A stretch of 64,000 nt of DNA, taken from the NCBI GenBank assembly GCA_024653215.1, contig JANLFU010000001.1, positions 62,001-126,000 on the forward strand. Direction: 5' to 3'. This document shows positions 1 to 64,000 of the stretch, piece after piece (within the stretch, counting starts at the first letter, position 1; every line of letters begins with the position of its first letter). Source of the stretch: Candidatus Saccharicenans sp. GTDB lineage: Bacteria > Acidobacteriota > Aminicenantia > Aminicenantales > Saccharicenantaceae. Made by a program: the position numbers and the translations under genes. The notes beneath the pieces were generated by a model. That model ran no database searches, was not told the origin of the DNA, and saw only the letters and a program-made list of their open reading frames with translations.

Positions 1-1223
1 GCAAAGGGCACGTCCAGCAGGCCGGCCTCGAAGGCGGCCACGGTGCCGGCGGCCACGTCGCCCTGGCCTATCTCGTAGATCTTGTTCATCAGGCTGTGGA
101 CCTCGGCCTTGATCAGTTCGACCTCGGACTTCAGGTCCTCGGGCTTGAAGATGACCTGGTCTTCCACCATGTTGATGGCCTGGCGAGTGGCTCGCAGGCC
201 CTGGGCATTGGCTTCCTTGGTGGGGATACCCATGGCCTCGTGCGGCGACTTGACGATGACTTTTTCCGCGCCGGAGAACCTGGCCACGATAGCCCCCAGG
301 GCAATCACCGAGAAGGCCTTGGCTTCATCCTCAGGGAAACCGCCCATCCACTGGTGGAAGACCGTGGTCAGCTCGAAATCGTCAAAGCCTTCCTGCCGGA
401 AGTATTCCTCGGCCAGCTCCCTGAGGGCAGTGATGGCGGCAACATCCTGGATGATGTTGCCGCCCTGCCCGTAGCCTAAAGTCATCGACCTGACACCCTG
501 CCTGATGGCTAATAATCCTTCTATGATTCCGATGGCAATAGCAATGCATGGCGGGACCAGGGTGCCGGTCAGAGGTCCGAATGGCTCGCGATTTATTCTG
601 ATGCCGTTTTCTTCGTAGAGTCCGACCAGGCGGTCGACGTATTGCCAGTCGCGGATGGATTTTTCCACCGGAACGCGCTTGGCATAGGGAATGTTGTAGG
701 AGATGCCACCCCCCTCGAAGCTGGTGAAACCGGCGGCCAGGGTTATCTCGGCCAGTAACCGGGCGTCCGGGGTTCCGTGGCGGACCTGGAGTGGCCGGCT
801 GACACTTTCCACCACCCGGCGGCAGCCTTCAACCCCGTGGTTGACGGCCGGAAAGCCGTTGAGCAGCGAGGTGCCGGCCTGCTTGGATTTTTCAATCCCC
901 TTTTCGGCTTCCTCGTAACGGTTCTGCCGGGTATAGGCATCGATGGTGGTCGGCAGCAGGTCAGCCTGTCCCTCGGTTTCAAGGTAGCGCAGCAGCTTGA
1001 TATGGTCTTCGATGAGAGCCACGCCGGCCCGCGGCTGGAGGAGAGTCTGGCGCTTTTCCCGGGCCTTCTTCATCACCCAGGCAAACCTTCTTTCTTCGGG
1101 GATGGTGCGGTGCAGCTTGATGCCCTCCTCGATGGAGACGTTCTGGCCGGTGGGCCAGGTCTGGAGGACTTCCTTTCTTATCTCGTAGAATTCCTTGAGG
1201 TCCAGTTTTTCGTTCTTAATCAT
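1..1223 (-). CDS. glmE: Glutamate mutase (methylaspartate mutase) epsilon subunit, C-terminus cut by window edge
   Basis: Catalytic subunit of B12-dependent glutamate mutase, which interconverts L-glutamate and L-threo-3-methylaspartate, the first step of the methylaspartate route of glutamate fermentation. The reading frame starts at ATG 1221-1223 behind a GAGGAA ribosome site and stays open to base 1. This gives about 407 residues of a family usually near 480, so the end lies outside the window. Typical family stretches are visible: GGGISYNIPYAKRVP, INREPFGPLTGTL and TLGYGQGGNIIQD. It begins four bases after the glmL stop and is the last visible gene of a gntR-glmS-glmL-glmE operon. Identity rests on remembered family sequence plus the diagnostic neighbours. 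Confidence 0.93.
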   Translation of the reverse strand, partial: MIKNEKLDLKEFYEIRKEVLQTWPTGQNVSIEEGIKLHRTIPEERRFAWVMKKAREKRQTLLQPRAGVALIEDHIKLLRYLETEGQADLLPTTIDAYTRQNRYEEAEKGIEKSKQAGTSLLNGFPAVNHGVEGCRRVVESVSRPLQVRHGTPDARLLAEITLAAGFTSFEGGGISYNIPYAKRVPVEKSIRDWQYVDRLVGLYEENGIRINREPFGPLTGTLVPPCIAIAIGIIEGLLAIRQGVRSMTLGYGQGGNIIQDVAAITALRELAEEYFRQEGFDDFELTTVFHQWMGGFPEDEAKAFSVIALGAIVARFSGAEKVIVKSPHEAMGIPTKEANAQGLRATRQAINMVEDQVIFKPEDLKSEVELIKAEVHSLMNKIYEIGQGDVAAGTVAAFEAGLLDVPF

Positions 1224-1227
1224 GGCT

Positions 1228-2640
1228 TCATTCCTCGTCATTCAATTTTTCAAGAGAGGCCACAGCCAGGGCCGTGGCTTCAACGGGATATTTTTCAACC
1301 AGGTTTCCCAGCAGGGAGAAAAGATACTGCCGGTCGGCGTAGAACTCGGGCTTTTCCGGCAGAAGCTTTCTTTCCTGGCCGTAGGTTTTAAGTTTCAGGA
1401 GCGGGTGTCGCATTATCTGGGCCGTCGTGGCAGCCGACAGGAACCCGCCACTGCCGATGACCGCTTTGACCCGGCGGAGGTCCTTCCCGGTTTGAACGTA
1501 AACCCGACCCTGGGGAGTGTAGGTTTCTTTCCAGCCGCCGATATGGCGCAGGGCAGAATAGTAAACGCAGGTTTCAGCCAGCAGCCGGTCAAAAAGGCTT
1601 TCCTCTTCAGACCCGGGGAGATAGTCCAGGTCGCGGGAGATACGGTCCACGTAGGCTTTAAGACTTTCGGCCCAGAGACCGAGTTCCTGCAGGCGTTCTT
1701 CCAGGTAGGGCCAGCCGCTGTCGAGAAGAGACTGGGCCGATACCCTCATCCCCAGGTCGCCCTCCACGGTCCTCTTGACCCTGGGCTCGCGGATACCCTT
1801 AAGGACAACCGTGTCCGTTTCCAGGTAAGATTCGGTATTGGAATAAAAATCGGTGGTGGCCCCGCCGATATCGATGGCGGCGAGGTCGGACCATTCAGGT
1901 TGATGGGCGGGGATGGCCGAGACGAGTTCAAACACGGCCAGGGGAGTGGGTCGGGGCTGGGTACCGAACAGCTCGACTATTTCCGCGAGGCCTCGACCGC
2001 TGACAATTCTTTTCAGGAAAATTTCCCTGATTTTTTCCCGGGCAGGTTCCAGGTTGACCTGTCCCACCTCGGGCATCAGGTTTTCGGTCACGATGACTTC
2101 CTTGTTGTGAAGGAGCTCCACGACTTCTTCGGCCACGGCCCGGTTGCCGGCATAAACCACGGGACAGGTCAGGGCCGAGCCGGCCAGCTTCCTGGCGTTT
2201 TCCAGGATGTACTGGCTGTTGCCGCCGTCGGTGCCGCCGCTGAAGAGAAGGATGTCGGGCTGGAGTTTTTCCAGGTTGGCGAGGTCGCTCCTGGTCAGGG
2301 AGAAGGCAAAACTGGCCATGACCTTGCCCCCGGCTGACATGGCCGCCAGCCTGGCCAGCTGCAGGGTCAGGTCCGGCACCAGGCCAATGGCCGCAATGCG
2401 CAGGCCGCCCTTGGCCGAAGATGAAAAATAAATTTCGGCCGCTCCGACCAGCTCTTTTAAGGGGGTATTCTCATCTTTACCGAGCAGGCCGGTCAGGGCC
2501 TGGCTGAAGCCCTGGACCAGGTTATTCTGAGTGGTGGGGACGGCCAGCCTTTTTTCCAGCTTCAGGTTTTTATCGGCCAGGACAAACAGTCCACCCTTGG
2601 TCCAGGTGGAGCCGATGTCGATGCTGATTATCTTTTTCAT
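1228..2640 (-). CDS. glmL: Glutamate mutase accessory protein GlmL/MutL (ASKHA-fold ATPase)
   Basis: GlmL/MutL proteins sit between the two glutamate mutase subunit genes. They are thought to act as ATP-dependent reactivases that exchange damaged cobalamin cofactor. The 470-residue protein starts MKKIISIDIGSTWTKGG, the phosphate-1 loop of the actin/Hsp70/hexokinase fold. Further nucleotide-binding signatures are LLFSGGTDGG (about residue 125) and AIDIGGATTDFYS (about 245), and a C-terminal VIGSGG. The open frame extends upstream to 2763, but the extra N-terminus is low-complexity and overlaps glmS. ATG 2640 matches the family and lies 10 bases after the glmS stop, so it is the chosen start. 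Confidence 0.93.
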   Translation of the reverse strand: MKKIISIDIGSTWTKGGLFVLADKNLKLEKRLAVPTTQNNLVQGFSQALTGLLGKDENTPLKELVGAAEIYFSSSAKGGLRIAAIGLVPDLTLQLARLAAMSAGGKVMASFAFSLTRSDLANLEKLQPDILLFSGGTDGGNSQYILENARKLAGSALTCPVVYAGNRAVAEEVVELLHNKEVIVTENLMPEVGQVNLEPAREKIREIFLKRIVSGRGLAEIVELFGTQPRPTPLAVFELVSAIPAHQPEWSDLAAIDIGGATTDFYSNTESYLETDTVVLKGIREPRVKRTVEGDLGMRVSAQSLLDSGWPYLEERLQELGLWAESLKAYVDRISRDLDYLPGSEEESLFDRLLAETCVYYSALRHIGGWKETYTPQGRVYVQTGKDLRRVKAVIGSGGFLSAATTAQIMRHPLLKLKTYGQERKLLPEKPEFYADRQYLFSLLGNLVEKYPVEATALAVASLEKLNDEE

Positions 2641-2650
2641 GGCAATAATT

Positions 2651-3220
2651 TCATTCGGCCTTGGGGTCCCTGTCTTCGGTGCTTCTGGCTCCGGCCTCGG
2701 GGGTTGATTTTTCAGGCTGGCCGGCCTGGCCGTCATTACGTGGGCCGGTCGAGTTAGAACCAAACCTTTCCTTTATGTCCTGCCGCAGGAGCTCGGCTGC
2801 CTTCTTCAGGTCAACGTCCGGGGGAAAGACCCGGTCAAAACCCATTTTCTTGAACTTTTCTTCCACTATCTCAAAGGGAGTTTTCCCGACAACCAGGTTG
2901 CCGCCGACGTAGAGAAGAATCCGGTCCAGGCCCTTTTCCAGGCACAGGTCGCGGAAGCCCTGGCAGTCGATTTCGCCGTGACCGTAGAGCGAAGAGACCA
3001 GGATGGCCTTGGCATTGGTTTCTATGGCGGCGTTGATGAACTCCTGCTGGGAGACCATGACTCCCAGGTTGACCACCTTGAAGCCTTCGGCCGTGAAGAA
3101 TAATTCCAGAATCTTGTTACCGACCGAGTGGCAATCGGCTCCGATTACTCCGAGGATTATGGTGTCCTTTTCCATGTTCTTGAACTCCGGTTCCCGGTTG
3201 CTTAAGTTCTTAGGCTGCAT
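2651..3220 (-). CDS. glmS: Glutamate mutase sigma subunit, B12-binding
   Basis: Small cobalamin-binding subunit of glutamate mutase. The Rossmann-like B12 domain carries the base-off/His-on motif DCHSVG (DxHxxG), whose His ligates cobalt, followed by SSLYGHGE and [10 protein letters not shown] near the nucleotide tail site. Two starts are possible. ATG 3220 has a strong GGAGAGGA ribosome site. ATG 3175 ([12 protein letters not shown]) fits the usual family N-terminus and has a weaker GGAG. The last ~35 residues after the B12 domain are a charged, Gly/Pro-rich tail not expected in the family and probably disordered. It is the second gene of the operon, 41 bases after the regulator stop. Confidence 0.92.
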
Positions 3221-3261
3221 TGGTTCTATCCTCTCCTGGCCAGACAGAATCTTTCTGAGGT

Positions 3262-4251
3262 TCAGGGATTGAGAAGCTGGCTGATTCTTTCTTCCACGTA
3301 GAGCAGCGAGCCACGCTCAATCTGGTAATCAAAGGTGATGACCTTGCCGCCACGCTCGGTGAATTCCTGGACCGCGGCCATGTTTTCCTTCTGGCGCTGG
3401 AGCTGGTAGCCGGGGGGAATGAAGACCACGTCTATGGCTGACAGGAACTCGGGCAGTTTGTGTTCGTCTTTAAGGAAGAGGCAGGGGACGGGGCCGCTGG
3501 CCAGGCCCAGGCTTTTTAGCCGGGCCACCACTCTCTCCAGGAAATTCCGGCTTTCGCAGACCACGCCCAGCTTCTGGACCGGACTGAGACTGGCCATCTC
3601 GATGATGGTTTCCTGGCTGGGGGAAACGGCCACCTGGATGAGCTTATCCTTCAGGGAAGGCAACTTGCCCAAGAGTTCGCTGTAATGGGTGGAGGTGGTG
3701 AGTATCAGGTCGAACGGCTTGAGCCTCTTTTCAGAGTCGGGGTCGGCTACGATATCGTCCAAAAGAAAGCGGGCCACCCGGACGTGGCGAAGAAAGGTCA
3801 ACTGCCTTTCGAAGATGGACAGGCTTTCGGGGTTGCAGTCGATCATGGCCACGTTAAAGTCCTCCAGCCTTTCCTCGCGCTGGATTATGGCCAGGTCGAT
3901 AAAGGTCTTGATTTCCTGGTAGGAAAAGTTCAGCTTCCGCAGCTCTTCCAGGAGGTTATCGATCATCTTCAGGGCCCTTTCTTTCCGGCCGGTGGGGATG
4001 ACATCCTGCCTGGAAGAAATGAAGGTACCGCGGCCCTGGGTGGTTTCAATAATACCCTCGGCGGCCATGAGCTCGTAGGCCTTTTTCACGGTTCCCCGGG
4101 CGATACCAAGCTGGGTGGCCAGTTCTCTTTCGGTTGGCAGCTTATCGCCGGGCTTCAGCTGGTTTTCATGGATCATTGTGGTTATCTGCTTGATTATCTG
4201 GCGATAAGTTGGGACTGGGCTGTTTTTGTCGATAACGATTTTGAATTTCAT
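3262..4251 (-). CDS. GntR-family regulator with ligand-binding-like C-terminal domain
   Basis: First gene of the glutamate mutase operon and its likely regulator. Residues 10-80 form a GntR winged helix: [40 protein letters not shown], then GRGTFIS. The remaining ~240 residues are not the usual FadR or UTRA effector domain. They read like two alpha/beta lobes ([50 protein letters not shown]), as in periplasmic-binding-protein-like sensors. The effector is unknown; glutamate or a methylaspartate-pathway intermediate would fit the operon. Its own promoter carries a direct repeat that could be the autoregulatory operator. Confidence 0.85.
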
Positions 4252-4289
4252 ATCGGACCTCTTTATGCCAATTTAAATTTGACTGAACC

Positions 4290-4318
4290 ATAATATACCA
4301 AAATATACCATTTGTAAA
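4290..4318 (-). promoter_or_regulatory. Promoter of gntR-glm operon with 10-bp direct repeat
   Basis: On the minus strand TTTACA (4313-4318) and TATTAT (4290-4295) are separated by 17 bases, a good sigma-70 promoter about 40 bases upstream of the regulator ATG. The spacer holds two direct copies of TGGTATATT with a 10-bp period, placed on one face of the helix between the two promoter hexamers. This is a natural operator position for the GntR protein. Confidence 0.6.
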
Positions 4319-4412
4319 GGGTTCACCTTACAATGGCCCTTTTTTCGCCCTCTTGCTCCAGGTATATGGGGAGATTTATGGGAAAAATCTAGGGAAACTC
4401 AAAGGCGTCCCC
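4318..4412. repeat. Eroded copy of the bipartite palindrome unit
   Basis: GGTTCACCTTACAATGGCCC at 4319-4339 resembles a decayed GGGGACACCTTACAGTGTCCC, and GGGAAACTCAAAGGCGTCCCC at about 4392-4412 resembles a decayed GGGGACACTTAAAGGTGTCCC. Between them lies TATATGGGGAGATTTATGGG, like the conserved ATGGGG core of intact units. The ~95-bp span matches the 100-bp intact units elsewhere in the window. Confidence 0.45.
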
Positions 4413-4886
4413 GGTTATATTCACGGTATCATTTTGGCAGAAGGTATCAAATGGCGACGTCAGGCTGTACCAGTGTTTAGGCCTCTAATCTAAATAATGT
4501 GCTGATAATTCTGAGACAGCTTAGGAATCGCGTTTTCGCATCCGTTTGCTTCTGCCTATATCGCTTATTAAGCCAGAGCTCACGCTGAGGGATTTCTTGG
4601 ATACCAGTTTCGTGGTTTTCTTGCTTGTATTTCTTTATTTTGCTATACGCCTCAGTATTATTAATGGATAAGTGTTGAGTCTTCGTGGCTTGATAGCAGT
4701 CTTTCCAGCATTATTTATGCTGGTATCATTAATATATGAAAGAACATTCATATATTTTTAAGAGAAGAGCGGGAAATTTCCCTTGCTTTCGTGGCTGGTG
4801 GCCATGTTTTTGGCGAATGTTTTTTTAATTTCCCCCTGGCCTGAGGATCGGCTGGTTAAAGATAAGAAGAGGTGAGGTGGGCCTGG
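4413..4886. other. Intergenic stretch with hairpin and near-perfect palindrome, no gene seen
   Basis: No convincing coding frame. A hairpin with arms CCAGCAT/ATGCTGG lies at 4705-4723, and a perfect inverted repeat AATATATGAA-N6-TTCATATATT at 4731-4756. A shorter version of the latter recurs over the start codon of the gene at 5768. Confidence 0.6.
4731..4756. promoter_or_regulatory. Inverted repeat AATATATGAA-N6-TTCATATATT
   Basis: Perfect 10-bp arms around AGAACA. The inner arms (ATATGAA-N6-TTCATAT) recur at 5750-5769 over the translation start of the trypsin-like lipoprotein. Two copies of a 20-26 bp dyad within 1 kb suggest a protein-binding site, but no regulator can be assigned. Confidence 0.4.
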
Positions 4887-5267
4887 CTATTCAATTAGCT
4901 GTCGACCTCTTCTTTTCGCCGCTTGTGAGGCCACAAACGCGCCTCCCAATGTGCCCGCAGAACTAACGAAAAGAAGTCCGAGAGCCGCTAAAGGAAAAAC
5001 CGCTCCCTTCGTTTCCGCAAGAACCCTAACAAATAGGATGATATTTGTAGCATTAAGTGTTAACATAATAGGCCAATCTTGAAAAAGCGCTTGGGGATGG
5101 CCACGCGATAGGAGGAACTGGCATATAAAGAAATAGGCCAACACCACAATACCGGTTATGATAGCGCTCGCCATATCACCTAAGTACCCGCCCGCTAGTC
5201 CGCCTACGAACATAAATACCACGAAGTAAAAAAGTCCCAGGAAAAAGGCAACTAATGCTTTTATCAT
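4887..5267 (-). CDS. Small four-helix membrane protein, function unknown
   Basis: 126 residues with four hydrophobic segments at about 4-27, 34-54, 67-84 and 91-111, and a basic C-terminus (AAKRRGRQ). No family motif recognised. It stands alone, divergent from the gene at 5768 across the palindrome cluster. A promoter with extended -10 (TGATATAAT, minus strand at 5324-5332) lies about 55 bases upstream, supporting expression. Codon use matches neighbours less well than for larger genes, so certainty that it is real is moderate to good. Confidence 0.65.
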   Translation of the reverse strand: MIKALVAFFLGLFYFVVFMFVGGLAGGYLGDMASAIITGIVVLAYFFICQFLLSRGHPQALFQDWPIMLTLNATNIILFVRVLAETKGAVFPLAALGLLFVSSAGTLGGAFVASQAAKRRGRQLIE

Positions 5268-5323
5268 TTTCTATTTCTTTTCAAACCATATCTGAGCTGG
5301 AATTATTATTTCTTACTGTGTCG

Positions 5324-5332
5324 ATTATATCA
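5324..5332 (-). promoter_or_regulatory. Extended -10 promoter element
   Basis: Minus strand reads TGATATAAT, an extended -10 motif (TGnTATAAT) that needs little -35 contact. It precedes the small membrane protein gene by ~55 bases. Confidence 0.45.
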
Positions 5333-5344
5333 AGAGCAATACCC

Positions 5345-5416
5345 GGGGACACTTAATACCTGGGGACACTTAATACCCGGGGACACTTAATACCCGGGGA
5401 CACTTAAAGATGTCCC
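5345..5416. repeat. Four tandem 17-bp copies of a GGGGACAC half-element
   Basis: Units start at 5345, 5362, 5379 and 5396 with an exact 17-base period, each reading GGGGACACTTAATACCC or close to it. The last ends in a complementary TGTCCC, so only the final copy can fold fully. Confidence 0.85.
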
Positions 5417-5426
5417 GGCGCCATGC

Positions 5427-5447
5427 GGGGACACTTGTAGGTGTCCC
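5427..5447. repeat. GGGGACAC palindrome
   Basis: GGGGACAC, a five-base centre (TTGTA) and GGTGTCCC. Member of the window-wide palindrome family, within the cluster at 5345-5628. Confidence 0.8.
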
Positions 5448-5493
5448 TTATTATGCTACTGAAGGTCCCAGATATATTGGGGAATTTACCCGG

Positions 5494-5528
5494 GAAAAAA
5501 AGGGACACTTAAAGGTGTCCCCTTTTTT
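5494..5528. repeat. GGGACAC palindrome flanked by A and T runs
   Basis: Arms GGGACAC and GTGTCCC, preceded by seven A and followed by CCTTTTTT. The arrangement looks like a bidirectional intrinsic terminator built from a repeat-family member. Confidence 0.7.
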
Positions 5529-5574
5529 ATTTTTTCCTGGCATGTATATATGGGGAAGGTTTATCCCGATACAC

Positions 5575-5595
5575 GGGGACACTTAAAGGTGTCCC
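5575..5595. repeat. GGGGACAC palindrome
   Basis: GGGGACACTTAAAGGTGTCCC. It follows an ATGGGGAAGGTTTATCCCG core like the linker of the 100-bp units. Confidence 0.8.
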
Positions 5596-5605
5596 GGCTT
5601 CATTT

Positions 5606-5628
5606 AGGGACACCTATAGGTGTCCCCT
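5606..5628. repeat. AGGGACAC palindrome
   Basis: AGGGACACC-TATA-GGTGTCCCCT, the last member of the cluster upstream of the lipoprotein gene at 5768. Confidence 0.8.
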
Positions 5629-5740
5629 CTTAGGCTTGCCCGCCACCCGGTATTTTGCTATCCTGCTTCAATACTAAATGAGCATAAATATTGAATTTTC
5701 TTATTCCTTAAAGGTTTAATTCCAGGATTATAAAAGCTGA

Positions 5741-5769
5741 TATAATGATATATGAAAGGATATTCATAT
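5741..5769 (+). promoter_or_regulatory. -10 box and dyad overlapping a start codon
   Basis: TATAAT at 5741-5746 is followed by ATATATGAA-N6-TTCATAT (5748-5769), which spans the AAAGGA ribosome site and the first bases of the start codon at 5768. No good -35 is present, and transcription from this -10 would leave a very short leader. The inner dyad matches the palindrome at 4731-4756. Confidence 0.4.
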
Positions 5770-7240
5770 GAACTTGAAGAAAAAAGCAGTTAAGTCCTGT
5801 TTTGCCGTGGGGCTGGTTGCTATTATCCTTTTAGCGTGTTCCTCTCCACAGCTCCTGAAGGCCCAGTCCAGCCAGAACTGGAGGGCCTCGGCCCTGGCCT
5901 CCCTGGCCTTCCTTCAGGTTGATAATAAAGACGGCAGCAAGCTGGTCGGGATGATTTTTCTGGCGGTCAAAGATGGACTCGGAGTGACGAGTTCAGATGT
6001 GGTTAAAAATGCCAGCAAGGTCCAGGCAACATTCCCCAATGGAGAGGAATACGCGGCTACGGGTATAGTGGACCAGGACGATAAAACTGGCGTGGCCCTG
6101 GTCAAACTCCGGCTTTTCGGAAAGCCATTGCTCTCGCTCAGAAGTTCCGAGCCGGCTTCTGGCGAGTCGATTTTTTGCGGCGTTAACCGGGAAGGGGATT
6201 TCGGGTTTGTCGAAGGCAAGATTGGAACAAAGGAAACCGCTGCCGGGGCGAGCCTTTATTCGATAATTGCTGACTTACCGGCCGGAAACAGCGGGGCCCC
6301 GGTCTTTGATAACAAAGGCTCGGTCATTGGCCTTCTTAGCTGGCAGGGCCAGGATGGGCAGGGACGTTATGTCCTGGTGCCAGCCGGCCACATTCTGGCC
6401 CTCGATTCGTCACTACCCACCCAGCCCTGGGCCACGGGCGCCGTCAGGGAGGGAACAGAAGCAGCAGCCACGGAAACAGCCTCGCTGGAAACCGTGGATG
6501 CCCTTCTGGCCGCGGCCTGCCTGGTGCTGGATGATCTCCGGGTCTTCTATGATTGGGAAGATATCAGGACGGGCGGACAGGGGTTTTTGAGCGGAGTTAA
6601 TAAAGAGCTTTATTCTGCCCAGCAGCAAACTGAACAGATCCTGAAGAAAGTTGCCGGGCAAAAGGTAACCGACCAGCTTCGAAAAGACGCCATCCTGGCC
6701 ATCCTGGAGATCGGCAGCAAGCAATACAATGCGGTGGAGGAGTTCATCAAGTCGGTGGTCATCGGGCAGCAGTACAAGGACTGGAATGCCCAGTCCCAGG
6801 ACATGTACCGCCGTTCGCAGGCTTCCATGGAAACGGTAGAATCACTGAAGGCAGCGAAGAAAAATATCCTCCGCGAGCTCTATGAAAAATCGCCCGTCTT
6901 CAAGGAGAAATTGCCGAAGGCCGTGGCCTATAACTTCGGGATACTGGACAGGCCTTCCAGTTTCAGGCTGGGAGTAGTTTCCTTTGCCCGCAATCAATTT
7001 TATGTCATCGCCACGAGGAAGGACTCCCTGGCCCGCCAGCTTGACCTGTGGGGCGGCGACAAAATTATCTCGGCCGCAGGCCGGACTTTTGGTCCGGAGG
7101 ATACGCTCGAAGATTTTAAGCTCATCATAATGAATAACCTCGGCAAACAGATCGAGGTGGTGGTTGAGCGAAACAACAAGCCGAAAGTCTTGAAAATTAA
7201 GATTCCGGCCGAAATCCCGGCCCAGCACCTCTACCGATAA
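5768..7240 (+). CDS. Trypsin-like (S1C-type) lipoprotein lacking His and Asp of the triad, with degenerate PDZ
   Basis: 490 residues. A signal peptide ends in lipobox LLAC (Cys24). Residues ~45-215 follow the DegP/HtrA trypsin fold: the serine loop GNSGAPV is present with Ser175. The His motif (VTNAHVV in active enzymes) reads VTSSDVV with Asp77, and the Asp motif (DLALLKV) reads GVALVKL with Gly108. It is therefore probably not an active serine protease. Residues ~230-370 are an Ala/Glu-rich helical linker, and ~385-485 resemble a PDZ domain (WGGDKIISAAGRTFGPEDTLEDF). It may be an envelope binding or scaffold protein. A palindromic terminator follows directly. Confidence 0.8.
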   Translation: MNLKKKAVKSCFAVGLVAIILLACSSPQLLKAQSSQNWRASALASLAFLQVDNKDGSKLVGMIFLAVKDGLGVTSSDVVKNASKVQATFPNGEEYAATGIVDQDDKTGVALVKLRLFGKPLLSLRSSEPASGESIFCGVNREGDFGFVEGKIGTKETAAGASLYSIIADLPAGNSGAPVFDNKGSVIGLLSWQGQDGQGRYVLVPAGHILALDSSLPTQPWATGAVREGTEAAATETASLETVDALLAAACLVLDDLRVFYDWEDIRTGGQGFLSGVNKELYSAQQQTEQILKKVAGQKVTDQLRKDAILAILEIGSKQYNAVEEFIKSVVIGQQYKDWNAQSQDMYRRSQASMETVESLKAAKKNILRELYEKSPVFKEKLPKAVAYNFGILDRPSSFRLGVVSFARNQFYVIATRKDSLARQLDLWGGDKIISAAGRTFGPEDTLEDFKLIIMNNLGKQIEVVVERNNKPKVLKIKIPAEIPAQHLYR

Positions 7241-7245
7241 AAAAA

Positions 7246-7267
7246 GGGGACACCTTACAGTGTCCCC
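7246..7267 (+). terminator. Repeat-family palindrome acting as likely terminator
   Basis: GGGGACAC-CTTACA-GTGTCCCC begins six bases after the stop codon of the lipoprotein gene, preceded by AAAAAA. Stem of eight GC-rich pairs; no long U run follows. Confidence 0.55.
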
Positions 7268-7389
7268 GTTTCCCATACTCTCCTTTTTATTTTATAATAG
7301 AACCATCAGGAGCTGCGCCCAAAACTAAGCCAGGTCCGGTCTCTGATATTCTGCCCGGCCTGGAGGGGATGATTTTTCTGGAGAATTAG

Positions 7390-10300
7390 ATGCCTCTTAA
7401 TGGAACCGGACTGAAAGTCCCCAGGAAGCGGACCTGGATCATCTTTTTCTCCGCTCTGGCCATCCTCTTTCTGAGTATAGGACTCTGGTACCTGAACCTG
7501 GAAATCCGGCATATCCGCCAGGCGGAAATAGAAAAACTGGTTTCCATTGCCAACCTGAAAATTCAAGGACTAAACCAGTGGCGCCGGGAGAGGCTGAGCG
7601 ACGCCATTAACCTGGCCAAAAGCCCCCTCCTGGCCTCGGCCCTTCAGGCCTGGGTCGCCCGTCCCGGCAACCTACAATTGAAACAGGACATCCTGGACCG
7701 GCTTTCCCTGTCCCGCCAGGCCTACGGCTATGCTGATATTCTTGTGCTGGACTCTGAAGGGCGGCTTCTCCTTTCGCTGCAGCCAGAAACTGAGTTCGTG
7801 CTGCCCCAGATGAAAAAATACCTGGACCAGGCTCTCCAGATTAAAGAGGCTTTCCTGACCGACCTGTACCGCAGTAGCTCCGGCCAGATTGTTATCGACT
7901 GCCTGGCCCCGGTCATACCCCGGGACCATTCTATCTTGGGCATAATTGTGCTCAGAAGCCGGGCCGCCGATTTCCTGTTTCCACTCGTTCAATCCTGGCC
8001 AACACCCAGCAAAACCGCGGAAACTCTGCTGGTAAGTCGCGATGGCGACGAGGTGGTCTATCTCAATGAGCTTCGCCACCAGAGTAACACAGCCCTGAAC
8101 CTGCGAATTTCGTTAAGCGAGACCTCGATTCCGGCTGTCCAGGCTGTCCTGGGAAAAGAGGGCGTCTTCGAAGGTCGGGACTACCGCGGTCAAAAAGTTG
8201 TGGCCGACCTCCGGCCGGTGTCAGGTTCCAGCTGGTTCATGGTGGCCAAGATAGATAAATCTGAGATCATGGCCGAGGCCCGCCGCCACGGAGCCGCAGT
8301 CATGATCATTATAGGGCTACTCCTTCTGCTGGGGGCCGTTCTGGCCTTCTTCGGGTATCACCGGCAAAAAATACGGTATTATCGGGCCCTATTTGAAGCT
8401 GAGAAAAAACAACGACAGACCCAGGAGGAACTCCGGACAACCCTTTACAGCATCGGCGACGCGGTTATCACCACCGACACCAGGGGGATCATAAAAATGA
8501 TGAACCCGGTGGCCGAGCGCCTGACCGGCTGGCCGGAAACCGAGGCCGTGGGCCGACCCCTGACCGATGTTTTCCATATAATTAATGAGGATACAAGGAC
8601 CACGGTCCAGAACCCGGTGGAACGGGTCCTTCACGAAGGTGTTGTGGTTGGCCTGGCCAATCATACCGTCCTCGTTTCACGACACGGCCAGGAAATCCCC
8701 ATCGCCGATGCCGGGGCTCCCATCCGCGATTTCCATGGTGAAATCACAGGTGTGATCCTGGTCTTCCGCGACCAGACGCAGGAAAGGGCGGCCCAGCGGG
8801 CCCTGGAGGAAAGCGAGGAAAAATACCGCATCATAATTGAAAATTCCCACGCCGGCGTCCTGATAGTCGGCCAGGATTATAAATTCATCTATGTCAACCA
8901 GAAACTGTGCGAAATGCTGGGCCGCTCCCCGGAGGAGATAATCGGCCATGATTTCCGGGAATTCCTGGACGAAGAATCTCTGGCCCTGGTGGCCGACCGC
9001 TATGTGAGGCGTCAGAGAGGCGAAGATGTCCCCGGTCACTACGAATTCAACATCGTCCGCAAAGATGGAGAGAAAAGAAGAGTAGAGATTATCTCAGCCA
9101 TAGTCAAGGATTCCAGGGGGAAGACGATTACCGTGGCCCAGCTTCTTGATATTACCGACCGGAAGCGGGCCGAGGAAGCCCTGCGGGCCAGCGAAGAGAA
9201 ATACCGCATCCTTCATGAATTCGCCGGCGAGGCCATCTTCACCTACACCCTGGACCTGAAACTTCTGGAGATAAACCGGGCGGCCTGTGACTTTGTTGGG
9301 ATGAGCCGGGAGGAGTTAATCGGCCAGAACGTCCTGGAGCTGGGTGTCCTGCATCCCGATGACAAGGAGAAAGCCTTGGAAAACCTGAGGGCCATAATCC
9401 AGGGCGAGCGCAAGATCAACACCGGCAAACTGCGCTTCAAGGGCCGGTCCGGCCAGTACAGCACTTTCCTGGTGACCTCAACGCCGGTGGTCAGAAACGG
9501 CGAAATCGTGGCCATAACCAACATCTGCCGCGACATAACCGTTGAAGAAAGGCTACTGGCCGAACTGGAAGCCTCGGAGAGAAAATACCGGTTCCTGTTC
9601 AATGCAGGCAACGATGCCATTTTTGTTTACAGGTTGACCGCGGATCGCCGGCCGGGTCCGTTTATCGAAGCCAACGAGCTGGCTTCCGAGCTCACCGGTT
9701 ACACCAAGGCCGAACTGATGGAGCTGACCCCGGTGGACCTGGTGGTTCCCGAGGAAAGAGAACTGGTCCTGGTCTCCAACCAGGAATTAGGGGAGAAAAG
9801 GCAGCGCATTATCGAACGGACGCTTCTGACCAGGGACGGCCGCAAAATACCCGTCGAAATCTCTTCCCATTTCTTTGTCCTCAACGGCGAACCGACCATC
9901 CTGGCCATAGCCAGGGACATAACCGAAAGAAAAAGAGTTGAGGCCGAGCTCAGGGCTGCCCTCAGGGAAAAAGATGTCATGCTGCGAGAGATCCATCACC
10001 GGGTCAAAAACAACATGCAGGTCATGTCCAGCCTGCTGAGACTTCAGATGGGCCAGATTGCCGACAGCCAGGCCCGGGAAGCCTTCAGGAAGAGCCAGGC
10101 CCGGATTCAATCCATGGCCATGATTCACGAGAGGCTGTACCAGTCCGGTAACCTGGCCAGAATCGATTTTGCCGATTACGTGGATAAGCTGGTCACCCAC
10201 CTTTACGTGGTTTATGAAGTGGACCATGAGCGGGTTCATTTCAAGAACGAGACCGGCCAGGTCGGGCTGGATATTAACCAGGCCATTCCCTGCGGTTTGA

Positions 10301-10563
10301 TCGTTAGCGAGCTGGTTTCAAACGCCCTGAAACATGCCTTCCCTGGAAAGCAGAGGGGGGAACTGCTGGTCAGGGTGTTCAGGGGGGGCGATGGCAAAGT
10401 CCATCTTATCGTCAAGGATAGCGGAAAAGCAATGCCGGCCGGCATTGACCTCCATAAGTCAGAAACACTGGGCTTTCAGATCGTTAATGACCTGACCAGG
10501 CAGCTCGACGGGACCCTTCATTACCGGCGGGACGGCGGCAACGAATTCGAAATCATCTTCTAA
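7390..10563 (+). CDS. Membrane sensor histidine kinase, cache-like input, four PAS domains, HWE/HisKA_2 type
   Basis: 1057 residues. Membrane segments at ~14-36 and ~300-322 flank a ~260-residue periplasmic sensory region of probable double-cache type. Four PAS domains follow at ~345-465, 475-595, 600-720 and 725-855. The phosphoacceptor helix reads REIHHRVKNNMQVMSSLL with the His near 872, the HisKA_2/HWE signature rather than the classical H-box. A C-terminal HATPase_c has LIVSELVSNALKHAF (N box). Kinases of this type often signal to stand-alone receiver or output proteins, and no partner lies next to it. The signal sensed is unknown. Confidence 0.9.
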   Translation: MPLNGTGLKVPRKRTWIIFFSALAILFLSIGLWYLNLEIRHIRQAEIEKLVSIANLKIQGLNQWRRERLSDAINLAKSPLLASALQAWVARPGNLQLKQDILDRLSLSRQAYGYADILVLDSEGRLLLSLQPETEFVLPQMKKYLDQALQIKEAFLTDLYRSSSGQIVIDCLAPVIPRDHSILGIIVLRSRAADFLFPLVQSWPTPSKTAETLLVSRDGDEVVYLNELRHQSNTALNLRISLSETSIPAVQAVLGKEGVFEGRDYRGQKVVADLRPVSGSSWFMVAKIDKSEIMAEARRHGAAVMIIIGLLLLLGAVLAFFGYHRQKIRYYRALFEAEKKQRQTQEELRTTLYSIGDAVITTDTRGIIKMMNPVAERLTGWPETEAVGRPLTDVFHIINEDTRTTVQNPVERVLHEGVVVGLANHTVLVSRHGQEIPIADAGAPIRDFHGEITGVILVFRDQTQERAAQRALEESEEKYRIIIENSHAGVLIVGQDYKFIYVNQKLCEMLGRSPEEIIGHDFREFLDEESLALVADRYVRRQRGEDVPGHYEFNIVRKDGEKRRVEIISAIVKDSRGKTITVAQLLDITDRKRAEEALRASEEKYRILHEFAGEAIFTYTLDLKLLEINRAACDFVGMSREELIGQNVLELGVLHPDDKEKALENLRAIIQGERKINTGKLRFKGRSGQYSTFLVTSTPVVRNGEIVAITNICRDITVEERLLAELEASERKYRFLFNAGNDAIFVYRLTADRRPGPFIEANELASELTGYTKAELMELTPVDLVVPEERELVLVSNQELGEKRQRIIERTLLTRDGRKIPVEISSHFFVLNGEPTILAIARDITERKRVEAELRAALREKDVMLREIHHRVKNNMQVMSSLLRLQMGQIADSQAREAFRKSQARIQSMAMIHERLYQSGNLARIDFADYVDKLVTHLYVVYEVDHERVHFKNETGQVGLDINQAIPCGLIVSELVSNALKHAFPGKQRGELLVRVFRGGDGKVHLIVKDSGKAMPAGIDLHKSETLGFQIVNDLTRQLDGTLHYRRDGGNEFEIIF

Positions 10564-10566
10564 AAC

Positions 10567-10589
10567 GGGGGACACAATACTCATTCCCC
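10567..10589. repeat. Half element of GGGGACAC family
   Basis: GGGGGACACAATACTCATTCCCC just after the kinase stop codon. The left arm is intact, but the right arm keeps only its terminal CCCC, so it is a decayed member. Confidence 0.45.
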
Positions 10590-10816
10590 AATTTTTCTTC
10601 CCGATTTCGCCTTTTGCTCACGCTTCCCGAGTATTGAAATGGCTCGAAAAGAAGCCCTCAAGAAATACTAGAAATAAAATTTAATTGATAATCGCCTTTT
10701 TTCCTGGCGTGGCGGGCCGAGTTAATTCTAATCATCCTTATCTTTCACGCTTAATCTTTATTATGGGTTAGTGGCCGAGAAAGATGCAGGTGTTCTATTT
10801 TGCCGACCGACTGAGA

Positions 10817-12877
10817 TTATTGAGTGGCCAACACCACGTGCTTGATCCGCTGGCGCTTCCAGGTATAGGTGATGTGAACCAGGCTGTCTCGGGTCTGGAT
10901 GACAGCGGGGTAAGAAAATTCAGAACCAGGTTCGTTCTCCAGTTCAAGAACTGTTTTCCAGGTCCTGCCGTCGTGACTTAAAGCCACGGCCAGTCTGTGC
11001 CGGCCATGTTTTAGCGGATTATAAACCAGCAGATGCCTCCCATCCAACAAGGTAAGGGCGTCGATTCCGCTGTCGGGATTGGGAATTTCTGTTGGTTTAA
11101 GCCTGGACCATCTGGCAGGGTTTCCGGGCTCAGACCAGGCTTCCATCAGCACGCCCTGTTTTGACCGGCAGAGTATTTGATACTGGTCCTTTGTATGCCT
11201 CAGGATGGCCGGTTGAATGGCCTGGATGGCCGGCGGCTCGTTGAGAGAAGGGGAGCGGTTCCAGCTTCCAAGGGGGTTATCTGTCCATTCCATATGCACC
11301 TGCCAGCCCGTGTCCTCGGTGCTCGAGCCGCAGAGCAGCGTGCCATCGGCAAGTTCGATGGGCTTGTTTTTAATCGGTCCCAGGAACCCTTCGGGCAGCC
11401 GGTGGGCTATGCTCCAGGTCCGCCCGTCATCCCTGGAAATCTTTACCATTCCCCACCAGGTAGCCGGGCTGGGACCAACCTTGTAGAACAGGAACAGCTC
11501 ACCGTTTCTTCTTCTGAAGAGAACAGGATTCCAGCAGGGGAAGCGCCGGGTAGTCTGTGCTAAACCGGATTCCTTTTTTTCTGAGATTACCTTTCCGACA
11601 TAATCAGCCGGAGGCCTCGCCGCTTCTGGCGTTCCAAGTAAGGCTCCTCGCGCGACTCCAGATTCATTTTTTCCTGCTATCAATTTTTGGCCATCTGGCC
11701 ATGGTTCTCCGGCCTGACCCGGCTTTTCTGAAGTTTTATCATCCATGATTCCGGTGGCCACCTCCACCGGCGCGGACCATTCTTTCCCGTTGAACCGGGC
11801 CATCCATATCCCGACGTCGTTTGCTCCTTCGGCCGAACCGCCAAACCAGGCCGCCAGCAGCCCGTCGTTGGTCTCGGCGATGGTTGAAGCGTGGCAGGAA
11901 GCGAAAGGAGCCTTCTCAAATATGAATTCGCTTCTCAGAATTTTGGCCATGGGCGCGGGCTTGGGTTTATAGACCCTGACATAATCAAATACCACCTCAT
12001 CCGGAAACTGGCTCCGAACCGGGTCGCCACCCCAGCCGGTCAGTTCGGTTGACAGGATGAGGTACTGCGCCCGGCGCGAAACGGCCGTCCTGGTCCTCCA
12101 GGTTTCCTTCCCATCAACGTAGAAGATGTATTCATCCGGCGTCCACTCCAGGCCGAAGGTATGAAAGCCTGTTTCGATGCCGGCCACTGGAATTTCTGCA
12201 CCTTCCTGCCGGTGGTTCTGGCCGTAACCTCCCCAGTGAACGGTGTGGTAGACGAGGCCTGGGGTCCGGCGATGGTACTCGAAGACATCTATTTCGGCAC
12301 CGTTTACTGCCGGCTCGCCGCCCTGGCCCATATCGGGCGATTGCAGCCAGAAGGCCACGTGCGGCCCGAGCTGGCTGTTCATACTGGCCCGGCACTCGAA
12401 GTATCCATAGGTGGTTTCAAATAAGCCCTGGGTTCCAAGCTGGCCCACGTAATATTTGCCATCATCGTCCTTGATGACACTGATGGCCACATGACCGCGG
12501 CCATCGAGCTTTATGGTGCGGCGGGAGACCGTGGCCAGGGCCCTGACTGTGCCCTCGGCCCGAAAATTCCATTTGTCCTGTTCGATCTGTAAACCTTCAA
12601 ACTCATCCTGCCAGACCAGCTCGTAGCCGGACAGGATATGGGCCGGCGTCTGCGTTGAGCGGTCAACCTGCATGAGCTGCGCACAGTTTTTGGGGCCAGT
12701 TCCGCAGCAAATTAAGGCAGGGCTTAAAATGAAAGCCAGGCTGATCCACAGCCCAGAAAGCAGCAATCTTGATGTCCTAATATGTAAGGCCTTTTCGCGG
12801 TTAAAACTTCCCAACCCCCTCTGGAGCATTAAGATATTTTTGTTGAGAAATCTGGCCAGAGTGCTTATGTCATCCAT
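10817..12877 (-). CDS. Exported GH16 glycoside hydrolase fused to a sialidase-like (BNR) domain
   Basis: 686 residues. An N-terminal export signal ends at a possible lipobox (ALIC or LICC near residue 57). Residues ~80-310 are a GH16 jelly roll (laminarinase/agarase clan): YELVWQDEFEG at the start and the catalytic motif EIDVFE near 193-198 with both Glu residues. Residues ~315-686 are a six-bladed sialidase-like propeller: SCHASTIAETNDGLLAAWFGG at the N-terminus and Asp-box-like SRDDGRTW and SHDGRTW. A ~60-residue Gly/Lys/Pro-rich insert near 385-445 is unusual. It probably degrades a beta-glucan or algal-type polysaccharide with a second exo-activity; the exact substrate cannot be read from sequence. 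Confidence 0.87.
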   Translation of the reverse strand: MDDISTLARFLNKNILMLQRGLGSFNREKALHIRTSRLLLSGLWISLAFILSPALICCGTGPKNCAQLMQVDRSTQTPAHILSGYELVWQDEFEGLQIEQDKWNFRAEGTVRALATVSRRTIKLDGRGHVAISVIKDDDGKYYVGQLGTQGLFETTYGYFECRASMNSQLGPHVAFWLQSPDMGQGGEPAVNGAEIDVFEYHRRTPGLVYHTVHWGGYGQNHRQEGAEIPVAGIETGFHTFGLEWTPDEYIFYVDGKETWRTRTAVSRRAQYLILSTELTGWGGDPVRSQFPDEVVFDYVRVYKPKPAPMAKILRSEFIFEKAPFASCHASTIAETNDGLLAAWFGGSAEGANDVGIWMARFNGKEWSAPVEVATGIMDDKTSEKPGQAGEPWPDGQKLIAGKNESGVARGALLGTPEAARPPADYVGKVISEKKESGLAQTTRRFPCWNPVLFRRRNGELFLFYKVGPSPATWWGMVKISRDDGRTWSIAHRLPEGFLGPIKNKPIELADGTLLCGSSTEDTGWQVHMEWTDNPLGSWNRSPSLNEPPAIQAIQPAILRHTKDQYQILCRSKQGVLMEAWSEPGNPARWSRLKPTEIPNPDSGIDALTLLDGRHLLVYNPLKHGRHRLAVALSHDGRTWKTVLELENEPGSEFSYPAVIQTRDSLVHITYTWKRQRIKHVVLATQ

Positions 12878-12900
12878 TCTTCTTGGGCAATCGGAACTAT

Positions 12901-12906
12901 ATTATA
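12901..12906 (-). promoter_or_regulatory. -10 box upstream of GH16-sialidase gene
   Basis: Minus strand TATAAT about 24 bases before the ATG at 12877; the -35 is weak. Such a short leader supports the upstream start choice. Confidence 0.35.
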
Positions 12907-12985
12907 GCTACAATTAACGTCGAGATTAAAATATTCCTTCGGGTGTGGTCGTTGGGTCTTATTTTAAGGCATCCAGCGGAGAGTT

Positions 12986-13009
12986 GGGGGACACGAGAGT
13001 GTGTCCCCC
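12986..13009 (-). terminator. Palindrome after aquaporin gene
   Basis: GGGGGACAC-GAGAGT-GTGTCCCCC, 10 bases past the aquaporin stop. Strong GC stem of the window-wide family; a likely terminator. Confidence 0.55.
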
Positions 13010-13019
13010 TTTATACAAA

Positions 13020-13709
13020 TTAATCCTTGGTGGCGCCAATCCAGCGATAGATGAAGGCGCCAATGATTCCGCCAGCAATGGGTGCTACCCAGAAAAGCCA
13101 GAGCTGAGCCAGGGCCCATCCGCCCGCAAACACGGCCACTCCAGTGCTCCTGGCCGGATTAACCGAGGTATTGGTCACGGGAATGCTTATCAGGTGAATT
13201 AAGGTAAGGCAGAGCCCGATGGCAATCGGAGCCAGGCCCTGTGGTGCTCGTTTATCAGTTGCCCCCAAGATGACGATCAGGAACATGGCGGTCATAACCA
13301 CCTCGCAGACCAGCGCCGCCAGCAAAGAATAACCGCCGGGGGAATGAGCACCGTAGCCGTTCGAGGCAAAGCCGCCAGACAGGCTGAAGCCGGGTTGGCC
13401 ACTGGCTATGACATAGAGAACAGCGCCAGCAGAGATGGCTCCCAGCACCTGGGAAATAATATAAGGCAAAAGTTCTTTACCCGGAAAGCGCCCGCCAGCC
13501 CACAGCCCGAATGAGACCGCCGGGTTTAGATGGCAACCCGAGATGTGGCCGATGGCAAAAGCCATGGTCAGCACGGTCAGGCCAAAAGCCAGGGCGACAC
13601 CGGCGAAGCCAATGCCCAGCCCTGGAAAAGCTGCTGCCAGCACCGCGCTGCCGCAGCCGCCCAGCACCAGCCAGAAAGTGCCAAAAAACTCTGCGCCATA
13701 TTTTTTCAT
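13020..13709 (-). CDS. aqpZ: Aquaporin Z-like water channel
   Basis: 229 residues, six membrane helices and two half-helices. Both NPA boxes are intact: HLNPAVSFG (~60-68) and SVNPARSTG (~181-189). The selectivity filter matches water-specific channels: Phe in TFWLVLGG, His in [11 protein letters not shown] and the Arg right after the second NPA. It passively moves water across the inner membrane. It has its own sigma-70 promoter ~120 bases upstream and an AAGGAGGAAAGA ribosome site. Confidence 0.95.
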
Positions 13710-13834
13710 TCTTTCCTCCTTCCTTATCTGTTTTAATGAATTTTATAAGGTGTGAACATCGGAGCAGGAAATATCATAGAGAAAAAATCAGCGTCCATTG
13801 ATAATTGCTTTAATTGGCACCCCTCGACAGGGCA

Positions 13835-13863
13835 AGAATATAAAAGACCCGGAAAGCTGTCAA
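13835..13863 (-). promoter_or_regulatory. Sigma-70 promoter for aquaporin
   Basis: Minus strand TTGACA (13858-13863), 17-base spacer, TATTCT (13835-13840). Predicted leader about 120 bases. Confidence 0.65.
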
Positions 13864-13924
13864 GATAAAATTATGGAAATTGCGGAATAAAGATAGCCTG
13901 GTTTCAGGCAGGCCCTGGCTATTC

Positions 13925-14554
13925 TTAACGGAATTCTTTGTCCACGATGATTATGCGCTCTGGGTATTTGATTTCGCCAAAAGGAGTCACCACCTTGGGC
14001 TGAATGTCAAGGGCCAGGCGCGATGAGCTGCCGCTCCGGCCGCCGATAGCCAGCGCCAGCTGCAACAGCTTGTCCAATCCCTGGTTGCCGAAAAATTCGT
14101 ATAAGTCCAGGCTGAGTCGAAGCGGGAAAATTGTTTCCTGGCCGGTGCCCGGGATTTCAATCGGACTGTCAATATCACCATAGACCGTGGGCTGGCCGTC
14201 AATCAGCAGCCGGGCCGACAGCCCGCTCAGGGTGGCGCCGGACTTGACCTTTCCGGCGGTTCCATCATTTGGATTTATGGCTATGACGTTGAGTATGAAT
14301 TCTACCGGCAATTTTTTTTGCCCGAAAAGCTGGGCCAGCTTCAATCCGTCCTGAACAGAGAAATCGTTCAGGCTGGCCTTGTTGCCCAGAGAAATACCTG
14401 CCAGAGAAAAACTCTCCACCGAGCCCAGTTTGAACTTGAGGCGCTGAAGCTGGGCCAGGATACTGGCAAAATCAGTCAGGGAAGCGCAACTCTGAAACAT
14501 AAATACTGCAGCCAATAGAACAGCTGCGATGGCGATGATTTTTTTCCCCATCAT
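13925..14554 (-). CDS. Small lipoprotein with LEA-like beta domain
   Basis: 209 residues from ATG 14554, chosen for its AAAGGAAA ribosome site; the open frame continues upstream without support. The N-terminus MMGKKIIAIAAVLLAAVF ends in lipobox FQSC, so it is probably membrane-anchored. The rest alternates strands like a LEA-14/WHy-type beta sandwich: FKLGSVESFSLAGISLGNKASL, then VIAINPNDGTAGKVKSGATL, then TIFPLRLSLDLYEFF. Function unknown. It stands 170 bases from the next gene upstream. Confidence 0.78.
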   Translation of the reverse strand: MMGKKIIAIAAVLLAAVFMFQSCASLTDFASILAQLQRLKFKLGSVESFSLAGISLGNKASLNDFSVQDGLKLAQLFGQKKLPVEFILNVIAINPNDGTAGKVKSGATLSGLSARLLIDGQPTVYGDIDSPIEIPGTGQETIFPLRLSLDLYEFFGNQGLDKLLQLALAIGGRSGSSSRLALDIQPKVVTPFGEIKYPERIIIVDKEFR

Positions 14555-14723
14555 AGGTTTCCTTTCGATAAACATCATAAAACATTCCTTAACAGCATTC
14601 AAACTATAAACTATAAATCGATCCAATCTTTGGAAAAACAGACGGGGAGCTGGCAACAAGAGATAGGCGACTCTACAAAACACGGAACGCAGAAAACGGG
14701 GGGCACAGATTTGTTTAAACTCG

Positions 14724-16052
14724 TTAATGCCAGTTATCCTGCCAGGCCCAGTCGTCATCCTTGTCCATTACCGCCTGGGTCATCATCGACATCCGGCCGC
14801 CGTCGTCTTTAAGATTCGAACCGAGGCTGTATACTATAAATCCATTGTTTGTAGCTTTATAGACAAGCGGCTGCCCGGTAAAAGGGTCAACCGGCTCTTT
14901 CGGGAGAAATCCCGGCACCAGTTCCGCAAGTGTTTCCGGATATCTTCCGTTTGCCTGTCTGAAGAGCTTGCAGGCAAGGCCGGTGCGGGCCGCTTCCAGC
15001 TGTGCTTCCAGGGTAGCCTCTTTCAGTATAACTGTATCCAGATGCGGCAGAAGGAGCCTCGCCATCCGGTAGGCGGCAGGTATTTTCGGGTCTTGAAGTA
15101 ACCCGGCCCGGGCTCTCTCGTTCCTGAAAAATGGCTCGGTTATGCCTTCCATCGTGGCGGCCTGGCGACGGCAGACCCAGATCAACTCGGCTTTCAGGAG
15201 CGGGCGGGTCAGCCAGAAATAGATTCTTTCTAACGGCTTTTCGTTGATGCCCCCGAGGGATTTGCCCGCGAGAACATGTCTGTAGTATTCAACCAGAAAA
15301 CCGGAGAATTCACGCTTGAAAACCATGGCCATGGTTGTTCGCCACCCCTCCGGGTCGAGCAATTCCATGAGGTGGCGAGCTGTTTCTTCGGGCAGGTTTC
15401 GTCCGGAGACAACTCGGTTCAGGTTATGGGCCAGCAGCCTGGTGTTGGCCATGGCTATGAGATAGATCATAACCGAGGGCGAATCAGCATAGAGCCGGCA
15501 AAACTTTAGCCCCTTCACCATCTTCTCCACAGCCTGGTCAAGCTGCCCGCTTTCCGCCTTAAAGATTGAATCTGCAGCCAGAAGTCTTGTGGCCTGCATC
15601 AGGAGCACGGCGTTAGGCATTTCCTGTATCGGAACGGGGTCTTTGGTTATTGCATATTGAAAGCATCTCCGGCCGGCAGCCTCGAGCATCAGGTCGAGAG
15701 CCTTCCGGTTTTTTCCTGCGGTTGCGGTCAGCTTGGTCTTTTCTTCCGGGCTGAATTCCTTCCAGTCCGAAATGTCACTCACCCTGGGGAGTAATTGCTT
15801 GTCTTCGGATTCGAATACCAGAAGGGATTCGGCTTCTTTCCATAGCAGAGCGGCATTTTCTGGCCCGGGGCACGGAGGCAACAGGGAGCTGGCCTCGATG
15901 AGCAACCCTTCGGCCCGGGCTTCAGATAAACAGCGTTCAAGGTTCCGCCCGATGGCGTAATTGAGAATGGCCCTGACGCCCAGCACTATGATTACCAGGA
16001 TCAGGATAATCAAACCGACCTTACTAAAAACCTTTTTCATTCCGGCCGTCAA
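14724..16052 (-). CDS. Membrane-anchored protein with pseudopilin-like C-terminal segment, function unknown
   Basis: 442 residues. One N-terminal membrane segment (VGLIILILVIIVLGVRAIL) and a long helical domain (Glu/Leu/Arg-rich, ~30-350). The C-terminus (GRYPETLAELVPGFL, PVDPFTGQPLVYK, GFIVYSLGSNLKDDGG) resembles the end of type II secretion major pseudopilins and the tails of many planctomycete/acidobacterial envelope proteins. TTG at 16050-16052 is preferred over ATG 16040 because AGGAGG (16062-16067 on the complement) lies nine bases before TTG. No partner secretion genes are nearby. Confidence 0.75.
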   Translation of the reverse strand: MTAGMKKVFSKVGLIILILVIIVLGVRAILNYAIGRNLERCLSEARAEGLLIEASSLLPPCPGPENAALLWKEAESLLVFESEDKQLLPRVSDISDWKEFSPEEKTKLTATAGKNRKALDLMLEAAGRRCFQYAITKDPVPIQEMPNAVLLMQATRLLAADSIFKAESGQLDQAVEKMVKGLKFCRLYADSPSVMIYLIAMANTRLLAHNLNRVVSGRNLPEETARHLMELLDPEGWRTTMAMVFKREFSGFLVEYYRHVLAGKSLGGINEKPLERIYFWLTRPLLKAELIWVCRRQAATMEGITEPFFRNERARAGLLQDPKIPAAYRMARLLLPHLDTVILKEATLEAQLEAARTGLACKLFRQANGRYPETLAELVPGFLPKEPVDPFTGQPLVYKATNNGFIVYSLGSNLKDDGGRMSMMTQAVMDKDDDWAWQDNWH

Positions 16053-16111
16053 TTGATTTACCCTCCTATTTAATTTCCAATAAAATAAATTGACCCATGA
16101 ATTTCATCCCT

Positions 16112-18106
16112 TTATCGCGCCTGCCTGATCCCGAGGATGCGGGCCATGTTGGCAGCGGGGTCCAATTTGACCTTGATGCGCCCGGGCATGGCGCTCAGTA
16201 TCGGGTTGACTCCGGGACCATGACCCGAATAATCGCTGAAGCCGTGAATGATAGTGCCAATAGTGACCGCCCCTTCATAGCGGCCACGGCCGTAATAATC
16301 ATAATGGTCCCTGATGGCCACTATATCCCCGAGCCGCAGCTTCTTCAGGTTGAATTTCTCCACCGCTTCAGGGCAGGTGGTCTGGATGTCGTAGTCGATG
16401 GCTTCGATGCCCTGGCCGCCAATTCCCGAACCCATCAGATAGCCAGGAATTTCCGCCACCACCGGCACCACCAGCTGGTTGCCCTCAACCACGATGCCAA
16501 TTTTTTCCAGCGCTTCCGGCGAAATCTTGTTTACCCGGACATCCTCAAATCCAAGAATCTTCAACCCGACACCCCGCGCCTTAACCTGTACCCGGTCGTT
16601 GATGGCCAGTCTTTCCTTGACTTCCGCCGGGAACCAGACCTTGTCGTCCGAGCCGGCGTGCCGGCCGATGTAAATCCCCTTACTGCCACGAGCCTCGCCA
16701 GAAACCACGGTGGCTTCATTTCCGATGCAGGCCAGAAGGGCCAGGGCCGTTTCCATTGGACTCTGGCGGTCACGTCCCTGGATGGTGACATCCGGTTCAA
16801 CGTGGTCACCCTCGGCCCAGCCGTAGGTTGTATCGCCGTAGTTCACGTTGTAATTTATGGAAGCCATGCCAATCCCGAGCTTTGATTTCCCGTCAAACCC
16901 GGGGGAGTAATCGAGGGCTCCGGCCGGTTGAATAACGCCTTCCACGGCAATGGTCAACAGCTCATCCCTGTTGGTTTTGATCGGGCCCTGGTAAGGGGCT
17001 TTTTTCGCAACCAGCTGAGCAGCGGCGGCGGTTGATATTTCTGATTTCACGGTCTTTTTAGCGGATACCGGCAGGCCAAGCAGCCTGGCCAGGTTAGCTT
17101 CGCTGTCAAGCCTGAAGGTCAGCTTTCCGGTCTGGCAGGAAAGGACCGGGGTCACGCCAATTCCCAGCCCGGAAATATCGCTCGGCCCGCTGACCACGAC
17201 CCCCACCGTGCCCGCGCCCCTGTAATAGCCCTTGCCATAATTGCACTCGATGTCTTCCAGGAAAACCAGGTCGCCGAAGCGCAGCTCGTTGAGTCCGTAT
17301 TTTTTGATATCTGGCGGATAACAGGTCTGGATACTGAAATGCCCGAAAAGGCTTCCCGCCCCCGGACCGGAACCAACGATTTCGGCCGGAATCTTCTTCA
17401 CCACGGGGACAACGAGTTTCCCCTCCTGAACCTGGATACCCATCTTTTCCAGAACGCCCGGTGACAGGCTGTGGACGAAAACTTCGGGGAAACCATCCAC
17501 CTGCAGACCGATGCCCTCGGCCTTGACCTGGAGCTCGTCACCGTAGGCCAGTTTTTCCCTGGTTTCGCCATCAAAATTGACCAGTACATAGCCACCGAAT
17601 TTTCCGATGACCACACCCTTCGCTCCACGGGCTGCTCCGCCGACCACCCGGACCTCATTGCCGATGGCGGTGTTGGTCAGCCAGGCCTGGCGGAACCTGT
17701 CCTCGCCGACACCTTCGGTGGCCACGCCCACGGTGACCTGGTCGGTGGCCGCCCAGCCAAAAACCGGGTCGCCCAGGCTGAGCGTGTAATTTATCCCGGC
17801 CACTCCAATGGCCATCTTTGGCCGGCCGTCCCAGGTGGTGAGATAGTAGCGAGACGGCTGGGGATGGGCCACCTGTCCCTTAACGGCCATGACCACCAGC
17901 CTGTCCTTATTGGTGCGGATGCTTTCAGGGCCGGGGATGGCCAGGGCGGATAGAGGCAGCATGGAAGAAACAATAAGAAGAATGAGGATGATAATAGGTA
18001 TTGTTAAGACTGGCTTCATCAAGTCTTTGAGTTCTTTGCCCGAGGCCCTGTGCCTTCTGGGTTTCATTCTTACGGATTCAATTACCGGGAATTTTTCTAC
18101 TGACAT
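16112..18106 (-). CDS. Exported protein with two tandem DUF4438 domains
   Basis: 664 residues. A signal anchor lies at ~30-55, and two homologous ~290-residue halves follow (about 60-350 and 375-664). Matching landmarks: TNKDRLVVMAVKGQV / TNRDELLTIAVEGVI; GVAGINYTLSLGDPVFGWA / GMASINYNVNYGDTTYGWA; GLQVDGFPEVFVHSLSP / GLKILGFEDVRVNKISP; ANLARLLGLP / ANMARILGIR. DUF4438 proteins are normally single-domain, of unknown function, found in thermophiles and anaerobes. The family call is from memory. The duplication is plain in the sequence. Start ATG 18106 follows AGGAGGACACG. Confidence 0.8.
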   Translation of the reverse strand: MSVEKFPVIESVRMKPRRHRASGKELKDLMKPVLTIPIIILILLIVSSMLPLSALAIPGPESIRTNKDRLVVMAVKGQVAHPQPSRYYLTTWDGRPKMAIGVAGINYTLSLGDPVFGWAATDQVTVGVATEGVGEDRFRQAWLTNTAIGNEVRVVGGAARGAKGVVIGKFGGYVLVNFDGETREKLAYGDELQVKAEGIGLQVDGFPEVFVHSLSPGVLEKMGIQVQEGKLVVPVVKKIPAEIVGSGPGAGSLFGHFSIQTCYPPDIKKYGLNELRFGDLVFLEDIECNYGKGYYRGAGTVGVVVSGPSDISGLGIGVTPVLSCQTGKLTFRLDSEANLARLLGLPVSAKKTVKSEISTAAAAQLVAKKAPYQGPIKTNRDELLTIAVEGVIQPAGALDYSPGFDGKSKLGIGMASINYNVNYGDTTYGWAEGDHVEPDVTIQGRDRQSPMETALALLACIGNEATVVSGEARGSKGIYIGRHAGSDDKVWFPAEVKERLAINDRVQVKARGVGLKILGFEDVRVNKISPEALEKIGIVVEGNQLVVPVVAEIPGYLMGSGIGGQGIEAIDYDIQTTCPEAVEKFNLKKLRLGDIVAIRDHYDYYGRGRYEGAVTIGTIIHGFSDYSGHGPGVNPILSAMPGRIKVKLDPAANMARILGIRQAR

Positions 18107-18157
18107 CGTGTCCTCCTGATTGAATTTTCATATATCACTATATTAATTTTTCCCCTT

Positions 18158-18187
18158 ATTATAGTTTTGTTTCCAGCAGACTATCAA
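18158..18187 (-). promoter_or_regulatory. Promoter of the double DUF4438 gene
   Basis: Minus strand TTGATA (18182-18187), 18-base spacer, TATAAT (18158-18163), about 50 bases before the start codon. Confidence 0.5.
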
Positions 18188-18609
18188 TAAAAAAGACAGC
18201 CTGGAAGCTATGGGTATTCGGCCGGTGACGGGACCATAAAGCGACGGCGGTGCTGGATTCACTTTTTTGATACAGGAGGCAGACTGAATCGTGGGTAACC
18301 AGCCCGGTTTTGAATTTTCCGCTCCGGCCTTGTCTGGTGACACCCGGAATCAGTTCAGATAATGAACCGCTCTTAATCCTTTGGTATCAAATTATGACCG
18401 TGACTTCGGGATTTTCTTAATAAGGAAATAGTCGGTGTCGAGATTTCAGTTCCGCTCCAGTCTCTGCCTGATATCTAACCTGGACCGGACCAGCGGTTGG
18501 GGAAGCTATTGTTTTCGAGAGCCCAGTTAGACAGGCCAATTAAGTTTGGGCTATGGCCAATAAAACGTACGCTTGATTGAGGAGGGATGCCTTGAGCCGC
18601 TCCCTCTTT
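18188..18609. other. Intergenic, nothing recognised
   Basis: About 420 bases between two minus-strand genes. No plausible gene, RNA or repeat-family member found on either strand. Confidence 0.5.
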
Positions 18610-19215
18610 TCAATCAAACTTCTTCAGGTCAATGGCATTAAAGAAATCATAAAGGATATTGGTGTTTTCAATTTTAGTCCCGCGGATGGTGATCAGGAAC
18701 CTATCCTTTATCAGGACCTGCAGCTGGCCATCTTTGTCCCGGTAATCGTATTCTTCAATGGCTGGAAGATTATCGATCCTGGTTGTCTTGACGTAGTGCC
18801 TGTCATCTTTGGCCGAAAAACCCATCTGTACCATCTGCTGGAATTGTCCCATCGTCCAGGCGATGCGGGCCGTATCCAGTATCAGGACGTGGACGCGGGC
18901 TTCACCGGAGCTGTAATCAGCTTCAGCCATGGAAGTCTGGCCCTCACCGTAGGTGAACTGCTGCCCCCGGACGTTGCTCCTGGTCCAGCCTGACTTCTCG
19001 GGCAGCAATTGTTTCAGCACCTCAAAGTCGACGGCGGTTACCTTTTCAGCCGTTTTTTCAGCTTTCTCCGCTGGTTCTGATTTTGTTTCTGCTGCCGGTC
19101 GTTCCGTCTTGCTAACGGTTTTCTCGGGTTTGGCACTTTTCGTTTCTTCGGCCTTCTTACAGGAAAAGGTCAAAACCAGGAGCACAACAAAAAGGCACGT
19201 AAAAAATTTCTTCAT
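18610..19215 (-). CDS. Lipoprotein with unknown C-terminal domain
   Basis: 201 residues. The signal peptide ends in lipobox TFSC (Cys19), followed by a Lys/Glu/Ala-rich linker (~20-60) suited to spanning to the outer membrane or peptidoglycan. A compact domain follows (LKQLLPEKSGWTRSN, VHVLILDTARIAWTMGQF, FLITIRGTKIEN). The domain pattern occurs in many uncharacterised bacterial envelope proteins. It is monocistronic with its own promoter. No function can be assigned. Confidence 0.78.
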   Translation of the reverse strand: MKKFFTCLFVVLLVLTFSCKKAEETKSAKPEKTVSKTERPAAETKSEPAEKAEKTAEKVTAVDFEVLKQLLPEKSGWTRSNVRGQQFTYGEGQTSMAEADYSSGEARVHVLILDTARIAWTMGQFQQMVQMGFSAKDDRHYVKTTRIDNLPAIEEYDYRDKDGQLQVLIKDRFLITIRGTKIENTNILYDFFNAIDLKKFD

Positions 19216-19297
19216 TTTTCCTCCCCATAATAATAAATCTCAAGACCGCGGGAAAATTTTTCCCTCCTTCTTTTGGAACACGGCGGAATTTAATAAA

Positions 19298-19327
19298 AGC
19301 ATAGAATTTATTCGACCCGGGTGTCAA
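19298..19327 (-). promoter_or_regulatory. Promoter of lipoprotein gene
   Basis: Minus strand TTGACA (19322-19327), 18-base spacer, TATGCT (19298-19303). Confidence 0.5.
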
Positions 19328-19439
19328 GGAAAAGGTTGCCGTGTTTCATAAAAATCAAAAGTGGACCTCAGGGGTAAAATTAAGGGAAAAGTTGCCGTGG
19401 CCACACCCAGGGGGTGGTTGGGGGAACGGAATATCCAAT

Positions 19440-19468
19440 TTACTTTTTATCTGTTGATTATATAAAAT
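19440..19468 (+). promoter_or_regulatory. Promoter of TPR-PDZ gene
   Basis: TTACTT (19440-19445), 17-base spacer, TAAAAT (19463-19468), about 30 bases before the ATG at 19499. Confidence 0.45.
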
Positions 19469-19498
19469 ACCTCTAAAATTTAACCGAAGGAGGGCACC

Positions 19499-21583
19499 AT
19501 GCACTTCCGCTTGATCAAGCAGGTACTTTTGCTCCTGGTGTTAATAACGTTCTTGAGTCTGCCAGGTCCTGCGGAAACAAAATACCGTCCGGGTCTTGAC
19601 GCTCTTAACAACGGGAAGTACCAGGAGGCCATTGCTTTTTTCAAAAAGGAAGTTGAAAGAGAGAAGGAAACCGGTGACCTGGCTTCTCACGCTTCCTTTC
19701 TACTCGGTTTATCCTATTTCAGGGATGGCCAGTATGCGGAGGCGGTGAAATATCTGAAGAGAGCAATAGACGTACACAAGGAGGGGATGAAGGTCTACCG
19801 GCTCGATGACGCCTGGTCTTACTGGCTGGGCAGAGCTTACCTGGCTAACAACCAGCCGGCGGAGGCCATAAGGTACTTGAACGAAGCGGCCGGGTCATCC
19901 CTGGCCGATCCCACCAGGAAGTACAACGATATGCCTCCAACCTATTACCAGGTTAAATTTATGAAGGAATACTACATCCCCCTGGCCCCATCCACGTCGA
20001 TTTGTTATTTCTGGCTGGGCCGGGCCTATTTCAATAATGGTGATTATGAAGCCGGTATCGCCGCCGCCCAGAAAGCCATAGGGCTTAACCCCAGAGACCC
20101 GGATTATTATGCCCTGCTCGGGGCCTGCCTGCGCGGGGCCGGGAAATATAATGAGGCCGTGGCCGCCGTCATGAAAGCCATCGATTTTGAACCCAGGAGT
20201 TCCTATTACTGGCTTCTGGCCACTATCTACAGGAGCCAGAAGGATTATGACAGGGCAGTTGAATCATTCAAGAGGGCCATAAACCTCAACCCATCCGACC
20301 CGGATAATTACCTGGAGATTGCCAGAATATACATGTCGGGGGAAAGGTACTCCGAGGCAGAGGAAATTCTCCAGCAGGCTCCATCTTCTTCTGCAGTTTA
20401 CATTTTCCTGGCGGAGAGCCGGATGGGAAGCGGGAAATTTGACCAGGCCATCTCGGCCTGTGACGAGTACATTCAGGAATCGATATTTACCGGCACGGGT
20501 ATTATATTTAAGATTGAAGATAAATATCCGGTTGTTACCGAAGTGATTCCTTCTTTTCCCGCTGAAAAAAGCGGGGTTCAGCCGGGTGACAGGATAATTA
20601 GCATCAACGGGAAACCCACCAGGGGAATTGAAGTGGAAGCGCTCAGGCAGGCCTTAAAGCCGGCCGCCGGCAATGTGGTGACCCTGGAGGTAGAACGCAG
20701 AGACCAGAAAAAACCGCTGAGTTTTGCTCTGACCAGCGAATCAAAAATTCATACCTCGGCTTCCATGTGTTATGGAATGAAGAGCCTGATTCTTTTTCTG
20801 AATGGCAGTATTGATGAAGCGGTCAGAAACGCCCGGGAGGCTTACAACCTGGACCCGAATGAAATCTGGGCCAGGAGGGCTTTCTGCCTGGCCGGTATGA
20901 TTGAGGAATCGAAAAAGGGTGGAGGCGGAAACTGGGAGGGAGTGACGGGGATTCTGTCTGACAGGACTCAGGAACTCGACCGGTTATTACTGTCCATTTG
21001 TCAGGCCAGGGCCAAAAACTGGGAGAAAGCGGCGGAAAACTTTGGCCAGGTTTCAGAGCAGTTCTTAAATTCAAAAAATGTTTTTTATCAGGGGTACCTG
21101 GCTATGGCCCGGGAAGCCATGAAGCCCTATGTTGAAGAAAAGAGACAGAGAATAAAATCTCTTGAGAGCGGCAACCGTTACCGAGAGGCTCTGGCTGAAT
21201 ATGCGGCCCTTTTCAATCTTTCTTCCGAAGAGGAAAAGAGCGCACTGAGAAAACGCCTGACTCAATTAAGGAAGGCGCAGCCGGAAATCTTTGCGCTCCC
21301 GGAAGAGGCTCATAAACGGATGATAAGGGCCGAAACCCTGCTGGAGGATAAAAATTACGACCGGGCCATCCAGGAGTACAAGGAAGCGCTGAGGGTTGCT
21401 TTCTACCATCCGGATATTTACAAGGCCATGGCTCTGGCCGCGGAAGCCCTGAAGGATTATCGTCAGGCCATAAAGAGTATGACCGCCTACCTGGAACTCA
21501 ACCCGGAGGCCCCGGATTCCCGGGAATTAAAAGATAAAATTATCAAGTGGGAATTCCTGCTGGAAGAGCAACAGAAGAGATAA
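19499..21583 (+). CDS. Exported TPR protein with an embedded PDZ domain
   Basis: 694 residues behind AAGGAGGGCACC. Signal peptide ~1-25. N-terminal TPR block ~27-320 with repeated units such as YQEAIAFFKKEV, YDRAVESFKRAINLNPSDP and YSEAEEILQQA. PDZ domain ~335-420 (VVTEVIPSFPAEKSGVQPGD, then IISINGKP). A second helical/TPR block ~425-694 ends with YDRAIQEYKEALRV and YRQAIKSMTAYLELNPEAP. PDZ placed between TPR arrays suggests a periplasmic scaffold that recruits peptides or protease partners. It is monocistronic and ends at a palindromic bidirectional terminator. Confidence 0.85.
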   Translation: MHFRLIKQVLLLLVLITFLSLPGPAETKYRPGLDALNNGKYQEAIAFFKKEVEREKETGDLASHASFLLGLSYFRDGQYAEAVKYLKRAIDVHKEGMKVYRLDDAWSYWLGRAYLANNQPAEAIRYLNEAAGSSLADPTRKYNDMPPTYYQVKFMKEYYIPLAPSTSICYFWLGRAYFNNGDYEAGIAAAQKAIGLNPRDPDYYALLGACLRGAGKYNEAVAAVMKAIDFEPRSSYYWLLATIYRSQKDYDRAVESFKRAINLNPSDPDNYLEIARIYMSGERYSEAEEILQQAPSSSAVYIFLAESRMGSGKFDQAISACDEYIQESIFTGTGIIFKIEDKYPVVTEVIPSFPAEKSGVQPGDRIISINGKPTRGIEVEALRQALKPAAGNVVTLEVERRDQKKPLSFALTSESKIHTSASMCYGMKSLILFLNGSIDEAVRNAREAYNLDPNEIWARRAFCLAGMIEESKKGGGGNWEGVTGILSDRTQELDRLLLSICQARAKNWEKAAENFGQVSEQFLNSKNVFYQGYLAMAREAMKPYVEEKRQRIKSLESGNRYREALAEYAALFNLSSEEEKSALRKRLTQLRKAQPEIFALPEEAHKRMIRAETLLEDKNYDRAIQEYKEALRVAFYHPDIYKAMALAAEALKDYRQAIKSMTAYLELNPEAPDSRELKDKIIKWEFLLEEQQKR

Positions 21584-21590
21584 GAATGAT

Positions 21591-21620
21591 AAGAGGGGAC
21601 ACCAGCAGATGTCCCCTCTT
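21591..21620. terminator. Bidirectional terminator between convergent genes
   Basis: AAGAGGGGACA-N8-TGTCCCCTCTT followed by ATTTTATTTT, seven bases after the TPR gene and just before the stop of the opposing gene. A repeat-family member with an extended stem. Confidence 0.7.
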
Positions 21621-21623
21621 ATT

Positions 21624-22490
21624 TTATTTTATGGTGGGGTCTTCCTTGAGGCCGACCTTTTTATAAAGGTCGCGGCGGCCGGCCTTGTCGGCTTCCATTA
21701 TCTTCCTGGCGTACCTGGCCACCTCTTCGGCCCTGGCCCTTGGCACCACGACCACCCCATCGCCGTCGGCTACGATCACGTCACCGGGGACGACAAGCAC
21801 GCCGCCGCAGACAACGGGCCTATTCACCGATTCCAGCTCGTTCCGACCGGGCCTTATGCCTCGCCCGGGCTTCCTGAAATAGAGGGGAACACGCTCGACA
21901 ATTATTTCGTCGGTGTCCCTGGCGGTGGCATCGGTCACCACTCCCACGCAACCCAGCCTTTTCCATTCGAGGATGTTGTAGGAGCCAATGGAACCAACGT
22001 CGGCCCCGGGCGCATCTTCGATTACCAGGGCGGTTCCTTTGCGTATCAGCCGAGCAAACAGCTCTCCCGAGAGCCGTTCGTACCAGTCGCCGGCCCAGCG
22101 GTCGTAATCCTCGGTGGGCCTGGCCCCGGCCGGCGGTTTCTGGGTAGGAACGTACCTGGCCGTCACCGCTATGCCCACGAAGCGGTGGGCGAAGCGCGTC
22201 GTGTCGCGCCACAGCGGGTGGATGTCCGGGTCCATGAGCCCGATATTCTGCAGCCCGACCGCGTCCATCCCGTCCGCGACGTCAGCCACCCGCAGCCCCT
22301 TGAATAGCTCCAGAAGACGCTGGTCTTCGGCCTCTGAGTAAACCGGTGTCGGAATGAAATTCATACCCCGGCGCAGGGCCTCCGTGGTGCTGGCTTTTTC
22401 CTCTAAAACCTGGCCAGAGACCTGGCTGTTAATCAGCAGACAGAAGGCGGCCAAAAAAGTGCCGGCTGAATGTTTGACGCGTTTATTCAT
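21624..22490 (-). CDS. RraA-like (HMG/CHA aldolase superfamily) protein with signal peptide
   Basis: 288 residues. Family members include oxaloacetate decarboxylases, 4-hydroxy-4-methyl-2-oxoglutarate aldolases and the RNase E inhibitor RraA. Visible signatures: LRVADVADGMDAVGL (substrate loop), SIGSYNILEWKRLGCVGVVTDATARDTDEI with the Arg-Asp pair used for metal and pyruvate binding, and GDVIVADGDGVVVVP. A clear Sec signal (KHSAGTFLAAFCLLINSQVSGQ) precedes the domain, which is unusual because the family is normally cytoplasmic. It has its own promoter with a TTGACA -35. Confidence 0.82.
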   Translation of the reverse strand: MNKRVKHSAGTFLAAFCLLINSQVSGQVLEEKASTTEALRRGMNFIPTPVYSEAEDQRLLELFKGLRVADVADGMDAVGLQNIGLMDPDIHPLWRDTTRFAHRFVGIAVTARYVPTQKPPAGARPTEDYDRWAGDWYERLSGELFARLIRKGTALVIEDAPGADVGSIGSYNILEWKRLGCVGVVTDATARDTDEIIVERVPLYFRKPGRGIRPGRNELESVNRPVVCGGVLVVPGDVIVADGDGVVVVPRARAEEVARYARKIMEADKAGRRDLYKKVGLKEDPTIK

Positions 22491-22513
22491 CCTTTCCTCC
22501 TTTTTCCAAGGCT

Positions 22514-22542
22514 TTATATATCGCCATCCCGAGCGGTGTCAA
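22514..22542 (-). promoter_or_regulatory. Promoter of RraA-like gene
   Basis: Minus strand TTGACA (22537-22542), 17-base spacer, ATATAA (22514-22519). Confidence 0.5.
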
Positions 22543-22626
22543 GGATATTAAGGATAGGGGTGGGTAAGGGGTGGTCTCGGCTTTTTTTCATCTCTATCTC
22601 ACTAAAAATCTGTCCAGGGACGAACA

Positions 22627-22709
22627 GGGGACATCGTAGGGTGTCCCTAAATTTATATTTCCGATTTTGACCATAGGGGGGAAAAATGGGGACACTGTAA
22701 GGTGTCCCC
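22627..22709. repeat. Bipartite palindrome unit, 83 bp variant
   Basis: GGGGACA...TGTCCC at 22627-22647 and GGGGACAC...GTGTCCCC at 22688-22709, joined by a linker with CCGATTTTGACCATAGGGGG that matches the linker in the 100-bp units. Confidence 0.75.
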
Positions 22710-22741
22710 GCACTTCTTCTCCATATGAAATGGGCCAAAAA

Positions 22742-22763
22742 GGGGACACCGTACAGTGTCCCC
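22742..22763 (-). terminator. Palindrome after the HAAS membrane protein gene
   Basis: GGGGACAC-CGTACA-GTGTCCCC eight bases past the stop codon at 22772. Confidence 0.55.
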
Positions 22764-22771
22764 TGTTGGAC

Positions 22772-23743
22772 TTATGCGGCCAGCTTCTTGCGGCCCAGGT
22801 ACACCAGGTTCTTGATCAGCTCTACTGTGGTCATGACGGCGATGAACAGCAGCATGATGATCAGGGCCAGCTTGATATTGGGCAACAGCCTTTCCGGCAC
22901 CTTTATGGCGAATAAATTATCAAACGGCTGGCGCAGCAGCAGGCCGATCAGAACCAGCGAGATACAATTGGAAGCAACATCCACCCAGCGTGACCTTGTA
23001 AACAGCTTGACCAGCAGCCCCAGCGTGGCCGAGGCCAGCATGGCTATCACGATCAGCGAAATCCGGCGCCCGGCTTCGGGCGTAAATAGGGGTCGCATCT
23101 CGACAAACCTGAAGTTTATGATGTTGAGCAAGAATATGGTCTGAAACTTTAAGTATAACCAGATAGCAAACCCGGTCAGGGTGGCCATCACGGTCAGCCC
23201 GAGCATCATGCCCACCCGCTTGAGCAGCGGGATTCCGGCCGGAGTGGCCACTTCTTCCAGGTCAACTGCTATCTTCGGCCAGGGGAGCCTGACCTCCTTT
23301 CCGCTCTGCGTCACCAGGTAAAGCACCAGGGCCACTATACCCAGGTCGGTCAGAAATACTGTCGGCAGGTAAAGCAATGCCTCGCCCACACCCAGCCTGG
23401 GAATGAAAATCAAGGGGAAGACGATGAAGCTCTGCTTGAAGATGACCGCCACCACCATAAATAAGAAATGAATCGCAAACAGAAGCCCTGTGTAGCGGAA
23501 CAGAAACCGCCGGTAGGCAGGGGCGATGATCGGCTTCCCCTCAACGTATTTTTCTGCTACCCGGCGCGCCGGGCCGTAGGCGGCGATAACCTTATCCAGG
23601 GCCTCTTCGGTCACCTCGCCGAATTCTTGCTCGGCTTTCTCCAGGATGTGGCTCCTGATTTCGGCCAGGATTTCTTCCCTCTCCTCGCGTCCCGCCAGGA
23701 AATGGCTTATTTCCTCCAGGTAGTCGTCAAGCTTCTTATACAT
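22772..23743 (-). CDS. HAAS-domain membrane sensor protein, PadR partner
   Basis: 323 residues. The N-terminal HAAS domain (~1-75: YLEEISHFLAGREEREEILAE, then IRSHILEKAE, then ALDKVIAAYGPARRVAEKYV) is typical of membrane proteins encoded after PadR-type repressors. Six to seven membrane helices follow. The ATG overlaps the end of the PadR gene by eight bases, so the two are translationally coupled. The pair is probably a membrane-stress or drug-responsive switch in which the HAAS domain contacts the regulator; the signal is unknown. Confidence 0.85.
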   Translation of the reverse strand: MYKKLDDYLEEISHFLAGREEREEILAEIRSHILEKAEQEFGEVTEEALDKVIAAYGPARRVAEKYVEGKPIIAPAYRRFLFRYTGLLFAIHFLFMVVAVIFKQSFIVFPLIFIPRLGVGEALLYLPTVFLTDLGIVALVLYLVTQSGKEVRLPWPKIAVDLEEVATPAGIPLLKRVGMMLGLTVMATLTGFAIWLYLKFQTIFLLNIINFRFVEMRPLFTPEAGRRISLIVIAMLASATLGLLVKLFTRSRWVDVASNCISLVLIGLLLRQPFDNLFAIKVPERLLPNIKLALIIMLLFIAVMTTVELIKNLVYLGRKKLAA

Positions 23744-24074
23744 GGACTTTCTCCTTCATGATTCTTTTCAAAATTTCGTCCTGCTTTCTCCAGATGTCCA
23801 GAAGCTCGTCGCGGAGCTTCCGGCCCGAAGCGGTAATGACGTAAAACTTGCGGGGCCGGTCCTCGCCGAGGTCCCACTTGCTCTTGACCCAGCCGTTTTT
23901 CTCCAGCCGCCGCAGCAGGGGATAGAGGGTGTTCTCCTCGACTTCGTAGCCGAGCTCCCGAATGGTGCGGACCATGGAATAGCCGTACATCTCCTTTTCG
24001 AGCAGGGCCAGCACCAGTACCTGCAGGAATCCCCTGTTCATCTCGGTTTCGAAGTTGGCGATTTCAGGGTTCAT
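23736..24074 (-). CDS. PadR-family transcriptional regulator
   Basis: 112 residues, the size of subfamily-2 PadR repressors. Winged helix at ~14-90: GFLQVLVLALLEKEMYGYSM, then TLYPLLRRLEKNGWVKSKW and PRKFYVITASGRK; a C-terminal dimerisation helix follows. It is the first gene of a two-gene operon with the HAAS membrane protein. Its promoter is near consensus, so the regulator is probably needed to keep the operon off. Confidence 0.92.
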   Translation of the reverse strand: MNPEIANFETEMNRGFLQVLVLALLEKEMYGYSMVRTIRELGYEVEENTLYPLLRRLEKNGWVKSKWDLGEDRPRKFYVITASGRKLRDELLDIWRKQDEILKRIMKEKVHV

Positions 24075-24133
24075 GGGCTGCTCTCCTCTGGCCAGGGGCC
24101 ATATATTGTTTATCGCATATTACCATATGGCGC

Positions 24134-24162
24134 ACTATATAATAAGAAACACACCATGTCAA
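24134..24162 (-). promoter_or_regulatory. Strong sigma-70 promoter of padR operon
   Basis: Minus strand TTGACA (24157-24162), 17-base spacer, TATAGT (24134-24139). The region between the -10 and the ATG carries CCATATGG and further AT-rich ATATGG words that could be operator half-sites. Confidence 0.7.
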
Positions 24163-24497
24163 GCCTTTTTTTTATTATTTTTGGATTTCACCTGCCGCAG
24201 TCGACCCGAGCTGACGATTATTGTTTGTTGTAGGCTTACCTGACCTCCGGTTAGGTAAACCCGGGCGCGCAGCGAGAATTTATCCAGCGGGTGCAGGCCC
24301 CTGCCTCTACCCGGTTACATGAGCGATATTAATTAATAAAGGAATGGCCGAAAAATGTGGGCTTTAAGCCTGTCACGCAGTTCAAGCCGATAATTGATGC
24401 GGGCTCGGTTCCCCGGTAGCAGGACTGGCCAGTGGGTTTTACCTGTTCTCTTCGGTTCCGGCCGCCAGCTGGTCCGGCCCCCGGGCCAGGTCTTAAA
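24163..24497. other. Intergenic with one hairpin, no gene seen
   Basis: About 335 bases. It contains an inverted repeat TTACCT...AGGTAA (about 24236-24259). Open frames here lack ribosome sites and family features. Confidence 0.45.
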
Positions 24498-25508
24498 TCA
24501 TTTGCCTTCGCCATCAACTGTGATGACGATGGCCCCCTTTCTGCTTCCCGCTTCGGCATAGCGGTGGGCCTCGACGGCCTGTTCCAGTGAAAAAGTGCGG
24601 TCTATGATGGCCCTGACCCGGCCGGTTTCTGCCAGTTCCCTGACCAGGGCCAGGTTTTCCACGCTTTCACTGGCAAAAGCGCAGACAACTTTTTTTGGGC
24701 GGCCGGTGGCTGCGGTTCGCACCATCTGCCAGATAGCTTTCAGCTTGAAACTGGCCAGGAGGTAAAGCCCATCCGGGGCCAGCCTTGGCTTAAGCCGGGA
24801 AAATGAGCCTTTTCCCAGCACATCGAAAATAAGGTCATAAATCATCCGGTCCCCGGCGAATTCTTCCCGGCGATAGTCCAGGACCCGGTCAGCGCCGAGT
24901 GACCTGACATGGTCAAGCCCGTCCGCTCCGCACACCCCGGTCACCTCGGCGCCATAGTACTTGGCCAGCTGAACCGCCATCGAACCGATACTGCCCGAGG
25001 CCCCGATGATCAACGCTTTTTTACCCGGTCCGAGACGGGCCCGGCTCAACAGGCTGGTGGCCATGACCGCTCCATAGGGAATGGCCGCGGCCTCGGCGTA
25101 ACTCAGGTTAGCCGGCTTGCGGGTTATCGTCCCATTTTCTGGAAGGCAAACATACTCGGCGTATGCTCCCATCTTGGTTCCTAAATAAGCAAATACCGCA
25201 TCACCCGGCTGGAATTTTCGGACCCGGCTGCCTGTGGACTCGACGTATCCGGCCAGTTCACTGCCCAGGATTCTGATCTTGGGTCTTTTCCAGCCAAAGC
25301 TAAGCCTGGCCGGAAAATAAAGCAGGGCCGGCATGTTGAACTGGCGGGCTGTCAGGTGGCCAAAGTTTCGTGCCGTCAGGTCGCCGTAGTTAACAGTTGT
25401 GGCCCGCACCCTGACCAGTATTTCGTCGGGTTTCGGCTCCGGCCGGGGAATTTCCTCGAGCTTTAGCACTTCCGGCGGTCCATATTCCGCAAAGGTGATT
25501 GCTTTCAT
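24498..25508 (-). CDS. Zinc-free medium-chain dehydrogenase/reductase (quinone oxidoreductase-like)
   Basis: 336 residues. GroES-like N-terminal domain (MKAITFAEYGPPEVLKLEE, VNYGD, GSELAGYVESTGSRV, GDAVFA) and Rossmann domain with ALIIGASGSIGSMAVQLAK (Gly-rich NADPH loop near 150). The Cys ligands of zinc alcohol dehydrogenases are absent, so it belongs to the quinone-reductase/enoyl-reductase branch. It likely reduces quinones or alpha,beta-unsaturated carbonyls with NADPH. Single gene with an AAGGAGAATTT ribosome site. Confidence 0.9.
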   Translation of the reverse strand: MKAITFAEYGPPEVLKLEEIPRPEPKPDEILVRVRATTVNYGDLTARNFGHLTARQFNMPALLYFPARLSFGWKRPKIRILGSELAGYVESTGSRVRKFQPGDAVFAYLGTKMGAYAEYVCLPENGTITRKPANLSYAEAAAIPYGAVMATSLLSRARLGPGKKALIIGASGSIGSMAVQLAKYYGAEVTGVCGADGLDHVRSLGADRVLDYRREEFAGDRMIYDLIFDVLGKGSFSRLKPRLAPDGLYLLASFKLKAIWQMVRTAATGRPKKVVCAFASESVENLALVRELAETGRVRAIIDRTFSLEQAVEAHRYAEAGSRKGAIVITVDGEGK

Positions 25509-25981
25509 TAAATTCTCCTTGCCCGGAATTTTTGGTCATTCGCTGTATTGCGCCGTGCCCGGGACCGACCGTTTCTTGGCCACCAGGCCCCGGTTTGTCC
25601 CAGGATCATTCACCGGATTTCTTCCTTTTGTGCTCGCTGCTTCTCGGCGAGCATCGGGACCAGACAGGGCCGCGGGCAGGGTAGATCCCGCCTCGTTTTG
25701 CCGATTCTCTCTCGGCCGGTGAAATCGGGCCAGGCCCCGACCAAAAAGATGCGCAATGACAAAACACGAAGGCGAACGGCAAGATTAGCAAAAATCAGTC
25801 GGAAGGCTTACCTCTCAAAAAACGCCCGGACGCAAATCGCACCCGGCGATGGTAGGCTTATTGGGCGAACTTGTCAAATCCGAATTGCTTCTCTGCCCTC
25901 GACCTGATTGTAGCCAGAGGACATGATTCTTATGTATTTTTTGTGCCTGGTGACGATAGCCGCATGGGCAAGAGAGCCTAA
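25509..25981. other. Intergenic, nothing recognised
   Basis: About 470 GC-rich bases. Overlapping open frames on both strands look like chance frames. No repeat-family member or RNA motif identified. Confidence 0.4.
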
Positions 25982-26010
25982 TTGACAGGATGGAAAGGCC
26001 AGACTATACT
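25982..26010 (+). promoter_or_regulatory. Sigma-70 promoter of the NtrC-type activator gene
   Basis: TTGACA (25982-25987), 17-base spacer, TATACT (26005-26010), about 45 bases before the GTG start. The activator itself therefore appears to be housekeeping-transcribed. Confidence 0.65.
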
Positions 26011-26054
26011 GGACATGGAAGGGGGAAAGTTAACCCAAAAAGAAAGGTATCAGG

Positions 26055-27464
26055 GTGGCAAATATTCTTGTGGTAGAAGATGATTCCTTTGTTTGCGAAT
26101 CATTTCTGAACATTTTCCGTAACTTCGGCCACCAGGGGTTGAGTGCGGGTACCAAGGACCAGGCACTGAAAGTTCTCTCCACCACCGACCTTGACCTTGT
26201 TTTCTGTGACGTCCGGCTGCCCGATGGCTCGGGCCTGGAGTTGTTGCCAGAGATCCAGAAAACCGCCAATCCTCCTGAGGTCATCGTCATTACCGGGTTT
26301 GGCGACCCCGACGAGGCCGAGCTGGCCATAAAGGGCGGGGCCTGGGACTATGTTCAGAAGCCTCTCTCCGTAAACGAGGTCAGGCTGGCCATTGAACGCG
26401 CCCTGCAATACAGGGAAAAAAAGCAGACTTCAGTAAGGAACCTGGCCCTCGACCGGGAGGAGATCATCGGAAACAGCGCCCTTCTTAAACCGTGCCTTGA
26501 TTTTCTGGCCGAGGCCAGCGGCAGCGAGGCCAACGTTCTGATCTCCGGCGAGACGGGAACCGGAAAGGAACTTTTTGCCAGGGCTATCCATCGCAACAGT
26601 CCCAGAGCAGCTTTCAATTTTGTTGTGGTCGATTGCGCGGCGCTGCCGGAAACGCTGGTGGAAAGCACCCTGTTCGGCCACGTTCGTGGAGCCTTTACCG
26701 GGGCCGACCGCGCCAGTGATGGTCTGATCAAGCAGGCGGACAGGGGGACATTGTTTCTCGATGAAGTCGGGGAACTTTCGCTCTCCACCCAGAAAACGTT
26801 CCTCCGGGTCCTGCAGGAGAAAAGGTTTCGACCGGTCGGGGGAAGCCAGGAGGTCGGAAGCGATTTTCGGCTTATCTCAGCTACCAACCGTGACCTCGGT
26901 CAGATGGTCAAGAAGGGAACGTTCCGTGAAGACCTGCTTTTCCGGCTGCGCACCCTGAGTCTTGAATTGCCCCCGCTCCGCCAACTTAAAGATGATCTGA
27001 AGGACCTGGTCATCCATTATACCGCCAGGTTTTGCGACCAGTATCACCTGCCGATGAAGGGTTTTTCTTCAGACTTTATCCCCACTCTTCTCTCCTACGA
27101 CTGGCCCGGAAATGTCCGGGAACTTCTTCAGGCCCTGGAAAAAGCGATTGTCATGGCCCAGGACTCCCCGACACTTTTTCCCAGGCACCTGCCGCAGCAC
27201 ATCCGCATTCACCTGGTCAGAAACTCGGTCGGTCGGAATGGATCCCGGGCTGATGGCTCAGGAAATCAGCTCCCGGCAACCGAGTCCTTGCCGACGCTGG
27301 CCGCCTTCAGGGAAGCGGGTTTAAGGGATTTGGAAAAAGACTACTTAATAAGGCTGGCCAGGGACAGCAGCGGAGATGTGGCCAGGGCCTGCCAGGTCTC
27401 GGGCCTGTCCAGGTCGCGGCTGTACGCCCTGATGAAGAAATACAAGATTTCTTTTGCCCATTGA
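26055..27464 (+). CDS. NtrC-family sigma-54 response regulator
   Basis: 469 residues from GTG 26055. Receiver domain 1-120 with Asp52 in FCDVRLPDGSG and Lys in VQKPLS. AAA+ domain ~140-370: Walker A GETGTGKE, the sigma-54 contact loop GAFTGA (~211-216), Walker B GTLFLDEVGEL, and the arginine-finger region FREDLLFRLRTL. Fis-type helix-turn-helix at the end (DVARACQVSGLSRSRLYALMKKY). It activates sigma-54 promoters from upstream sites when phosphorylated. The adjacent hybrid kinase is the natural partner. Two identical -24/-12-like sites downstream, before that kinase and before the multicopper oxidase, are likely targets. Confidence 0.94.
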   Translation: MANILVVEDDSFVCESFLNIFRNFGHQGLSAGTKDQALKVLSTTDLDLVFCDVRLPDGSGLELLPEIQKTANPPEVIVITGFGDPDEAELAIKGGAWDYVQKPLSVNEVRLAIERALQYREKKQTSVRNLALDREEIIGNSALLKPCLDFLAEASGSEANVLISGETGTGKELFARAIHRNSPRAAFNFVVVDCAALPETLVESTLFGHVRGAFTGADRASDGLIKQADRGTLFLDEVGELSLSTQKTFLRVLQEKRFRPVGGSQEVGSDFRLISATNRDLGQMVKKGTFREDLLFRLRTLSLELPPLRQLKDDLKDLVIHYTARFCDQYHLPMKGFSSDFIPTLLSYDWPGNVRELLQALEKAIVMAQDSPTLFPRHLPQHIRIHLVRNSVGRNGSRADGSGNQLPATESLPTLAAFREAGLRDLEKDYLIRLARDSSGDVARACQVSGLSRSRLYALMKKYKISFAH

Positions 27465-27557
27465 ACCCGGCGGCGGGGCCGTATTAGTTGCAGTATCCAG
27501 AGTGTCAAGAGATCAGGGAGAAGCTTTTCCGGCTTTAGTAAAAAATTCAGACCAGGA

Positions 27558-27588
27558 CTTGACCAGGCCCAGATTACTCCCGGTCAAG
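27558..27588. promoter_or_regulatory. Possible upstream activator site
   Basis: Inverted repeat CTTGACC-N17-GGTCAAG (27558-27564 and 27582-27588), about 85 bases upstream of a sigma-54-like promoter, the distance expected for an enhancer-binding site. No matching dyad was found before the second promoter, so this is weak. Confidence 0.3.
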
Positions 27589-27669
27589 AGTTGGCCAGGC
27601 GGAGATGGGGATGGCACCATGGCCGGGGCCTTCTTTGATTACCAGAGAATACTGGTTCGGGTGCCTGAG

Positions 27670-27687
27670 GTTGGCATGATTCTTGAA
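27670..27687 (+). promoter_or_regulatory. Sigma-54-like -24/-12 promoter before hybrid kinase
   Basis: GTTGGCATGATTCTTGAA. It aligns with TGGCAC-N5-TTGC(A/T), with exact spacing and one change in the -12 element (TTGA). The same 18 bases occur at 31164-31181 before the multicopper oxidase. Confidence 0.65.
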
Positions 27688-27752
27688 TAAAAGTCTTCGG
27701 TAACGAGGTGCTTAAATAACAGGTTAGGAATCGGCCGGTCCCGGGAGGCAAG

Positions 27753-30700
27753 GTGTGGACCATGAGTCAAGCTAATGAATTAACAATTATTCAGGGACAT
27801 TCCGGCCGTCGCCGTGCTATGATTGAAACAGCGGACAGGCACCACGGTATCGATCAAAATGAAAGGGAACTCTCCATGAAAAATCAAGCAAGGCCATCCG
27901 GCATCTCTTCTCTGGGCGAAGTTCCCTGGGGAACACATTTCTGCCAGTTTTACCGGGATAAAAAGGACCTGCTGGACATTCTTGTTCCCTATTTTCGGGC
28001 CGGGCTGAAGAACAATGAGTTTTGCCTGTGGGTCTGTTCCGAGCCGCTCGATGCCGGGGAGGCCAGAAAGGCCCTGGCCAGGGCCGTGCCCGGGTTCGCC
28101 TCTTATGTGAAGAGGGGACAGGTCGAAATCCTGCCTTACACCGAATGGTATCTCAAAGGGGGGCGATTTAATTCCAGTCGAGTGCTCAGAAGCTGGGTGG
28201 ATAAAGTCAACCGGGCCCTGGACCGGGGATTTGAAGGATTGAGGTTGTCCGGAAATACTTTCTGGCTGGAGCGGAAGGACTGGAAACAATTTACCGATTA
28301 CGAGGAAGAGATAAACAGCGTGGTCACACGTTTCAAAATGATCGCACTTTGTACCTATGCCATAGACAGGTGCGGGGTGGACGAGGTCATCGACGTCATC
28401 AACAACCACCAGTCCACGCTGATCCGACGGGGTGGCGCCTGGACCGTGGTGGAGAATTCATCTTATAAGAAGACCCAGGAAGAGCTCCGCCAGACCGAGC
28501 GCCGGTTCAGGGAGGTCTATGAGCAGTCGCCAATTGGTATCGAGCTTTATGATGCGGATGGGAAGCTGGTGGAAGCCAACCCCTCCTGCCTGGAGATCTT
28601 TGGGGTCAGTTCGGTAGACCAGGTCAAGGGATTTCGACTTTTCAAGGACCCGAACCTTTCTCCCGGGGTCAGAAAGCGTCTCAGAAACGGGGAGAGTGTC
28701 CGCTACGAGGCTCCCTTTGACTTCGAGAAAGTAAAGAAACACGGCCTTTACAGGACAAAAAAGTCCGGGATCATCTACCTGGATGTATTGATCACGCCGC
28801 TCGGCCCCAGGGCAAGATCTGGCCATGAGGGCTACATGGTCCAGGTCCAGGATATTACTGAGAGGGAGCAAGCCCGGCTGGCCCGGATGGAAGCCGAAAA
28901 GGTGCTTAACCAGGCTTACGCCGACCTGGAAGATCGGGTGAAGGAGAGGACTGCCGGCCTGGCCAGGGCCAACCGGGAGCTAAAAAGGGAAATAGCCAGG
29001 CGCAAACGACTTCAGGCCGAGGCGGTGGAAAGCGGTAAAATTTTCGAGGGATTGTTTTCTTCAATCATCACCCCGCTGGCCCTGCTCGACCGCGAGTTCA
29101 ACTTCATCCGGGTGAACGAGGCCTACGCCCGGGCCAGCCAGATTCCAGTTTCCGAGTTTCCGGGTCGCAACCACTTTGACCTGTTCCCCAACGAAGAAAA
29201 CCAGTCCATTTTTGAGAACGTCGTGAGGACAAGACAAGCTTACCAGGTCCAGGCCAAGCCCTTCACCTATCCCGGCCACCCCGAGTGGGGCGTGACCTAC
29301 TGGGACTGGTCGCTTTCACCCATCCTGAATGAGAAGGGGGAAGTCCGGTTTCTGGTTCTTTCCCTGAACGATGTCAGCGAGGAAGCCAGGGCCCAGGAAA
29401 GATTGCGCCAGAATGAACAACTGTTGAGAAACGTCCTTGACGTCCTGCCGATAGGTATCTGGACGATTGATGGACAGGGCAGGATAATACATGGCAATCC
29501 TGCCGGCCAGCAAATATGGGGCGGGGCTCGCTATGTCGGCCTGGAGAAGTTTGGAGAATACAGGGGCTGGTGGCTGGATAGCGGGAAGCCAATTGCTCCC
29601 GGGGAATGGGCCGGGGCCAGGGCCATCCAGAAGGGAGAGACCTCGATTAACGAAGAAATCGAAATAGAGACCTTTGACGGGAAGCGCAAGATTATCAGGA
29701 ACTCGGCCATACCCATAAGGAACGCCAGGAACGAGGTCACCAGCGCGGTTATCGTCAACCAGGACATCACGGAAGAGGTCAGGTTGCAGCGGCAGATCCG
29801 GCAGCAACAGAAAATGGAAGCCCTGGGCACCCTGGCCGGGGGCATAGCCCATGATTTCAATAACCTCCTGATGCCAATCATCATCAACGCCGAGATAGAG
29901 CTTCTCAAGACAGAGGCCGGGAGTTCCACCGCTCACTCGCTTCAATTGATTGTAGAAGCTGCCAGGCGGGGAAAAGAGCTGGTCAACCAGATAGTTACCT
30001 ACGCCAGGCAGAAGGAGCAGGAGAGGCGGCCGGTTGAGATCGCCAAGCTGGTTCGCGAAGCGCTGAAATTCCTGAGGGCTTCCGTACCCGAAAATATCCA
30101 GATCCGTGAATCCCTGGTTTTCGGGCCGGTAACCTGCCAGGCTGACCCGACCCAGATCTACCAGGTGGTGATGAATCTCTGCCATAATGCTGCCTATTCC
30201 ATGCGGGAGACCGGGGGGATCATGGACGTCAGCCTCATTCCCTTCGAGCTGCCCGCTGACCCGGCCACGGAGCGTCTCGGTCTGAAGCCCGGTTCTTATG
30301 TCAGGCTCAGCGTAAGCGACACCGGGGAGGGGATGAGCCAGGAGATCATTGAGAGAGTCTTTGACCCCTTTTTCACCACCAAGAAGCCGGGAGAGGGTAC
30401 CGGCCTCGGGCTGTCGGTGGCTCTGGGAATTGTCAAGAGCAGCGGCGGAGCCATAACCGTGACCAGCCAGCCGGGAAAAGGTTCCACTTTCCATGTCTAT
30501 CTCCCCAGGATTGAGGCCGGGACCGAATTCTGCAGCACAGCTAACGAGGCCGTGCCCGGGGGAAAAGAAAGAATATTATTCATCGACGACGAAGACATCC
30601 AGGTGAGAACGGCCATGTCCATGCTGGAATTCCTGGGCTACCGCGTGGTCGGAATGACCAACCCGGAGGAAGCCTTGAAGGAATTCAGAACCCACCCTGA

Positions 30701-30929
30701 AGATTTCGACCTGGTGATGACTGACCAGAATATGCCCCGTCTCACCGGAGAAAAGCTGGCCACCGAAATCCTGAAGATACGTTCGGGCATTCCAGTCATC
30801 CTCTGCACCGGATACAGCGAGCTGGTGAACGAGGAGACAGCCCGGGCCCTGGGCATCAGGGAATTTGTGATGAAGCCCCTGTCACTTCAGGAAATGGCCA
30901 GCACCATTCGCCAGGTGCTGGAAGCCTGA
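27753..30929 (+). CDS. MEDS/PAS hybrid histidine kinase with C-terminal receiver
   Basis: 1058 residues from GTG 27753, behind GGGAGG; ATG 27762 is an alternative. A MEDS domain (~55-245: VPWGTHFCQFYRDKKDL, RGQVEILPYTEWYL, FEGLRLSGNTFWL), known from DcmR-type sensors, comes first. Three PAS-like domains follow (~250-380, 425-550, 555-680), with a coiled coil between the first and second. HisKA with MEALGTLAGGIAHDFNN (His ~698), HATPase_c with GEGTGLGLS, and a receiver with Asp ~989 (LVMTDQNMPRL). No membrane segments, so it is a cytoplasmic sensor. It lies after the sigma-54 activator and behind a sigma-54-like promoter, suggesting feedback in one circuit. Confidence 0.88.
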   Translation: MWTMSQANELTIIQGHSGRRRAMIETADRHHGIDQNERELSMKNQARPSGISSLGEVPWGTHFCQFYRDKKDLLDILVPYFRAGLKNNEFCLWVCSEPLDAGEARKALARAVPGFASYVKRGQVEILPYTEWYLKGGRFNSSRVLRSWVDKVNRALDRGFEGLRLSGNTFWLERKDWKQFTDYEEEINSVVTRFKMIALCTYAIDRCGVDEVIDVINNHQSTLIRRGGAWTVVENSSYKKTQEELRQTERRFREVYEQSPIGIELYDADGKLVEANPSCLEIFGVSSVDQVKGFRLFKDPNLSPGVRKRLRNGESVRYEAPFDFEKVKKHGLYRTKKSGIIYLDVLITPLGPRARSGHEGYMVQVQDITEREQARLARMEAEKVLNQAYADLEDRVKERTAGLARANRELKREIARRKRLQAEAVESGKIFEGLFSSIITPLALLDREFNFIRVNEAYARASQIPVSEFPGRNHFDLFPNEENQSIFENVVRTRQAYQVQAKPFTYPGHPEWGVTYWDWSLSPILNEKGEVRFLVLSLNDVSEEARAQERLRQNEQLLRNVLDVLPIGIWTIDGQGRIIHGNPAGQQIWGGARYVGLEKFGEYRGWWLDSGKPIAPGEWAGARAIQKGETSINEEIEIETFDGKRKIIRNSAIPIRNARNEVTSAVIVNQDITEEVRLQRQIRQQQKMEALGTLAGGIAHDFNNLLMPIIINAEIELLKTEAGSSTAHSLQLIVEAARRGKELVNQIVTYARQKEQERRPVEIAKLVREALKFLRASVPENIQIRESLVFGPVTCQADPTQIYQVVMNLCHNAAYSMRETGGIMDVSLIPFELPADPATERLGLKPGSYVRLSVSDTGEGMSQEIIERVFDPFFTTKKPGEGTGLGLSVALGIVKSSGGAITVTSQPGKGSTFHVYLPRIEAGTEFCSTANEAVPGGKERILFIDDEDIQVRTAMSMLEFLGYRVVGMTNPEEALKEFRTHPEDFDLVMTDQNMPRLTGEKLATEILKIRSGIPVILCTGYSELVNEETARALGIREFVMKPLSLQEMASTIRQVLEA

Positions 30930-31163
30930 GTGAATTAACGGCCGGGTTGTCAGCTGGACCCTCCGGGACCATTAGCTCTGTCTTCCAGTAGACAAAGACC
31001 TTCAATCTCCGCTTTGGCACCATCCTTTTTTGGTTCTATCTTTCTCCTGCCATACAGGACAGCGTCCTGCCCGGCAAGACAAAATCTTCCCGGGATACCT
31101 ATTAGCCGCTGCGGACCGATGCCAGCCAATGGGTGATAGACAGCTTAATTCCAGGCAACTGGA
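30930..31163. other. Leader region upstream of multicopper oxidase promoter
   Basis: About 230 bases with no gene. It is the region where an activator site would be expected; only short dyads such as TGTCT-N6-AGACA are present. Confidence 0.4.
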
Positions 31164-31181
31164 GTTGGCATGATTCTTGAA
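31164..31181 (+). promoter_or_regulatory. Sigma-54-like -24/-12 promoter before multicopper oxidase
   Basis: GTTGGCATGATTCTTGAA, identical over 18 bases to the site at 27670. The -12 element lies about 80 bases before the ATG at 31258. Confidence 0.65.
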
Positions 31182-31257
31182 CCTACTGATTGAAAATTGC
31201 TTGGAAGAGCCCGTGCAGGGCAAGTCCAAAATTTCCAAGTATAAGGAAAGGAGAAGG

Positions 31258-34200
31258 ATGATGAGAAAGAAGCTGGCAATCTTGATTAGCCTGCTGTTTT
31301 TACTGGCCGTGCTTCCCTGGGGAGTCGAAATGGCCCGGGCCAAGCAAACGAAAGGCAAGCCCGGCCCGGCTCAGCAGAGCCGCCTGAAAGCCAAGTTCGA
31401 ACTCAACGCCCAGAGGAAAGCGGCTGCCGTCCGGTTCAAGCAGCTCCGGAGCACCGGGCGGGCGAAGACCGGGACCTTGAAGACAATGGCCACGGCCATG
31501 GCCATGATGGAGCCCGGCGCTTCACCGCATTATTTCGGCCCTTACCCGAACTATGCCAACAGCTCGATGCCCAAAGGCAGCGTGGCCGGCATCGTTGTCG
31601 AGGCTGGAGGAGGGGGCTATTCCAGCCCGGTAGTTACCATCGAAGACCTTTACACTGGAATGACCGGAATCACGCCGGCCACGGCCACGGCCGTGGTTGA
31701 TGCCACCGGGGCCATCTCCGGGATAATGTTGCTGACTCCGGGAGCCGGCTACACCGCACCCGTTGTCACCATCACAGATCCGACCGGGAGCGGGGCCTGG
31801 GCCACGGCCACCATCGGCCCTCCGTTTGTGGGCGGGATCAGAAAATTCGTCGACCCGCTGCCCAGCCTTCCCGTGGCCATTCCGGATACGACCACTTACC
31901 CGGGCTCAGATTATTATGAGATAGAGCTCGGCCAGTTCAGCCAGAAGATGCATTCGGACCTGCCGCCGACCCTGCTTAGGGGCTATAGGCAAACCAACAC
32001 CGTCGGTCCGGCCAGCCAGTTCAATTACATGGCTCCGACCATCGTGGCCCGCCGCGACAGGCCGGTGAGAATCAAGTTCACCAACAGCCTGCCGACCGGT
32101 TCCGGTGGCAACCTTTTCATCCCCGTCGACCCAACAGTGATGGGCGCCGGGATGGGTCCCACCGGTGAGATGTACACCCAGAACCGCGCCGCGGTTCACC
32201 TTCACGGCAATAATACGGTCTGGATCAGCGACGGGACACCGCACCAGTGGATTACGCCGGCGGGAGAGACCACCGCCTACCCAAAGGGTGTCAGCGTCTA
32301 CAACGTCCCCGACATGCCGGACCCCGGCGATGGGTCGATGACCATCTATTACACTAACGCCCACAGCGCCAGGTTGATGTTCTATCATGACCACTCCTAC
32401 GGCATAACCCGGCTCAACGTTTATGCCGGTGAGGCCGCCGGCTACCTGGTGACCGACCAGGTTGAAGAGGACATGATCAACGGGACCAACCTCTCCGGGG
32501 TGAATCCCCTGAATGTCAAGGTCCTGCCAGACCTCGGAATTCCTTTGATCATCCAGGACAAGACATTTGTGGACGCGGCTACCATCCCGTACCAGGACCC
32601 GACCTGGAGCTGGGGCTCGATGCCCGGCATGCCGATGACCGGCGACCTGTGGTATCCCCACGTTTACATGCCCAACCAGAACCCGGACGACCCCAGCGGA
32701 ATGAATGCCTTCGGACGCTGGCATTACGGCCCCTGGTTCTGGCCTCCGACCACCAACATCGCTCACGGGCCTGTGCCGAATCCCTACTATGACCCGATCA
32801 ATGCTCCCTGGGAACCCCGGATGAACCCGGGCGTGCCACACCCATCGATGGCCATGGAGGCCTTCATGGATACGCCCGTTGTCAACGGCATGGCTTATCC
32901 CTATCTCGAAGTCGAACCGAGGGCCTACCGTTTTCGTATTCTTAACGCCGCCGATGACCGGTTTCTTAACCTCCAGCTTTACGTGGCCGATCCGGCAGTA
33001 ACCACGGCCGACGGGAGGACGGGTACCGAGGTGAAGATGGTTCCAGCGGTCTTTACCCCCGGCTTTCCCCCTGGTTGGCCCAAAGATGGAAGGGAAGGGG
33101 GAGTTCCCGACCCGACTATGGCCGGCCCGCCCTTTATCCAGATCGGTACCGAGGGAGGATTCCTGCCGGCACCGGTGGTGCTTCCCATGCAGCCGGTAGA
33201 CTGGAACATGGACCAGACCAACTTTGACATGGGCCTGGTCAATAAAGGAACCCTCATTCTGGGGACGGCCGAAAGGGCAGATGTCATCATTGATTTCTCG
33301 GCCTATGCCGGAAAGACACTGATTCTGTATAACGATTCCCCCGCCCCGTTTCCGGCCCTGGACACGCGTTATGATTATTACACGGGCAATCCGGACCAGA
33401 CGGACGTGGGGGGCACACCAACCACCCAGGCAGGCTATGGACCCAACACCCGCACCATAATGCAGATCCGGGTGGCCAACACCGGGTCAGGCCCGGCCTA
33501 TGACCTGAATGCCCTGAAAGACGTGTTTGCCAAGACGACTGACAAAAACGGCGTGTTCGAAATTTCCCAGGACGAGATCATCGTTCCGGAAGCCCGTTAT
33601 AATTCAGCCTATAACCTGAGTTTCGTTTCTGACCCCTATGTCCGGATTTTCGAGTATACCAAGTCCTTCCAGACAGTTTCCGGCCTGACCGTGCCTGACT
33701 TCCCCCTCCAGCCCAAGGCCATGCAGGACGAAATGGGCGAGACCTTTGACCCCGAGTACGGAAGAATGAGTGCCAATCTAGGTCTCCAGCTTCCATTCAA
33801 CCCTCCAGGTGCCCAGAACTTCATCCTCCTGCCCTACGCCTCGCCTCCCGTTGAAATCATCAAGAACACCGTCTTCGGGACCCAGATCGGAGAAATGGGT
33901 GATGGCACCCAGATCTGGAAGATCACCCATAACGGAGTGGACACGCACACCATTCACGTCCACCTGTTTAATGCCCAGCTCATCAACCGGGTGGCCTGGG
34001 ACAATGCCATCAGGCCGCCCGAGGCCAACGAGCTCGGCTGGAAAGAGACCTTCAGGGTGAATCCCCTGCAGGACACCATCATCGCCCTGAGGCCGATTTT
34101 TCCGGAGGCAGCGCTGCCCTTCGATGTTCCGAACAGCATCCGGCCGATCGACCCGACCATGCCGATAGGCGCTGTTCTGCCGGGAGGTCCCGGTGGATTC

Positions 34201-35247
34201 AAGGATCCGAACGCTAATCCGGTGACCGTCATCAATCGTCTCATCAATTTCGGGTGGGAATACGTCTACCACTGCCATATCCTGGCTCACGAAGAGATGG
34301 ACATGATGCACTCCATGGCCTTTGCCGTGGCCCCGAAAGCCCCGATCAATCTCAAAGGGACAGTTACCGGAAACGGCGCCAACCGGCGGGTGATTTTGAC
34401 CTGGACCGACAATTCACTTAACGAGACCGGTTTTGTCGTCCAGAGAAGCGCCACGAGCGACGGCCCCTGGGCCACGCTGGCCGGCCTGGCTGCCGACGTT
34501 ACTACCTACACTGACCCGATCGGCAATACCAATGCTGCTTACTTCTACCGGGTTTTTGCCACCAACACCGTCGGCGACACCGGCACGCCGGGTTTCCCAA
34601 CACTGACCGTTGAGTCCGGATATGCCGGTCCGATCCCGGTCGGGCAGCAGCAGGTTCAACCGCCGGCGGCTCCGACCAACCTGACGGCCACGCTCCAGGC
34701 CGGGCCTCAGGTCCTGCTGAACTGGACCGATAATGCCAATAATGAAACCGGATTCGTAATCGAACGCCAGGTAGGAGGCGGAGCCTTCGCTGCCCTGATC
34801 ACGGTCGGGCCCAGAAGCGGCACCGGCAGTGTTAGTTACACCGACACCTCGGTGGTTACGGCCACCTCATATGCTTACCGTGTGGCTGCGGTGAATGCGG
34901 CCGGAATGTCGGCTTATTCCAACACGGCCAACGTCAACATTCCCGTGCCTCCGGCTGCACCGACCAATGTCGTTGCCACGGCGCAGAGGGTGGGCAACGG
35001 CCCGAATGACCGGATCACGGTGACCTGGACCGACGTCGCCAATGAAACCGGGTACACGATTGAATATGCTACCAACGCAACTTTTACGGCCAACCTGGTC
35101 ACGGCCACGGTTGGGGCTAACGTCACCACTTTCCAGACAGGGAATCTCGCCCGCAACACCGCCTTCTATGTCAGGATCAGGGCCACCAACGGGGCAGGCC
35201 CCTCGGCCTGGGTGAATGCTTCCCCGTTCCCGATAATTACACCATAA
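31258..35247 (+). CDS. Very large exported multicopper oxidase with C-terminal fibronectin III domains
   Basis: 1329 residues from ATG 31258 behind AAAGGAGAAGG; the frame is open further upstream but has no signal there. Sec signal ~1-33. All four copper motifs are intact: HLHG (~313), YHDHSYG (~376), HTIHVH (~897) and HCHILAHEEMDM (~1004), so type 1 and the type 2/3 trinuclear sites can form. Residues ~125-190 hold an internal repeat (GGGYSSPVVTI / GAGYTAPVVTI). Three fibronectin III domains fill ~1030-1329. CotA-like oxidases of ~500 residues are much shorter. Substrate could be Mn(II), Cu(I) or phenolics. An outer-surface or secreted location is likely. Confidence 0.9.
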   Translation: MMRKKLAILISLLFLLAVLPWGVEMARAKQTKGKPGPAQQSRLKAKFELNAQRKAAAVRFKQLRSTGRAKTGTLKTMATAMAMMEPGASPHYFGPYPNYANSSMPKGSVAGIVVEAGGGGYSSPVVTIEDLYTGMTGITPATATAVVDATGAISGIMLLTPGAGYTAPVVTITDPTGSGAWATATIGPPFVGGIRKFVDPLPSLPVAIPDTTTYPGSDYYEIELGQFSQKMHSDLPPTLLRGYRQTNTVGPASQFNYMAPTIVARRDRPVRIKFTNSLPTGSGGNLFIPVDPTVMGAGMGPTGEMYTQNRAAVHLHGNNTVWISDGTPHQWITPAGETTAYPKGVSVYNVPDMPDPGDGSMTIYYTNAHSARLMFYHDHSYGITRLNVYAGEAAGYLVTDQVEEDMINGTNLSGVNPLNVKVLPDLGIPLIIQDKTFVDAATIPYQDPTWSWGSMPGMPMTGDLWYPHVYMPNQNPDDPSGMNAFGRWHYGPWFWPPTTNIAHGPVPNPYYDPINAPWEPRMNPGVPHPSMAMEAFMDTPVVNGMAYPYLEVEPRAYRFRILNAADDRFLNLQLYVADPAVTTADGRTGTEVKMVPAVFTPGFPPGWPKDGREGGVPDPTMAGPPFIQIGTEGGFLPAPVVLPMQPVDWNMDQTNFDMGLVNKGTLILGTAERADVIIDFSAYAGKTLILYNDSPAPFPALDTRYDYYTGNPDQTDVGGTPTTQAGYGPNTRTIMQIRVANTGSGPAYDLNALKDVFAKTTDKNGVFEISQDEIIVPEARYNSAYNLSFVSDPYVRIFEYTKSFQTVSGLTVPDFPLQPKAMQDEMGETFDPEYGRMSANLGLQLPFNPPGAQNFILLPYASPPVEIIKNTVFGTQIGEMGDGTQIWKITHNGVDTHTIHVHLFNAQLINRVAWDNAIRPPEANELGWKETFRVNPLQDTIIALRPIFPEAALPFDVPNSIRPIDPTMPIGAVLPGGPGGFKDPNANPVTVINRLINFGWEYVYHCHILAHEEMDMMHSMAFAVAPKAPINLKGTVTGNGANRRVILTWTDNSLNETGFVVQRSATSDGPWATLAGLAADVTTYTDPIGNTNAAYFYRVFATNTVGDTGTPGFPTLTVESGYAGPIPVGQQQVQPPAAPTNLTATLQAGPQVLLNWTDNANNETGFVIERQVGGGAFAALITVGPRSGTGSVSYTDTSVVTATSYAYRVAAVNAAGMSAYSNTANVNIPVPPAAPTNVVATAQRVGNGPNDRITVTWTDVANETGYTIEYATNATFTANLVTATVGANVTTFQTGNLARNTAFYVRIRATNGAGPSAWVNASPFPIITP

Positions 35248-35269
35248 GCCCGCAAGCATGGCCGAAACT

Positions 35270-35295
35270 CCCTCCCGGGATTTCTCCCGGGAGGG
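35270..35295 (+). terminator. Hairpin after multicopper oxidase
   Basis: CCCTCCCGGGA-TTTC-TCCCGGGAGGG, an 11-pair stem with four-base loop starting 22 bases after the stop. Not a member of the GGGGACAC family. Confidence 0.7.
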
Positions 35296-35662
35296 GGCTT
35301 CGGACTGCTCATGCCCATACCAGATAATCAGTGCCGATTTGGTCTCCAGAGCAGATACATAATTAGTTCCCTTTTATTAAGAAGCCCGCTCCAGCATATT
35401 CAACATATTTAATTTAAATGATAGGCAAGATAGATAAGACAATAGGTAGGGTAAGGGAATCTTTGCTTATCCGGGCGGGAATTTCGTCCGGCGCCCCAGG
35501 TCCTGAAAGAGGGAATCGCTGAGATCAATCGAAAAGGGGTGCGATATTTGTCCAGGCCATGGCTGGACTCTTGTCCACACATCCTTCTTCCGGCCATTCG
35601 AGAAAGGAAGGCGACCTCCTGAATGGCCCTGGCGCCTCTGCGAACCGCCCGTTTATGGCGTG
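35296..35662. other. Intergenic, nothing recognised
   Basis: About 370 bases between convergent operons. AT-rich centre around 35395-35450; no gene or repeat-family member identified. Confidence 0.4.
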
Positions 35663-35740
35663 TCAGGTGCCGAAAAAGAGAAAAAGGATCAAGCAGACCA
35701 AGGCCACAAGCAGCGAATGGATGAGGGACTTCATGGTCAT
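35663..35740 (-). CDS. 25-residue single-pass membrane peptide, third gene of a regulator operon
   Basis: ATG 35738-35740, stop 35663-35665. Ribosome site AAGGAGAA immediately precedes the ATG and lies in the 11-base gap after the regulator stop; a second ATG is two codons in. The peptide starts MTMKSLIHS, continues with an unbroken hydrophobic run (LLVALVCLILFLFFG) and ends in Thr. Size, ribosome site, spacing and hydrophobicity suggest a real small membrane protein that might modulate the co-encoded six-helix membrane protein. No homologue is known to me. Confidence 0.6.
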   Translation of the reverse strand: MTMKSLIHSLLVALVCLILFLFFGT

Positions 35741-35751
35741 TTCTCCTTCGG

Positions 35752-36060
35752 TCAGGTAGATTTCTTGATAAATTCCCGCAAACGTTCCCGGTACCGCTTG
35801 AAGGCTTCCCGCCCGGCCGGGGTAAGGCGGCAGATGGTGAGCGGTATCTTGCCCTTGTAAGTCTTTTCTATCTCGATGTAACCGCTGGCTTCGAGCCGGG
35901 AGAGGTGGGAGGACAGGTTTCCCCGGGTCAGTCCGGTTTCGCGCTGCAGGTAAAGGAAGTCGGCTTCCTCAACCGCATTCAGGATGGTGACGATGGTCAA
36001 CCGGGCCGGTTCGTGTATAATCCGGTCGATATCGGCGAGATTGAAATTTTGCGGGGTCAT
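35752..36060 (-). CDS. Winged-helix transcriptional regulator (HTH_27/ArsR-like)
   Basis: 102 residues from ATG 36060, which overlaps the upstream stop as ATGA; the frame runs further upstream only inside the neighbouring gene. The fold reads IIHEPARLTIVTILNAVEEA, then DFLYLQRETGLTRGNLSSHLSRLEASGYIEIEK (recognition helix) and a wing with GKIPLTICRLTPAGREAF. Proteins of this type pair with membrane proteins and usually repress their own operon. The promoter upstream carries overlapping inverted repeats fitting a dimeric winged-helix protein. Confidence 0.88.
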   Translation of the reverse strand: MTPQNFNLADIDRIIHEPARLTIVTILNAVEEADFLYLQRETGLTRGNLSSHLSRLEASGYIEIEKTYKGKIPLTICRLTPAGREAFKRYRERLREFIKKST

Positions 36061-36695
36061 TGAGGTCTCTCTTCGGGGATTGGGTTCCGGCGAAGGTAAA
36101 GGGAACAGCCAGCCAGTCCCGAAACAATTAAGGCGACGGCCAGTACCGCATAGAAAACGGTCAGGGCCTTCATTTCCGGCCAACCCGCTATTCCCAGAAG
36201 CACCCCGGCCAGAGCGCTTAAGACCGCAACGCCAGCGACCCGGGCCAGGCCGGAACGCAGGGCGATAAAACCCAGGGCCAGCCCGAAAGCGAGCCCAGAA
36301 ACCACGGGAAGTATGGCGAACCCGCCGTACCGGTGGGAGAACACTAGTGCTGACAGGGAGGCCAACATGGCGGCCGACCCGCCGACGATTACGGCCCTCG
36401 CCCGGCGCTTGCCCGCCGGCTGCTTCCGGTAGGACACGTAGCCGGTCCGTGGATAGGTCAGTTTCTCCTTGAGGTAACGGGTTAGCCTCTTCATTATCCA
36501 GGCTCCCAAAAGAAAGGCCGGCAGGAACCCCGCCCCCAGCACGAGGTTCAGGGTCGAACCCCCGGGGGCCAGGGTGAAGCCCAGGAAGACCAGGGCCAGA
36601 AGTAATAAAAAGACACCCAGAGAGATCTCGAAGATTCCATCCTCGAACCAGTACTGGATGGTTCTTTTCTCAATTCTTTCGAGCTCCGTGACCAT
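36057..36695 (-). CDS. Six-helix membrane protein in a winged-helix regulator operon
   Basis: 212 residues. N-terminal amphipathic start ERIEKRTIQYWFEDGIFEIS, then about six membrane helices in three pairs, separated by a cytoplasmic basic loop (MKRLTRYLKEKLTYPRTG). The YWFEDGxxEI opening recurs in uncharacterised bacterial membrane proteins that neighbour small winged-helix regulators. First gene of the operon; the following regulator overlaps it by four bases. Function unknown, possibly a sensor or transport accessory controlled by the regulator. Confidence 0.78.
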   Translation of the reverse strand: MVTELERIEKRTIQYWFEDGIFEISLGVFLLLLALVFLGFTLAPGGSTLNLVLGAGFLPAFLLGAWIMKRLTRYLKEKLTYPRTGYVSYRKQPAGKRRARAVIVGGSAAMLASLSALVFSHRYGGFAILPVVSGLAFGLALGFIALRSGLARVAGVAVLSALAGVLLGIAGWPEMKALTVFYAVLAVALIVSGLAGCSLYLRRNPIPEERPQ

Positions 36696-36717
36696 TTTTA
36701 ACCTCGCGGACTTATTC

Positions 36718-36741
36718 GGTTTGTGTCACAAACCTGTTTGT
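36718..36741. promoter_or_regulatory. Overlapping inverted repeats, probable operator
   Basis: GGTTTGTG-T-CACAAACC (36718-36734) overlaps ACAAAC-CT-GTTTGT (36728-36741). Three GTTTGT half-sites lie directly downstream of the -10 of the minus-strand promoter, ideal for repression by the co-transcribed winged-helix protein. Confidence 0.6.
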
Positions 36742-36770
36742 ATTATATTTACTAAAAAGCTCCATGTCAA
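36742..36770 (-). promoter_or_regulatory. Perfect-consensus sigma-70 promoter
   Basis: Minus strand TTGACA (36765-36770), 17-base spacer, TATAAT (36742-36747). Both hexamers are exact, the strongest promoter in the window, paired with an operator over the start region. Confidence 0.75.
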
Positions 36771-37089
36771 GCTTTTTTTTGCTTTTTATTTTTGCTATCC
36801 CAGATTTGGGACCACCGGGGATATATAAGGATTGATTTTCCTGCAGTTTGGTCTTAAAGGCCTTCGGACCGCCAGGGCTCGGGAGGCAAGATTAGGAAGC
36901 AGCGCGGGAATGAAAAATCATGGCCCAAAAGATGTCCAGGAACCGGCGGATGATGACAGAGAGAAGAGCGGCCCGGTCAGAACCGAAGCGGTCAACCGCC
37001 ATGACTTGGTTGACAATTCAGCGACAGGAGAATAGTATCGGGGCGGTTCTTAAAATATATCTGAGGTCCGATTCAGAAAGGAAGGTTCC
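36771..37089. other. Intergenic leader, nothing recognised
   Basis: About 320 bases between the divergent promoter and the DUF3795 gene. Short frames here lack ribosome sites and family traits. An AAAGGAAGG ribosome site ends it. Confidence 0.4.
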
Positions 37090-37443
37090 ATGGCAAAAAT
37101 ATTGGCTTACTGCGGGCTGGACTGCGGAGATTGCGAAGCCTATCTCGCCACTCAAAACAACGACCGGGCCGGGCTTGAAGAGACCGCCCGGAAATGGGCG
37201 GAGCAGTTCGGGGCGAAGGACATCAGTGCTGACATGTGCATCTGCGACGGCTGCTCATCTGGAAAAAGGTTGAGCACGGCCCATGCTGCCACCTGTGCCC
37301 TGAGGGTCTGCGCTTCAAAGCGGGGAGTTGTGACCTGCGCTCATTGCCCGGACTACGGCTGCGAGATACTGCAGCAGTTCTTCGCCTTTGCCCCGGTGCT
37401 AAAGGAAAAACTGGAGGCGATCAGGAAGAATATTGAGAAGTAA
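37090..37443 (+). CDS. DUF3795 cysteine-rich protein
   Basis: 117 residues with ten Cys arranged as in DUF3795: AYCGLDCGDCEAYLAT at the N-terminus, CICDGC, then CALRVCASKRGVVTCAHCPDYGCE. The pattern suggests two zinc or iron-sulfur sites. Family function is unknown; members are common in anaerobes. The downstream frame begins within its last codons, so the next gene is coupled or is a remnant read in another frame. Confidence 0.88.
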   Translation: MAKILAYCGLDCGDCEAYLATQNNDRAGLEETARKWAEQFGAKDISADMCICDGCSSGKRLSTAHAATCALRVCASKRGVVTCAHCPDYGCEILQQFFAFAPVLKEKLEAIRKNIEK

Positions 37444-37645
37444 TAAGAAAACTCCTCTTTCCAGGATTCCTTACTGGCGAGCTCTTAAGGCCGATGGCTT
37501 CCTGAATGAAAAGTATCCCGGCGGAATGGCGAGACATAAGGAATTGCTGGAAAAAGAAGGATACAGGATAATAGGCCGGGGCAAGAAATGCCGGGTAGCA
37601 GATTTTGAAAAGTTTTTAATGAGTCAGGTAATCAGGCCTCGTTGA
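37433..37645 (+). CDS. Short alkyltransferase-like (MGMT/ATL DNA-binding half) protein or fragment
   Basis: 70 residues from TTG 37433, overlapping DUF3795 by 11 bases. IPYWRALKADGFLNEKYPGG, MARHKELLEKEGYRII and KCRVADFEKFL resemble the C-terminal DNA-binding half of O6-methylguanine methyltransferase/ATL proteins, where the PCHR active site becomes PYWR. The N-terminal half of a usual ~100-residue ATL, with its helix-turn-helix, is missing, so this may be truncated. There is no distinct ribosome site. The call is tentative. Confidence 0.5.
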   Translation: MRSNKKTPLSRIPYWRALKADGFLNEKYPGGMARHKELLEKEGYRIIGRGKKCRVADFEKFLMSQVIRPR

Positions 37646-37664
37646 CTTTTAAAAGGAGCAAATC

Positions 37665-38222
37665 TTGGTTGAAGAAAGTTTCGGTTATGCGGGAAATGGA
37701 GAACAGAAAAGAGAGGGTTCTGATCAGAGAGGGCGTCCCTGGGTGCGTTTTGTGGCGCGGTTTATCGATTACAACCTGTTTGCGATAGTCGTTGCCCTGG
37801 TGCTTCTTGTAGTGGCCCCCAGACTGTTGATCATTCCCGAGTTTTTCCTGGGCATGTTGATAATTTTCATATGGGTGTTTGTTGAGGCCGGGCTGCTTTC
37901 GACCTGGGGTACCACGCCCGGAAAATGGCTCCTTAAGACCACGGTCCGGGACGGCGCAGGAAACAAACCGGCTTTCTCGAGAGCTTTTACCAGGGGTGCT
38001 TCGGTCTGGCTGCGGGGGATGGGGATGGGCCTGCCGATCATCTCGCTTATAACGCTGGCAGTGGCCCATAAGAAGCTGCTAAGGGACGGAATTACGGTGT
38101 GGGACCGAGAGGGCGGGTTCGTTGTGTCCCACCAGAAGATCGGAGTGGTGAGGACAGCGGTCGCGCTCCTGTTCATGGCCGCCATCATCCTGGCCCTCAT
38201 CTACAACCGCTTAGCCAGATAA
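37665..38222 (+). CDS. RDD-family membrane protein
   Basis: 185 residues from TTG 37665, behind AAAAGGAG. RDD signatures: RPWVRFVARFIDY (Arg then Asp in the first helix), WGTTPGKWLLKTTVRD, and VWDREGG near the end. Four hydrophobic segments at ~45-65, 70-95, 125-145 and 160-180. Some RDD proteins act as cation/proton antiporters, but most are uncharacterised. It follows the alkyltransferase-like frame by 19 bases and ends before a 100-bp palindrome unit that probably terminates both converging transcripts. Confidence 0.82.
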   Translation: MVEESFGYAGNGEQKREGSDQRGRPWVRFVARFIDYNLFAIVVALVLLVVAPRLLIIPEFFLGMLIIFIWVFVEAGLLSTWGTTPGKWLLKTTVRDGAGNKPAFSRAFTRGASVWLRGMGMGLPIISLITLAVAHKKLLRDGITVWDREGGFVVSHQKIGVVRTAVALLFMAAIILALIYNRLAR

Positions 38223-38240
38223 TAGAGGGGAGATTATAGA

Positions 38241-38340
38241 GGGGACACCTGCAACTGTCCCCACATCTTTTTATCTGTTATTTTATTTAGCCGATTTTGA
38301 CCATATGGGGAAAAATTAGGGGACACCTGCAGGTGTCCCC
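38241..38340. repeat. 100-bp bipartite palindrome unit (copy A)
   Basis: Left palindrome GGGGACACCTGCAACTGTCCCC-type at 38241-38262, right palindrome at 38319-38340 (GGGGACAC-CTGCAG-GTGTCCCC). The linker contains TTATCTGTTATTTTATTT and GCCGATTTTGACCATATGGG. It lies between convergent genes. Confidence 0.9.
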
Positions 38341-38355
38341 TCTTATTCCCTCTTA

Positions 38356-40095
38356 TTATTGCTTCAGGTCTTTGATCCTGCCCTCGGACGCATAGGACAC
38401 TTTCTTCAGGTCTCTGATGTAGTCGCGGACCAGCGTGTATTCAAAAAGCCCTGTGTCCACTTTTGCCTCGCTCAGCTGTCCACCCGTCATGGCATTAAAA
38501 AAGTTAAAGACCTGCTCGTTCATGGCCACGGCGTATAACTTATCCGGGTTGGCAGCCACCGGCTCGCCGTTAACCATGACCGACATAACATCCAGCCTGG
38601 TTGGAAATTGACCGAGCGGGGCGGCCGGCCGGCTTGAATCATAGCAATAAGTAAGACCCGAAGCCTGGACGGCGATGTCGGTGGTGAAATCCATGGTCCC
38701 GGCTGCATATTCCAGCCCGCCAAGCAGCAGCTGCCCCGGTAGATAGACGACCACCACCTTGAACCCCAGCCCGGAAACCGGGTCGTAGCCATACGGCACC
38801 GAGCGCAGAATATCATTGCCCACGATTTTACCGGCCCGGATTTCAGCCCCAATATATCCCAGGACTGTCAGCGCGCAGTCCGGCGCCAGGCCGGCCTTAT
38901 TCAACCCGTGTATATAAGCATCAGCCACCAGGTTGCCCATCGGTACATCCCGGTTCGGGCTGCCTTCAGGCCAGTCCTTGGTAATATCCCTCAGGGCCAG
39001 CCCAACTGCCTGGCTATAAACCGGGCCGAAGCGCGGGTCGCTGACCACTCCCTCCCGGATTTGATTAACCAGGTTCCTGGTCGCCGGGTCTTCAGGCACC
39101 CTGGAATCAAGCTCATGGAGTCGGTAGCCTGCCAGCTCGACCTTTCCGTTATTAATCTTCAGGTTCAGCTCTCCCAGGTATTCGCCGAAAGCACCCGCTT
39201 GGACGATGATCTTACCGTTCCTGGTTACAGGCATCTTGATAAGGTCATGGCTGTGCCCGCCCACGATGACGTCAATATAGGGCACGTTGTCGGCCAGCAC
39301 GTAATCAAGGTTCTTCCCCAGGTGGGACAGGCAGACCACCAGGTCGCAGCCTTCGGCCAGCTTCAACTGCCCGGCCAACTGCCCGGCGTAATACCACAGG
39401 GTCTGTTCGGGCAAGGCCGCCTCGTAAGGATAGGGAAAACGGCTGTTAACCTCGTCGCTGTAGTTCTGCGGGTCCTGGGTAACCAGCCCGAAAATGCCGA
39501 CCTTCACCCCGCCCACGTTCTTGACCACCGCAGTTTTAACCAGGCCGGCCAGGGCCGTCCCGGAAAGGTCGATGTTGGCGCATAGCAGCGGCAACTGCAC
39601 GGGAGCTCCACCGGCCAGCTGACCGCTCAGGATTCCGGCCAGGGTCTCGATTCCCAGGTCAAACTCGTGGTTTCCGAGTTCCATGACATCGTAGAGGTTC
39701 TCCATGATTTTTAGCTCCGGGTAGCCCAGGTACTTGTTGAACTCAAAAGTGCCGACAAAGACATCTCCGCCGTGAAGGACCAGGGTCTCTGGCCTCTGGC
39801 TCTTAATCTTTTTAATCAGGTAGGCCATCCTGGCCAGTCCGGCCCGGCTTCCACCCTGGCCCTGGCCCGGGGAGTGAAACCAATTTAACTTTCGCCACAA
39901 GTCTTCTTTCTCCATGGCCGTGGCCCATGAAACCTGACCGTCATGTAGTGGAACCATTACCGAATGGGTGTCGTTGGTGTGCAGGATGGTCAGCCTCTTG
40001 CCCTGGGCAAAGCAGGCCGTGGTCAGGAAAAGGATCATCCCGCACGCCAGCAGGAAAACCCCCAGCCTCTTAGTTCCCCTTTTGTTGGCGCTCAT
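38356..40095 (-). CDS. Periplasmic 5'-nucleotidase/2',3'-cyclic phosphodiesterase (UshA-type)
   Basis: 579 residues from ATG 40095, chosen for its GGAGG ribosome site; the frame is open to 40341. Signal peptide ~1-34 (VFLLACGMILFLTTACFAQG). Metallophosphatase domain: ILHTNDTHS, HGGDVFVG, MELGNHEFDLG and VGGHSHDL supply the dimetal ligands. A C-terminal 5'-nucleotidase domain with NRDVPMGNLVADAYIHG and the substrate region near SGLGFKVVVVYLPG follows. It releases phosphate from nucleotides outside the inner membrane. It is divergent from an OmpR-type two-component pair, with an 11-bp repeat array between them, consistent with phosphate control. Confidence 0.9.
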   Translation of the reverse strand: MSANKRGTKRLGVFLLACGMILFLTTACFAQGKRLTILHTNDTHSVMVPLHDGQVSWATAMEKEDLWRKLNWFHSPGQGQGGSRAGLARMAYLIKKIKSQRPETLVLHGGDVFVGTFEFNKYLGYPELKIMENLYDVMELGNHEFDLGIETLAGILSGQLAGGAPVQLPLLCANIDLSGTALAGLVKTAVVKNVGGVKVGIFGLVTQDPQNYSDEVNSRFPYPYEAALPEQTLWYYAGQLAGQLKLAEGCDLVVCLSHLGKNLDYVLADNVPYIDVIVGGHSHDLIKMPVTRNGKIIVQAGAFGEYLGELNLKINNGKVELAGYRLHELDSRVPEDPATRNLVNQIREGVVSDPRFGPVYSQAVGLALRDITKDWPEGSPNRDVPMGNLVADAYIHGLNKAGLAPDCALTVLGYIGAEIRAGKIVGNDILRSVPYGYDPVSGLGFKVVVVYLPGQLLLGGLEYAAGTMDFTTDIAVQASGLTYCYDSSRPAAPLGQFPTRLDVMSVMVNGEPVAANPDKLYAVAMNEQVFNFFNAMTGGQLSEAKVDTGLFEYTLVRDYIRDLKKVSYASEGRIKDLKQ

Positions 40096-40198
40096 GTTTT
40101 GCCTCCTGTACCTTTTTTGCCTGTTTGAAGCCCGCCAGGATATCCCGGGGCTTCTGGCTTGCTTTTCAGGTTTAAGATAAATTTTGTGGCCGGCAGAG

Positions 40199-40242
40199 TT
40201 GTCAGAAAGTTGTAAAAATTCTGTAAAAAGTCTGCAAGAATT
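40199..40242 (+). promoter_or_regulatory. Four direct repeats of 11 bp, Pho-box-like
   Basis: Units TTGTCAGAAAG, TTGTAAAAATT, CTGTAAAAAGT and CTGCAAGAATT start at 40199, 40210, 40221 and 40232, exact 11-base period. OmpR/PhoB-type dimers bind such head-to-tail repeats (PhoB consensus CTGTCAT, 11-bp period). The array is placed between the 5'-nucleotidase and the two-component genes. Confidence 0.6.
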
Positions 40243-40334
40243 AAGGCCTGGATTAGAACCTGCCCCTCCCATATAACCCCCCGATACCCCCCTGCCCGTC
40301 AAGTCTATCTTCTTGAGCGTATCATGAGTCGAAA

Positions 40335-40363
40335 TTGACATGAAAATTAATACTTTATATATT
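40335..40363 (+). promoter_or_regulatory. Promoter of two-component operon
   Basis: TTGACA (40335-40340), 17-base spacer, TATATT (40358-40363), followed by GGGAGGG and the TTG start at 40387. Confidence 0.65.
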
Positions 40364-40386
40364 TTTTCGGGGAGGGAAAAAACACC

Positions 40387-42768
40387 TTGTCCGGAGCCAG
40401 GCGCCTCATCTTTCTGGCCGGCGGGCTGGTCATTTTGATTATCAGTTTCTATGGTTATTTTTTGAACACCGGGCGCCCCGGACTCCCGCCTGGCCTCGAC
40501 CCGGCCCGCATAATAAGAGTTGAAAACCTGGACATCAAAAACCCCAGGGAAATTGCCTTCGCCCTGGTCGGCAAGTCTCCCGGCGAAAATGCCAGGGTCG
40601 CCTGGAAGGCACCTGACGGCCGAATCGAAGAAGCTGTGGTTACACTGGTTCCATATTACGCGCCGGGCACCATCCCCCTGGTCTTCCTGGCAGTCGGGCT
40701 GTTAAGTTTCATCCTCGGCGCATTTGTATATTTCCTGGGACCGGGCGACACCAGGTCTCATATCTTCTACTGGTTGAGCCTGTGCTTCGGGGCGGCGGTC
40801 ATAATCAATGGCGAACTCTACAGCCTTCAAAAGTCCTGGCTGTCGATCGTTCCCGGCATTCTGTACCTGGCCTGCTATGCTCTCGTTTTCCCCCTCCTCC
40901 TGCATTTTTCACTGACTTTTGTCAGAAAAAAGATCAGCTGGGAAAAAGTCCCCATCTATCTCTCGGCGCTGGTGTTTGTCATCCCCTTTGAGTTTCTTTT
41001 CTTGAAATCCGTCTTAAAACGGGACCTTAGCCCCTATCGCTTTTACTTCTCGCATTTTTTTATCTTCAGGTTATATGTCATCCTCATGATTTCGATGGCG
41101 GTGGCACTTCTTATCATCGGCCACAGGAAATCCTCGTCTTCGGCTGAAAAAATAAGGATTAACTGGATTCTTTACGGGCTTTTCCTGGGGGTGATGCCCT
41201 TTCTTATTTTTTACCAGCTGCCCGAGATTCTTGGATTCAGGCCCTGGCTTTCCGAGGAAATCTCAAGCCTGTTTTTCATTTTTGTGCCCGCGGCCCTGGC
41301 CATTGCCATTCTGAAGTACAGGCTGTTTGATATTCACCTGATCATCAAGCGCAGCCTGGCCTATTCACTGCTCAGCCTGCTCATCGTTTCAGTCTATTTC
41401 CTCATAGTGCAGGTGGTCGGAGGGCTTTTCTCCCGGTTTTTCACCGTCGGGAAAAATTTTCTATCGATAATCGGCATCCTGGCTGCAGCCGCTGCCTTTC
41501 AGCCCCTGCGCGAAAAAGTTCAGACCCTGGTGGACAGGACTTTTTACCGGACGAGCTTTGATTATAAAAACATCAGCCTGGATTTTGCCCGGCGGGCCGG
41601 AGAGATCCTCGAGGTCCGGGAGCTGGCCGGGCTGCTGCACAGGACCATCACCGATTCCCTGCCTGTGGAAAAGCTGGGCCTGGCCCTGACCAGGACAGGC
41701 CAGGCCGGCCAGAATACTTACCTGGAAGAAATCAGCCTGGGAGAACCGCTTGATAAGCTCAGGTTCGAGCTCTCCGGGAGCCTGGCCTCCCACCGCCTCC
41801 TGGGCGAGCCAGCCTCCGTTCAGCTCGGCGAAGGACTCGATTTTTCGCAGGAGAAACTTCTGGCCGGGCTGGGCTGGGCCCTGGTCATGGTTTTTCCCCT
41901 GAAGTCCGGTGACTGGTCCTGCCTGGTGGCCCTGGGTCCGAAAAAATCCGGGACCCGCTTCAACGACCAGGACCTGGAGTTTCTCACCAGGCTGGGGGAG
42001 GCCTTTATGGCCAGCCTGGAGAAAATAAGGCTCCAGGGTGAGGTAATATACGAAAGGGCCACAGCGGAAAAGCTGGCCGAACTGAACCGGCTCAAGACCG
42101 AGTTTATCTCCACGGTTTCGCACGAGCTGAGGACGCCGCTGAGTTCCCTTCAGGTCCTGGCCGAAGTCCTGCATTCAGGCAAGGTCAGGGACGGCCGTAA
42201 AAAAGAAGAGGTACTCGGCCTGATGGAGGACGAATGCCGGCGGCTTTCGCATCTTCTTCATAACATACTCGATTTCGGGCGCATCGAGCTGGGAACCAAG
42301 ACCTTCGTTTTGAGGCGGACGGAGGTCAATCCTGTCCTGGAAGAAGTGTTCCGGCTGTTCGCTCCGCGCCTGGAGAAAGAAGGTTTTGCTTCCAGGCTGG
42401 AGCTGCCGCGGGAACCGGTTTACATAGAGGCTGACCCGGATGCCCTGAAGCAGGCCCTGGTAAACCTGATCGATAATGCCATAAAATATTCGACGGAAAA
42501 CAGGGAGATCGAGCTGAGTCTTCGGGCCGATAGCTCTGAAGTCTGGATCCAGGTTAGGGACCGGGGAATGGGCATTTCGCCTGAAGACCGGGAAAAAATT
42601 TTCGACAGCTTTTACCGCGGGCAGGAAGCTTTAAGTGTCAACCCGCAGGGCGTCGGGTTGGGGCTAAAAATAGTGAAGCACATCATGGAAGCTCACCGGG
42701 GGCGAATTGAGCTGGAGAGCGAGCCCGGAGCGGGCAGTACATTTTCTTTGATATTCCCGAGACCATGA
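40387..42768 (+). CDS. Multi-helix membrane sensor histidine kinase (ComP-like layout)
   Basis: 793 residues from TTG 40387. First membrane helix ~6-22, then a short extracytoplasmic domain that may be PDZ-like (as in ComP), then about eight helices (~95-345). A GAF-like segment ~390-555 leads to HisKA with FISTVSHELRTPLSSLQVL (His ~579), N box LVNLIDNAIKYS and G box GVGLGLKIVKHIM. It is coupled by ATGA to an OmpR-type regulator. Topology suggests sensing within the membrane or at its outer face. Flanking 11-bp repeats and the 5'-nucleotidase hint at a phosphate-like signal, which is inference. Confidence 0.88.
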   Translation: MSGARRLIFLAGGLVILIISFYGYFLNTGRPGLPPGLDPARIIRVENLDIKNPREIAFALVGKSPGENARVAWKAPDGRIEEAVVTLVPYYAPGTIPLVFLAVGLLSFILGAFVYFLGPGDTRSHIFYWLSLCFGAAVIINGELYSLQKSWLSIVPGILYLACYALVFPLLLHFSLTFVRKKISWEKVPIYLSALVFVIPFEFLFLKSVLKRDLSPYRFYFSHFFIFRLYVILMISMAVALLIIGHRKSSSSAEKIRINWILYGLFLGVMPFLIFYQLPEILGFRPWLSEEISSLFFIFVPAALAIAILKYRLFDIHLIIKRSLAYSLLSLLIVSVYFLIVQVVGGLFSRFFTVGKNFLSIIGILAAAAAFQPLREKVQTLVDRTFYRTSFDYKNISLDFARRAGEILEVRELAGLLHRTITDSLPVEKLGLALTRTGQAGQNTYLEEISLGEPLDKLRFELSGSLASHRLLGEPASVQLGEGLDFSQEKLLAGLGWALVMVFPLKSGDWSCLVALGPKKSGTRFNDQDLEFLTRLGEAFMASLEKIRLQGEVIYERATAEKLAELNRLKTEFISTVSHELRTPLSSLQVLAEVLHSGKVRDGRKKEEVLGLMEDECRRLSHLLHNILDFGRIELGTKTFVLRRTEVNPVLEEVFRLFAPRLEKEGFASRLELPREPVYIEADPDALKQALVNLIDNAIKYSTENREIELSLRADSSEVWIQVRDRGMGISPEDREKIFDSFYRGQEALSVNPQGVGLGLKIVKHIMEAHRGRIELESEPGAGSTFSLIFPRP

Positions 42769-43448
42769 AAAAAATATTAATCATAGAGGATGACCGGTCA
42801 TTGCTGGAGGCGCTCGTCCTGGCCCTCCAGGATGAAGGTTACAGGGTCCTGCAGGCCATGGATGGGGCGATGGGCCTGGACCTGGCCCTGAGGGAGAAAA
42901 TCGACCTGGCGGTAATTGACATGGTTCTCCCTTCGTTGTGTGGATATGATATCTGCCGCAAAATCAGGGAGAAAGGGCTGGACCTACCCATCCTGTTGCT
43001 TTCAGGGAAGAAGAAGGAAGAAATCGACAAGGTGCTGGGGCTGGAGATCGGGGCCGACGACTACCTGGTCAAGCCGTTCGGGATGAAAGAGTTTGTGGCC
43101 CGGGTCCACGCCCTGCTGCGGAGGGCCCGGCCGCCGGCCAGGGAAGTTGAAGAGTACGCCTTTGATGATGTCCGGCTGGATTTCCGGCAGATGGTGGCCT
43201 ACAAGGGCAAACAGAAGCTTGATTTAACGCCCAAGGAATTTGCCCTGCTGAAATATCTGGTCAGCCACGAAGGGGAAGTGGTCTCGCGGGAAACAATTTT
43301 AAATGAAGTCTGGGGCTATGACCAGTTTCCCACCACCAGGACCGTGGATACTTTCATCTACGGCCTGAGGAAAAAAATTGAAAAGAACCCGCGTCGGCCG
43401 GCGCACCTGGTCACGGTGCCCTGGGCTGGCTATAAGTTTCAGAAATAG
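42765..43448 (+). CDS. OmpR/PhoB-family response regulator
   Basis: 227 residues; ATG overlaps the kinase stop by four bases. Receiver with acidic pocket EDD at 8-10, Asp52 in VIDMVLPS and Lys in LVKPFG. Winged-helix output domain ~130-227: KLDLTPKEFALLKYLVSHEG, SRETILNEVWGYD and RTVDTFIYGLRKKIE. It binds direct repeats as a head-to-tail dimer. Arrays with exact 11-bp period are present on both sides of this operon and are the obvious candidate targets. Confidence 0.94.
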   Translation: MKKILIIEDDRSLLEALVLALQDEGYRVLQAMDGAMGLDLALREKIDLAVIDMVLPSLCGYDICRKIREKGLDLPILLLSGKKKEEIDKVLGLEIGADDYLVKPFGMKEFVARVHALLRRARPPAREVEEYAFDDVRLDFRQMVAYKGKQKLDLTPKEFALLKYLVSHEGEVVSRETILNEVWGYDQFPTTRTVDTFIYGLRKKIEKNPRRPAHLVTVPWAGYKFQK

Positions 43449-43579
43449 GGGCAAATGGGCGGGAAGCGATAAGGGGAAAGAAGGGGTTTTCCGGTCATTT
43501 TTAGAGCCGGAATAGAGCGGTTTCTTTTAAAGAAGGCTGCCGGAACGGAGCCCTGGTGGCTTTTTACAGGCCAGGCCCG

Positions 43580-43623
43580 ATTCTTGACAGACTTTTGACA
43601 GGATCCTGACGGCGAGATGACAA
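43580..43623 (-). promoter_or_regulatory. Second array of four 11-bp direct repeats
   Basis: On the minus strand, units TTGTCATCTCG, CCGTCAGGATC, CTGTCAAAAGT and CTGTCAAGAAT, exact 11-base period. Units 1, 3 and 4 closely match units 1, 3 and 4 of the array at 40199. The orientation is opposite to the following gene. A CATAAT -10-like box is at 43643-43648. Confidence 0.6.
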
Positions 43624-43743
43624 CTCCGCGTTTAAATGGGCCCATAATTGGGGTGCTCTGGAGGCGAAAGCCCCGCCCGGAAACCCGGGAGCCGCGGGCC
43701 GGGAATCCGGGTGGACAGAGCAAATTCAAAAAGGAGGTGACCC

Positions 43744-44226
43744 ATGAAAAAGGTCATTCTGGCAGCTCTGGTTATGGGCCTTCTGCTGGGGGGGATCTCG
43801 CTGGGCGCTCAGGAGAAGAAGGTGGCTATGAGTTTGAACCTGGGTGCCATGACCTATGTTGGTTCTGAGGGGGATAGTTTTTCTGATTTCCTTTTTTCTC
43901 TGGGGGCCCAGGTTGATTGGAGGCTGGGCTCATCTTTCATGCTCAGCCCTGAAGTGCAGGTCCTGACCTACCGCTTCCATTTCGACTATGTCCTCGTCGA
44001 CCCCGGCCTGGTTCTTAATTACACCTCGAAGAGCTTCTTCGCCGGTGCGGGCCTCATTTTCCCGATACTGGTGGGAGAGGGTGAAACCTGGACCGGGAAG
44101 CTCAGTCCCAAGCTCAACATAGGTTATAGCGGCAGGCACCTGGTCCTGGCCGGCTATCTGATCACAAACGCCGAGAATCTATTCAAAGAGAACCTGGTGG
44201 GCTTTACCCTTGGGTATAAGTTCTGA
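43744..44226 (+). CDS. Small outer-membrane beta-barrel-like protein, paralogue 1
   Basis: 160 residues behind AAAGGAGGTGACC. Signal peptide ~1-22 (LLLGGISLGAQ). The remainder alternates aromatic/hydrophobic strands (VAMSLNLGAMTYVG, SFMLSPEVQVLTYRF, PGLVLNYTSKSFFAGAGLIFP, KLSPKLNIGYSG) and ends with Phe (LGYKF), the usual outer-membrane insertion signal. An eight-strand barrel is likely; the cargo is unknown. It is followed by a close paralogue and sits downstream of an 11-bp repeat array, so it may be under the upstream OmpR-type regulator. Confidence 0.8.
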   Translation: MKKVILAALVMGLLLGGISLGAQEKKVAMSLNLGAMTYVGSEGDSFSDFLFSLGAQVDWRLGSSFMLSPEVQVLTYRFHFDYVLVDPGLVLNYTSKSFFAGAGLIFPILVGEGETWTGKLSPKLNIGYSGRHLVLAGYLITNAENLFKENLVGFTLGYKF

Positions 44227-44303
44227 TCCTGGCAGGCAGAGGCGGAGGGAGGGCGGGTTTAAGTATTGATGTTGCGGGGAAAATCCAGGAAAGGAGGAAG
44301 CCG

Positions 44304-44783
44304 GTGAAAAAGGTCTTTCTTGGAGTCCTGGTTATGAGCCTTCTGCTGGGGGGAAACCTGCAAGCTGCCCGGAAGAAAAAAGTGGTTTTAAGCTGGAACT
44401 CGGGAATTATGACCCATATCGGTTCTGGAGGTGTTTTTTCTGTTCTTCTTTTATCAGAGGGAATACAGGCCGATTTGAAGCTGAACTCTAATTTTCAGCT
44501 CAGCCCGGAAGTGCAGCTACTTTACGAACCCTTCAGGGATGACTATTTATTCATCAATCCTGGCCTGGTGCTCAATTTCACCTCGAAAAAATTCTTTGCC
44601 GGGGCAGGGGTCATTTTACCGGTACTTTTTGAAATGGACGGTGTCCGGTTCGGAAGGTTATCTCCCAAGTTCAACATAGGCTTTATTGAAGGGGATACTT
44701 TCCTTGCCTTCTATATAATCACTGATAAGCGGCATCTTTTCAGGGACAACCTGGTTGGTTTAATTGTGGGATTTAAATACTGA
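44304..44783 (+). CDS. Small outer-membrane beta-barrel-like protein, paralogue 2
   Basis: 159 residues from GTG 44304 behind AAAGGAGGAAG. It aligns end to end with the preceding gene: FFAGAGVILPVLFE matches FFAGAGLIFPILVG, PGLVLNFTSK matches PGLVLNYTSK, RLSPKFNIGFI matches KLSPKLNIGYS, and both end in DNLVG/ENLVG plus an aromatic residue. A tandem duplication 78 bases downstream of paralogue 1, divergent enough to be old. Confidence 0.8.
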   Translation: MKKVFLGVLVMSLLLGGNLQAARKKKVVLSWNSGIMTHIGSGGVFSVLLLSEGIQADLKLNSNFQLSPEVQLLYEPFRDDYLFINPGLVLNFTSKKFFAGAGVILPVLFEMDGVRFGRLSPKFNIGFIEGDTFLAFYIITDKRHLFRDNLVGLIVGFKY

Positions 44784-45018
44784 GGGCGGCAGGAGGAAAC
44801 GGCGGAAGCGGGATGAAAATTTTTAAGTCACCGGATAAAGAAGTCTTCGGGACAAAAAGAGGGCCGGAAGAAGATTTTTCATCCAGGGGCTTGAGCCAAG
44901 CTATAATCCTGGAGTGCTGCCAGAAAGGGGAGATATCGGGACGCTGGATGAATTGGGGAGTCAGGCTCTGGAAATAAGGCCGGTTAAGATTAAGGGCATG
45001 GAAAGGAGAATATTTGCT

Positions 45019-46149
45019 ATGGAAAAAATAAAAAAAGAAATGAAAATCTTGCGGGCTGGCTTTCCGGTGCTGATTTTTATATTTCTGCTGTTCGGCGCGG
45101 CTGCGGTCGCGGCCGAAAACATCCCGGATAAATCCTACCGGTCGTTTAGCCCGCTGCCCATCCTGATGTACGACAACGACATAGGTTTTGGCTATGGTGG
45201 CAAGGTCAAGTTTGTCGATTACCTGAAGAAAAAGGAGTCATTTGACTTGATCCTGTTTAACTCCAGCAAGGGCGAGCGCTGGTATGTCTTCACCTTTTCC
45301 ATTCCTGATTTTGAGATCAGGCAGGGCCGCACCTACCCGCTGTCTTTTGACCTGAAGCTCGAGTACGACAAGTTCCTTAAATACAACTTCTACGGCTTCG
45401 GTCCGGATTCTTCGGAGGATGACCGAACGGTCTTGACCCACGAGACGATGAACCTGGCCGTGACAGTGGGCAGGGGGTTCAGCCCGTCGTTTGTGGTCGA
45501 GGCCACCTACACCGCCCGCTGGCTGACCTATTCCAACCCGCAGGAGGGGCCGTATTTGCCACTGATCGAAGAGCTGGCGGGGCGGGGGCGGATGTTTGTG
45601 CCGTATGCGACGTTGCTCATGCGCTATGACACCTCCAACAGCCAGATACATCCGACGAGCGGGGTGAGAATTATCGTGAAGGATGACCTGGCGGCCAGGT
45701 TTCTGGGGAGCGCGGATTACTCTTTCAACCGGTTGACGGCTGATTTCCGGTTTTACCGGACGCTTTTCGGGGAGCGGGATGTCCTGGCCGGGCGGGCCCT
45801 TGTCCAGTATGTGAGCGGCAGAAACATTCCCATTTTTGATCATGCAGCACTCGGCGGTGGTGAGACCATGGCCGCCATGCGCGGCTACCCGATGAATCGT
45901 TTCCTGGATAAAGGAAAGTTCCTGGTGAATGTGGAGTACAGGTTTCCGATAGTCTGGCGGCTGGGCGGAAACGTTTTTGCCGATGCCGGGACAGTCTGGC
46001 CGGGGCTGGGCGAGGTCAGGCTGGGCCGGGCTGTCTATGATGCGGGTGTGGGACTGCGTTTCTACCAGCACGATTTCTGTGCCCGGGTGGACGTCGGCTT
46101 CAGCCGGGAGGGCGTGGGCCTCTATTTCAACTTCGGCCACATCTTCTAA
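45019..46149 (+). CDS. Omp85-type surface antigen barrel without POTRA domains
   Basis: 376 residues from ATG 45019 (AAAGGAG ten bases upstream; the open frame starts earlier). Signal peptide to about residue 30 (FGAAAVAAEN). The rest is barrel: many amphipathic strands, the Omp85 lid-type motif MAAMRGYPMNRFLDKGKFLVNVEYRFPI split around an RGY (about 285-312), a following NVFADAGTVW, and a terminal Phe (NFGHIF). There is no room for POTRA domains, so it resembles short barrel-only family members rather than BamA or TamA. Role unknown, possibly lipid or protein transfer at the outer membrane. Confidence 0.82.
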   Translation: MEKIKKEMKILRAGFPVLIFIFLLFGAAAVAAENIPDKSYRSFSPLPILMYDNDIGFGYGGKVKFVDYLKKKESFDLILFNSSKGERWYVFTFSIPDFEIRQGRTYPLSFDLKLEYDKFLKYNFYGFGPDSSEDDRTVLTHETMNLAVTVGRGFSPSFVVEATYTARWLTYSNPQEGPYLPLIEELAGRGRMFVPYATLLMRYDTSNSQIHPTSGVRIIVKDDLAARFLGSADYSFNRLTADFRFYRTLFGERDVLAGRALVQYVSGRNIPIFDHAALGGGETMAAMRGYPMNRFLDKGKFLVNVEYRFPIVWRLGGNVFADAGTVWPGLGEVRLGRAVYDAGVGLRFYQHDFCARVDVGFSREGVGLYFNFGHIF

Positions 46150-46151
46150 GA

Positions 46152-46251
46152 GGGGACACCTGCAACTGTCCCCACATTTTTTTATCTGTTATTTTATTTC
46201 GCCGATTTTCACCATATGGGGAAAAAGTCGGGGACACCAGCAGGTGTCCCC
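46152..46251. repeat. 100-bp bipartite palindrome unit (copy B)
   Basis: Left palindrome 46152-46173, right palindrome 46230-46251, same linker as copy A with a few changes. It begins two bases after the Omp85 gene stop and lies before a convergent gene. Confidence 0.9.
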
Positions 46252-46389
46252 TCTTGTGTTGTGATGGACCTGAGAGCATGTCCCTGTCTTTAGCAAGTTG
46301 TTGCATTACCTCTTTGCCACCCACCGGTTCACAATGATACTCTGGAGTCGACAGGAAAAACGACAAGAAAGAGCGAGCGCACCATCTCT

Positions 46390-47784
46390 TTATTTATGAA
46401 ACTGAACAAGCCGGTCCTCATGGAAAAGGAAAATATTTTCTTTCCCAGCCAGGTTGACCAGGGCCTCAGTGAATCCGCTCTTTGAGAACAGGGAATAATA
46501 TTCTTGCCTCTGGCCTCTTTGCCAGTCAATCAGGCCGGCTTTTCTTTTGAGATCGTCAAGAATGTTCGTTCCGACAGGCTTGTTGCTCCACTTTACTTCA
46601 CCCAGCAATATTTTCCCTTCCTTCTCATTTACCGCAGCCACATCGATCTCTTCGTTTCTGTCCCACCATTTTCCGACGCGGTCAAATTTGAAAAGGTTGC
46701 TTTCAAATTTTCCCAGAGTTTCCCTGGCCACGATTTCGTAGTTTTCGGCCAGCAGTTGATTCAGTTCAGATCTAATAAGGGAGGAAACCTCTTCTACTTT
46801 TCCTTCTTCAATTTTGCTCCTGTTTGGCAGTACATACCGAAACCAGAATTTGAAGTACTGATCCTGGAGTCGGTAAAGTCCCTTTTTTGATTTCAACGGC
46901 CTTGACTCGGTTGCCGGGTATTCTTTTTGAATAACCTGGAGATCTTCAAGCACAAAAAGATATTTATGCAGGCTTGATTTATCCAGGCCGGTTTCGTTCA
47001 CGATTTCGCTTATTCTTGATCTGTCGCGTGCGATGGCTTTCAGTATGGCCAGGTAAATTCTCGGCTCCCTTAATTCTTCCCTCAGAAGAAATTCGACCTC
47101 GCTGTACAGAGGAGAAAATGGCCTCAGAACCAATTTCTTGAGGTTGTCTTCGAACGGGAGTTTCGGATCAACCTGGATCAGGTAGCCCGGGTTTCCGCCA
47201 AGAAGCGAGTAATAGCAAAGTTTTTCTTCAAACCTGAGATTCGGAAAGAACCTGGAAGCCTCGAAAAAACCCAGCGGTTTTAAGAATACCTGACCTGTTC
47301 GCCGGCCATAAAGTGGAGCCTTTGCGGCCAGCGTTTCTCTTTCCATCATGGCGATGCTCGAGCCGCACAGAATCATGAAAACGGGAAGCTTCTTCAGGCA
47401 CTCATCCCACCCGGCCTGAAAAATTGAAGATATGCCCTTATTGGCTTCTGCCAGGTAGGGAAATTCATCTATGGCCAGGATCAATTGTTTCTTGAGGTTC
47501 TTTTTAAGATAATCGAAAAATATCTGCCAGCTATCGAAGCCTTTTTCCTGTAGGATTAAATCATCAAAATGTTCACCGACCAGCTGGCCGAGCATCTTCA
47601 GGTTTTCCTGTTCGCTGATCTGCTGAGCCAGGAAGTAAACGTGAGGTTTATCCTTTATGAACTGCTTTATCAACTCGGTTTTTCCCACGCGACGGCGACC
47701 GTAGATGATGATGAGCTGGGGATCTCGGGATGTCCACCACTCTTCCAGGCTTTTAAGCTCCTGTTCGCGATTGATGAATTTCAT
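46390..47784 (-). CDS. AAA ATPase of the ATPase_2/DUF234 family
   Basis: 464 residues from ATG 47784, chosen for its GGAGGACAG ribosome site. N-terminal ATPase with FINREQELKSLEEWW, Walker A YGRRRVGKTELI (~31-42), Walker B LILAIDEFPYLAEAN, sensor FMILCGSSIAMME, then winged helix (ISEIVNETGLDKSSLHKYL) and C-terminal DUF234 with a nuclease-like GKILLGEVKWSN (Glu-x-Lys). Common in archaea and anaerobes; proposed roles include DNA transactions or toxin-like functions, none proven here. Its promoter is overlapped by AGTCTACT repeats. Confidence 0.88.
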   Translation of the reverse strand: MKFINREQELKSLEEWWTSRDPQLIIIYGRRRVGKTELIKQFIKDKPHVYFLAQQISEQENLKMLGQLVGEHFDDLILQEKGFDSWQIFFDYLKKNLKKQLILAIDEFPYLAEANKGISSIFQAGWDECLKKLPVFMILCGSSIAMMERETLAAKAPLYGRRTGQVFLKPLGFFEASRFFPNLRFEEKLCYYSLLGGNPGYLIQVDPKLPFEDNLKKLVLRPFSPLYSEVEFLLREELREPRIYLAILKAIARDRSRISEIVNETGLDKSSLHKYLFVLEDLQVIQKEYPATESRPLKSKKGLYRLQDQYFKFWFRYVLPNRSKIEEGKVEEVSSLIRSELNQLLAENYEIVARETLGKFESNLFKFDRVGKWWDRNEEIDVAAVNEKEGKILLGEVKWSNKPVGTNILDDLKRKAGLIDWQRGQRQEYYSLFSKSGFTEALVNLAGKENIFLFHEDRLVQFHK

Positions 47785-47797
47785 CTGTCCTCCATAT

Positions 47798-47841
47798 AGT
47801 CTACTCACAAGTAGACTACTCTAAAGTAGACTTAATGTCAA
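47798..47841 (-). promoter_or_regulatory. Promoter overlapped by AGTCTACT repeats
   Basis: Inverted repeat AGTCTACT-CACA-AGTAGACT (47798-47817) plus a third half-site AGTAGACT (47825-47832), overlapping a minus-strand promoter TTGACA (47836-47841)-17-TAGTCT (47813-47818). Probable repressor operator for the DUF234 ATPase gene. Confidence 0.55.
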
Positions 47842-48228
47842 GCCTGTTGGGTGTCGCTTGTCTCGCTCTACCGAAAAGAAACAGAATAAGGCATGCTACT
47901 ACCCGTATTTAAAGACTCAAAAAGTTGCCTCTTACTCTCATTAAGGGAAAGAAGGGGACCAAAGAGGGGACCCAAAGTGGGGACACCTGCAACTGTCCCC
48001 GCATCTTCTTATCTGTTGTATTATTGCGCCGATTTCCGCTACATGGGGAAAAAGTCGGGGACACCTGCAGGTGTCCCCTCTTAATCAGTCACGGGAACTG
48101 CTCCCCGAAGAAATCAGAGGCGATTTTTCTACTATGGTTAACAAAGCAGATTTCTTATTTTGTCATAAGTGAGGACCGGGTTCAACCCATCACCCTATCA
48201 ACTCATCCTGAAGATGAGGTTTCCTTCC
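47842..48228. other. Intergenic between divergent genes, holds repeat unit copy C
   Basis: Apart from the 100-bp unit at 47979-48078 and a GGGGACC fragment at about 47955-47973, nothing gene-like is seen. Confidence 0.5.
47979..48078. repeat. 100-bp bipartite palindrome unit (copy C)
   Basis: Left palindrome 47979-48000, right palindrome 48057-48078, with linker GCATCTTCTTATCTGTTGTA and CATGGGGAAAAAGTC. Same length as copies A and B, but located between divergent genes. Confidence 0.9.
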
Positions 48229-48257
48229 TTGAAATCGTGAATCTTCGGGACTAAAAT
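48229..48257 (+). promoter_or_regulatory. Promoter of KimA-like transporter
   Basis: TTGAAA (48229-48234), 17-base spacer, TAAAAT (48252-48257), about 60 bases before ATG 48320. Confidence 0.5.
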
Positions 48258-48319
48258 TACTCGGATTCTGGACATGAAGGTATTCCTGGCTAAGATGACA
48301 GCCAGGAGATGATAATAAT

Positions 48320-50287
48320 ATGGAAGATGATACCAAGCCACTGAAGCAAAAGCTGAGCGAGGTATTAATCGGCAAGCCTCGAAGTATCAAGGACCCATCC
48401 CTTTTTCATAAATTGTCCCTTATCCCGCTTCTGGCCTGGATTGGCCTGGGCGCCGATGGCCTTTCATCCGCCTCGTATGGTCCCGAAGAAGCTTTCCGGG
48501 TGCTGGGCAAGCACACCTACCTGGCTATCTTCTTGGCTCTGGCCACGGCTCTGACTGTTTTCATAATTTCATATGCTTATTCCAGGATCATCGAGTATTT
48601 TCCTTCTGGCGGTGGCGGCTACATAGTGGCCACGCAAACTCTTGGAGAAAAGGCGGGGGTCTTGTCAGGGAGTGCCCTTTTAGTTGATTATATGCTCACG
48701 GTATCTGTGTCCATCGTTTCCTGTGGAGATGCCATATTCAGCTTTTTGCCACTTTCCTACCAGGATTACAAAATTCCTTTTGAGGTTCTGGCGGTAATTT
48801 TTCTGGTCATCCTCAATTTAAGGGGAGTTAAAGAATCGATAACCATTCTTTCGCCCATTTTCTTGCTTTTCGTCTTAACCCACGTCTTGCTTATCGGGTC
48901 GGGGATTTTCCCTCACGTTCCTGAAATGCACAGCGTCTATGCAAACATTCAAAATAATTATCAGGCGGGGCTGTCCACCCTTGGCAGGACCGGCTTATTC
49001 CTCTTATTTCTCAAGGCCTTCTCAATGGGTGCGGGCACTTTTACGGGCATTGAGGCTGTTTCTAACGGATTGCAAATACTCAGAGAACCGAGGGTTGAGA
49101 ACGGCAAGAAAACCATGTTGTACATGGCCTCCTCTCTGGCTGTCACTGCGGCCGGAATCTTCATCTGTTACCTGCTCCTCAACGTTTCTCCGGCTGAAGG
49201 CCGAACTCTCAACGCTATCCTCGCTGATAAGGTTTTTGGCGGCTCAGGCCCTGGGAAACTTCTGGCCGTATTAACCATCTTTTCTGAAGGGGCCTTGTTG
49301 CTGGTGGCCGCTCAAACCGGGTTTGCCGATGGCCCCCGGGTGATGGCCAACATGGCGCTCGATTACTGGTTGCCCAGGCGTTTTGCCTCTCTTTCCAACC
49401 GGTTCACCATTCAGAACGGCGTATTGATTATGGGAGTGGCTGCGATTACTCTGATAATTTATTCCCGCGGCCATATTTCAACCCTGGTGGTGATGTATTC
49501 AATAAACGTGTTTCTGACGTTTTCCATCTCTGAATTGGGTATGTCAAAGTTTTTCATCTCCCACCGCAGGACGGACAAGCAATGGATAAAGCATCTTCCG
49601 GTCCACCTTGTAGGATTGGTGGTCTGCCTGACCATTCTGACCATAACCATTCTGGAAAAGTTTGCTCTCGGCGGGTGGGTAACTCTTGTCATTACTTCTG
49701 TGGTAGTGGCTCTCTGCTTTCTGATAAAGTCTCACTATCTCGGCGTGAGGAAGGGAGTTAAGTCTCTTGATGAGCTGTTGAATATCCCTCTTTCAGGGGC
49801 TCCGAACCTGAGTCCTCCCGCCCCTGACGAAATGACCGCCATCCTTTTAGTGAACGGATACAACGGGTTTGGCCTTCATTCATTTCTTTCGATAATCAGA
49901 AATTTCCCCGGGCTTTATAAGAATTTCATCTTTTTGAACGTGGCCGAGGTGGATGTTTCTGCTTTTAAGGATTCAAACCCGGTGGTCCATATCGAAACTG
50001 AAACCAGAAAATGGCTCCAGCAATACGTTGATCTGGCCAGGAAGCTGGGATTTCCGGCTGCTTATAAATATGAACTCAGTCCCGAAATCGTTCCCGCAGC
50101 TACGGATTTGGTTGAAAGGACGGTGAAAGAATTCCCCAGGTCTACAGTATTCCTCGGACAGCTGGTTTTCCGTCAGACCAGCCTGGTAAGGCGCCTGCTT
50201 CACAACGAAACTGCCTATGTCATCCAGGAGCAGCTGCACTGGAAGGGAATCACCACTATCATTCTGCCAATAAGAATAAATATTTGA
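48320..50287 (+). CDS. APC-superfamily transporter resembling the KimA potassium importer
   Basis: 655 residues: about 12 membrane helices (~35-470) and a ~170-residue cytoplasmic C-terminal domain. The signature run GADGLSSASYGPEEAF, PSGGGGYIVATQTLGEK, GSALLVDYMLTVSVS and KAFSMGAGTFTGIEAVSNG closely follows the layout of Bacillus KimA (YdaO), a K+/H+ symporter controlled by c-di-AMP. Some annotations would call it an amino-acid permease. The C-terminal part (FLNVAEVDVSAF, PRSTVFLGQLVF) looks like a universal-stress-type nucleotide-binding fold. Potassium as substrate is inference. Confidence 0.82.
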   Translation: MEDDTKPLKQKLSEVLIGKPRSIKDPSLFHKLSLIPLLAWIGLGADGLSSASYGPEEAFRVLGKHTYLAIFLALATALTVFIISYAYSRIIEYFPSGGGGYIVATQTLGEKAGVLSGSALLVDYMLTVSVSIVSCGDAIFSFLPLSYQDYKIPFEVLAVIFLVILNLRGVKESITILSPIFLLFVLTHVLLIGSGIFPHVPEMHSVYANIQNNYQAGLSTLGRTGLFLLFLKAFSMGAGTFTGIEAVSNGLQILREPRVENGKKTMLYMASSLAVTAAGIFICYLLLNVSPAEGRTLNAILADKVFGGSGPGKLLAVLTIFSEGALLLVAAQTGFADGPRVMANMALDYWLPRRFASLSNRFTIQNGVLIMGVAAITLIIYSRGHISTLVVMYSINVFLTFSISELGMSKFFISHRRTDKQWIKHLPVHLVGLVVCLTILTITILEKFALGGWVTLVITSVVVALCFLIKSHYLGVRKGVKSLDELLNIPLSGAPNLSPPAPDEMTAILLVNGYNGFGLHSFLSIIRNFPGLYKNFIFLNVAEVDVSAFKDSNPVVHIETETRKWLQQYVDLARKLGFPAAYKYELSPEIVPAATDLVERTVKEFPRSTVFLGQLVFRQTSLVRRLLHNETAYVIQEQLHWKGITTIILPIRINI

Positions 50288-50288
50288 G

Positions 50289-50313
50289 CGGGGACATGGT
50301 ATCACGTCCCCCG
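50289..50313 (+). terminator. Palindrome after KimA-like gene
   Basis: CGGGGACA-TGGTATCA-CGTCCCCCG starting two bases after the stop; divergent member of the repeat family, a likely terminator in the 44-base gap to the next gene. Confidence 0.5.
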
Positions 50314-50331
50314 TTCCTGTAAAATTAGCCT

Positions 50332-51351
50332 ATGAAAAAAGGGAAATTGATTCCGGCAATTTTTCGCGTGGCAGAGTTGGTCTTTGTGGCTTTCGTTCTC
50401 CTCAACCCGGTCCCGGCGCTGGCTGAAGACGGGTATGACCCTCTGACCGTTTCAGAACAGACTCAGGTGAGGGTTCTCGACCTTAGCGTCCGGGATAATG
50501 TCAGACAGCGGAATATTCCTGTTCGTGTTTACCTGCCCGGAAATCAGGAGCCCGCGCCAGTGGTGCTCTTCAGCCATGGGCTGGGCGGATCAAAGGAAGG
50601 TTCATCCTACCTCGGAAAGCACTGGTCGGCGCGTGCTTATGTCTGTGTTTTTCTCCAGCATCCGGGAAGCGATGAATCGGTCTGGAAGGATGTTCCTGCT
50701 GCTCGCCGGATGGCGGCCTTGCGGCAGGCAGCAAACGCCAGAAATTATCTCCTTCGCATCCAGGATGTCCGGGCTGTTCTGAATCAGATGGAAGCGTGGA
50801 ATGGGCGCAATGATTCGCCGCTCAACGGTCGGCTTGACTTAAAACACGTTGGCATGTCCGGGCATTCCTTTGGAGCCCTGACCACCCAGGCCGTGAGCGG
50901 CCAGGTATTCAACGTGGCAGGTCGAGAAATTTCTTACGCCGATGAAAGAATCCGGGCTGCAGTAATCTTCAGCCCGAGCAGCCCGAGGAGAGAAAATGCT
51001 CAGGTAGCCTTTTCCGGAGTCAGAATTCCCTGGATGCTCATCACCGGAACAAAAGACGTGGCGGTAATCGGTGATGCTGACCTTGAATCGCGGCTGGCTG
51101 TCTTTCCGGCGCTTCCTCCAGGTGGCAAATACGAGCTTGTCCTCTACAAAGCCGAGCATTCAGCATTTACTGACCGACCCCTTCCAGGCGATAAGGAGCA
51201 AAGGAATCCGAACCACCACCGGGCCATCCTGGCTGTGACCACGGCCTTCTGGGATGCCTTCCTGAAAGGTATGCCGGAAGCTCTGAAATGGCTCGACGGC
51301 TCCGGTCCGTCTTCAGTTCTTGAGCCTCAGGACCGCTGGCAGAAGAAGTGA
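50332..51351 (+). CDS. Exported alpha/beta hydrolase (PAF-acetylhydrolase/dienelactone-hydrolase-like)
   Basis: 339 residues. Signal peptide ~1-32 (FVLLNPVPALAEDG). Oxyanion region PVVLFSHGLGGSKEG (~78-92), nucleophile elbow GMSGHSFGALTTQ with Ser near 183, and a late catalytic His in LVLYKAEHSAFTD. The layout matches periplasmic hydrolases related to platelet-activating-factor acetylhydrolase, acting on esters; no substrate can be named. The stop codon is fused to the right half of a repeat unit. Confidence 0.85.
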   Translation: MKKGKLIPAIFRVAELVFVAFVLLNPVPALAEDGYDPLTVSEQTQVRVLDLSVRDNVRQRNIPVRVYLPGNQEPAPVVLFSHGLGGSKEGSSYLGKHWSARAYVCVFLQHPGSDESVWKDVPAARRMAALRQAANARNYLLRIQDVRAVLNQMEAWNGRNDSPLNGRLDLKHVGMSGHSFGALTTQAVSGQVFNVAGREISYADERIRAAVIFSPSSPRRENAQVAFSGVRIPWMLITGTKDVAVIGDADLESRLAVFPALPPGGKYELVLYKAEHSAFTDRPLPGDKEQRNPNHHRAILAVTTAFWDAFLKGMPEALKWLDGSGPSSVLEPQDRWQKK

Positions 51352-51358
51352 AAAAGTC

Positions 51359-51380
51359 GGGGACACCAGCAGGTGTCCCC
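51359..51380. repeat. GGGGACAC palindrome with right-half linker
   Basis: Palindrome plus preceding GAAAAAGTC, identical to the right part of unit B; the linker begins inside the stop codon of the hydrolase gene. Confidence 0.8.
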
Positions 51381-51391
51381 TCTGGTCTTGT

Positions 51392-51415
51392 GGGGGACAC
51401 GAGCATGTGTCCCCC
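51392..51415. terminator. Bidirectional terminator between hydrolase and M49 peptidase genes
   Basis: GGGGGACAC-GAGCAT-GTGTCCCCC followed by five T. It lies 10 bases from the stop of the convergent peptidase gene. Confidence 0.7.
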
Positions 51416-51425
51416 TTTTTATAGA

Positions 51426-53477
51426 TTACAATATGGAGTATTTCTTTCCGTAATACAGCATCTGCTGGACGTAATCTTCCGGGTAGGAAATCTTCACGTC
51501 CACGATCTTCCCGTTCTCCTCGACCGGCTCATACACCGGGTTCATGAATCCAGCATAGGGTGCCAGGTTCAGCTTGCGGTAGCGCTCCAGCACTTCTTTG
51601 TGGAGCTCCGGGTCAACCTTCACGCCGTAGGTTTCGACCAGGTCCCGGGCCGCCCTGTAATCGCCCTCGCTGGTAATCCGCTGAATTTCCTTTAGCAACT
51701 CGCCATATAACCGCCGCAGCTTCTTGTAGTCATTTATTACGAAATATGTCTTGCCGTCCCTGGTCACCCGCGAAATCACGTTCTCCGGCTTGCCCTTTTC
51801 GTACACCCAGTGCGAGACCAGGGCCCGGGCCCGCATGTGAGCCTGCTCGATCGTCTTGCCCGGCTCAATCCGCACCAGCTGGGTCATCAGGCCGTTTCGA
51901 ATCTGGACGTCGTACTCCGCCTTGGCCGCCTCTTCATTCGGCAGCACGCCCAGCTCCACCAGCTTCGGGTCCATAATGAAATAAAGCGCAAACAGGTCAG
52001 CCCGCGCTTCCTCGATGGGTGAGTGGTAATTTTTGAGGTCCTCACTCTTCACCCCGGGCAGCAGCTTTCCCGAGCCGTGGCCCAGGCATTCGTGGAGGTC
52101 GGTATGCACATTTCCGGCCAGCGAGCCGTATTTCTTGATCCTTTCCAGGATCTCCTCGTTATATGTGAATTCCGGTCCGAACGGCGAATCCAGCGACGAC
52201 TGGTCGTAGGCATAGGTGATGTTCTCGAGCGTCACCGATTTCGAACCGTACATCCGCCGTATCCAGTTGGGGTTGGGCAAATTGATGCCGATTGGCGTCG
52301 ACGGATAGCAGTCGCCCCCCAAAATGGCCGCGGTTATAACTTTGGCCGAAACCCCGGTGGCTTTCTCCCGCTTGAACCGCGGGTCGATGGGCGAGTTATC
52401 CTCAAACCACTGGGCATTGGCCGAGATGACGTCCACGCGCTTGGTGGCTTCCGGGTTCTTGAAGTTGACCAGGGCTTCCCAGGTGGCTTTCATGCCCAGC
52501 GGGTCGTTGTAGACCTCGATGAACCCGTTGATGAAGTCCACGGCCGACTCGGTGTCCTTGACCCAGAGGATGCTGTATTCGTCCCATTTCTTAAGGTCGC
52601 CCGTCCTGTAATAATCGATGAGCTTTTCGATAACCTGGCGCTGAAGGTCGTTTTCAGCCACCGTGGCTGCCTTTTCCAGCCAGTAGACGATTTTTTCGAT
52701 GGCCGGGCCGTACTTGCCGCCGACCCGGTAAACTTCCTCAAAGATTTTTCCGTCGCGCTTTACCAGCCTGGAATTAAGGCCGTAGGAGATGGGCGTCGGG
52801 TCATTTTTATTGATGAGGCGGGCGTAAAATTCTTCAGCCTCTTTCTGGGTCACTCCCTCGTAGAAATTAACGGCCGAATTGGTCACCAGGTCGCGGGATG
52901 GATCCTGGCTGACCTTCTTGGCGTCCACAGTGGGATCGATGATGATAGGCTTGAGGAAGGCGATGAGGTCATCCAGCGACTGGCCCGGCTCAAGTGGGAA
53001 CTTTACACCTTGGCTTCCCCGGACAAGCGACTCGAAATATTCGGGGCTGAACTCGGGCATGAATTTATCGGTTGAGTAGTGATGGTGGATGCCATTTGAA
53101 AACCACACCCTCTTGGCATAGACCATGAATTTTTCCCAGTCCGGCGTGGTGCGGTCGCCCTGGTAGCCCTCGACGATGGCGTCCAGGGTTTTTCGGATCT
53201 TGAGGTTGTGCCTGTAATTCTGGTCGAAGATGATGTCCCGGCCCCAGAGGGCGGCTTCGCTCAGGTAGTAGATGAGCTCTTTCTGCCGCGGGGTCAGCTC
53301 TTCAAAACCGGGGACCTGATACCGCAGGATCCTGATGTCCGCAAACTGGTCCACCTGCCACTTGAACCCCTGCTTCGCCTCCGCCTTGGTATCCTTCACC
53401 TTGACCTCTCCTTTTTTGCAATTAGTTATCCAAGGCGTAACAAGCATTAGCAATAGCAATATTAGGATTTTCTTCAT
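51426..53477 (-). CDS. M49 peptidase (dipeptidyl-peptidase III-like) lipoprotein
   Basis: 683 residues. The signal peptide ends in lipobox ITNC (Cys20). The M49 zinc motif is HECLGH (HExxxH) in LHECLGHGSGK (~475), and the third ligand Glu is in IEEARADLFALYF (~508). Length matches the family. Dipeptidyl-peptidase III releases dipeptides from the N-terminus of short peptides, so anchored outside the cytoplasm it would feed peptide catabolism. Its promoter lies in the AT-rich DNA upstream, near the island border. Confidence 0.92.
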   Translation of the reverse strand: MKKILILLLLMLVTPWITNCKKGEVKVKDTKAEAKQGFKWQVDQFADIRILRYQVPGFEELTPRQKELIYYLSEAALWGRDIIFDQNYRHNLKIRKTLDAIVEGYQGDRTTPDWEKFMVYAKRVWFSNGIHHHYSTDKFMPEFSPEYFESLVRGSQGVKFPLEPGQSLDDLIAFLKPIIIDPTVDAKKVSQDPSRDLVTNSAVNFYEGVTQKEAEEFYARLINKNDPTPISYGLNSRLVKRDGKIFEEVYRVGGKYGPAIEKIVYWLEKAATVAENDLQRQVIEKLIDYYRTGDLKKWDEYSILWVKDTESAVDFINGFIEVYNDPLGMKATWEALVNFKNPEATKRVDVISANAQWFEDNSPIDPRFKREKATGVSAKVITAAILGGDCYPSTPIGINLPNPNWIRRMYGSKSVTLENITYAYDQSSLDSPFGPEFTYNEEILERIKKYGSLAGNVHTDLHECLGHGSGKLLPGVKSEDLKNYHSPIEEARADLFALYFIMDPKLVELGVLPNEEAAKAEYDVQIRNGLMTQLVRIEPGKTIEQAHMRARALVSHWVYEKGKPENVISRVTRDGKTYFVINDYKKLRRLYGELLKEIQRITSEGDYRAARDLVETYGVKVDPELHKEVLERYRKLNLAPYAGFMNPVYEPVEENGKIVDVKISYPEDYVQQMLYYGKKYSIL

Positions 53478-53541
53478 TTGCTTATCTCCTTTTTAGGCTA
53501 TGTGTATGTTTTTTTAATTTTTATCTTTTTCATTATGTTAT

Positions 53542-53570
53542 CCTATATAATACAACCTAATTAATTTCAA
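53542..53570 (-). promoter_or_regulatory. Promoter of M49 peptidase gene
   Basis: Minus strand TTGAAA (53565-53570), 17-base spacer, TATAGG (53542-53547). Confidence 0.45.
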
Positions 53571-53814
53571 TCTTTCTTTTATTCCTCTTATTGATAAATC
53601 AGTTTTTCAATCTTTATAGTTTTCCATATCCGGCAGTTGGATATTATTAATTCTCAGAGAATGCTTACATGCTAAATATCCATCGCTTCATTCAATTACT
53701 TGGTCAGCGATATTCAGTTGTTTGTTTGTTCTTGTTTGTCCAAAGAGGCAACTTATTATGAATAGCTTTGTTATTACATGTAATTTTTTGAAACTAATAG
53801 GTTTAATAAATAAC
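53571..53814. other. AT-rich border of the island, no gene seen
   Basis: Base composition drops sharply in AT content terms: the DNA becomes AT-rich from about 53.5 kb. A TTACATGTAA dyad lies at about 53774-53783. No tRNA or obvious attachment repeat is found at this edge. Confidence 0.45.
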
Positions 53815-53843
53815 TTGACATGTAAATTAGATGTAAATTATTT
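53815..53843 (+). promoter_or_regulatory. Promoter with ATGTAAATTA direct repeats
   Basis: TTGACA (53815-53820), 17-base spacer, TTATTT (53838-53843). Two copies of ATGTAAATTA (53820 and 53831, 11-base period) fill the spacer, a possible operator. Confidence 0.45.
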
Positions 53844-53873
53844 TACTAAAAAAGGGTAAGGAGAGCTAAGCTT

Positions 53874-55547
53874 ATGAGTCCTTCTATAAAGATCGATGTA
53901 AATAGAGAATACCTAAATATCTTAATAGATGAGTTAAATACAGGAAAATATTTACTGCCCTCATTTCAACGTCAATATGTATGGTATGAAGATGAAATAA
54001 GAGATTTAATAGATTCAATTAACAGTAATTATCCTATCGGTACAATTATTCTTTGGAAGCCCTCGAGTGCCATTTTATCAGAAATTGATCCTTTCTCGAT
54101 GCCATTAATAGGTTCGAAAGTGGATAATCATAATGAAATATATTACGTAATAGATGGCCAACAACGATTAACATCGTTATTGCTCTTGTTAAATAATTGG
54201 GAAATTCTCAGAGGTGGAGAAAGAATTAAGCGTGATCCGATTTCATATAATCCATCGAATAAAAAATTTTATAAGTCGTTAACAAGAGGAATTGACTTAT
54301 CTAAATTAATAAGGGCTTTTTACCAGTATGATGCCACTGCCATATCTGAATTAAAGAAGGAAACAGAAAATGAGGCATTTATAGAAATGGAAGATATGAT
54401 AAAGCGGATGTTAAACAAGTACCCTATACCGATTTATGTTATGGAGACGGAAAAAGAAGATGAAAAAACATTTCAAGATATGGCAGAAGCTTTTATTAGA
54501 GTCAATAAATATGGCATTAGGATAGGCAATCTTGAACTTATGCTTTCCTTTTTAGCCGGTTCAGTGGGAGGAGAGCTAAAAAAGAGAATTAGAGAATTAT
54601 ATGAAAAATTCTATGAAATATTCGAGATCGATTTGCAACCTATTATAAGGTTTACGTTTTCTAATTTTGGCTTGAAACAGACTCAGATATCAAAAGTCGA
54701 ACAGTTTAAGAGGAATGTAAAAAAAATTTCAGAATTCGATTCAATGAAGGCAGAAGCAATATTTAAACAGTGTCAAACCGCATTAGAAGTGACAATTAAT
54801 TTGATTAAAGATGAATTAGGAATAAATAGTTCAAGTTTATTACCATCTCAAACACCGCTTGTAACGATTGCGAAATATTTCTATACTAAAAAGATAAATT
54901 CATTAGATGATATAGATAAGTATGATAGAGAACAAATTATTGATTGGTTTATACTTGCAAGCTTTATAGGATATTATAGTTCACAGACTGATACTAAATT
55001 AGAAAAAGATTTAGAGATAATCGATCAGGTAGATTCCAATTTTAAAAGCCTTCATTATAATTTATTGGGAAAAGCGGGAAGAAACAAGATAACTCTTGAT
55101 GATATTAGAAGAGGCCAGACTCTGAATGTATTGCGGCTACAGGGAAGAGCTCACCTTTTTCTTCTTTATATAATTCTAGTTAAGAACAAAGCAGATGATT
55201 GGAGTGGAATATTATTAGGAAAGCGAAAATTGGAGGATATTGCAAGACATCATATTTTCCCAAAAGAGTTCCTCGAAGAGAAATTAGAACTTGAAGAACC
55301 TGAATCGAAGGAATATCTAATAAATAATTTGGGTAATATAACCTTCATTGATAAAGAAATTAATTCTGAAATTGGAGACAGCTCTCCTGAGGAATATATA
55401 CCAATGTATTTAAATGCCGCAAAGAAGCACTTTGTGTCATCAGATGAGAGATTGTGGTCGATTAATCAATATAATACTTTTATTGAATATAGAATAAAGG
55501 AAATTTATAGTGCTGGAAGAAAGTATTTTCCTAATATTTTCGATTAA
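53874..55547 (+). CDS. DUF262-DUF1524 protein, GmrSD-like modification-dependent nuclease
   Basis: 557 residues. DUF262 N-terminal domain (~10-240): GKYLLPSFQRQYVWYEDEIRD, YPIGTIILW and the NTP-binding DGQQRLTSL (~94). C-terminal DUF1524 HNH domain: ARHHIFPKEFL (~456-466) and NNLGNITFIDKEIN. GmrSD type IV systems join these two domains, in one or two chains, to cut glucosyl-hydroxymethylated or otherwise modified phage DNA. The AT-rich codon use and the neighbouring EVE and restriction genes support a defence role on acquired DNA. Confidence 0.9.
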   Translation: MSPSIKIDVNREYLNILIDELNTGKYLLPSFQRQYVWYEDEIRDLIDSINSNYPIGTIILWKPSSAILSEIDPFSMPLIGSKVDNHNEIYYVIDGQQRLTSLLLLLNNWEILRGGERIKRDPISYNPSNKKFYKSLTRGIDLSKLIRAFYQYDATAISELKKETENEAFIEMEDMIKRMLNKYPIPIYVMETEKEDEKTFQDMAEAFIRVNKYGIRIGNLELMLSFLAGSVGGELKKRIRELYEKFYEIFEIDLQPIIRFTFSNFGLKQTQISKVEQFKRNVKKISEFDSMKAEAIFKQCQTALEVTINLIKDELGINSSSLLPSQTPLVTIAKYFYTKKINSLDDIDKYDREQIIDWFILASFIGYYSSQTDTKLEKDLEIIDQVDSNFKSLHYNLLGKAGRNKITLDDIRRGQTLNVLRLQGRAHLFLLYIILVKNKADDWSGILLGKRKLEDIARHHIFPKEFLEEKLELEEPESKEYLINNLGNITFIDKEINSEIGDSSPEEYIPMYLNAAKKHFVSSDERLWSINQYNTFIEYRIKEIYSAGRKYFPNIFD

Positions 55548-55735
55548 ATAAGAGACAAGATATTTATGGTCTAAGAAATCAATAGGTAGAAAAGATTGAC
55601 TCTTATCATTTTTATTGATTAAAGTTTGGTTAAAACGGAAGGCATATAAAATAGCTCGCAATTTGATTTAGGAGGAAGAACAATCGGAATATCTTTTTTT
55701 AAAGACTTCAATCTTAAGAAAGGAGGTTTTTACTT

Positions 55736-55831
55736 ATGATAACTCGAAGAGATTATAAGGTATTAGTGGAGAAATTGCTATTAAGATTTTTAGCGGACAA
55801 GTATTCACTTAAAAATTTATTATTATTTTAA
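55736..55831 (+). CDS. Possible 31-residue small protein upstream of EVE gene
   Basis: ATG 55736 with a strong AAAGGAGG nine bases upstream, 31 codons, stop 55829-55831, and 14 bases to the next ATG. The sequence is basic and leucine-rich (MITRRDYKVLVEKLLLRFLA). It could be a leader that couples translation to the EVE gene, or a degraded gene start. No family recognised. Confidence 0.35.
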   Translation: MITRRDYKVLVEKLLLRFLADKYSLKNLLLF

Positions 55832-55845
55832 TAAGGAACCAAAAG

Positions 55846-56367
55846 ATGAAAAAAAATCCTATAAAAATATCTAAGAGGCCATTTGTCTTAAGATACTGGT
55901 GCATATCAACATCTCCAGAAAATTGGGAAATATGTAGGAATAATCATGTGTGGGGAATGGATGCCAGATATTTTGTTACGCTAAAAAGTTTCATAAGGCA
56001 GGGAGATAAGGCAGTTGTGTATACCCATGGAGGCAAATTCGTAGCTATAATAGAATTTATTGGAGATTATTTCTATAGTGAGAAATATATTGGTTGGAAA
56101 AAAGGCAGAAATAAATTTCTTTTTCCTTACAGAATGAAAATAAAAGTTCTTTATGAAAGTAAGAATCCACCATTAATATCATTTTCAACTGAAGAGAAAA
56201 AAAATAAAGCACATTGGATAAAGCCCAATCTAATAGATGCTATTACCTTTATTGCAGATAAAGGCAGAACATGGAATCAATATTTGCAAGTATCGATAAT
56301 AAGAATTACCGAGGAAGATTTTAACACAATATCTCAGGCTATCATAGGTAGCTCAAAAAAAACCTAA
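55846..56367 (+). CDS. EVE (PUA-like) domain protein
   Basis: 173 residues, ribosome site AAGGAA. The EVE fold is seen from FVLRYWCISTSPENWEI through NHVWGMDARYFVTLKSFIRQGDKAVVYTHG, KFVAIIEFIGDYFYSEKYIGW and FPYRMKIKVLYE, with aromatic residues that could form the base-binding cage. EVE and related PUA-like domains bind modified bases and are frequent parts of modification-dependent restriction systems. As a stand-alone gene after a GmrSD-like nuclease it may be a recognition subunit. Confidence 0.82.
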   Translation: MKKNPIKISKRPFVLRYWCISTSPENWEICRNNHVWGMDARYFVTLKSFIRQGDKAVVYTHGGKFVAIIEFIGDYFYSEKYIGWKKGRNKFLFPYRMKIKVLYESKNPPLISFSTEEKKNKAHWIKPNLIDAITFIADKGRTWNQYLQVSIIRITEEDFNTISQAIIGSSKKT

Positions 56368-57105
56368 AATGAAGTTGTGTTCAAATAACGTAAATTGTTG
56401 GATCTGTGTTAAGGGTAGCTCATGAGGTAATAGGCCGATATCTATAATATAATAAAAATGAGCATATTTATGTAAGCTTTATCCTAAGGCCGACTTTTAA
56501 TTAAGTACTTTGGGACAACAGTTTAGTCAAACTAAAGTCTTGGTTCCAAGGTGTGGATATCATATTTTATTTTATAATGAGTAGAATACTTAAAATCAAA
56601 GTGACTGCTCTGGAAATAATATTTACTCAAGACCCAACAATGGATAGATTATCAAATCTTGATATATTGATCGTATAAAGAAGTTTATTAGGTGTTTTGC
56701 ATATTGAAGATAAAACGTTGCTCTAATGATATGTCTCTCCCCCTTGAAAATTTAATAAAAAAGGGTCTAATATTACCATACATGGTCGCTTGGAATGAGC
56801 CGGGGGGCTAGAGAGAAAATCGACTATATCCTGAATTGTATCGAAACCCAAGGTGTTTTTCTCGATAATGCAGTAAAAATATGTTCCTTCCTTATGTTGT
56901 GTTTCTTAAGGCAAGAATATTATATATGAACAAGCGTTTAATTGGATGAAATGAAAAACCAGCGTGTTTTGTGTCAACATTGAGAATATATCCTCAGAAG
57001 CAACGTATTATTTAAGATGGAATTAAGAAACAGAGATGGTATAGTTCTCGTACTTAGCGTTTTAAGCAGATTGAATTTTATATATTTTTGAATGATAATA
57101 AAAAC
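56368..57105. other. 720-bp AT-rich gap inside the island, no convincing gene
   Basis: Only short frames, for example 44 codons at 56795-56929 without a ribosome site and 18 Cys-containing codons at 56369. A TTTAGT-CAA-ACTAAA hairpin lies near 56523-56537. The length and scattered stops suggest a decayed gene, possibly a lost component of the neighbouring systems. Confidence 0.4.
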
Positions 57106-58044
57106 ATGAGTAAAAAGAGCCAAATAAATTATAAGCAGAACTTAACTCTCAATTACGCAATAAGAGAGGGAGATCCTGAATATAGGCAATTATTGCAAAT
57201 TGGCAATTCCCGCACCTGCAAATGTCCGAAAAATCATATAAATTGTATGACTCCAAAGGAATGGCTCAAATGCCAACTTGGTGTTTGGCAGTTTTTTTAC
57301 GAATCCAGAGATATCAGAGATAAAAACTTACACCCAGCTACATTTCCAATATCTCTTTCAAAAAAAATAATTGAGCTTTTTACTCATCAAGGAGAACTTG
57401 TTCTTGATCCTTTTGTTGGAAGTGGCACTACTCTTATTGCCGCTGCTGATTTAAATAGGAATGCCGTCGGGTTTGATTTGCAAGAAAGGTATATAAAGCT
57501 CTGTGAAAAAAGACTATCAGAAAATAAGATTCTTTTTAATAAATCTCAGCAAGTAGCCATAAGAGATGATGCAAGAAATATTAATAAATATCTTGAACCA
57601 AATTCTGTTAGCTTAATTTGGACTTCTCCGCCTTACGCCAATCTATTAAATAGACCTAGGAAAAATAAATCAAGGAGACTTCGTAATAACGAGCAATATG
57701 GAAGAATTGAACAATATTCTCAGGATCCTAATGATTTAGGGACCCTATCTCTTCAAGATTATACAATATCGTTAGGAGATATATTCGAATCTCTTTTGCC
57801 ATTATTAAGGCCAAAACATCATTGCGTAATTAATGTAAGCGATATGTGGTGGGACAACAGTCGAGTAACTATTCATATTGCTGTTGTAGAAGAACTTAGA
57901 AAACGAGGATATGAGTTAAGAAACATAATAATATGGGATAGAACTAATATAGTTAATCAAATAGGCATTTTTGGCTGGCCCAGCAACTATATTACAATGG
58001 GAGTAACATTTGAATATTTGTTGGATTTTTGGAGGCCAGAATAG
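57106..58044 (+). CDS. Type II DNA methyltransferase, SPPY-type (probable N4-cytosine)
   Basis: 312 residues from ATG 57106; TTG 57088 is possible and neither has a clear ribosome site. Beta-class order: catalytic motif after the AdoMet motif when read circularly, with DPFVGSGTTLIAA (~101-113) as the AdoMet-binding motif I and TSPPYANLL (~173-181) as catalytic motif IV. SPPY is typical of N4-cytosine enzymes. A Cys-rich CKCPKNHINC near 47-56 may bind zinc. It is followed two bases later by a MvaI/BcnI-type endonuclease whose known relatives are protected by N4-cytosine methylation. Confidence 0.88.
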   Translation: MSKKSQINYKQNLTLNYAIREGDPEYRQLLQIGNSRTCKCPKNHINCMTPKEWLKCQLGVWQFFYESRDIRDKNLHPATFPISLSKKIIELFTHQGELVLDPFVGSGTTLIAAADLNRNAVGFDLQERYIKLCEKRLSENKILFNKSQQVAIRDDARNINKYLEPNSVSLIWTSPPYANLLNRPRKNKSRRLRNNEQYGRIEQYSQDPNDLGTLSLQDYTISLGDIFESLLPLLRPKHHCVINVSDMWWDNSRVTIHIAVVEELRKRGYELRNIIIWDRTNIVNQIGIFGWPSNYITMGVTFEYLLDFWRPE

Positions 58045-58046
58045 AA

Positions 58047-58853
58047 ATGTTTCTTACAACTAAAGAAGAATTGGTGTTAAAGATCAAGGCTTTAAAAGAA
58101 GCGGGTTGGCATAAGAGTGTGAAAAAAACTATTATAACTAGAAATGATGGGGCTGTTGGCAACACATTAGAGCAATTGCTCGGAATAAGAGAAAATAATC
58201 TTCCTATACCAAACGCAAGGGAATGGGAACTAAAAGGGCAAAGAAAAAATTCAAGCTCATTAATAACATTAAAACACATAGAACCATCACCAAGAGCGGC
58301 TAAAATTGTTTCTCAGTTATTGCTACCTTATTATGGATGGAAACATCCTTTAGCAGGATCTCGTTATCCAGAAAGTGAGATGAGCTTTAGATCTACGACA
58401 AGCGGTGATAGGTTTACAAGAAGGGGTTTTAGAATCATAGTCGATAGAAGTATTGGCAAATTACGTTTTGTATTTGACCCCACAAAAGCAGATACAAATA
58501 ATTCAGAAATTTCAGAATGGTTAGAGGCTGTAAGTCGCCGCATCGGTTTAGGGCCATTAAATCCAGAGCCTTATTGGGGTTTCGAGGATCTTAAGTATGA
58601 AATTGGAGAAAAAGTCAAAAACTGTTTTTTTGTTATTGCAGACACAAAAATAGAAAACAATCATGAATATTTTAAATATGAACATCTATTTATTCTTTCC
58701 GCCTTTTCATTTGATAAATTTCTTAGTTCAGTAGAAAAAGGCTTTATTTTAGTTGATTTTGATGCAAGAACAGGTCATAATCATGGAACAAAATTTAGAG
58801 TCCGGCCCAATCATTGGGTTGACTTGTATGATTCTGTTGAAACAATCTTTTGA
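58047..58853 (+). CDS. MvaI/BcnI-family restriction endonuclease
   Basis: 268 residues from ATG 58047; GGAGG inside the end of the methylase gene is its ribosome site, and TTG 58029 is a less likely start. The family signature is clear: NDGAVGNTLEQLLGIRENNLP, then WELKGQRKNSSSLITL with the E-x-K catalytic core, and SPRAAK. Relatives cut CC(A/T)GG or CC(C/G)GG as monomers, one strand at a time. A CCNGG-type site is therefore the prediction. Gene pair organisation and shared AT-rich codon use show a complete type II system. Confidence 0.88.
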   Translation: MFLTTKEELVLKIKALKEAGWHKSVKKTIITRNDGAVGNTLEQLLGIRENNLPIPNAREWELKGQRKNSSSLITLKHIEPSPRAAKIVSQLLLPYYGWKHPLAGSRYPESEMSFRSTTSGDRFTRRGFRIIVDRSIGKLRFVFDPTKADTNNSEISEWLEAVSRRIGLGPLNPEPYWGFEDLKYEIGEKVKNCFFVIADTKIENNHEYFKYEHLFILSAFSFDKFLSSVEKGFILVDFDARTGHNHGTKFRVRPNHWVDLYDSVETIF

Positions 58854-58897
58854 AAAGATACGACTTTATTTTGTAAAAAGACCCAATTATTAATTAG

Positions 58898-59827
58898 TTA
58901 CCTCCGACCTGATACATAATGGTAAGCTTCAATAAATAGTGGCATCAATTCAGAAATATTGGGAGACTCTGGTTTTAATGGCCGGATAAGTGCCTCATCG
59001 AAACTACTGTCATATCTCTGAAACTCCCATTCTTGTCCTTTGAAATTCCTGGCGATGTCTTCGGGAAGCTTGAATTTTAAATGCCAGGCATATGTTCCGC
59101 TCCAATGGACAGAAAAAACCACCCTGTTTCCAAGCTTGAACCCAGCATAATATTTATTTAGGTTATAGGGCAAATTCCACCCTTGTTCTTTTGACATTTT
59201 GTCGATAATTTCGACCATATTGCGAAATTGAGCCGTGGCCTCTTTACCATGTTCTGAAACATAAAAGTCCCAGCTATATTCTTCAGCGGTTTTAGTTGTA
59301 GTAACTCGTGATATTTCTGGTTGTATCATGTCAACCATCAAGAATTCATCTTGCTCGAAGCAATAACGCCTTATTTGTATAAGATCCACAGTATAGCCAA
59401 TCTTAACAGCCATGCGAGATACGGCGGGCTTGAAGGATGGTGCAACCAGGATAATCCTTATATCGATATTATCCCAGTCAATTTCAATGCCTTCAGGCTT
59501 GTGTTTACTCTCCAGCCAGATAGCTTTTATAGAGTCAGGATTTGTCTCGGCCCAAACGGCATAACCAAGGGCCTGGGGCAATATATCCTCGCGAGCCTCC
59601 TCGTTTTTGATTTCGATAATGCACACTCGGGAATCCTGATCTACTCCCAACAAATCTGGAATTCCTTGTTTGGATCCAGTCCGAATCTGCCGGTGGATAA
59701 CGAAGATATCCCCGCCCAGGATTTCCTGGTTATCAAGGATATACTTTTCTAGTTCAGTTTCAGAGGCAAAAGGCTTTTCAACCAGGCTCCGAGTCTGTCC
59801 GTGAGTTTTCCAGTACAGATTGATCAT
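58898..59827 (-). CDS. PD-(D/E)XK nuclease-like protein (NucS/DUF91-like core)
   Basis: 309 residues. Nuclease core at ~20-110: FASETELEKYILDN, GIPDLLGVD with Asp58, then IIEIKNEE with Glu72 and Lys74, and QALGYAVW; the order and spacing are canonical PD-(D/E)XK. The C-terminal ~150 residues (YSWDFYVSEHGKEATAQF, VVFSVHWSGTYAWHLKFKLPED) are a separate domain, perhaps DNA- or protein-binding as in DUF5655-type proteins. Opposite orientation and somewhat higher GC than the restriction genes suggest separate arrival. Strong promoter upstream. Confidence 0.8.
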   Translation of the reverse strand: MINLYWKTHGQTRSLVEKPFASETELEKYILDNQEILGGDIFVIHRQIRTGSKQGIPDLLGVDQDSRVCIIEIKNEEAREDILPQALGYAVWAETNPDSIKAIWLESKHKPEGIEIDWDNIDIRIILVAPSFKPAVSRMAVKIGYTVDLIQIRRYCFEQDEFLMVDMIQPEISRVTTTKTAEEYSWDFYVSEHGKEATAQFRNMVEIIDKMSKEQGWNLPYNLNKYYAGFKLGNRVVFSVHWSGTYAWHLKFKLPEDIARNFKGQEWEFQRYDSSFDEALIRPLKPESPNISELMPLFIEAYHYVSGRR

Positions 59828-59862
59828 CTCCTAAAAGCCTCCTTTCGCATTCTTTTAAGAGA

Positions 59863-59891
59863 AAAATAAACATCCTGCAGCAGGTTGTCAA
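59863..59891 (-). promoter_or_regulatory. Promoter of PD-(D/E)XK gene
   Basis: Minus strand TTGACA (59886-59891), 17-base spacer, TATTTT (59863-59868). Confidence 0.5.
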
Positions 59892-60023
59892 GAGGATTTT
59901 AGGAATAAAGATTGCGGGATCTAATTTGGGTTATTGGTAGAGACTTTTGAAGAGATATATCTTTAAATAAATCATATTGATTCAAATCAGTTGAATATGT
60001 TATTAAGTAATAGAGGGATTCAA

Positions 60024-60482
60024 ATGAGAGAAAAGTCAATTGAATTGAGTGATGCGAAGGATCACAGGGAGCAGTTAAATCTTTGGCTTGATGAAATGGC
60101 AAAACAAAATCCGGAAGGGGCTGCAAATTTGAAAAAATTCCTTGGCGAACTATTTAAGATATTTACAGATAAGCCTCCTTACACCTGGAGGTTCCGAATA
60201 ACTACTTACAAAGGCCCGATATTTCGTCTTCATTATAGGCAAACGGGTAGAGAAAATGATTTTTTGATTATATGTAGTGGGCGATTAATAATAATTAATA
60301 AATTTTTTAATGAAAATTTCTCGGAACTATTTCCGATAAAAAAAGATTATTATGGACAAGGCAGAGGAGTTTTGATTGATTTTTCTCTGTTTGACGAGGA
60401 AAAGCAGAAAAAATATTTGCAGGCGATAGAAACCATGGCTAAAGGCAGGCCAGATCAATGGTATATAAGAGCCATATCCTGA
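60024..60482 (+). CDS. Unknown 152-residue protein at the island edge
   Basis: Start ATG 60024 chosen for GAGGG seven to eight bases upstream; TTG 59991 would add 11 residues. Charged helical N-terminus (DHREQLNLWLDEMAKQNPEG, NLKKFLGELFKIF) then a strand-rich part (YTWRFRITTYKGPIFRLHYR, DFLIICSGRLIIINKFF). No motif recognised. AT-rich like its left-hand neighbours. Last gene before composition returns to GC-rich. Confidence 0.6.
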   Translation: MREKSIELSDAKDHREQLNLWLDEMAKQNPEGAANLKKFLGELFKIFTDKPPYTWRFRITTYKGPIFRLHYRQTGRENDFLIICSGRLIIINKFFNENFSELFPIKKDYYGQGRGVLIDFSLFDEEKQKKYLQAIETMAKGRPDQWYIRAIS

Positions 60483-60609
60483 TTTTATAAGTTAGAACAA
60501 TCGATATTTTTTTAATTTTATTCCACCAGGCTTAATGTCTGATTGTCAACAAGCTCTGTTTCTGTTATTTTAGAAGCTAACTTATAACCAGTTCAGGTGG
60601 TTCAATAAC

Positions 60610-62460
60610 ATGAGTGTGGCGGGATATCATGGCAGGGTGCTGGAGGTGGACCTCGGCACCGGAGAAATCAGAGTAGTGCCGCTTCAGGCGGAGGATGTGC
60701 TCCTCTATCTGGGAGGGCGGGGGCTCGGGACAAAGCTCCTCTACGACCGGATGGACCCAAAAGCCGACCCTCTCGGTCCGGACAATGTCATCGTTATCGC
60801 TACCTCGCCCCTTATCGGCTCGCAGGCACCGACCGCCGCCCGCGGGCATATGGTCTATAAATCGCCGCTTACCGGCTACATTGGCACCTCCAACTCGGGC
60901 GGAGCCTGGGCTTATGGCTTTAAGGCGACTGGCTACGATGCTTTGGTCATACGCGGCCGGGCGTCGCACCCGGTTTTCATCGACATCAGCCCCGAGAAAG
61001 TGGAAATCTGCGACGCCCGCCACCTCTGGGGCAAAAATACCCATGAGACGACCGACATCCTGACCGCTGACAGCATCCCCGGCAACCCCTACCGTGCTCT
61101 CGTCATTGGACCGGCTGGGGAAAACCTGGTCCGCTACGCGGCCGTGGCCAACGAGAAAAACCGGGTCTACGGACGCTGCGGGCCCGGCGCCGTCTTCGGC
61201 AGCAAGAACCTTAAAGCCATCCGCGTTCGCGGCAAGGAACGCATCACCATCGCCGACGAAGCCCGCTACCGCGCCGGCCTGGACCAGGCACTCTACCTGA
61301 TGAAGCAGGCACCCATCACCAAGCGCCTCCTGCGCGAGCTCGGGACCTCGGGCCTCATCCTGCTCATCAACCTCATCAACATGCTGCCGCACCGAAACTT
61401 CCAGGATGTGGAGCACGACGAAGAGAAGCTCGAGCGCGTGAGCGGCGAATACATCGCCCATAACTACCTGGAAAAAGCCGGCTCCTGCTACCTCTGCCCG
61501 ATTGGCTGCCAGCGCCACACGGCGGTCAAAGGGAATGGCGGCGCGGTCCGCAAGGGTGAGGGGCCCGAATACGAAACCGCGGTCATGACCGGCCCGGTCT
61601 GCGACATATACGACATGGACGCCATCATCCGGGCCAACTACCTGGCCAACGAGCTCGGTCTCGACACCATTTCCTTCGGCGGAACGGTGGCCTGCGCCAT
61701 GGAGCTTTTTGAACGCGGCTACCTGACGCCTGAACAGACCGGTGACCTGGAACTGCGCTTCGGCCGCTCCGATCTTCTCGAAAAGCTGGTTGAGCTCACG
61801 GCATACCGCCAGGGAATCGGCGCGCTCCTCGCCGAAGGCGCCTACCGTCTCGCCCAATCCTGCGGCCATCCTGAAATCGCCATGCACGTTAAGAAGCTGG
61901 AGATGCCCGGCTACGACCCGCGCGCTTCCTATGCCCAGGCCCTCGGCTACATGACTTCGCCCACCGGAGCCTGCCACCTGCGCGGTGGCTATGCCGTGTC
62001 TCTGGCCTTCTTCGGCGGCACCCGCGAAATCCCGCGCTTCAGCCTCCTGCAGTCGCCAATTGCCATCCGCAACATGCAGAATACCGGCATTCTCCAGGAC
62101 AGCCTGGGCATCTGCCGCTTCACCGGGTTTGCTTTCTCCATCGACCCCTGGGCCAGGATTGTAAGCGGGGTGACCGGCCAGGATTTTTCCACGGCCCGCC
62201 TGGAAGAAATCGCCAACCGCATCGCCGCCCTCGAGCGGCTGTTCAACCTGGAAGCCGGGCTCAACCCGGAAGAGGAGGACCTGCTTCCGGCCCGCTTTGC
62301 CGAGGTGCCCATCATGGCCGAAGGCAAGCCCCGGGCCATCACCCTCGAAAACCAGCTCCAGATGCGCCGCGATTACTACCGGGCCCGCGGCTGGAACGAC
62401 GACGGCCGCCTCGGCGATGAATTCCTGCGGCATATGAAGATTGACCGCCGGAAAGCATAA
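60610..62460 (+). CDS. Aldehyde:ferredoxin oxidoreductase family (tungsten/molybdopterin) enzyme
   Basis: 616 residues, the family's usual length. N-terminal pterin-binding domain (GRVLEVDLGTGEIR, GGRGLGTKLLYD, RGHMVYKSPLTGYIGTSNSGG, YDALVIRGRA, GPAGENLVRYAAVANEKNRVYGRCGPGAVFGSKNLKAI split over ~5-205). [4Fe-4S] ligands CYLCPIGC (~293-300) and a fourth Cys in DSLGICRF (~501). It oxidises an aldehyde to a carboxylate with ferredoxin as acceptor, or the reverse. It is directly followed by a class II aldolase-like gene, which may supply its aldehyde. Confidence 0.94.
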   Translation: MSVAGYHGRVLEVDLGTGEIRVVPLQAEDVLLYLGGRGLGTKLLYDRMDPKADPLGPDNVIVIATSPLIGSQAPTAARGHMVYKSPLTGYIGTSNSGGAWAYGFKATGYDALVIRGRASHPVFIDISPEKVEICDARHLWGKNTHETTDILTADSIPGNPYRALVIGPAGENLVRYAAVANEKNRVYGRCGPGAVFGSKNLKAIRVRGKERITIADEARYRAGLDQALYLMKQAPITKRLLRELGTSGLILLINLINMLPHRNFQDVEHDEEKLERVSGEYIAHNYLEKAGSCYLCPIGCQRHTAVKGNGGAVRKGEGPEYETAVMTGPVCDIYDMDAIIRANYLANELGLDTISFGGTVACAMELFERGYLTPEQTGDLELRFGRSDLLEKLVELTAYRQGIGALLAEGAYRLAQSCGHPEIAMHVKKLEMPGYDPRASYAQALGYMTSPTGACHLRGGYAVSLAFFGGTREIPRFSLLQSPIAIRNMQNTGILQDSLGICRFTGFAFSIDPWARIVSGVTGQDFSTARLEEIANRIAALERLFNLEAGLNPEEEDLLPARFAEVPIMAEGKPRAITLENQLQMRRDYYRARGWNDDGRLGDEFLRHMKIDRRKA

Positions 62461-62472
62461 GGGAGGTATAAG

Positions 62473-63861
62473 ATGGCGCCGCGCAAATGGCAGACCAGCG
62501 AGGAAGTTTTCAGGCTCTTCCGTTCCATCGGCCGGGCCTCGCTCCTCTACGACATCCAGGACAGCCACAGCGGCAACATGGCCATGCGCTGGCGGAACGA
62601 AGCCGGCGAGGAAATGGTGGTCATCACCGCCACCGGTTCTCAGAAAGGCGACCTCGAGCCCAACCACCTCTGCTACCTGTCAACGGCAGAGACCGATTTC
62701 GGCTACTACAAGGCTTCGTCCGAGACCGACATTCACGTGCGGATCCTTTCCATCCCGGGAGTCCAGGCTTCCATGCATGCCCACTGTAAGGAAGTGGTCA
62801 TGGCCACACTCGACGACCGGCCCGCGCCCAAGACGCCGCCGCCCTTTATCCCTGTTGACCCGCTGGCCTTCTATCAGCTGGGCCCTGAAATCCCCGTGGA
62901 CTGGTTTGCCGTGCCAAGCGGTTCGCCTGAGATGGCGAAGACCATTCCGGCCCGCCTAACCGAGCACACGCTGACCATCATTTACGGGCACGGAGCCATG
63001 ACCCGCGGCCGCACCCTCAAGGAAGCCTTTCACAACCTGTGCCTGGCGAATAATGCCGGCTATATCGTAAGGCTGCTGGAGCGGCAGACCGCGCTCAAAG
63101 AAGTAAGCCGGCTGGAAAAGCCCGAGGTCAGGGTGAGAATTTTTGAACATCAGAACGAGTTTGTAGAAAAGCTCCGCGGGGAAATAAAATCCGCGCCCGA
63201 ACGCCATTTTCACTTCAGGCCCGCCCCATACAACGTTGACGTAGACGGCTGCTGCGATTTCCCGGAAGAGGAAGAAATCCTCAAGGAATTCCGAAAGGCC
63301 GGAAACCGCATCTTTGAATCGCGGCTTTCGCCTTTCCATACCGGCTCGATGTCGGTCCGCGGAGTGGATTACCTGCTCTATGCGCCGCAGGCTTCGATGC
63401 CCTACGAGGTTGGAGGGGCGCTCCTCAAGCTTCCGCTTGCGCCGCAACCCGGCGACGACCGCGAGCTAGAGCTTCACAAGAAAATTTACGCCGGAAGCGA
63501 TTTCCAGACCATAATGCACTGCTACGTGCCCGAGGCCGAAGCCCACGCCCACTACGTCTATCCGGGCGAGAATCAACCGCTTTCCCGCATCATCCCGGTT
63601 GATGCCGAGGGCAGCTTCATGTACCTGGCCATTCCGGTGGTCGGACCCGAGGTCAGCGACGACGAGCTCATCCGCCTGCTCCACGACTATAAAATGGTGG
63701 TCGTCCGCGGCGGCGGAGTCTGGGCCGTGGGCAGCCAGTCGCTGTCCGAGGTGCTCCACCATCCGTCATCGCTTCGAGAAATCTGTCTCTACCGCATCGC
63801 GGCCATCGAGCGCGGCCTCGACCTCCGCAGCATGGAGCCCGAGAAGGCCCGCCGCTGGTAA
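62473..63861 (+). CDS. Protein with two tandem class II aldolase/adducin domains
   Basis: 462 residues, GGGAGGT ribosome site, 12 bases after the oxidoreductase stop. Domain 1 (~10-215): DSHSGNMAMRW, VVITATGSQKGDL, metal ligands MHAHCK (~100) and GHGAMTRGRTLKEAFHN (~172). Domain 2 (~270-455): ESRLSPFHTGSMSVRG, IMHCYVPEAEAHAHYV and VVVRGGGVWAVGSQSLSEVLHH. Class II aldolases use zinc to split sugar phosphates into dihydroxyacetone phosphate and an aldehyde. Domain 1 keeps the ligand pattern; domain 2 is partly degenerate. It probably makes or consumes an aldehyde shared with the neighbouring enzyme. Confidence 0.85.
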   Translation: MAPRKWQTSEEVFRLFRSIGRASLLYDIQDSHSGNMAMRWRNEAGEEMVVITATGSQKGDLEPNHLCYLSTAETDFGYYKASSETDIHVRILSIPGVQASMHAHCKEVVMATLDDRPAPKTPPPFIPVDPLAFYQLGPEIPVDWFAVPSGSPEMAKTIPARLTEHTLTIIYGHGAMTRGRTLKEAFHNLCLANNAGYIVRLLERQTALKEVSRLEKPEVRVRIFEHQNEFVEKLRGEIKSAPERHFHFRPAPYNVDVDGCCDFPEEEEILKEFRKAGNRIFESRLSPFHTGSMSVRGVDYLLYAPQASMPYEVGGALLKLPLAPQPGDDRELELHKKIYAGSDFQTIMHCYVPEAEAHAHYVYPGENQPLSRIIPVDAEGSFMYLAIPVVGPEVSDDELIRLLHDYKMVVVRGGGVWAVGSQSLSEVLHHPSSLREICLYRIAAIERGLDLRSMEPEKARRW

Positions 63862-64000
63862 GGTTTGCTGCTGGCCTTAAGAAAAAATTAGGAATAAAAT
63901 CAGAAGCGGCGCCGGCTCGACCGACTAAAAATAAGAGGTGCTGCAGAATGACGCAGCCCGACGCACAACGCGCAATGAGCAACCTTCAAAAACAATAATC

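Follow-up and report, generated by a model that had tools for sequence, protein, structure and literature searches.

A giant exported multicopper oxidase and a MEDS sensor kinase appear to be driven from two identical sigma-54 promoters in an Aminicenantes genome

What switches on a giant exported multicopper oxidase (MCO) whose gene stands behind those of an NtrC-type activator and a MEDS/PAS hybrid histidine kinase? In the window (the whole 64,000-nucleotide stretch of DNA analysed herein, from an uncultured Aminicenantes bacterium), the activator appears to switch on both the sensor kinase and the oxidase via two identical promoters, a wiring that appears to be kept in relatives. The genes with their motifs, rpoN and the two sites are all present, and both the site and the linkage of the genes are conserved in related genomes. 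Reading function from these sequences, we give a probability of roughly 0.8 to a sigma-54-dependent two-component circuit made up of the MEDS kinase, the NtrC-type regulator, the two promoters and the MCO.

The first gene (26055..27464, + strand) encodes a response regulator of 469 residues with the full set of features expected of an NtrC-type sigma-54 activator: a receiver Asp (Asp52), an AAA+ domain with Walker motifs (Walker A at residue 165) and GAFTGA (residue 212), and a Fis-type helix-turn-helix (HTH), in agreement with the intact GAFTGA that an earlier note on this DNA had reported. The second gene (27753..30929, + strand; 1058 residues, start at GTG 27753 or ATG 27762) had been described as a MEDS/PAS hybrid kinase, which is borne out by its MEDS, PAS, HisKA, HATPase and receiver domains; a scan of the protein for membrane-helix-like stretches found none. 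The third gene (31258..35247, + strand) is indeed an exported MCO of 1329 residues when counted from ATG 31258 (1328 if the adjacent in-frame ATG 31261 is the start), with a hydrophobic N-terminal segment and the four copper-binding motifs expected of an MCO, HLHG, HDH, HTIHVH and HCH, at residues 313, 376, 896 and 1004. Its closest relatives in the PDB and NCBIfam are CotA, bilirubin oxidase and phenoxazinone synthase (PhsA), with which it has the core and the copper-binding motifs in common, whereas it is ~2.5 times longer than these enzymes, with insertions and C-terminal Fn3 domains, and scores 125 bits against a PhsA cut-off of 950 bits.

Sigma-54 promoters have the consensus GG at -24 and GC at -12, with 10 bases between. 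The 18-mer GTTGGCATGATTCTTGAA, claimed to precede both the kinase and the oxidase, occurs exactly at 27670 and 31164 and contains the putative -24/-12 site TTGGCATGATTCTTGAA at 27671..27687 (before the kinase) and 31165..31181 (before the oxidase; both + strand), from which transcripts would be expected to start near 27697 and 31191, respectively. The proposed alignment to the consensus holds for the GG and the spacing (10 bases, then the G at -12) and fails at the next base, which is A at both sites instead of C (-12 reads GA), a deviation that counts against the circuit. A search of the window genome (2.6 Mb in 36 contigs, 91.8% complete, with the window on contig C11) found no further exact copy, and a common dispersed repeat was rejected on this count. 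With ≤3 mismatches, the window holds 2 matches (mean of 0.06 in 100 shuffles, with two matches in 1 of the 100) and the genome five: the two exact copies, one directly before a thioesterase-like gene and two that are apparently intragenic (by eye). The looser pattern TTGGCAYGNWTCTTGNW at ≤1 mismatch gave 4 matches genome-wide and 0 for a reversed-pattern control; beyond the two sites, one match stands before a lipoprotein-like gene and one is apparently intragenic (by eye). RpoN itself is encoded, as a Sigma54_DBD match of 209.5 bits in a 511-residue open frame in which the RpoN box ARRTVAKYR can be recognised by eye. No sigma-54 site was found 5' of the activator gene, where the best candidate (25918) has 6 mismatches.

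Two other genomes of the window's genus, G019 and G033, retain both sites. Compared with G033, the window has 69.4% identity in the activator-kinase gap, where the sole identical run of at least 10 bases is a 30-mer with the site, and 91.8% in the kinase-oxidase gap, which has several such runs, including one of 33 bases with the site and one of 47 with TCCTGCCATACAGGACAGCGTCCTG. Activator and MCO co-occur in 3 of the 19 genomes of the genus, and neither was found in the other 16 (63-94% complete). Elsewhere in Aminicenantes, 22 other loci were compared, which come from 21 genomes, many closely related, with activators 51-100% identical; 19 of them have a site ≤350 nt 3' of the activator stop. 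When the match is set against other windows of its own locus, its fraction is ≤0.05 in 18 of the 22. The three loci with no site within 350 nt 3' of the activator stop (L130, L131 and L135) count against the circuit, as does a regular-expression scan of 18 activator loci, of which 12 gave the receiver motif and 16 GAFTGA. Among 30 more distant loci, mostly from Desulfobacterota, 27 were long enough to score and 7 passed the fraction of 0.05; four of these look like sites (L096, L098, L099 and L103), and L100, L114 and L121 were not counted because they do not keep GG with TTG. CheW- or chemoreceptor-like genes were seen by eye 3' of the activator in some of the distant loci. Across the order (94 genomes), exact matches to the loose pattern number 52, spread over 35 genomes, against none for the reversed control, so sigma-54 sites of such shape seem to be general in the order; 14 of the matches end in canonical TTGC, and 14 lie directly 3' of an activator orthologue when positions are compared. 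The sites beside this activator family mostly read TTGA or TTGG, and a hand-collected set of 28 sites has, following the -12 G, A in 14, G in 7, C in 5 and T in 2.

A search for the oxidase across 396 genomes of the phylum, 33 of which matched, returned 30 MCO loci, and 27 gave a usable ORF (L235, L238 and L240 did not). A generic site pattern, which accepted either A or C at the position following the -12 G and was chosen knowing the window sequence, matched with 0 or 1 mismatch at 4 of the 27, namely those of the window genome, G033, G175 and G357. These represent two lineages, not four, which counts against the circuit; the remaining 23 loci (3 of them cut at a contig edge) have no comparable site, with 4-7 mismatches at best, and around these up to 1.5 kb of flank was searched for the activator. 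G175 and G357, which belong to family f9 of the same class, have the gene order activator (51-52% identical to the window's), site, small receiver-like gene and giant MCO, and the MCO has its own sigma-54 site with canonical TTGCT (-12 reads GC), at a distance from the ATG of 94 nt in G175 vs 93 in the window (first ATG). The G175 MCO is 57.5% identical to the window MCO over its length; the G357 frame is broken and contains Ns. Two observations from these searches speak against the circuit: by eye, G175 apparently has Glu in place of the receiver Asp and GSFTGA in place of GAFTGA, and the close MCO homologue of G087 has as its best candidate a site with 2 mismatches at -153, with no activator found at E 1e-130 in that genome (76% complete). 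The expectation that relatives would keep the sites with the genes is borne out, the exceptions being the three activator loci without a site and the G087 MCO without a clear one.

The gaps also hold a candidate activator-binding element. An initial motif search picked up mainly the coding sequence of the activator and was repeated on gaps only, with the gap end set by hand where no sigma-54 site was found. The palindrome TTCCTGTATACAGGAA was common to 36 intergenic gaps, not all independent, with a log-likelihood of 108 vs 34-41 in ten dinucleotide shuffles that had fewer restarts, and a matrix was built from 18 sites of this search (a retrained matrix drifted to AT-rich sequence and was rejected). 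The palindrome occurs as clear pairs 24 bp apart in five distant loci (L104, L105, L109, L111 and L122), and in G175 and G357 it lies ~110 bp upstream of the MCO site, where it scores higher than any other position of the respective 18-kb stretch. In the window, the copy TCCTGCCATACAGGAC (31045..31060, no strand assigned) lies 120 bp before the oxidase site and inside the 47-base block identical in G033; the best copies rank 78th (before the oxidase) and 222nd (before the kinase) of 63,985 positions, so the palindrome is weak there and no more than suggestive of an element that the activator would bind, which counts against the circuit.

In the circuit that we propose, the cytosolic MEDS/PAS hybrid kinase would sense a small molecule or redox state and phosphorylate the NtrC-type regulator, its presumed partner, at Asp52. 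The regulator would bind a putative element upstream of the promoters, and its GAFTGA AAA+ ring could then open sigma-54 RNA polymerase at the two identical -24/-12 promoters. The first promoter would yield more kinase, and with it positive feedback, and the second the exported MCO, whose role, tentatively, would be to handle copper at the cell surface, or some other metal or compound that can be oxidised. A wider reading, close to an even bet and offered as such, is that an activator family spread across Aminicenantes and Desulfobacterota, with its own sigma-54 site variant and palindromic element, came to control copper oxidases of the cell surface on more than one occasion, and that in part of the family the input is MEDS, in a hybrid kinase or fused to the activator, which would link a predicted sensor of small organic molecules to an exported copper oxidase.

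The oxidase may make manganese oxides or oxidise phenolic compounds rather than handle copper, a plausible alternative that we place short of an even chance. It would suit an MCO core closest to CotA, bilirubin oxidase and PhsA, whose substrates are said to be of this kind, and a MEDS domain, which Anantharaman and Aravind (2005) reportedly predicted to sense simple hydrocarbon derivatives. It would also suit the example of MnxR, which in the reports as excerpted controls Mn-oxidising MCOs via sigma-54 (PMC11409713, PMC11930936). Copper is favoured by what such sites precede in relatives: a cupredoxin (PF13473) in G010; a cluster with a YtkA-like gene (PF13115) in G015 and, by eye, in G011; and an operon of an MCO with CusB- and CusA-like genes in G004. 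The G004 contig and one in G091, a genome of another family, share 99.5-99.7% identity, which makes it probable that one of the two is misbinned, and G004 was dropped as an independent MCO case. Further sites precede a His-rich lipoprotein in G010 (by eye), as well as zinc-ribbon-like small proteins (G010, G011 and G088) and small receiver-like proteins, the latter two without a Pfam match above cut-off. The description of the circuit as self-contained suits this genome, with its two strong sites and one weaker candidate, and not the relatives, which use the activator family and the site for other genes.

Whatever the oxidase acts on, the sites could be true sigma-54 promoters for which the MEDS kinase is not the partner, or not the only one, and which another kinase or enhancer-binding protein drives. 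Other enhancer-binding proteins do exist in the window genome, since the activator has 8 matches there with E ≤1e-60; the G019 kinase frame is interrupted by a stop at residue 290 although both sites remain, which counts against the circuit; and the product of the gene 5' of the G175 activator has PAS but, by eye, no evident kinase region. Of the 30 distant loci, 14 have a kinase domain close to the activator on its upstream side. We nevertheless consider this explanation unlikely, as activator and MEDS kinase are neighbours in five genomes (G000, G019, G033, G015 and G011) and a single protein of G071 (family f2) combines MEDS, two PAS, GAF, a sigma-54 AAA+ domain and an HTH. Behind this fusion, on the same contig, stand a zinc-ribbon-like gene and an MCO; TTGGCATGATTATTGTA, a weaker candidate site, is found 347 nt upstream of the MCO, and the MEDS domain of G071 is interrupted by an NN gap. 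That the 18-mer is no sigma-54 promoter, but was recently copied or serves some other DNA-binding protein, is very improbable: its two copies are identical over all 18 bases and off consensus after the -12 G, but their flanks differ, GG and TTG at fixed spacing are invariant in the hand-collected set of 28, with variable bases between them, and the MCO sites of G175 and G357 have the canonical TTGCT.

For a lineage known chiefly through metagenomes, the proposed circuit of MEDS kinase, regulator, paired promoters and oxidase would be a concrete regulon that can be tested, its predicted promoters being defined, and the MEDS ligand, once learned, would tell the purpose of the giant oxidase. The overall interpretation in the earlier note survives in part: the 18-mer is not a dispersed repeat, rpoN is present and relatives keep the site, and its claims of unfamiliarity and self-containment need qualification. 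A literature search for Aminicenantes and multicopper oxidase found no paper, and in searches on the MEDS part none of the matches listed, as excerpted, joins MEDS to an MCO.

Two known systems come close. CorSR of Myxococcus xanthus is, in the excerpted account (PMC3707914), a sigma-54 two-component system for the MCO gene of the curA operon; as here, kinase and sigma-54 response regulator genes lie beside the MCO, and the set has several putative sigma-54 promoters and a cupredoxin gene. CorS is predicted there to be membrane-bound with a periplasmic sensor and no MEDS, whereas the window kinase is of a cytosolic MEDS type; curA is one nine-gene operon including CopA, whereas the window has two separate predicted promoters, and CorR is likened by description. 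None of the curA gene set (cupredoxin, CopA ATPase) was seen by eye in the ORFs flanking the three genes. In Pseudomonas, MnxS1/MnxS2/MnxR form a two-component sigma-54 pathway needed for MCO-based oxidation, and sigma-54 sites are predicted before both MCO genes, mnxG and mcoA; this system differs in its two kinases and its lineage, MEDS is not mentioned in the excerpts, and MnxG and McoA are likened by description (PMC11409713, PMC11930936). Given CorSR and MnxS/MnxR, the claim that the combination was unfamiliar stands for the MEDS part only. Sigma-54 two-component control of an MCO is known; what is new is the lineage, the pairing of predicted promoters and, on the matches listed, a MEDS domain as input, and sigma-54 control of MCOs, known from Myxococcus and Pseudomonas, would extend to Aminicenantes with a different sensor.

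A single protein encoded at positions 4374-7013 of locus L210 combines MEDS, two PAS, GAF, sigma-54 AAA and HTH domains in that order, and a multicopper oxidase (MCO) lies on the same contig. Beside the regulators of this locus and of L060, L062 and L130, small zinc-ribbon-like proteins (CPFCW...CEKWYWAD) recur, and their genes often have their own -24/-12 sigma-54 site in front. A family of receiver-like proteins of about 120-150 aa is encoded directly behind a sigma-54 site at L063, L104, L059, L241 and other activator loci; none of the three members submitted to a Pfam scan matched above the cut-off.

In G019, a genome of the same genus as the window genome, the kinase (locus L057) carries an in-frame stop at residue 290, despite which the activator, the oxidase and both sites are retained. 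Among the MCO loci scored across the phylum, those of family f33 showed recurrent open frames of about 1250-1770 aa matching MCO, with no such sigma-54 sites. Two MCO-bearing contigs, L068 (G004:C98) and L180 (G091:C201), are 99.5-99.7% identical although their host genomes belong to two families, and thus one of the pair is probably misbinned.

Among the relatives G175/G357 and G015/G011, a run of genes for a YtkA-like protein, a protein of 341 aa, one of about 213-228 aa and an FtsX-like permease is present, by eye, near the activator in G175 and G015 alike. Elsewhere in the window, a 686-aa ORF on the minus strand (10817-12877) looks, also by eye, like a glycoside hydrolase 16 domain fused with a sialidase-like domain.
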